Under the pieces are notes generated by a model that was given only the letters and a program-made list of their open reading frames with translations, did not search any database and was not told the origin of the DNA. Shown piece by piece: positions 1 to 22,019 of a stretch of DNA of 22,019 nucleotides. Position numbers and translations under genes: made by a program. This stretch comes from Actinomycetota bacterium (GTDB lineage: Bacteria > Actinomycetota > Thermoleophilia > UBA2241): positions 1 through 22,019 of the forward strand of contig PKYM01000037.1 of assembly GCA_003132645.1 (NCBI GenBank), given 5' to 3'. How positions within the stretch are numbered: position 1 is the stretch's first letter; each line of letters starts with the position of its first letter.

Positions 1-89
1 GGCAGAGGGCCGTCTCGCGTCGCGCCAAGTATACAGGACCCCCGCGCGGGGCGCGGTCGGGGCGCAGTCGGCTTGATAGACTGGACACC

Positions 90-968
90 ATGCGATACCG
101 CGGCGCAGTCATCCGACCCCCAAGCGAAGCCTCGAGCCTCATCGTGCAGGTCACCTACGGCTGCTCCAACGCCTCGTGCGACTTCTGCTCGACCTACCTC
201 GACAAGCCCTTCGCCGTGCGTCCGCCCGACGAGGTCACAGACGACATCAACGGTCTGCCGGACAGCATCAAGCAGCGCGTGCGCCGCGTGTTTCTCGCCG
301 ATGGCGACGCGCTCGCCTTGTCGCGTGGCCGTCTCACCGACATCCTCTCCCTGCTGCGCGCCGAGCTGCCGGCGCTGGAGCGGGTGGGCTCGTATGCCAA
401 CGCCCAGAACCTGCTGAAGAAGAGCCCCGACGACCTGCGGACGATCCGCGAGGCCGGCCTCGATTTGCTCTACCTGGGTCTCGAGTCAGGCGACGATACG
501 ACGCTGGCCGCCATCCACAAGGGCGTCACGGTGGCTCAGCAGATCGAGGGCTGCGCCAAGGCTTCAGCGGCGGGCTTCGGCCTGTCGGTCACGGCCATCC
601 TGGGGCTGGCCGGCGCCGAGCGCTCGGCGCTCCACGCCGAGGCCACCGGGGTCGCGCTGTCGGCCATCGACCCCGAGTACATCGGCGTGCTCAGCCTCAT
701 GGTCGAACCCGGCACACGCACCGAAGCACGGGTGCGCAGCGGCGATTTCATCGTACCCGACGCGCTGACCATGCTCGGCGAGCTGCGCGGCATGATCGCC
801 GCCACGACCGTGAGCGACGCCGTGTTCCGCTCCAACCACGCCTCGAACTACCTGCCCGTCGGCGGCCGGCTGCCGCACGACAAGGAGGCGATGCTGGCCG
901 CTCTCGACGGCGTGCTGGCCGCGCCCGAGCGGGCGCGGCTCAAGCCCGAGGAGTGGCGGCTGTTGTAG
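90..968 (+). CDS. Radical SAM protein with CX4CX2C cluster motif, function unknown
   Basis: The 292-residue protein belongs to the radical SAM superfamily. The cluster motif YGCSNASCDFC (Cys25, Cys30, Cys33) has CX4CX2C spacing, seen in a subgroup of radical SAM proteins, rather than the usual CX3CX2C. A later YLGLESGDD segment (about residues 130-140) fits the SAM-binding, ESG-type motif of the TIM barrel. There is no B12-binding domain and no obvious SPASM or C-terminal auxiliary Cys cluster. ATG is at 90; only a weak Shine-Dalgarno precedes it. The stop is TAG. It converges on pylSn, whose stop lies 74 bases beyond its own, so the two are not co-transcribed. The substrate cannot be predicted. 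It is clearly distinct from PylB, encoded elsewhere in the window. Confidence 0.85.
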   Translation: MRYRGAVIRPPSEASSLIVQVTYGCSNASCDFCSTYLDKPFAVRPPDEVTDDINGLPDSIKQRVRRVFLADGDALALSRGRLTDILSLLRAELPALERVGSYANAQNLLKKSPDDLRTIREAGLDLLYLGLESGDDTTLAAIHKGVTVAQQIEGCAKASAAGFGLSVTAILGLAGAERSALHAEATGVALSAIDPEYIGVLSLMVEPGTRTEARVRSGDFIVPDALTMLGELRGMIAATTVSDAVFRSNHASNYLPVGGRLPHDKEAMLAALDGVLAAPERARLKPEEWRLL

Positions 969-1042
969 CGACCACGCGGCGTGCGTCCGGACGGCACGGC
1001 AAGATCGCTGGGGCCGACCGAGGCACGCCTACGGCGCCGGCT

Positions 1043-1378
1043 TCACCGGCCTTCGTCGCGCAGGTACGAACCGTAGCCGCGCTTGAACTTTGTGGCGGCG
1101 TACTTTTGCAGCTTCCATTCGGGGATGCGGCACTCCGGACAGGCCTCGAAGAACAGCTTGTTACGCAGCCAGCGGGCCGAGCGGCTGTTCTTGGAGTCTC
1201 GCACGATCATGGTCTTGCCGCAGTGAGTGGTGAGCCGTGCCCGCGTGCCCAGCACCTCGAACTCCTTGATGCCGTGCAGCAGGCCGCGCCGCGAGGGCCA
1301 CAGCTTCAGCTTCTCGACGAGCCGAAAGAGCGGCACCTGCTTGCGGTAGTAGACGGCCTTGTTGGGGTCAGTCGGCAT
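1043..1378 (-). CDS. pylSn: PylSn, N-terminal tRNA-binding subunit of split pyrrolysyl-tRNA synthetase
   Basis: This 111-residue protein matches the N-terminal domain of pyrrolysyl-tRNA synthetase, which in bacteria is a separate protein that binds tRNA-Pyl. The conserved pattern is visible: KLWPSRRGLLHGIKEFEV (residues 25-42), THCGKTMIV (51-59), SKNSRSARWLR (62-72) and CPECRIPEWKL (80-90). His35, Cys53, Cys80 and Cys83 correspond to the zinc-binding set described for this domain. Typical family length is about 110 residues, so it looks full length. ATG is at 1378 with a weak purine-rich site just upstream; the stop is TGA. It lies about 4.2 kb from pylT, 96 bases downstream of the beta-lactamase-family gene, and could be transcribed with it. 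The catalytic partner PylSc was not found in the window. Confidence 0.93.
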   Translation of the reverse strand: MPTDPNKAVYYRKQVPLFRLVEKLKLWPSRRGLLHGIKEFEVLGTRARLTTHCGKTMIVRDSKNSRSARWLRNKLFFEACPECRIPEWKLQKYAATKFKRGYGSYLRDEGR

Positions 1379-1474
1379 CTCTGCCTGAGTTTAGCATCCA
1401 CACGAAACCGCGACCGGGCGCCGGCGAGGCGACCTGAGCCCGGGCGATGCAATCCCCGTCGAGCGACGACCCGC

Positions 1475-3154
1475 TCAGGTAAAGGTGCGATAGAACGGCG
1501 CGCCGTCGTAGACGGCGCGGATCGCGCGGCCGTCGACCACCGTGTCGAACCAGAGGCGGTCCGGCAGCCAGTCGGCGGCGCCGACCCGAAAGCGCCCTTC
1601 GGGCAGCGGCACGAGCTCGAGCTCGTCGCTCGGATAGAGGCAGGGGGCGACCATGAGCAGACGCCCGCGCCGGCTGAAGACGCGAAAGACCGGAGACCAG
1701 GGGTTGTACGAGCGGTAGGTGCCGACGAGCTGCGCCCACGAAGGGTCGGCGACCGGCGCGGACGGCGCCGTGTGGCCGGCGCGCGCATACCAGTCGGGGC
1801 CAAGCGAGAGCGCGACGACGGCTCCGCCGTCGTCGCGCTCGAAGCGCAGGTGGAACCGGTCCCAGTCGGGCTGTGGCGCGAGGAACAGGTCGTCGTCGCG
1901 CCGCTCGAGGACGATCTCGCCGCCGGTCGGCGTGACCAGCGCCAGGCGTCCGTCGCGGGCGGCGAAGACGAGGCGAGCGGCGGGCGAAACGGCGGCGTCG
2001 GGATCCGCCAGGACGTACTCCCCAACGTACTCCCCTGCCGCAGCCCCGATGGCGGCGGGATCGGCGGGCGGCGCTGGCGGGGGCGCCGACGCCCCCGCCA
2101 GCGCCGCCCGCACCGCCGCCAGAGCGTAGGTGGCGATCTCCATCCGGTCGCCGCTGCCGTTCAGCAGGACGATCACACCGAGACCGGTCCCGGTCTCGGT
2201 CAGAAGCAGTGAGTTGAAGCCGACCATCCCGCCGGAGTGGCCGATGCAGGCGTAGCCGTCGATCGTGCGCGACACGAGGCCGTAGCCGTAGAAGGAGCCG
2301 GGCTCGTCGGGATCCTCGATCACCGCTGCGCACCAGCGGTCGAAGGCGGCCTCGCTCAGCAGGCGGCCGCCGGGAGCGTCGCCGCGATTCAAGATAAGGC
2401 GCGCGTAGGCCAGCATGTCGGCCGCCGACGAGACGATGCTGCCGTCGGCGCTGCAGCTCTCGACCAGTTGCGCCACGTCGAGCGGACGGCCGGTGTGCGC
2501 CGGCCGGTCGTCGCCGCGACGCTCGTAGCCGGTGGCGACCGGTCGAAGCGAGTCGCGGCGGATAACGGTCTCGGTCGCGACCATGCCCAGCGGCGCGACG
2601 AGGCGTTGGGCGACGAGCTCGTGCACCGGCCGGCCGGTCACGGCCTCCAGCGCCAGGCCCACCAGCTTGTAGCCGTCATTGGAATACCAGAAGCGTTCGC
2701 CCGGGGCGAAGCCAGTGTCGGTCTCGCGCAGCGTCCACACGGCGCCGCCGGCCTCGGCTGAGAACTCGGTGCCCATGATCAGGCCCGAGGTGTGGCTGAG
2801 CAGATGGTGCAGCGTGATCGGTCCGAAGCGTGAGCGCACCGCAAACCAGGGGACGTAGTCGGTGACCGGGGCCTGCAGATCGACGCGGCCGGCGTCGTGC
2901 TCCTGCAGCACGACTGCGGCCGCAAACGACTTGCTGATCGAGCCGATCTGAAAGCGCGTGTCGGGCTCGACCGGCGTGCCGGACGCGACGTCGGCGAGGC
3001 CGCGACAGACGAACCCCAGGGCGCCCTCGCGATCGGTCAGCCCGATCGCCACGCCGGGGGTGTCGAGGAGCGGCAGGCGCGCGGCGACGAACTCGTCGAT
3101 AGCCGCGAGGGCGGCTGTCACACGCTCGAGTCGGGCTGTGTCTGAGGCGGTCAT
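1475..3154 (-). CDS. Serine beta-lactamase family hydrolase (class C / D-aminopeptidase-like)
   Basis: The 559-residue protein has the signatures of the class C beta-lactamase/penicillin-binding-protein-like serine hydrolases. SISK (Ser72-Lys75) is the nucleophile tetrad, YSN (157-159) the second motif, and HSGG (306-309) stands for the KTG-like third motif. Residues 1 to about 350 form the hydrolase domain. The remaining 200 residues form a beta-rich C-terminal region of the kind attached to many such peptidases. No N-terminal signal peptide or membrane segment is visible, so a cytoplasmic peptidase or esterase is more likely than a secreted antibiotic-resistance enzyme. The start is ATG at 3154 and the stop TGA. 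It sits between the toxin-antitoxin pair and pylSn on the same strand. A link to pyrrolysine is not evident. Confidence 0.85.
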   Translation of the reverse strand: MTASDTARLERVTAALAAIDEFVAARLPLLDTPGVAIGLTDREGALGFVCRGLADVASGTPVEPDTRFQIGSISKSFAAAVVLQEHDAGRVDLQAPVTDYVPWFAVRSRFGPITLHHLLSHTSGLIMGTEFSAEAGGAVWTLRETDTGFAPGERFWYSNDGYKLVGLALEAVTGRPVHELVAQRLVAPLGMVATETVIRRDSLRPVATGYERRGDDRPAHTGRPLDVAQLVESCSADGSIVSSAADMLAYARLILNRGDAPGGRLLSEAAFDRWCAAVIEDPDEPGSFYGYGLVSRTIDGYACIGHSGGMVGFNSLLLTETGTGLGVIVLLNGSGDRMEIATYALAAVRAALAGASAPPPAPPADPAAIGAAAGEYVGEYVLADPDAAVSPAARLVFAARDGRLALVTPTGGEIVLERRDDDLFLAPQPDWDRFHLRFERDDGGAVVALSLGPDWYARAGHTAPSAPVADPSWAQLVGTYRSYNPWSPVFRVFSRRGRLLMVAPCLYPSDELELVPLPEGRFRVGAADWLPDRLWFDTVVDGRAIRAVYDGAPFYRTFT

Positions 3155-3215
3155 GGCGCCGCTATTCTCTCAGAATCGGCGAGCGCGGCGAAGCGGCTGG
3201 GGACTACCTGCTCCG

Positions 3216-3542
3216 CTACGGCTGGTCGAGCGTCTTGTCGAGCAGCGCCTGAATGTCTCGCACGTGCCTGTTCAGATCCTGCAAATGATCGTAGACGTCT
3301 CGGCAATGGCGGACCCGAAGAGCCAAAACGATCGTCTTCGTGTCCGAGACTGTGTAGATGATCCGATACTGGCCCAGGCGAATGCGATAGAGGCTCTCGA
3401 GCCCTCTCAACTTCTTGCAGCCCTGAGGACGAGGGTCGCTGCCGAGCGCTTCTATGACATCGACCACTCTGCGCTGGTCGGGCTTTCTGAGGGCACGTAT
3501 GTCCTTCTGCGCCGCGGCCAAGATCTCGACGCGGTACGCCAC
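3216..3542 (-). CDS. RelE/ParE-family toxin
   Basis: The 108-residue protein has the RelE/ParE fold signature: N-terminal YRVEI strand, an amphipathic helix, a KKLRGLESLYRIRLGQYRII core (about residues 43-62) and an RVRHCRDVY segment (77-85). RelE family members are usually ribosome-dependent mRNA endonucleases; members with this core can also be ParE-type gyrase poisons, and the sequence does not decide. The C-terminus, about residues 86-108, is longer than in a minimal RelE. The start is GTG at 3542 with AAAGGA about 9 bases upstream. The stop is TAG. It lies 27 bases after the antitoxin stop, in the same reading frame, and is presumably co-transcribed with it. Confidence 0.88.
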   Translation of the reverse strand: MAYRVEILAAAQKDIRALRKPDQRRVVDVIEALGSDPRPQGCKKLRGLESLYRIRLGQYRIIYTVSDTKTIVLALRVRHCRDVYDHLQDLNRHVRDIQALLDKTLDQP

Positions 3543-3569
3543 GCGCGAGCGTCCTTTCTGGAGACCGAG

Positions 3570-3827
3570 CTAGAGCCGGAGCTCCTTGCGAAAGTCCTCG
3601 ATGCTCATGCCGGCGCCGTCGCGCTCGTGGTCCTCCAGCGCCTCGAGGGCGGCGCGAAGATCGATGAAGTCCTCAAGCGCCTCGAGAAGCTGAGCGTCTT
3701 CGACTGAGACGAGGGCTGCCACATCCTTCTTGTGCTTGCGAACAATGATCCGTTCGTTGGAGATACGGACGTCGTCGATCCGGTCGGGAAGGTGATCACG
3801 CAGGTCAGAGACTGTGACGGTGGTCAT
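3570..3827 (-). CDS. Phd/YefM-RelB-type antitoxin
   Basis: This 85-residue protein begins MTTVTVSDLRDHLPDRIDDV, typical of Phd/YefM antitoxins, whose N-terminal domain binds operator DNA. The acidic helical C-terminus (about residues 48-85, rich in Glu, Asp and Leu) would wrap the toxin. ATG at 3827 has a strong GAGGAG ribosome-binding site. The stop is TAG at 3572-3570. Reading past it stays open for nine codons (LGLQKGRSR) and enters the toxin in frame. Gene order is antitoxin then toxin, as is usual, and the pair probably represses its own promoter. Its position between pylT and pylSn may mark an insertion into the pyl cassette or may help to keep it. Confidence 0.88.
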   Translation of the reverse strand: MTTVTVSDLRDHLPDRIDDVRISNERIIVRKHKKDVAALVSVEDAQLLEALEDFIDLRAALEALEDHERDGAGMSIEDFRKELRL

Positions 3828-3859
3828 GATAGCTCCTCACGCTGCTGGGCGGCTGCCCC

Positions 3860-3888
3860 ATTGTGATCGTTTCTACCGAAACGTGCAA
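3860..3888 (-). promoter_or_regulatory. Candidate promoter and operator of the toxin-antitoxin pair
   Basis: On the minus strand a -35-like TTGCAC (3883-3888) and a -10-like CACAAT (3860-3865) are separated by 17 bases. The spacer holds a 6-bp inverted repeat with a 4-base loop, CGTTTC/GAAACG on the plus strand at 3868-3873 and 3878-3883. This arrangement suits antitoxin autorepression. The -10 would lie about 33 bases before the antitoxin ATG. The inverted repeat is certain; its function as an operator is inferred. Confidence 0.4.
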
Positions 3889-3932
3889 TACGATTGTTTT
3901 GTACGTTTCTCTTGGTTCCCTTATCGGAAACT

Positions 3933-3949
3933 CTCAAGCATCGCTTGAG
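3933..3949. repeat. Perfect 7-bp inverted repeat between divergent genes
   Basis: CTCAAGC, ATC, GCTTGAG form a perfect palindrome with a 3-base centre. It lies between the toxin-antitoxin promoter and the promoter of the radical SAM gene at 4078. It could be a second operator site or a small hairpin; there is no U-tract to make it a terminator. Confidence 0.4.
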
Positions 3950-4015
3950 TCGGCCGGGCGCAGAAGCGCTGCCGTCTCGACAGATGCCCGCTGCTCTTCG
4001 CAAGGGATCCCGATC

Positions 4016-4044
4016 GTCACAGCGTCCGGCTCCGGTACTATTAT
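4016..4044 (+). promoter_or_regulatory. Candidate sigma-70-type promoter of the B12-type radical SAM gene
   Basis: GTCACA (4016-4021, four of six matches to TTGACA) and TATTAT (4039-4044, five of six matches to TATAAT) are 17 bases apart. Transcription would start near 4051. A GGGGGAAGG ribosome-binding site (about 4062-4070) precedes the GTG at 4078. Confidence 0.45.
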
Positions 4045-4077
4045 AGGAAGTGCCCACTCAATGGGGGAAGGTCACGC

Positions 4078-5535
4078 GTGACCGATATCGTGTTCGTCTA
4101 CAACGACGTGACCGCGCATACGCGCTACACATGCGGGCTCGGCGTGGCCTCGATCGCCTCGCATCTGGCCAGTCATGGGCTGACCTCCGAGCTTGTCTAC
4201 TATCGGCGCGAGAGCGATCTGCCGTACGCGCTCGACCGGGTGCGCCGCGCCGACCCCTGCCTCGTGGGCTTCTACAGCCCGTCCTCCGGCTTTCCCGCCC
4301 TTCAGCGTCTGTCGATGGCCATCCGCCGGCAGGCGCCCGGGCTGTTCCAGGCCTGCGGTGGACCGCACGTGACGCTCCGCCCCGAGAGCCTGTTCGAGGC
4401 GCCTTCGCTCGACGCCGTCTGCATCGGCTACGGTGAGCGTCCGCTGCTCGAGCTGGTGCAGCGTCTGCGAGCCGGCCGGGACCTCGCGGGCATCGAAGGT
4501 TTCTGGGTGGCCCGTCGGGACGGTCAGATCGGCGCTGGCGCGACCATCGAACGCAACCCGCCCAGCGTCACCTTCGGCGACGCCGACGAGCTGCTCGGCT
4601 TCGATCATGGGCTCTTCCTGCGCGAGTTCGCCAGGTTCCCCGACTTCTCACGGGAGCGCCAGAGGCTCGAGATCATCTTCGCTCGTGGCTGTTCGTACCG
4701 GTGTGCCTTCTGCTCCAACGTCGCGCTTCGCAAGGTGATGGGACCGCACATCCCGCGGCCCTCGGTCGAGGCCTCCATCCGTGTCGTCAAGGAGAGTCAT
4801 GCCGCCACCGGGCTCACGAGGGTGGCGTTCCACGACGACAATTTCACCCTCGACCGCGAGTGGTTTCGCAGCTTCGTGGCCCGCTATGCCGACGAGGTCC
4901 GGGTGCCATTCTCGTGCAATCTGCGAGCCGACGGCTTCGATGCCCAGGACGCGCGTCTGCTCGCCGAGGCGGGGGCCGAACGCATCTACGTCGGCGTCGA
5001 GTCCGGCAACGCTCACATCCGCAACGACGTCATGCGCAAAGGGGTGAGCGACGAGGCGATCGTGCGCGGCTTCAAGCTTCTTGAGAACGCCGGCATACCG
5101 GCGGTCAGCCAGAACATCATCGGCACCCCGGGTGAGACACCGGCGATGTTCCTCGACACCGTACGCCTGAACGCGCGCCTCGCGACGCGCGGGGCCATCA
5201 TCTCCGTGTTCTACCCGTACCCCGGCACCGAGCTTGCCGAGTACTGCGACGCTCACGGGCTGCTCTCCAGACGTCTCCGCGGGTCACGCGAGCGCAACGA
5301 GGACGTGCTCTGCACGCCGCAGTTCCCGCCGGCCAGGATCGGGTTCTACCGGCGCAGCTTTGCGCTGTTGATCCGGTACGAGCGCCTGCACCGGGCGCAC
5401 CCGGTGCTGCTGCCCGTGCCGCTGACCCCGCGCACAGCCGCTCCGATCGCCCGCGCGATGCGTCTCCACCGGCGAACGATCGGCCGCCTGCGCGCGAAGC
5501 GGGTACAGCCGACCTTGGCAACGCCCTCAGGTTGA
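4078..5535 (+). CDS. B12-binding-domain radical SAM protein (BchE/methyltransferase-type)
   Basis: The 485-residue protein has the two-part layout of cobalamin-dependent radical SAM enzymes. Residues 1 to about 140 form a B12-binding-type Rossmann domain (GLGVASIASHL at 20-30, ACGGPHVTLRPE at 92-103, IGYGE at 116-120). Residues from about 195 form a radical SAM barrel with RGCSYRCAFC, the CX3CX2C motif at Cys205, Cys209 and Cys212. YVGVESGN and the later NIIGTPGET are the usual SAM-binding segments. The classical DxHxxG cobalamin base motif is not obvious, as in many relatives. The start is GTG at 4078, after a good ribosome-binding site; the stop is TGA. It converges on pylT, ending 11 bases from its 3' end. 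It may methylate or cyclise a substrate, but neither substrate nor a link to pyrrolysine can be read from the sequence. Confidence 0.85.
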   Translation: MTDIVFVYNDVTAHTRYTCGLGVASIASHLASHGLTSELVYYRRESDLPYALDRVRRADPCLVGFYSPSSGFPALQRLSMAIRRQAPGLFQACGGPHVTLRPESLFEAPSLDAVCIGYGERPLLELVQRLRAGRDLAGIEGFWVARRDGQIGAGATIERNPPSVTFGDADELLGFDHGLFLREFARFPDFSRERQRLEIIFARGCSYRCAFCSNVALRKVMGPHIPRPSVEASIRVVKESHAATGLTRVAFHDDNFTLDREWFRSFVARYADEVRVPFSCNLRADGFDAQDARLLAEAGAERIYVGVESGNAHIRNDVMRKGVSDEAIVRGFKLLENAGIPAVSQNIIGTPGETPAMFLDTVRLNARLATRGAIISVFYPYPGTELAEYCDAHGLLSRRLRGSRERNEDVLCTPQFPPARIGFYRRSFALLIRYERLHRAHPVLLPVPLTPRTAAPIARAMRLHRRTIGRLRAKRVQPTLATPSG

Positions 5536-5546
5536 CCGAGCTCTGT

Positions 5547-5619
5547 TGGCGGGGAGTAGGGGAGTTACACCCCTCTACGCGGATTTAGAGTCCGCGCTGA
5601 TCCTTCCGATCGACCCCCC
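5547..5619 (-). tRNA. pylT: tRNA-Pyl (anticodon CUA, amber suppressor)
   Basis: On the minus strand a 73-nt tRNA folds with the oddities of tRNA-Pyl. The acceptor stem is GGGGGGT/ACTCCCC with one G-U pair. A single base (C) separates acceptor and D stems. The D arm is GATC-GGAAG-GATC. The anticodon stem has six base pairs, CGCGGA/TCCGCG, around loop CTCTAAA, giving anticodon CUA. The variable region is only TAG (3 nt). The T arm is AGGGG-TGTAACT-CCCCT, without the canonical TTC. Discriminator G and an encoded CCA complete it. The short D loop, 3-nt variable loop and long anticodon stem distinguish it from ordinary tRNAs. It lies 66 bases after pylD on the same strand and probably shares its transcript. 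No terminator is seen before the convergent gene. Confidence 0.95.
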
Positions 5620-5685
5620 GCGCCAACTGACAGGCTAGCGCATGCGCGGCTGGCGGCCAACCGGCGCGCACCGCCGGGTGTCGGG

Positions 5686-6603
5686 TCAGGGCGCCTCTGC
5701 GAAAAGGCCATGCAGAGCCATCGCGGCCACCCCCAGGGCAAGCGGCTCATGCACCAGCCGATCACCCAGCGCGGTCGCCGCCGCGGGCGTGACGCCGGGC
5801 GGCAAGCCGGGCGACGAGACCACGCCGTCGCCGCGCACCCAGTCGGCGTCGATCAGATCGGCGCTCGGCGTGGCGTCCAACACGAGTCGACATCGCGCCA
5901 GGCCGTCGACGAGCGAGACCGGTGTGATCTCGAGCTCGCCGGCAACGCGCTCGAGGTGCGCCTTGTCGAGCTCGGCGACGAACACGTCGGCGCCGAGCTC
6001 GACAAGGCGCACCGCCGCCGCCGTGCCCACCGGACCCAGGCCAATGACCAGAACCGGCTTGCCCGCCACGCCGTCCGCATCGACCACGCTCTCTCCCGCG
6101 GCCGCGCACGCCACACCCTTCGCGCCGGTCATGCCGCCCGCACCCGCCACAGCCTTTGCGCCCGCCACACCGGCCGCCCGATCGAGCGCCGCGGCATACG
6201 CCCAGGCCGTGCAGGGATCGTCGTCTGCCACCGTGCGGCGCGCGAAGTCGAAGGCGAGGAACTTGCGGTCATCGGCGGCGAAGACGAGATCGTCGCCAAA
6301 GCGGAGCGTCTCGGCGAAGCCGGCGACGTCGGAGGCCACAGTGACCCGCGCGTGGCAGCCGAGGTGTGCGCAGATCGCCGCGACGCACTCGGCAAAGCCG
6401 GGGATGAGGCCTTCGCCGGTCGTGATGGGCACGACGGCCACGGAGGCGTTGGCGAGGGCGTCGCGCGCGACGCCCTCGCCAACGCCGCACGCCCTGGCGC
6501 CAAGCGCCACGAAGTCACAGCCGGTGAGCCGCACGAGCGCCGCCTCGACCTCGATGAGATGCGCGGTCAGGCTACGCACGTCGCTTTCGATCAGGCGGGT
6601 CAC
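5686..6603 (-). CDS. pylD: PylD, pyrrolysine synthase (dehydrogenase)
   Basis: PylD oxidises the lysine-methylornithine dipeptide made by PylC, and the product cyclises to pyrrolysine. The 305-residue protein shares landmarks with archaeal PylD: VPITTGEGLIPGFAECVAAI (about 58-77), ADDRKFLAFDF (110-120), an NAD-binding glycine loop VLVIGLGPVG (184-193) and a C-terminal HEPLALGVAAMAL (285-297). The GTG start at 6603 overlaps the pylC stop (GTGA), implying translational coupling. The stop is TGA. The archaeal protein is about 260-270 residues; the excess is explained by an Ala/Gly-rich stretch, about residues 143-180, just before the Rossmann strand. It is in the operon nitroreductase-pylB-pylC-pylD-pylT. 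Confidence 0.93.
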   Translation of the reverse strand: MTRLIESDVRSLTAHLIEVEAALVRLTGCDFVALGARACGVGEGVARDALANASVAVVPITTGEGLIPGFAECVAAICAHLGCHARVTVASDVAGFAETLRFGDDLVFAADDRKFLAFDFARRTVADDDPCTAWAYAAALDRAAGVAGAKAVAGAGGMTGAKGVACAAAGESVVDADGVAGKPVLVIGLGPVGTAAAVRLVELGADVFVAELDKAHLERVAGELEITPVSLVDGLARCRLVLDATPSADLIDADWVRGDGVVSSPGLPPGVTPAAATALGDRLVHEPLALGVAAMALHGLFAEAP

Positions 6604-8021
6604 GGCCGAGCCGTCCGTGGTTGGCGATCACCTGCGGAGTCGGGCGCGTGCATCGGCGCGGAGCCGCGCGCGTCAGAGGCGCCGCTCGCGCCAACCTGCT
6701 CCGGCCCCCGCTCGGGCACGAGCTCCAGCCCGTGCTCGTCGGCCAGCCGCTCGACGGCGGCGGTGGCCCGCTCGCGGGCCACCGCCGCCGTCGAGCCCCG
6801 CGTCATCAGAACGGCCACCCAGCGCTCCTGCACGGCGCCTGGCGCCCGCTGCGCGCGTCCACGGTCTGGGAGGTCGGTGAGCACCACGTCGGCCCCGTAG
6901 AGGCCGTCACAGCGGCGCAGGGGGCCGGCTGAGCCGACGACGTGCTCGCCGAGCACCTCTACCCTGCCGTTCTCGACCAGCACGTGCTGGTAGACGGCGC
7001 CGCGCCGGGCGCGCGGGTCTACGGCCGGAGGTCGGCCACCCGCGAACGTCTCGGCCAGCAGCGCCACAATGTTGACGTCGCTGGCATGGAACACGGCGGC
7101 CGGCGTCTGGCTGGGCAGCCGCGCGTCGATTTCGATCACCTTGGGCGTGCCGTCGGGCGCCACCATCACCTCGACGTCCATCACGCCGCCGAGCGCCACA
7201 CCCTCGGCCAGCCGGCGAGCGGCCTGGTCGAGGCCGCGCATGGTGGCGGCGCTCACACGGTCCGCCCCGGCGGCTGCGGTTGCGTCGGGTGCGGTCGCGC
7301 CGGGTGTGGTCTCGGCGCCTGTGTCTGTCGAGTCGCCGCCTCGCTTGGCACTGTCTTCCCCACCGCCGCCAACCGTCGCCGCGCCGCCCTCCCCATCGAC
7401 CGGTGCGACCACCCGCTTGCAGTCCAGCACGGCGTCGAACTCGAGCCAGGTCGGCAGCAGCGTGACGGCCTCGCCGCCGAGGCTCAGCACTTCGATCGAC
7501 AGCGAGGGACCGCTCACGAACTCCTCGACTACGGCGTCGGCGCCCTCGGCCGCCAGGTGGGCGCGAACCAGCTCGAGCGCGGGCTCCGAGAAGACCACGC
7601 TCACCCCGGCGCTGCCACTGCCCACGGCGGGCTTGACCACGACCGGAAAGCCGCAGGGCCAAGCCAGCGGCCGGGGCACGTCGAGTCGCTCGAACAGGGC
7701 GTTGGAGCGCAGCTTCGACGAGGTCACGGTGTAGGCGTCGAGGTCGAACAGCAGGGGCACACCGATCCCCGGCACGAACGACGCGAGGAAGGCCAGCGTG
7801 TGGTCGTCCTCGCAGGCGGGCAGCACCGCGTCGCACGAGCGAAACAGCTCGCGCGCCCGCACCGGGTCGCTCGTCACATCGAAGACGTGGCACTCGTCGG
7901 CCAGCCCGGCCGCCGGGCGCTCGGCCCGGCGATCGATGAGCACGACCTCGTAGCCCGCCTCACCGGCCAGGTAGGCGGCTTCCGTACCCTGCAGCTTGCC
8001 GCCGACGATCGCCAGCCTCAT
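6600..8021 (-). CDS. pylC: PylC, 3-methylornithine-lysine ligase (ATP-grasp)
   Basis: PylC joins (3R)-3-methyl-D-ornithine to the epsilon-amino group of L-lysine using ATP. Diagnostic segments are VGGKLQGTEAAYLAG (residues 6-20), FPVVVKPAVGSGSAGV of the ATP-grasp fold (125-140), VEEFVSGPSLSIEVLS (165-180), and MDVEVM with KVIEIDARLPSQTPAAV (281-310). These closely match archaeal PylC. I place the start at ATG 8021, which overlaps the pylB stop (ATGA); an in-frame upstream start at 8060 would only add an Arg/Ala-rich tail inside pylB. At 473 residues it is about 110 longer than Methanosarcina PylC. The extra consists of a Gly/Ala/Thr-rich insert (about 209-256) and an extended C-terminus (from about 435). 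The stop is TGA. Confidence 0.93.
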   Translation of the reverse strand: MRLAIVGGKLQGTEAAYLAGEAGYEVVLIDRRAERPAAGLADECHVFDVTSDPVRARELFRSCDAVLPACEDDHTLAFLASFVPGIGVPLLFDLDAYTVTSSKLRSNALFERLDVPRPLAWPCGFPVVVKPAVGSGSAGVSVVFSEPALELVRAHLAAEGADAVVEEFVSGPSLSIEVLSLGGEAVTLLPTWLEFDAVLDCKRVVAPVDGEGGAATVGGGGEDSAKRGGDSTDTGAETTPGATAPDATAAAGADRVSAATMRGLDQAARRLAEGVALGGVMDVEVMVAPDGTPKVIEIDARLPSQTPAAVFHASDVNIVALLAETFAGGRPPAVDPRARRGAVYQHVLVENGRVEVLGEHVVGSAGPLRRCDGLYGADVVLTDLPDRGRAQRAPGAVQERWVAVLMTRGSTAAVARERATAAVERLADEHGLELVPERGPEQVGASGASDARGSAPMHAPDSAGDRQPRTARP

Positions 8022-9100
8022 CGCCGTACGGCGCGCCGCTCGAGCGCGCCGGCGACCCACCCAGCGTACTCACCCGCCGTCGCGGCGCGCAGCCCGAGAG
8101 CCGTCAGGCGGGAGCTCGCCTCGGCCGCTGTGCGCAGGCCGGCGTCGATGTCGAGCTCGGACTGCGAGACGCCGGCCAGGCCTAGGTCGGGCGGCACGAT
8201 CGAGGTCACGACGTTGGCCCCCGCGGCGATGCGGGGTTCGAGTCCGTTGATGCCGTCGACGTCGAGCGTGGCGGGGATCAGGCGCTCGGGCATGACGAGA
8301 CGCATGGTGGCGATCGTGACGAGCTCGCCCAGGCTGCCGGCCGGCGACTCGTGCTCGAGCGGCGTGCCGCGCTGCGGCACGAAGCTCATGACGCGCACCT
8401 GGTCGACCGGCTCGTCGCGCATGGCGGCCACGCTCAGCGCGCGGTCGCCCACGGTCTCGCCGATGCCCAGCAGCATGCCGTCCTCGACCAGCATGCCGAG
8501 ACGCGCGGCGGCGGTCCGCGCGGCGGCGCGGGCGGCGAAGTCCTGGCCGACGCGCAACCGCGCGTAGACCTCGGGCGCGTGGGTCTCCTGATAGCAGGCA
8601 TACCACTCGGCGCCGGCATCGCGCAGGGCGGCGAGCACGTCGGCCGAGACCTTGCCGGGCGAGATCATGACCGGCAGCCCGGTGGCCTCTTTGACGGCCC
8701 GCACCAGCTCGACCAGTGCGTCGAACTCGTTGGTCGCGAAGTAGAGCGGATCCTCGCCCATCGTGAGGTCGATCAGATGGACCCCCGACGCGGCCAGCCC
8801 ACAGGCGATGGCGACCACCTCGTCTAAGGACTTGCGGTAGCGCGGACTCTCGGGATTGCCGCGGCGGTACAGGCAGAAGGTGCACTCGTTGTGACAGTAG
8901 GTCGAGAAGTAGACGAAGCCGTAGAGAAAGATGGCGTCGCCGAAGTGGCGGCGGCGCAGCTCGCCGGCCGCGGCAAAGAGCGCCGCGGCGTCATGCGGGT
9001 CGGTGACGGCCAGCAGGGTGGCGATGTCTGACCCGGCGGGCGGCTGCCCGTCGAGGGCGCGCTCGAGGATCTCCGGCAAGCGCCGAAGACCGCCGCTCAC
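8018..9100 (-). CDS. pylB: PylB, 3-methylornithine synthase (radical SAM lysine mutase)
   Basis: PylB converts L-lysine to (3R)-3-methyl-D-ornithine by a radical SAM rearrangement, the first step of pyrrolysine synthesis. The 360-residue protein resembles BioB/HydE-type enzymes. FLYGFVYFSTYCHNECTFC (about 58-76) carries the CX3CX2C cluster at Cys69, Cys73 and Cys76, followed by LYRRGNPESPRYRKS, a PylB hallmark. IDLTMGEDP and PVMISPGKVS segments follow in the barrel. The GTG start at 9100 overlaps the stop of the upstream nitroreductase gene (GTGA) and gives the usual family length of about 350; longer in-frame versions run inside that gene and are low-complexity. The stop is TGA and overlaps the pylC start. 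HydE is a weaker alternative, ruled against by the pylC-pylD-pylT context. Confidence 0.93.
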   Translation of the reverse strand: MSGGLRRLPEILERALDGQPPAGSDIATLLAVTDPHDAAALFAAAGELRRRHFGDAIFLYGFVYFSTYCHNECTFCLYRRGNPESPRYRKSLDEVVAIACGLAASGVHLIDLTMGEDPLYFATNEFDALVELVRAVKEATGLPVMISPGKVSADVLAALRDAGAEWYACYQETHAPEVYARLRVGQDFAARAAARTAAARLGMLVEDGMLLGIGETVGDRALSVAAMRDEPVDQVRVMSFVPQRGTPLEHESPAGSLGELVTIATMRLVMPERLIPATLDVDGINGLEPRIAAGANVVTSIVPPDLGLAGVSQSELDIDAGLRTAAEASSRLTALGLRAATAGEYAGWVAGALERRAVRR

Positions 9101-9804
9101 GTTCCCTCGTCCTTGGGCTCCGCCGGCAGGAAGCGCAGCACCTCGTCGAGCGGCAGGCGACCGGCGGCAGCCGGCGGGCGGCCGCCGGCGGGCGGCCCGG
9201 CGGCTACGCCGACGGCGACGAGCGCGGCCAGATGGGCCGGCTCCTCGGCGCCCAGCAGCACCTCGAGCCTGTGCGCGGCCAGCACCGGAGCGCACATCCA
9301 GCAGGCGCCGTAGCCCAGCAGATGCGCCGCCACGAGCAGCACCTGCACGGCGGCGCCGACGCTCTGCAGGTCGGGCCTGGCGCGCAAGCGGTCGCGCTCT
9401 TCGCGCGACACGCCGCGCAGCGTGAGCAGGCGATCGATGCGCGACTCGTAGGGCAGGCCGAACACGGCGATGGTCAGCGGGGCGTCGGCGAAAAGGGTCG
9501 TGGCCTTGCGCACAGCCGGCGCGTTGGGCGCGGCCCCGCTGCCCTCGGCCTCGGGCCAGCGCGCCACCTCGTCGAGGCGCTCTTCGACCGCGGCGCGCAT
9601 CGCGGCGAGCAAGGCTGGGTCATCGACCGCGACGAAGCGCCAGGGCTGGGCGTTGCCGGCGTTGGCGGAAAGCGTCGCGAGACGGACCATCTCGCGCACG
9701 TCGGCGCGCGCCACCGGGTCGGCCGTGAAGCGGCGCACGCTGTGGCGGCCCTCGACGGCGGCGACGAACCCTGGAAGGTCTGGCGATGGTGCACGGCGAA
9801 TCAT
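9097..9804 (-). CDS. Nitroreductase-family flavoprotein, first gene of the pyl operon
   Basis: The 235-residue protein fits the FMN-dependent nitroreductase superfamily. It has RHSVRRFTADPV near the N-terminus (the phosphate-binding RRS/RHSxR motif), ATLSANAGNAQPWRFV, and a C-terminal half with GAAVQVLLVAAHLLGYGACWM. The family binds FMN and uses NAD(P)H or another donor to reduce varied substrates; some members are dehydrogenases. I prefer ATG at 9804; TTG at 9813 would add three residues. A TGGTACGAT extended -10-like element ends nine bases before the ATG, so the mRNA may be nearly leaderless. The stop overlaps the pylB start (GTGA), so it is translationally coupled to pyrrolysine synthesis. 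Its role there is not known; a redox function in the pathway is only a guess. Confidence 0.85.
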   Translation of the reverse strand: MIRRAPSPDLPGFVAAVEGRHSVRRFTADPVARADVREMVRLATLSANAGNAQPWRFVAVDDPALLAAMRAAVEERLDEVARWPEAEGSGAAPNAPAVRKATTLFADAPLTIAVFGLPYESRIDRLLTLRGVSREERDRLRARPDLQSVGAAVQVLLVAAHLLGYGACWMCAPVLAAHRLEVLLGAEEPAHLAALVAVGVAAGPPAGGRPPAAAGRLPLDEVLRFLPAEPKDEGT

Positions 9805-9812
9805 CAGACCCA

Positions 9813-9821
9813 ATCGTACCA
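9813..9821 (-). promoter_or_regulatory. Candidate extended -10 element of the pyl operon
   Basis: The minus strand reads TGGTACGAT immediately before the nitroreductase start. TG-n-TACGAT is an extended -10 pattern, and the same nine bases occur before gatC at 20862-20870. No good -35 is seen 17 bases upstream. A start point would fall about two bases before the ATG at 9804. Confidence 0.4.
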
Positions 9822-9870
9822 GAGCTCACGAGGGAGGGGTCCTGTGAAGAAGTGGGGAGATCCGCCGCGG

Positions 9871-9969
9871 CCCCGGCCTGAACGCGCCGGGGCCGAACCG
9901 CCGCCCAGGACGCGCGGCGAGGCCGAACCGCCGGCGCAGGCGGGACGGCGTCTGCCGCCCCGCCTGCGC
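9871..9969 (-). terminator. Hairpin cluster after the aldehyde oxidoreductase operon
   Basis: A near-perfect 16-bp stem (9934-9949 with 9954-9969, one mismatch, loop GTCT) begins 14 bases after the stop of the Fe-S subunit gene at 9983. A second hairpin, CCCCGGC/GCCGGGG, is at 9871-9892. Neither has a U-tract in the minus-strand direction. They probably mark the 3' end of the upstream operon and separate it from the pyl operon. The block also has a direct repeat, GGCCGAACCGCC at 9891 and 9921. Confidence 0.55.
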
Positions 9970-9982
9970 TCGGTGCGAAAGG

Positions 9983-10486
9983 TCAGGCCTTCGCGGTAAG
10001 CGCCCTGTCGGCCTTGTCGACCTTGAGATCGACGGCCAGGACGTACTGGTTCTGACAGAAGGCGATGCACTGCGGGTCGCCGTCGCACAGGTCGCACTTG
10101 AAGGCCACCTTGCGCTCGGGGTGTTCGTGGATCACGCCGTAGGGGCAGACGTCGTAGCAGTCGCCGCAGTTGTTGCACTTCTCCTCGTCGACCACGAGCA
10201 CGATGCCGGTGACCGAGTCGCCGACCTTCTCCTTGCTGGCAAAGGTGCCGGAAGGCGTGACCGTGATCTCGCGCGCCACGATGGCGTCGTTGGGGCAGGC
10301 CTCCTGGCACTTGGCGCAGCCGGTCTGCAGGCAGCTATGGCCCTTGATCACCGCGGTCGTCGGGTTGACGTCGGCAAACAGACGAGCGCGCGACGGCTGA
10401 AAGCCGCCTTCGTGCCACGCCGAGCAGCCGAGTTCACACATATGGCAGCCAGTGCATTTCTTGCTGCTGATCATCACGTGAGGCAT
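9983..10486 (-). CDS. Polyferredoxin-like Fe-S subunit of aldehyde ferredoxin oxidoreductase
   Basis: The 167-residue protein carries 16 cysteines arranged for four [4Fe-4S] clusters. The groups are Cys11/14/17/21, Cys52/57/60/64, Cys104/107/110/114 and Cys131/134/140/144. This is the layout of HycB/DmsB-type electron-transfer subunits and of the small subunits accompanying some tungsten AOR-family enzymes. It would pass electrons between the catalytic subunit and a cellular carrier. ATG at 10486 has GAGAAAGGGAG upstream. The stop is TGA. It follows the AOR gene by 30 bases. The AOR stop is TAG and the frame is open from there into this gene, with ten intervening codons. Confidence 0.88.
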   Translation of the reverse strand: MPHVMISSKKCTGCHMCELGCSAWHEGGFQPSRARLFADVNPTTAVIKGHSCLQTGCAKCQEACPNDAIVAREITVTPSGTFASKEKVGDSVTGIVLVVDEEKCNNCGDCYDVCPYGVIHEHPERKVAFKCDLCDGDPQCIAFCQNQYVLAVDLKVDKADRALTAKA

Positions 10487-10516
10487 ATGACTCCCTTTCT
10501 CGCCGCGTGTCAGCCG

Positions 10517-12295
10517 CTAGAGCCGCACGTCAATGCCGAGCTCGGTGAGCTTGGCCTCGGTGGGTACGCCGTCCTCGTCCCAGCCGCGCAGAGCGTAGTA
10601 CTGGCCCAGGACTTCGTTGAATCGTGCGGTGCCGATGATCTTGCCGGCGGAGACGCCATCGCTGAACGGCTTCTCGAGCCAGGCTTCGGGGATCACGTCG
10701 TCGGCCTTGCTGTAGCCTTCGCGCAGGTTGAACAGGCGGCCGAGGTTCCAGACGCGCTCGCCGACCTGCGTCATCTCTTCTTCTGTGACCTCGCGCTTCC
10801 AGAGGTGCTTCATGAGCATCCCCATCTGCTCGTAGTCGATCGCCCAGAAGTCGCACCAGACGCCGCAGAACTTGAAGGCGTAGTGGTTCTGGAAGGTGAC
10901 GTTGAATTCGGCCTTGCTCTCGTCGAGAGTGTCGGCGGGCATGGTGCCCTCGACGATCTCGACACCGATCGGGAACGAGCGCATGTGGCAGGCGCCGCGG
11001 TCGGAGGTAGCGTAGGCGATGCTCATGCCGAACGAGCCGCGTGGGTCGTAGCCGGGCGCCTCGAGGCCCTTGACCTGCATGCCCAGCTCGGGGTGGCCGT
11101 ACTTGGCCGCCAGGGCGCGGGAGCCCATGGCCAGCTCGGCGCCGACGCCGGTGCGCAGAGCGAGCTGCTCGGGGATCTTGAGATAGGCCTCGATGTCGCC
11201 GAAGTGCAGGCCGAAGTCGTGGATGCCCTTCTCGGTCATGTCCATCGCCAGGCCGAGCACGTTGCCGGTCGAGATGGTGTCGAGGCCGTACTCGTCGCAG
11301 AGGTGGTTGAACTGCATGAGGGCGGCGATGTCGTCGACGCCGACGTTCGAGCCACACAGCGCGATGGTCTCGTACTCGGGGCCTTCGCCTTCGATGTCGT
11401 TGATGCGGTGGAAGTTGCGGCAGGCCAGCGTGCACTGGTAGCAGGCGCGCTTCTTGACGCGGATCTTCTTGAAGGCCTCGGAGTTGATGTTGCCGGCGCC
11501 CTTGAAGGTGCCTGAGGAGTAGTTGCGCGTGGGCTGGCAGCCGGCGCCGTCGGTCACGTCGACCAGGACGGGCGTGCCTTCTTCGTGGACCCAGTAGTTG
11601 GAGTCGGTGAGGATGTAGTCGGTGTCGATGCGCTCGATGTCTTCGAGGAACGCCCGCGCGTCGCCGACCGTGACGCGGCCGGTGCCGGCCACGGCGATCG
11701 CCTTGAGGTTCTTGGAGCCCATCAGGGCGCCCGTGCCGCCGCGCCCGGCCTTGTGGTACTGGTCGTTGGAGACGCAGGCCCAGGGCAGCTTGTGCTCGCC
11801 CGCGGGGCCGATCGACAGCGAGGTCATGTGCGGGTCGAAGTCGGCGCGCAGGGCGGCCTCGATGTCGGCGGTCAGCATGCCGGCATACTTGGCGGCCGGC
11901 ACGAAGCTCACCTTGTCGTCCTTGATGAGCACTGCCGTGAGCTCGGCCGCGCAACCCTGAACGATGATCAGGTCGTAGCCGGCGAACTTGAGGACGGAGC
12001 CGAAGGAGCCGCCGCAGTAGCTGTCGAGGATGGTGCCGTTAGCGGGGCTCTTGCCGCCCAGCACGACGCGCGAACAGGTGCTCACGTTGGTGCCGGCGAA
12101 CGGACCGGGCGCGACGATCAGCGGATTCTCGGGCGACCAGGGGTCCATGCCCGGTTCGGTCAAGTCCCACAGGTAGCGCAGCATCAGGCCCTTGCCGCCG
12201 ACGTAGAGTCGCGCCCATTCCATGTTCAACGGCTCGACCTCTGCGGTGCCCGTGCTCATGTCGATCTTGAGCACGTGTCCCTTGTAGAAGTCCAA
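10517..12295 (-). CDS. Tungsten-dependent aldehyde ferredoxin oxidoreductase (AOR family)
   Basis: AOR-family enzymes use a bis-tungstopterin and a [4Fe-4S] cluster to interconvert aldehydes and acids. The 592-residue length is typical of the family (about 600). The N-terminus (LYVGGKGLMLRYLWD) and PGPFAGT segment suit pterin binding, as does GRGGTGALMGSKNLKAIAV (184-202). Cluster ligands are probably Cys285, Cys288 and Cys292 (CYQCTLAC) with Cys477 or Cys481 near the end. DEYGLDTIS (334-342) corresponds to the conserved DxxGL(D/C) pterin motif. The start is TTG at 12295, after a GAGGGAGGG site. The stop is TAG. The pairing with a four-cluster subunit resembles AorAB- or BamBC-like complexes, so the substrate may be a carboxylic acid or an acyl-CoA; the sequence does not decide. 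Confidence 0.9.
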   Translation of the reverse strand: MDFYKGHVLKIDMSTGTAEVEPLNMEWARLYVGGKGLMLRYLWDLTEPGMDPWSPENPLIVAPGPFAGTNVSTCSRVVLGGKSPANGTILDSYCGGSFGSVLKFAGYDLIIVQGCAAELTAVLIKDDKVSFVPAAKYAGMLTADIEAALRADFDPHMTSLSIGPAGEHKLPWACVSNDQYHKAGRGGTGALMGSKNLKAIAVAGTGRVTVGDARAFLEDIERIDTDYILTDSNYWVHEEGTPVLVDVTDGAGCQPTRNYSSGTFKGAGNINSEAFKKIRVKKRACYQCTLACRNFHRINDIEGEGPEYETIALCGSNVGVDDIAALMQFNHLCDEYGLDTISTGNVLGLAMDMTEKGIHDFGLHFGDIEAYLKIPEQLALRTGVGAELAMGSRALAAKYGHPELGMQVKGLEAPGYDPRGSFGMSIAYATSDRGACHMRSFPIGVEIVEGTMPADTLDESKAEFNVTFQNHYAFKFCGVWCDFWAIDYEQMGMLMKHLWKREVTEEEMTQVGERVWNLGRLFNLREGYSKADDVIPEAWLEKPFSDGVSAGKIIGTARFNEVLGQYYALRGWDEDGVPTEAKLTELGIDVRL

Positions 12296-12389
12296 AGCGC
12301 CCTCCCTCTAAGTTGCTCAGGTTCAGCTTGGCGGGAGTGCCGCGCCGGATGGCGTCGCGCGAGCCCGCAGCGAGATGGTAGGTCCAGCT

Positions 12390-12419
12390 ATTGTAGCGAC
12401 TCGCCGAGCGGCCCGACAA
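12390..12419 (-). promoter_or_regulatory. Candidate promoter of the aldehyde oxidoreductase genes
   Basis: On the minus strand TTGTCG (12414-12419) and TACAAT (12390-12395, five of six matches to TATAAT) are 18 bases apart. They lie about 95 bases upstream of the TTG start at 12295. This suggests the AOR pair is transcribed independently of DUF3467 upstream. Confidence 0.5.
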
Positions 12420-12538
12420 TCGCGTGCTTGGCGCAGAAGGCCCGCTCATCTCGACAAAACGGCGTTCTGCCGGCCCGCCTACAACGGTCCCTCGCACCTC
12501 GGCCGGCGGCGCGGCTGGCGACCGCCGGGGCCGCGGCG

Positions 12539-12832
12539 CTAGTCGTGGTCGGGCGCCTCGGGCAGGTTGCGGATGTTCTCGCCGGCCTGCCACTTGCCGA
12601 GGTTGTCGTTGATCGCGTCGGCCAGCTCCTTCATGAAGCGCGCCGAGACGTTGACGCGGGCCACGACGACGCCGGTGACCTCTTCGTCGGTCTCGCTCTC
12701 GTGGTCTAAGCGCATGAAGGTGAGCGAGAACTCGTAGTCGGAGTGGCTGACGTTGGCGAAGTTGGCATAGACGCCGGCCATCATCTCGGGCGTGGCGTGG
12801 ATGTTGAAACGGCGATCCTCAGATTCGGGCAC
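12539..12832 (-). CDS. DUF3467 family protein
   Basis: The 97-residue protein matches the small DUF3467 family: INVxxxPEMxxGVYANFxxVSHSxYEFxLxF is recognisable as HATPEMMAGVYANFANVSHS (residues 12-31) followed by YEFSLTFMRL. The C-terminal half has VVVARVNVSARFMKELADAI. The family occurs widely in bacteria and archaea and has no established function known to me. The GTG start at 12832 has a strong AAAGGAGG site. The stop is TAG. It follows the dehydrogenase gene by 36 bases and is probably the last gene of the long gatC-to-dehydrogenase transcript. About 240 bases separate it from the AOR gene, which has its own candidate promoter. Confidence 0.82.
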   Translation of the reverse strand: MPESEDRRFNIHATPEMMAGVYANFANVSHSDYEFSLTFMRLDHESETDEEVTGVVVARVNVSARFMKELADAINDNLGKWQAGENIRNLPEAPDHD

Positions 12833-12868
12833 CGGGGCCTCCTTTAGGGGGCTTTAGTGGGACAGGGA

Positions 12869-13912
12869 CTAGGAGAGGCGGGCGACCACGGCGCGCGCGA
12901 ATTCGCGCGTGCCGGCCGTGCCGCCCAGGTCGGCGGTCGTCCGACGGCCCTCGGCGATCACCGCAGCCACGGCGTCATAGACGCGCCCGGCGGCCTCGGT
13001 CTCGCCGAGATGCTCGAGCATGAGCACGCCCGACAACAGGAAGGCCGTCGGGTTGACGACGTTCTGCCCGGCGATGTCGGGCCCGCTGCCGTGCACGGCC
13101 TCGAACAGGGCGGCCTCGGCGCCGATGTTGGCCCCCGGCGCGACGCCCGGGCCGCCGATGAGGCCGGCGCAGAGGTCGCTCACGATGTCGCCGTAGAGGT
13201 TGGGCGCCACGAGCACGTCGAAGCGCTCAGGCCGCAGCACGAGCTGCTGGCAGAGGTTGTCGACGATGCAGTCGTCGAAGGCGAGCTCGGGATACGAGCC
13301 GGCGACCTCGCGGGTCACCCGCAGGAACAGGCCGTCGGTGAGCTTCATGATGTTGGCCTTGTGCACGGCCGTGACCTTGTGGCGACCGTGAGCGCGGGCG
13401 TAGTCGAAGGCGAAGCGCGCGATGCGCTCGGAGGCCGCCCTGGTGGTGATCTTGATGGACTCGGCGACGTCGGGGGTGATCTGGTGCTCGATGCCGGCGT
13501 AAAGATCTTCTGTGTTCTCGCGCACCACCACCAGGTCGATGCCGGCGTAGCGGCTGGGCACGCCGGCGAGCGACTTCGCCGGACGCAGGCAGGCGTAAAG
13601 ATCGAGTGCCTTGCGCAGAGCCACGTTGACCGAGCGAAATCCCGACCCGACGGGCGTGGTGATGGGCCCCTTGATGGCCACCTTCGTGGCTCTGATCGAA
13701 TCGATGACCTCGTCGGGTAGCGGCGTGCCGCAGCGCTCCAGCACGGCGAGACCGGCCTCGTGGCGCTCCCAGGCGATCGCCACGCCGCTGGCGGCCAGCA
13801 CCGTCTCGAGGGCCTCTGCCAGCTCAGGACCGGTGCCGTCGCCGGGGATGAGGGTGACGCAGTGGGTCACTCGATGGGTCACGCCGTCGGTCGGGCGGTC
13901 GGTCACGATCAT
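12869..13912 (-). CDS. NAD-dependent isocitrate/homoisocitrate dehydrogenase family
   Basis: The 347-residue protein belongs to the beta-decarboxylating dehydrogenase family (isocitrate, homoisocitrate and isopropylmalate dehydrogenases). It shows [15 protein letters not shown] near the N-terminus, [30 protein letters not shown] and the metal-binding [17 protein letters not shown]. The [10 protein letters not shown] form is typical of isocitrate and homoisocitrate dehydrogenases rather than of LeuB. ATG at 13912 overlaps the LeuD-like stop (ATGA). The first 20 residues, with the repeat [10 protein letters not shown], are unusual, and an internal GTG nearer VTLIPGDG is possible. The stop is TAG, followed by TAA five codons later. 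It would complete the chain-extension module by oxidative decarboxylation to 2-oxoglutarate or 2-oxoadipate. Confidence 0.88.
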
Positions 13913-14439
13913 CCCTCGGGCAGATGGAACTCGCCGTACTTGCGGAAGTGCTCGACGAGGCCGCCGTCGGAGAGGATCTTGAGCATGACCGGCGGCAGCG
14001 GCGCGAAGGGCACCGTGGCGCCCGTGGTCAGGTCGCGCACCTCGCCGGCCGCGAGATCGACCTCGAGGTCGTCCCACTGCTCGATGGCGCTCGTGTCGCA
14101 GGTAAGCACCGGCAGCCCGACGTTGATCGCGTTGCGAAAGAAGATGCGCGCGAACGATTGTGCGAGCACCGCGGCGACGCCGGCGAGCTTGATGATGCGC
14201 GGCGCGTGCTCGCGGCTCGAGCCGAGCCCGAAGTTGCGCCCGCCGACCACGAGATCGCCCGCCTTGACGCGCTTGGCGAACTCAGGGTTGGCGTCTTCGA
14301 GCACGTGCTTGGCGAGCTCGGGCAGGTCGGTGCGCAGGTGGAACAGGCGGCCCGGCGCGATGTGGTCGGTCGAGATGCCGTCGCCGAACGTCCAGGCGCG
14401 TCCGCGCAGGATGTCGTCGCTGCCGCCGGGGGTCGCCAT
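13909..14439 (-). CDS. Aconitase-family small subunit (LeuD/homoaconitase type)
   Basis: The 176-residue protein is a separate swivelling small subunit of the LeuCD/homoaconitase type. Motifs are [15 protein letters not shown] (18-32), [15 protein letters not shown] (66-80), and [17 protein letters not shown]. It would pair with the large subunit encoded at 14951-16243 and contribute the substrate-recognition loop. That loop region reads GRLFHLRTD rather than the simple YLxx pattern used to separate isopropylmalate from homoaconitate enzymes, so specificity stays open. ATG is at 14439, three bases after the cyclophilin stop. The stop TGA overlaps the dehydrogenase start. Confidence 0.88.
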
Positions 14440-14442
14440 GGG

Positions 14443-14958
14443 TCAGGCGTCGCTCTCTGTGATGGTCACGCTGGTCATGGCCAGACCGGGCTCGCGGGCG
14501 CTGCCCGGGTCGCGCTCGAGGATCGAGTAGACGACGTCCATGCCTTCTACGACGCGGCCGAACACGGCGTGCTTGCCGTCGAGGTGCGGCGTGGCCTTGT
14601 GGGTGATGAAGAACTGCGAGCCGTTGGTGTCGGGGCCGGCGTTAGCCATGGAGAGCACACCGGGGCCGTCGTGGCGCAGGCTCGGCTCGAACTCGTCTGA
14701 GAACTTGTAGCCGGGGCCGCCGCGGCCGGTGCCCGTGGGGTCGCCGGTCTGGGCCATGAAGTTGGCGATGACGCGATGGAAGGTGACGCCGTCGTAGTAG
14801 CCGTCGCGGGCCAGAAAGACGAAGTTGTTGACCGTGGCCGGCGCCTTGTCGGCGTAGAGCTCGACGACGATGTCACCGCGCTCGGTGGCGATGGTGGCGC
14901 TGTAGCGCTTGGCCGAGTCGGTGACCATCGGCGGCGCGGCGTCGTACTGCTTAGCCAT
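14443..14958 (-). CDS. Cyclophilin-type peptidyl-prolyl isomerase
   Basis: The 171-residue protein is a cytoplasmic cyclophilin (peptidyl-prolyl cis-trans isomerase) without a signal peptide. The catalytic region [19 protein letters not shown] (about 59-77) includes the Phe-His-Arg and Gln residues of the active site. GSQFFIT and [11 protein letters not shown] complete the conserved core. ATG at 14958 is inside the last eight bases of the aconitase large-subunit gene, preceded by AAAAGGAGA. The stop is TGA. It is wedged between the large and small subunit genes of one enzyme, which is an unusual position for a folding catalyst. Confidence 0.92.
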
Positions 14959-16243
14959 GCTGTTCTCCTTTTGGTGGGAGCTCGCCGGTCGCGGCCAGCT
15001 CGCGCGGGTCGACGATCTCGCCGGCGACCGCGGCTGCGGCCGCGGTGAGCGGCGAGGCCAGGTAGATGTGGGCCTGGGGGTTGCCCATGCGGCCCTTGAA
15101 GTTGCGGTTGGCGGTGCTCACGCAGACCTCGCCGTCGGCGAGGATGCCCTCGTGCACACCGACACAGGCGCCGCAGCCGGGGTTGGTCACGACGGCGCCG
15201 GCGTCGACGAAGGCCTGCAGCAGCCCTTCGTCGGCGGCGGCCCGCCACACGGCCTGCGAGGCCGGCGTGACGATCAGGCGGGTGCGCGGCGCGCGGCGGC
15301 GGCCGCGCAACACGCGGGCCGCCGCGCGCAGGTCTTCGAGGCGGCCGTTGGTGCAGGTGCCGATCAGCACCTGGTCGACCTTCGTGCCGGCCAGCGTGCT
15401 CGCCGGGTGCACGTTGTCGACCGTGTGCGGCGCGGCGACGACCGGCACGAGCTCGTCGGCCAGATACGACAGCGAGCGCTCGTAGACGGCGCCCGGGTCG
15501 GGGGCGATCGGCCGCCAGTCGCCCTCGCGGCCCTGGGCGGCCAGGTACGATCGCGTGGTCTCGTCGCTTCCCACGAGTCCGGTCTTGGCGCCGGCTTCGA
15601 CGGCCATGTTCGTCAGGGTGAGACGTTCGTGCATGGGCAGCGCCTCGATCGCCGGGCCGCCGAACTCGAGCGCCTTGTAGGTGGCGCCGTCGGCGCCCAG
15701 CCGGCCGATGATCGTGAGGATGAGGTCCTTGGCCATGACCCCCTCGGGAAACCGCCCGCCGACCTCGATGCGGAAGGTCTCGGGCACGCGCAGCCAGGTC
15801 TGCCCGGTGGCCATGCCGATGGCGACGTCGGTCGAGCCCATGCCGGTGGCAAAGGCGCCCAGCGCGCCCGCCGTGCAGGTGTGCGAGTCGGCGCCGATCA
15901 CCACGTCGCCGGGCTTCGCGTAACTTTCGGCCACGCGCTGGTGGCAGACGCCCATCTCGATGTCGGAGAGCGTCGCCCCGGTCTCGTCGCAGAAGCTGCG
16001 GATGGTCTGGTGGGCAGCGGAGAGCTCGGCGCGCGGCGAGGGCGCCGCGTGATCGATGAAGAACACGGCGGCCGGCACCTTGAGCTGCAGGCGGCCGAGG
16101 TCGCGCAGCTGCTGGATGGCGAGCGGCCCGGTGCCGTCCTGGGCTACGGCGAGATCGACCAGGGCGACCACGATCTGGCCGGCGGCCACCGACTCGACGC
16201 CGGCGTGGGCGGCGATGATCTTTTCAGCGATGGTGGCGGGCAC
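14951..16243 (-). CDS. Aconitase-family large subunit (LeuC/homoaconitase type)
   Basis: The 430-residue protein is the catalytic [4Fe-4S] subunit of a two-subunit hydro-lyase of the LeuC/homoaconitase/two-subunit aconitase group. [20 protein letters not shown] (117-136), [12 protein letters not shown] with Cys297, and NPGCGACVG with Cys357 and Cys360 provide the cluster ligands. It would isomerise a 2-hydroxy tricarboxylate with the small subunit at 13909-14439. The start is GTG at 16243. Its Shine-Dalgarno TAGGA overlaps the TAG stop of the preceding synthase gene, and the frame is open from that TAG into this gene with three intervening codons. The stop is TAA, the only one in the window. 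Confidence 0.9.
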
Positions 16244-16252
16244 GGCGCGGTC

Positions 16253-17494
16253 CTAGGGGCGACCCGGCGTAGCCGGGGCCGCCTGGCTGCCGGCCGCTGG
16301 CAGCTCGTCGCCGAGCCGCGCGATGTAGTCCTGGTAGACGTACATGAGCTCCTTTGAGAACAGCGCCCGCTTGAGCTCGACCGCGGTCTGTCGCACGAGT
16401 TTCAGCAACTCGTCGGCGTCGCGCTTGCTGAGCTCGATGCCGAACTCCTGGAACTTGCGGTAGATGGTGCGCGAGCCCGAGTGCTTGCCCACCACGATCT
16501 GGCGTTCGAGCCCGACGTCTTCGGGAGCGTAGGCCTCGTAGTTAAGCGGGTTCTTGATGACCCCGTCGGCGTGGATGCCCGATTCGTGGGCGAAGACGTT
16601 GGTGCCGACGATGCTCTTCCATGCGGGGATCGTGCGCGCCGAGGCGGCGGCGACGTACTCGCAGAGCTCGCGGAAGCGCGAGGTGTGCAGGCCGAGCTCG
16701 ACGTGGCCGAGGAACTTGAGGGCCATCACGACCTCTTCGAGCGCCGCGTTGCCGGCCCGCTCGCCGAGCCCGTTGACGGTCGTGTTGACGTAGGTCGCGC
16801 CCGCCTTGATGCCGGCCAGCGCGTTGGCGGTGGCCATGCCGAAGTCGTCGTGGGTGTGCATCTCGATCTCGAGACCCTGACGGGTGAGGAAGCTCACCAC
16901 GTTGTAGGTGTCGAAGGGGTCGAGGATACCCAGCGTGTCGCAAAAGCGCAGGCGGTCGGCGCCCTCGTCCTTGGCCGCCCGGCCGAAGCGCAGCAGGAAC
17001 TCGAGGTCGGCGCGCGAGGCGTCTTCGGCGTTCACCGAGACGTACTTGCCGTGCTCCTTGGCAAAGGCCACACATTCGCGGATCTGGTCGAGCACCCACT
17101 GCCTCGACTTGTCGAGCTTGTGCTCGATGTGGATGTCGCTGGTCGACATCGAGATGGCGACGGCGTCGACGCCGCAGTCGATGGAGTGCTGGATGTCGGA
17201 GACGACCGCGCGGTTCCAGGCGAGGATCGACGGCTTGAGACCGAGCTCGACAATTTGGCTGATGGCCTGCTTCTCGTCGCCCAGCATGGCCGGGATGCCG
17301 ACCTCGATCTGGTGCACGCCGACCTCGTCGAGCAGCTTGGCGATGCGGATCTTCTCGTGGTTGGAAAAGACCACCCCGGCGGTCTGTTCGCCGTCGCGCA
17401 GGGTAGTGTCGTCGATGCGTACCGGGGGACCTTCGGCCGGCGCCTCCTCGGCGATGACGAAGCTGGAGAGGTCGCCCGGCTTGAAATCAGACAT
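16253..17494 (-). CDS. Homocitrate synthase (NifV-like) or Re-citrate synthase
   Basis: The 413-residue protein belongs to the LeuA/NifV/citramalate synthase family of acetyl-CoA-dependent Claisen condensing enzymes. IDDTTLRDGEQTAGVVFSNH contains the catalytic Arg-Asp pair. EDASRADLEFL, LRFCDTLGILDPFDTY, the metal ligands in HTHDDFGMATAN, and NGLGERAGNAALEE follow, all closest by eye to NifV homocitrate synthase. No LeuA-type regulatory domain follows. I prefer ATG at 17494, five bases after GGGAG; GTG at 17500 has no spacing from it. The gene overlaps the gatB end by eight bases. The stop is TAG. Re-citrate synthases of anaerobes belong to the same family, and the isocitrate-dehydrogenase-like gene downstream makes that reading equally plausible. 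Confidence 0.85.
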   Translation of the reverse strand: MSDFKPGDLSSFVIAEEAPAEGPPVRIDDTTLRDGEQTAGVVFSNHEKIRIAKLLDEVGVHQIEVGIPAMLGDEKQAISQIVELGLKPSILAWNRAVVSDIQHSIDCGVDAVAISMSTSDIHIEHKLDKSRQWVLDQIRECVAFAKEHGKYVSVNAEDASRADLEFLLRFGRAAKDEGADRLRFCDTLGILDPFDTYNVVSFLTRQGLEIEMHTHDDFGMATANALAGIKAGATYVNTTVNGLGERAGNAALEEVVMALKFLGHVELGLHTSRFRELCEYVAAASARTIPAWKSIVGTNVFAHESGIHADGVIKNPLNYEAYAPEDVGLERQIVVGKHSGSRTIYRKFQEFGIELSKRDADELLKLVRQTAVELKRALFSKELMYVYQDYIARLGDELPAAGSQAAPATPGRP

Positions 17495-19013
17495 GGTCAC
17501 TCCCAGGCTCGCGCCCCGCCAGGGCCGCCCTGACGAGCTCGCTCACGAGCTGGGGGTTGGCCTTGCCCTGGGTGGCCTTCATGACCTGGCCGACGAAGAA
17601 GCCGGCGAGCTGTTCCTTGCCGGCGCGGAACTGCTCGACCTGAGCCGGATGGGCGGCCAGCACGGCCGCGACGGCGGCTTTGAGCTCGCCTGTGTCGGAG
17701 ACCTGGGCCAGGTCGTGGCGAGCCACGATCTCGAGCGCCTCGCCGCGCTCCTCGACCATCAGCGCGAACACCTGCTTGGCGGCCGTGCCCGAGACCGCGC
17801 CGTCGGCCACCAGGCGCAGCAGCGCGGCCAGGCGCGGCGCGGTCACGTGCCCGTGGCCGGGCGAGAGGCCGGCCGCGTTCAGATGCGCAGAGTACTCGCC
17901 CATCACCCAGTTGGCCGCCAGCTTGGGGTCGATGCCCTGGGCGACGAGATCTTCGTAGAAGCGCGCCATGTCGCCCGCGCCGGCGAGCACCGTGGCGTCG
18001 TAGCGCGACAGGCCGTACTGGGCCACGAAGCGCTCGACCCGGGCCGCCGGCAGTTCGGGCAGCGTGCGGCGCAGTTCGTCGACCCAGGCTTCGGCCACGG
18101 TCAGCGGCACGAGGTCGGGCTCGGGGAAGTAGCGGTAGTCGTGGGCCTCTTCCTTGGACCGCAGCGGCGTCGTCGCGCCGGTCTCGGGATCGAAGTGCAG
18201 CGTCTCCTGCTCGATCAGCCCGCCGGCTTCGAGGACGGCGATCTGACGGGGCAGCTCGGCTTCGAGGGCCTGCTGCAAGAAGCGGAAGCTGTTCATGTTC
18301 TTCAGCTCGGTGCGCGTGCCGAGCTGCCCGCTGCCGGCGGGCCTGACACTGATGTTGGCGTCCCAGCGGATCTGGCCCTCCTCCATGTTGCACTCGCTGA
18401 CGCCGAGGCCGATCACCAGGTTGCGCAACTGGTGGAGGAACTCGCGGGCCGCCTCGGGCGAGGGGATGTCGGGCTCGCCGACGATCTCGATCAGCGGCGT
18501 GCCGCCGCGGTTGAAGTCGACCAGCGAGTACTCGGAGCCCGCGATGCGGCCGGCGTCGCCGCCGGCATGGATCAGCTTGGCCGCGTCTTCTTCCATGTGC
18601 ACGCGGTTGATGCGACAGGTGAGCAGCTCGCCGGCCACCCAGTAGTCGAACGAGCCGGCCACGGCCAGCGGCTCGTCGTACTGGCTGATCTGATAGGCCT
18701 TGGGCAGGTCGGGATAGAAGTAGTTCTTGCGATGGAAGATGCTGCGCGGTCGCACCGTGCAGCCGAGGGCCAGGGCGATGCGCGCGGCGTACTCGACGGC
18801 GCGCTCGTTGACGACCGGCAGCGCGCCGGGGTGGGCCAGACAGACCGGGCAGGTGTGGGTGTTGGGCGGGTCGCCCTTGCTCACCGCGCAGCCGCAGAAC
18901 ATCTTGGTCTCGGTGTCGAGCTCGACGTGGACCTCGAGCCCGATGACGGGCTCCCAGGCGCTCGTCGTGTCGCTCAGTGGTTCGTTCAGCGGTTCGTGCG
19001 CCGGTTCGCTCAT
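17487..19013 (-). CDS. gatB: Aspartyl/glutamyl-tRNA amidotransferase subunit B
   Basis: The 508-residue protein is GatB, which binds the misacylated Glu-tRNA(Gln) or Asp-tRNA(Asn), activates the amino acid with ATP and transamidates it using ammonia from GatA. The N-terminal [20 protein letters not shown] is diagnostic. A zinc site is present, Cys40, Cys42, Cys55 and Cys58, as in the metal-bearing GatB group. [28 protein letters not shown] and [17 protein letters not shown] follow, and the C-terminal tail domain ends near [15 protein letters not shown] at 19013 overlaps the gatA stop (ATGA). The stop is TGA. Confidence 0.96.
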
Positions 19014-20539
19014 CGTTCCTGCGCCTCCTGAGCGGCCTGATGGCAGAGCCCGCCCGGGGCGATCGCGGCGTCGCGCGAGTCGCAGAACGTGGGCACGGAG
19101 CGAAAACCAATCGCCCCCTCAAGGGCGTGTGCGGCCGACAGCAGCCGGTTCTCGGAGAAGGCCGGACCCATGAGCTGAAAGCCGACGGGCAGGTGGCCCG
19201 CCAGGCCGCAGGGGATCGAGATCGCCGGCAGCCCGGCGAGGTTCACCGGGATGGTGCAGATGTCGCTCTGGTACATGGCCAGCGGGTCGGCGGTGCGGGT
19301 TCCCAGGCCGAAGGCGACCGTGGGCGAGGTCGGCGAGACGATCAGGTCGACCTGGGCGAAGGCGGTGTCGAAGTCGCGCCGCACGAGCGTGCGCACCTTC
19401 TGGGCCTGCCCGTAGTAGGCCTCGTAGTAGCCCGACGACAGGGCGTAGGTGCCGATCATTATGCGGCGCTTGACCTCGGCACCGAAGCCCTCGCCGCGGG
19501 TGGCTTCGTACATCGATACGAGATCGTCGGCGTGGGCCGAGCGATAGCCGTAGCGCACGCCGTCGAAGCGCGCCAGATTGGCGCTCGCCTCTGCCGGCGC
19601 GATGATGTAGTAGGCCGGCAGGGCGTACTCGGTGTGCGGCAGGCTGATCTCGACACAAGTGGCGCCGAGCTCCTCGATCAGGGCGACGGTCTGTTCGAAG
19701 CGCGCCAGCACGCCCGGCTCGATGCCGGCCGCGACGTACTCGGTGGGGATGCCGAAGCGCACGCCGTCGAGGCGCTCGGCCGTGGGCAGCTCGATCTCGC
19801 CGGGCAGCGACACGGAGGTCGAGTCGAAGGGATCGGGGCCGGCGATGCGCCGCAGCAGCAGGGCGCAGTCGTAGACCGAGCGGGTCAGCGGCCCGATCTG
19901 GTCGAGCGAGCTGGCGAAGGCCACAAGCCCGTAGCGCGACACGGCGCCGTAGGTCGGTTTCATGCCGACGATGCCGCAGAGCGCCGCCGGCTGGCGGATC
20001 GAGCCGCCGGTGTCTGAGCCCAGGGCCCAGAGCGCTTCGCCGGCGGCGACCGCGGCGGCGGAGCCGCCCGAAGAGCCGCCGGGGACGGTCGCGAGGTCCC
20101 ATGGGTTGTGAGTCGGGCCAAAGGCGGAGTTCTCGGTCGAGGAGCCCATCGCGAACTCGTCCATGTTGGCCTTGCCCAGCATCACGATGTGATCGCCCCA
20201 GATACGCCGCACCGCGGTCGCGGTGTAAGGCGGCTGGTAGGAACCGAGGATCTTCGAGCCGCAGGTCGTGGTGACGCCCTCGGTCACCATGTTGTCCTTG
20301 ATGGCCGTGGGCAGGCCGGCCAGCGCGCCGCGCGTGGCGCCGGCCTCCTGGTCGATCTCGGTGGCGTACTTGGCGGCGTTGTCGGCGGTGACCTGTATGA
20401 AAGCGTGCACCTTGCCTTCGACGCTCGCGATCTGGTCGAGATAGGACTTGGTCAGCTCGGAAGCGGCGATCTCGCCTTCGATCAGCAGGCGGCGAGCTTC
20501 GCGCGCCGTCAGGCGCAGCGGATCGAGGCCGGCGATCAC
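19010..20539 (-). CDS. gatA: Aspartyl/glutamyl-tRNA amidotransferase subunit A (amidase)
   Basis: The 509-residue protein is the glutaminase subunit of GatCAB and a member of the amidase-signature family. The catalytic triad can be placed as Lys81 (TAIKDNM), cis-Ser156 (PGGSSGGS) and nucleophile Ser180 (GSDTGGSIR). It releases ammonia from glutamine for transfer through a channel to GatB. The start is GTG at 20539 and overlaps the gatC stop (GTGA). The stop is TGA and overlaps the gatB start. Length is normal for the family (about 485-510). Confidence 0.96.
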
Positions 20540-20820
20540 GACCGCATCCTGGGCACGCGAAAACAGTCGTCGCTGACGGCCGGCGCGTTGCGCAGCGCTT
20601 CGTCGCGCGGCAGGCTCGGCCGCGGCTTGTCGGGCCGCAGCACGTCGGTGATGGCGAGCACGTGCGCCGTGGGTTCGACCGCCGCCAGATCGAGCTCGCC
20701 CAGCTTGTCGATATGCTCGAGGATCTTGGCAAGCTCAGCGGTCATACGGTCGGCCTCGTCGACTTCGAGACGCAGCCGTGCCAGCCGGGCCACGTGACGG
20801 ACGTCGTCTTTGCCTATCAT
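20536..20820 (-). CDS. gatC: Aspartyl/glutamyl-tRNA amidotransferase subunit C
   Basis: The 94-residue GatC stabilises the GatA-GatB interface. [20 protein letters not shown] near the N-terminus, the coiled helix with [13 protein letters not shown] and [17 protein letters not shown] are characteristic. ATG at 20820 has GAGGAGGA seven bases upstream; an in-frame GTG at 20871 would overlap the promoter element and leader. The stop is TGA. It heads the gatCAB genes and, by continuous overlaps, the chain-extension module as well. Confidence 0.94.
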
Positions 20821-20841
20821 GAGCGAGTCCTCCTCACAGAC

Positions 20842-20870
20842 CCCGCTCGCGCGGGCTTGCAATCGTACCA
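20842..20870 (-). promoter_or_regulatory. gatC promoter element and leader hairpin
   Basis: The minus strand has TGGTACGAT (20862-20870), identical to the element before the pyl operon. It is followed by a short leader with a CCCGC-GCGA-GCGGG hairpin (20842-20855), a GNRA-type tetraloop on a perfect 5-bp stem, then the gatC ribosome-binding site. The transcript would begin near 20855, at the hairpin itself. Confidence 0.4.
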
Positions 20871-20921
20871 CAGGACCGTGAGCCCGATGCCGAGCCGGCG
20901 AGCCGGCTGATGTCCGCCGGC

Positions 20922-20970
20922 GACAAAGAAAGAAGCGGCCCCGCCGGTACGAACCTGCCGGCGGGGCCGC
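20922..20970 (-). terminator. Intrinsic terminator of cspA
   Basis: A perfect 13-bp inverted repeat, GCGGCCCCGCCGG (20935-20947) and its complement (20958-20970), encloses a 10-base loop. On the minus strand it is followed by TTCTTTCTTTG, a U-rich tract. It lies 27 bases after the cspA stop. Confidence 0.85.
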
Positions 20971-20997
20971 GGAGCGGCGGGGACGAGCCCAGGTCGG

Positions 20998-21204
20998 CTA
21001 GACGACGACCGGCACGACCTTGGAGGCCTGCAGGCCCTTGTCGCTCTGGGCGATCTCAAACTCGACGGCCTGACCCTGGTTCAGGGTCTTGTAGCCGTCG
21101 ACCTGGATCTCGGAGAAGTGGACGAAAAGGTCTTCACCTTCTTCGCGCTCGATGAAGCCGTACCCCTTCTCGTTGCTGAACCATTTCACTGTTCCTCGAG
21201 CCAC
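20998..21204 (-). CDS. cspA: Cold-shock domain protein
   Basis: The 68-residue protein is a single cold-shock domain, a small single-strand nucleic-acid chaperone. RNP1 is KGYGFIE (13-19) and RNP2 is LFVHFS (26-31). The GTG start at 21204 has GGGAGG upstream. The stop is TAG. A hairpin-bearing leader of about 80 bases precedes it and an intrinsic terminator follows, so it is probably a single-gene transcript. The open frame after its TAG continues without a stop through 59 codons into gatC. Confidence 0.95.
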
Positions 21205-21251
21205 GTGTTCCCTCCCGCTACTGCCGCGGTATGCCGTGCGGCACCCCCCGG

Positions 21252-21273
21252 GGTCGCCGAACAGTCGGCGACC
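21252..21273 (-). other. Hairpin in the cspA leader
   Basis: GGTCGCCGA (21252-21260) and TCGGCGACC (21265-21273) form a perfect 9-bp stem with a 4-base loop, about 50 bases upstream of the cspA start. Structured leaders are common in cold-shock genes, where they tune translation with temperature; that role is inferred here. Confidence 0.5.
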
Positions 21274-21289
21274 GTTCTACAACGTCAAG

Positions 21290-21319
21290 AACCTACACCC
21301 GACACTGCGGACCTGTAAA
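21290..21319 (-). promoter_or_regulatory. Candidate cspA promoter
   Basis: On the minus strand TTTACA (21314-21319) and TAGGTT (21290-21295) are 18 bases apart. The transcript would start near 21283, giving a leader of about 80 bases that contains the hairpin at 21252-21273. Confidence 0.35.
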
Positions 21320-21558
21320 TACATCGTAGGACTCCATGCTGGCCCGCGCATCGTGGCACTGGCGGGGCCGCGCCGCTTTCAGTAAAGTGTCCTTCAGGGG
21401 GTCTCTCCTTTCCATCGCGGCGGAGTCGCGCAAGGCAAGACCGGAAGCAGCGCGACCCACTCCCGCGGGACCTGCGGGAGAGTGGCTTCTTCCCTCGCTC
21501 TCACACGGCAGTGTCCACCGGCCGGCACTGGTCAGACCGCTGGCGAAGGAGAGAGACG

Positions 21559-22019
21559 ATGGACGATCTGCTGCGCGAGCGTGTCCTGCACGAATCGCGC
21601 AAGGCCCTCGAGCTCATGCAGAAGAGCGAGCTCACGCGCGAGGAGCAGGACGCGGTCGTGGCCGACTGCGTCGAGAACTTCAGCCGCTACGTCAACCCCG
21701 GGATCCTCGACTACCGCAAGTCGGTCTCGACCGACTACACCGCGGTCGAGTGGAGCGACGGCGGCGCGACCTTCAAGGACATCCGCGGCCGCGAGTTCAT
21801 CGACTGCCTGGGCGGCTTCGGTATCTACATGCTGGGCCACCGGCACCCGACGGTCATGAAAGCGGTGCTCGGCCAGCTACGCCATCAGGCGCTACACTCC
21901 CAGGAGCTGCTCGACCCGATGCGCGGCTACCTCTGCGAGCTGGTCGCCATGGTCACCCCGGGCGACCTGCAGTACTCGTTCCTCGTCAACTCCGGGACCG
22001 AGGCCACCGAGGGCGCGCT
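21559..22019 (+). CDS. Class III aminotransferase, PatA-like putrescine aminotransferase (5' part)
   Basis: The window ends inside this gene; 153 codons are visible. The sequence resembles the N-terminus of putrescine:2-oxoglutarate aminotransferase: VNPGILDYRKSVSTDYTAVEW, FIDCLGGFGIYMLGHRHP, LHSQELLDPMRGYL and YSFLVNSGTEATEGA match the E. coli PatA pattern closely. NSGTEA is part of the pyridoxal-phosphate pocket; the catalytic lysine lies beyond the edge. ATG at 21559 has GAAGGAGAG upstream. Ornithine or other diamine aminotransferases of class III are the alternative. Its strand is opposite to cspA, and a possibly structured leader precedes it. Confidence 0.85.
   Translation, partial: MDDLLRERVLHESRKALELMQKSELTREEQDAVVADCVENFSRYVNPGILDYRKSVSTDYTAVEWSDGGATFKDIRGREFIDCLGGFGIYMLGHRHPTVMKAVLGQLRHQALHSQELLDPMRGYLCELVAMVTPGDLQYSFLVNSGTEATEGA

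Follow-up and report, generated by a model that had tools for sequence, protein, structure and literature searches.

A pyrrolysine gene cluster with rearranged order and the tRNA gene last in a family of Thermoleophilia

The window, that is, the whole stretch of 22,019 nucleotides analysed here (contig PKYM01000037.1 of assembly GCA_003132645.1, an Actinomycetota bacterium of the class Thermoleophilia), carries on its minus strand a compact block of genes for pyrrolysine (Pyl), the rare 22nd amino acid. The block and its neighbours are as follows, where clade loci are those that share the gene order of the window.

90–968, plus: radical SAM gene beyond pylSn and convergent with it; 8 of 11 clade loci have a homologue; the stop codon is TAG
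1043–1378, minus: pylSn, tRNA-binding subunit of pyrrolysyl-tRNA synthetase (TIGR03912 124.6 bits, cut-off 51.15; PDB 5ud5 51 bits)
1475–3154, minus: beta-lactamase-fold gene (PF00144), between pylT and pylSn; L052 and L077 carry homologues
3155–5546, no strand: region between pylT and the beta-lactamase-like gene, holding the next three genes
3216–3542, minus: ParE-like toxin
3570–3827, minus: Phd-like antitoxin
4078–5535, plus: B12-binding radical SAM gene
5547–5619, minus: pylT, tRNA-Pyl (CUA), 73 nt including CCA (ARAGORN; covariance model R1)
5686–6603, minus: pylD, 3-methylornithyl-N6-lysine dehydrogenase (TIGR03911 192.2 bits, cut-off 150.05; PDB 4j43, PylD)
6600–8021, minus: pylC, 3-methylornithine--L-lysine ligase (TIGR03909 305.8 bits, cut-off 248.3; PDB 4ffl, PylC)
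8018–9100, minus: pylB, methylornithine synthase (radical SAM, CHNECTFC motif; TIGR03910 439.9 bits, cut-off 348.2)
9097–9804, minus: nitroreductase-family flavoprotein (PF00881, 96.7 bits), first gene of the block
9983–10486, minus: 4Fe-4S ferredoxin-like protein adjoining the block (Pfam); homologue beside AFOR in 11 of 11 clade loci
10517–12295, minus: aldehyde ferredoxin oxidoreductase (AFOR; PF01314/PF02730), conserved pyl neighbour; ends in TAG

The flavoprotein gene, pylB, pylC, and pylD are joined by 4-base junctions (GTGA, ATGA, and GTGA) and pylT follows 66 bases after pylD (5547–9804, minus strand), an arrangement given in the initial annotation and borne out when coordinates and junctions were re-read. 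The identities proposed there for PylB, PylC, and PylD were confirmed by profile search, in which all three exceeded the curated NCBIfam cut-offs and the Pyl profiles outscored those of HydE, D-Ala ligase, and dehydrogenases, named in the annotation as the families to be feared. PylB, for example, reached only 107.9 bits with the HydE profile and aligned to the PylB structure 3t7v with 283 bits. PylD has roughly 30 extra residues that are absent from all 10 relatives readable at this position, and PylC contains a low-complexity stretch longer than in its relatives. The block may be transcribed as one unit; promoter and terminator scans of 5300–10600 returned no site, the shuffling expectations being 0.1 and 1.3, respectively.

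Nothing in the whole window matched Rfam at the gathering threshold, and a permissive Rfam search of 5400–5800 gave a single sub-threshold match (16.3 bits, E 0.45). Therefore, we used our own tRNA-Pyl covariance model (R1), built from 28 other bacterial tRNA-Pyl with the group of the window left out, and with this model the tRNA scores 85.5 bits (E 8e-20). Together with the ARAGORN call, this upholds the earlier description of a genuine tRNA-Pyl with an intact CUA anticodon; it has a 6-bp anticodon stem and a 3-nt variable loop. All 11 tRNA-Pyl read from loci with this gene order have C8 and one extra nucleotide at the junction of the D-stem and the anticodon stem. Across 46 loci, base 8 is a purine where residue 141 of PylSc (D. 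hafniense numbering) is Asp or Glu and a pyrimidine where it is not, with agreement in 44; in L096, one of the two exceptions, the tRNA is cut at a contig end and base 8 is off by one. We considered coevolution of the two positions and do not claim it because a tree of 57 synthetase rows has a single change at residue 141 and no independent differing pairs, so that relatedness suffices to explain the pattern. The tRNA-Pyl with C8 and the extra nucleotide and its PylSc are nonetheless a candidate pair for orthogonality tests in genetic-code work.

The initial annotation described pylS as absent from the block, but the neighbourhood does not lack it: pylSn is also in the window, some 4.2 kb past pylT, and pylSc is found on another contig of this genome (C169:1595–2278; 276 bits, cut-off 178), the assembly being 88% complete and divided into 370 contigs. 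PylSn is present in 14 of the 15 genomes of the family. In the four clade loci that reach pylSc (L055, L066, L077, and L111), this gene is inverted and located further off, and in all but L055 a homologue of a corrinoid-protein gene stands between pylSn and pylSc; this homologue was not found on C169. The ends of C71 and C169, compared as a test for a contig join, have no 20-mer in common. An amidase gene adjoins pylSc on C169, and a homologue lies beside pylSc in all four of those clade loci, which speaks for adjacency of C71 and C169.

A search for methylamine methyltransferase genes with an internal TAG, as the initial annotation had suggested, identified nine such genes in the genome, each with one in-frame TAG, which supports that annotation. 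They comprise seven of the eight mtbB places, the eighth being an N-terminal fragment, and 2 of the 28 MttB-family places. Both mtmB homologues (PF05369) of this genome are without TAG, and one of them (L012) has Tyr opposite the Pyl of structure 1l2q. In one mttB (L008) the TAG aligns with the Pyl residue of structure 7xcl; no MtbB structure was found for comparing the mtbB position. With TAG read as a residue, all four genes tested (both mttB and two of the seven mtbB) score above the equivalog cut-offs for Pyl-MttB or Pyl-MtbB, and Rfam PYLIS_2/PYLIS_3 matches fall on all nine TAG sites. TAG-containing mtbB genes occur in every one of the 15 family genomes, with exactly one TAG in 93 of 104 matches, the other 11 being fragments that end before the site; for mtmB, TAG is present in 1 of 11 matches, and one of the remaining 10 is a fragment ending before the site.

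TAG serves as an ordinary stop codon here as well: it closes 38 of 94 long reading frames, nine of them at Pyl sites, and AFOR homologues terminate at the same residue with TAG in six cases and TGA in four. Pyl insertion must consequently compete with termination, and these genomes offer a natural test of how a codon with dual meaning is tolerated. Two further candidates for recoding were rejected: the TGA of an MttB on contig C265 is its terminal stop only, and a fusion of AFOR and ferredoxin by TAG read-through is in frame in the window, but in relatives the stop is TGA or the two frames differ.

The order (flavoprotein)-pylB-C-D-T was found in 12 loci, the window and 11 others, which form one PylB group inside Actinomycetota. 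The initial annotation was correct that pylT in last place differs from the Desulfitobacterium order; the order is, however, common to the 11 other loci and not peculiar to the window. In a quick PylB tree calculated without bootstrap, 17 Actinomycetota rows form one group (SH-aLRT 98), and the 12 B-C-D-T loci form one group with an SH-aLRT of 94, that is, below 95. The canonical position of pylSc directly before pylB is taken in the window by other genes, since flavoprotein, ferredoxin, and AFOR stand upstream of pylB.

Downstream of pylT, the region 3155–5546 has no blastn match (E 1e-5) among the loci compared other than itself, and in the sister locus L052 similarity to the window resumes 118 bases after pylT. 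We rejected this 2.4-kb region as a clean integrase element, as its far end lacks any 12-mer of pylT. Elsewhere, a provirus-like contig has a tRNA-Pyl 13 bp from its integrase and no second pylT copy, and in the window's genome 46 nt identical to the 3' end of pylT lie 2.7 kb away from another integrase; the 20 kb read of that contig contain no tRNA gene. Temperate phages or islands may use pylT as their site of chromosomal integration in this family, with tyrosine integrases recombining at the 3' half of the gene, an idea that we hold to be neither probable nor improbable. If it is true, the amber-decoding tRNA has to be rebuilt at every integration, and pyrrolysine use by the host could be affected.

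We conclude that the window very probably represents that half of a complete bacterial pyrrolysine system which makes the amino acid and supplies its tRNA, and that the gene order was rearranged once in the ancestor of the family, the flavoprotein being probably dispensable. On paper, the system of this genome is complete. Going by the chemistry of the known families, PylB would convert lysine to 3-methylornithine, PylC would join this to a second lysine, and PylD would oxidize and cyclize the product to pyrrolysine. The split synthetase (PylSn and PylSc) would then charge tRNA-Pyl, which is predicted to read TAG within the dimethylamine (mtbB) and trimethylamine (mttB) methyltransferase genes, and the methyl groups of methylamines would thereby enter corrinoid-dependent metabolism. 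With PylSn in 14 of 15 genomes and TAG-containing mtbB in all 15, pyrrolysine seems to be an established trait throughout this family of uncultured bacteria.

That the pyl genes are instead decayed or unused remnants seems to us highly improbable. Every pyl gene of this genome is open and scores over its cut-off, the tRNA is intact, the 93 mtbB matches that retain their single TAG are spread over all 15 genomes, and, in the portion of the study available, Pyl-encoding mttB/mtbB were expressed in Stordalen Mire Actinobacteriota (PMC10805028). The best NCBIfam match of the flavoprotein is BluB (5,6-dimethylbenzimidazole synthase), an assignment that we rejected at 43.8 bits against a cut-off of 150, and its best PDB relative is the BluB-like flavoprotein 3eo8. 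It could be a functional accessory of the pyrrolysine/methylamine pathway, for example, in redox balance for PylD or in corrinoid activation, held in the operon by selection: 10 of 12 clade loci have it upstream of pylB, among them the window, where it overlaps pylB by 4 bases, and homologues with at least 48% identity occur in 13 of 15 family genomes, compared with three matches (E 1e-10; 31–35% identity) among the 134 remaining genomes of the class. We nevertheless consider such a role unlikely. Two family genomes, G407 (L066) and G428 (L055), retain pylB, pylC, pylD, and pylSn and have no flavoprotein match, an in-frame TGA interrupts 2 of the 13 best matches in the family, adjacency may be plain inheritance given the synteny of the neighbourhood, and pylBCD alone were enough for pyrrolysine in E. 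coli, according to the part of the report available (PMC2933860). Because it is missing from two members that kept their pyl genes, the flavoprotein, although it travels in the operon, is probably not required for pyrrolysine. In L055, pylC was matched in two frames, so this locus may carry a frameshift.

Somewhat favoured, in our judgement, is the explanation that AFOR, ferredoxin, and flavoprotein already formed an operon when the pyl genes arrived downstream of it, any shared transcription being incidental. AFOR is found in the window and all 11 other clade loci, and in all 12 the block comes after homologues of AFOR and ferredoxin, even where it lacks the flavoprotein. Between these two, a small gene has matches in 10 of 12 loci (not the window or L052), and Pfam identified it as ThiS-like in L077 and L111, the two tested; a ThiS-like gene is expected in a tungsten-enzyme operon. 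Against this explanation, a site without pyl genes was not found in a relative, and AFOR homologues also occur in 4 of 69 other loci (L054, L056, L064, and L085), one to several kb from the pyl genes.

The bacterial pyl clusters described from Desulfitobacterium and Acetohalobium are arranged as pylTScBCDSn and pylSnScBCD (PMC3941956, PMC2933860, both as available in part). They have the six genes, the split synthetase, and the enzyme families in common with the system described here, whereas in the window B-C-D-T form one block, pylT is last, and pylSn follows after other genes. The tRNA-Pyl of D. hafniense likewise has a 6-bp anticodon stem, a 3-nt variable loop, G73, G1:C72, and a 5-nt D-loop, but it has G8, reported as an identity base in the part of the source available (PMC7609411), and one nucleotide between D-stem and anticodon stem, where the group of the window has C8 and two nucleotides. 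The nearest PylB relatives are clusters of the same phylum with the order pylT-Sn-Sc-B-C(-D) (L053, L054, L056, L069, and L126), in which pylB comes after pylT and the synthetase, the tRNA-Pyl has T8 without the extra nucleotide, and no flavoprotein was detected; nor was pylD detected in L054 and L056. From the Actinomycetota order pylT-Sn-Sc-B-C-D, a single rearrangement in the ancestor of one Thermoleophilia family may have produced (flavoprotein)-pylB-C-D-T, placing pylSn downstream and inverting pylSc. One review, in the portion available, counts two actinobacterial pyrrolysyl-tRNA synthetases (PMC11764691). The available portion of the Stordalen Mire study places the genus Bog-752 among the most active methylotrophs of that site and does not describe pyl gene order, tRNA, or synthetase (PMC10805028); by its pylT coordinates, bog_752 (L052) matches genome G404, which belongs to the same genus as the window. 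That study had already reported Pyl-encoding mttB and mtbB from Actinobacteriota, so that what is added here is a variant of that known system.

In the window, a flavoprotein gene, pylB, pylC and pylD lie on the minus strand, joined by 4-base overlaps (GTGA, ATGA and GTGA), and 66 bases separate pylD from pylT; the sequence thus bears out the junctions and the gap reported in the initial annotation. That annotation also held that pylS is absent from the block; none lies within it, but a pylSn gene elsewhere in the window had been overlooked. The features are listed below, with NCBIfam scores for the pyl proteins.

9097–9804, minus strand: nitroreductase-family gene (flavoprotein), first in the block
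8018–9100, minus strand: pylB, 439.9 bits (cut-off 348.2)
6600–8021, minus strand: pylC, 305.8 bits (cut-off 248.3)
5686–6603, minus strand: pylD, 192.2 bits (cut-off 150.05)
5547–5619, minus strand: tRNA-Pyl (pylT), 85.5 bits with a covariance model
1043–1378, minus strand (that of the block): pylSn, 124.6 bits (cut-off 51.15)

The assignments of PylB, PylC and PylD stand, as all three exceed their cut-offs, PylB reaches only 107.9 bits against the HydE profile, and solved PylB, PylC and PylD are the closest or sole PDB relatives at the E-value limits used. The pylC and pylD products have additional low-complexity residues compared with their relatives.

A scan with a PylB alignment, using one genome per species, found 398 relatives; the 80 best loci were retained for comparison. 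The pylB-C-D-T order recurs in 11 of these 80 (L075 ends before pylT), all from records titled Actinomycetota, Actinobacteria, Actinomycetes or Thermoleophilia; we refer to these loci and the window as the clade. The phylum and class of the window's genome are inferred from these relatives and from protein names such as Thermoleophilia bacterium. pylSn lies downstream of pylT in 8 of the 11, four of which extend to an inverted pylSc, and genes for an aldehyde ferredoxin oxidoreductase (AFOR) and a ferredoxin lie beyond the block in all 11, the longer loci also sharing genes further upstream; outside the clade, 4 of the 69 loci also have an AFOR homologue. In a PylB tree of 81 rows, constructed by a quick method with SH-aLRT support only, 17 Actinomycetota rows form one group (98) and the 12 rearranged loci cluster (94), their nearest kin being five Actinomycetota in which pylT and the synthetase precede pylB. 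The pylC match of L055, a clade locus, is spread over two reading frames (3056–4808), a possible frameshift or assembly error. Window positions 3155–5546, from pylT to the next gene in common with the sister locus L052, hold a ParE/Phd-like toxin–antitoxin pair and a B12-binding radical SAM gene; L052 is without this stretch.

Because Rfam gave no match in the window at the gathering threshold (a permissive search of 5400–5800 gave a single, sub-threshold one), we trained a covariance model of our own on 28 tRNA-Pyl of bacteria outside the clade. With this model, the tRNA-Pyl proposed in the initial annotation scores 85.5 bits and its counterparts in the 10 clade relatives searched score 79–87 bits; the only remaining match across these 11 sources scored 15.9 bits. 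All 11 clade tRNAs read have C8, whereas base 8 is G, T or A in those of the other bacterial tRNA-Pyl compared that are complete; an excerpt of one study gives G8 as an identity element of D. hafniense tRNA-Pyl (PMC7609411). In all 11, two nucleotides join the D-stem to a 6-bp anticodon stem, in contrast to one in the other bacterial tRNA-Pyl compared, and the three model alignments displayed place the extra nucleotide at this same junction. The window tRNA retains G73, G1:C72, a 3-nt variable loop and a 5-nt D-loop.

The initial annotation had proposed a search for mtmB, mtbB and mttB genes with internal TAG; in the window's genome mtbB (7) and mttB (2) carry it in frame, but the mtmB homologues do not. 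A single TAG interrupts MtbB at 7 of 8 places, the eighth being an N-terminal fragment, and the MttB family at 2 of 28. The other 26 MttB-family places are spread over many contigs, some being pieces of one gene, and are probably a large set of quaternary-amine or other methyltransferases. Neither of the two divergent MtmB homologues (L012 on contig C25, L013 on C42) has a TAG, and the former has Tyr at the position facing Pyl of 1l2q; across the 15 genomes sampled from the window's family, TAG is lacking in 10 of 11 MtmB-family matches, including one fragment that stops before the site. A recent report (PMC13044021) describes a non-Pyl MtmB homologue active on tetramethylammonium and choline. 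Within each methyltransferase family the nine TAGs have similar contexts, and in one mttB the TAG falls opposite the Pyl residue of 7xcl; a PDB search for MtbB relatives found none. With TAG read as a residue, four of the nine genes exceed Pyl-methyltransferase cut-offs. PYLIS_2 or PYLIS_3 (Rfam) matched at all nine sites; as these models also track coding conservation, the matches do not independently prove an RNA signal. A locus with TAG-containing mtbB and mttB on its contig also has a molybdenum/tungsten riboswitch (RF01055, 46.7 bits; L135:13732-13901).

TAG doubles as a plain stop codon. By a crude ORF rule rather than gene calling, 38 of 94 long frames within 132 kb end in TAG, nine of them at Pyl sites, and of the AFOR homologues from 12 loci, six end at one and the same residue with TAG and four with TGA, whereas two differ at the end. 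TAG also terminates pylSc in 4 of 5 clade loci (the window's genome counted among the five), versus 19 of 52 elsewhere; reading through it would lengthen the synthetase.

The pylSc of the window's genome lies on another contig, C169 (276 bits). Among solved structures its product is closest to a pyrrolysyl-tRNA synthetase, 3dsq (D. hafniense PylSc), and in a PylSc tree it clusters with the four clade loci having pylSc (support 97). Elsewhere, one stop-to-stop frame of the Actinomycetota locus L053 (8598–9965) matches both PylSn and PylSc profiles and is adjoined by a further PylSn match in another frame, possibly a fusion or a profile artefact, and PylSn of a genome from another family is matched as two pieces in differing frames (G438:C1:102946-103187), possibly a frameshift or assembly error.

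Of 396 phylum genomes, 2 have PylB above its cut-off; of 399 class genomes, 19 have PylSn above its own, namely 14 of the 15 in the family and five of one other family. PylSc above its cut-off and a strong tRNA-Pyl match (at least 79 bits) are each found in 14 of the 15 family genomes, and MtbB in all 15; of its 104 matches, 93 contain one TAG and 11 are fragments stopping before the site. The sole member without PylSn, PylSc and tRNA-Pyl, G423 (84% complete), retains a TAG-containing mtbB and a flavoprotein homologue, and an assembly gap is therefore likely. The pyrrolysine system is real, complete on paper and family-wide.

The flavoprotein belongs to the nitroreductase family and falls below the BluB cut-off. 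It is present in the window and 9 of the 11 like-ordered loci (absent from L055 and L066); in the remaining 69, many of them with short flanks, it was not detected. In the class sample, homologues with at least 48% identity are confined to the family, where 13 of 15 genomes have one; an in-frame TGA interrupts two of the best family matches. The other 134 genomes gave three distant matches (31–35% identity). The pyl genes are kept in two genomes without it, one being that of L055 with its two-frame pylC, and pylBCD alone are described, in an excerpt, as making pyrrolysine in E. coli (PMC2933860). We take the flavoprotein as a passenger or optional accessory.

The family search with the tRNA model, which scored the best 150 candidates per genome and may thus have passed over further pylT fragments, also revealed on contig C261 of the window's genome an exact 46-nt duplicate of the pylT 3' part that runs from anticodon loop to CCA; the flank on its 5' side is unlike pylT. 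Of 20 other weak matches, the six checked are tRNA-Ser (five) and tRNA-Tyr (one). An IMG/VR contig, IMGVR_UViG_3300005254_000029, has terminase, portal and integrase genes and, at its end, an intact clade-type tRNA-Pyl identical to that of the window at 69 of 73 positions.

G000:C261:24797-24842 (= L210:14198-14243), minus strand: 46-nt copy of the pylT 3' part
L210:16991-18007, minus strand: tyrosine integrase, 2.7 kb from the copy
L211:12893-14148 (IMG/VR): tRNA-Pyl, 47 bp from the contig end, and convergent integrase gene, 13 bp apart

DUF5677 and macro-domain genes lie between copy and integrase on C261, and the part of this contig read (L210) has no tRNA gene. The two integrases share only 33% identity, and both borders of an element were seen at neither place. 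The IMG/VR tRNA-Pyl may instead be carried by the phage itself; among 50,697 phage records no match spanned more than 37% of tRNA-Pyl. That pylT may be a target of mobile elements is a lead, and a more surprising one than the pyl block.

Among the open-licence papers listed by the literature searches, no title or abstract opening gives an account of the clade gene order, the tRNA variant or integration at tRNA-Pyl. Excerpts of earlier work note PylRS in two Actinobacteria (PMC11764691) and report that Actinobacteriota of Stordalen Mire express Pyl-encoding mttB and mtbB (PMC10805028); those of PMC11363022 and PMC10654671 contributed nothing further. The bacterial orders recorded in the excerpts available are pylTScBCDSn and pylSnScBCD (PMC3941956), with pylBCD and pylTScSn on different contigs in a delta-proteobacterium (PMC2933860). 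The clade locus is a new arrangement of this already known pyl system.
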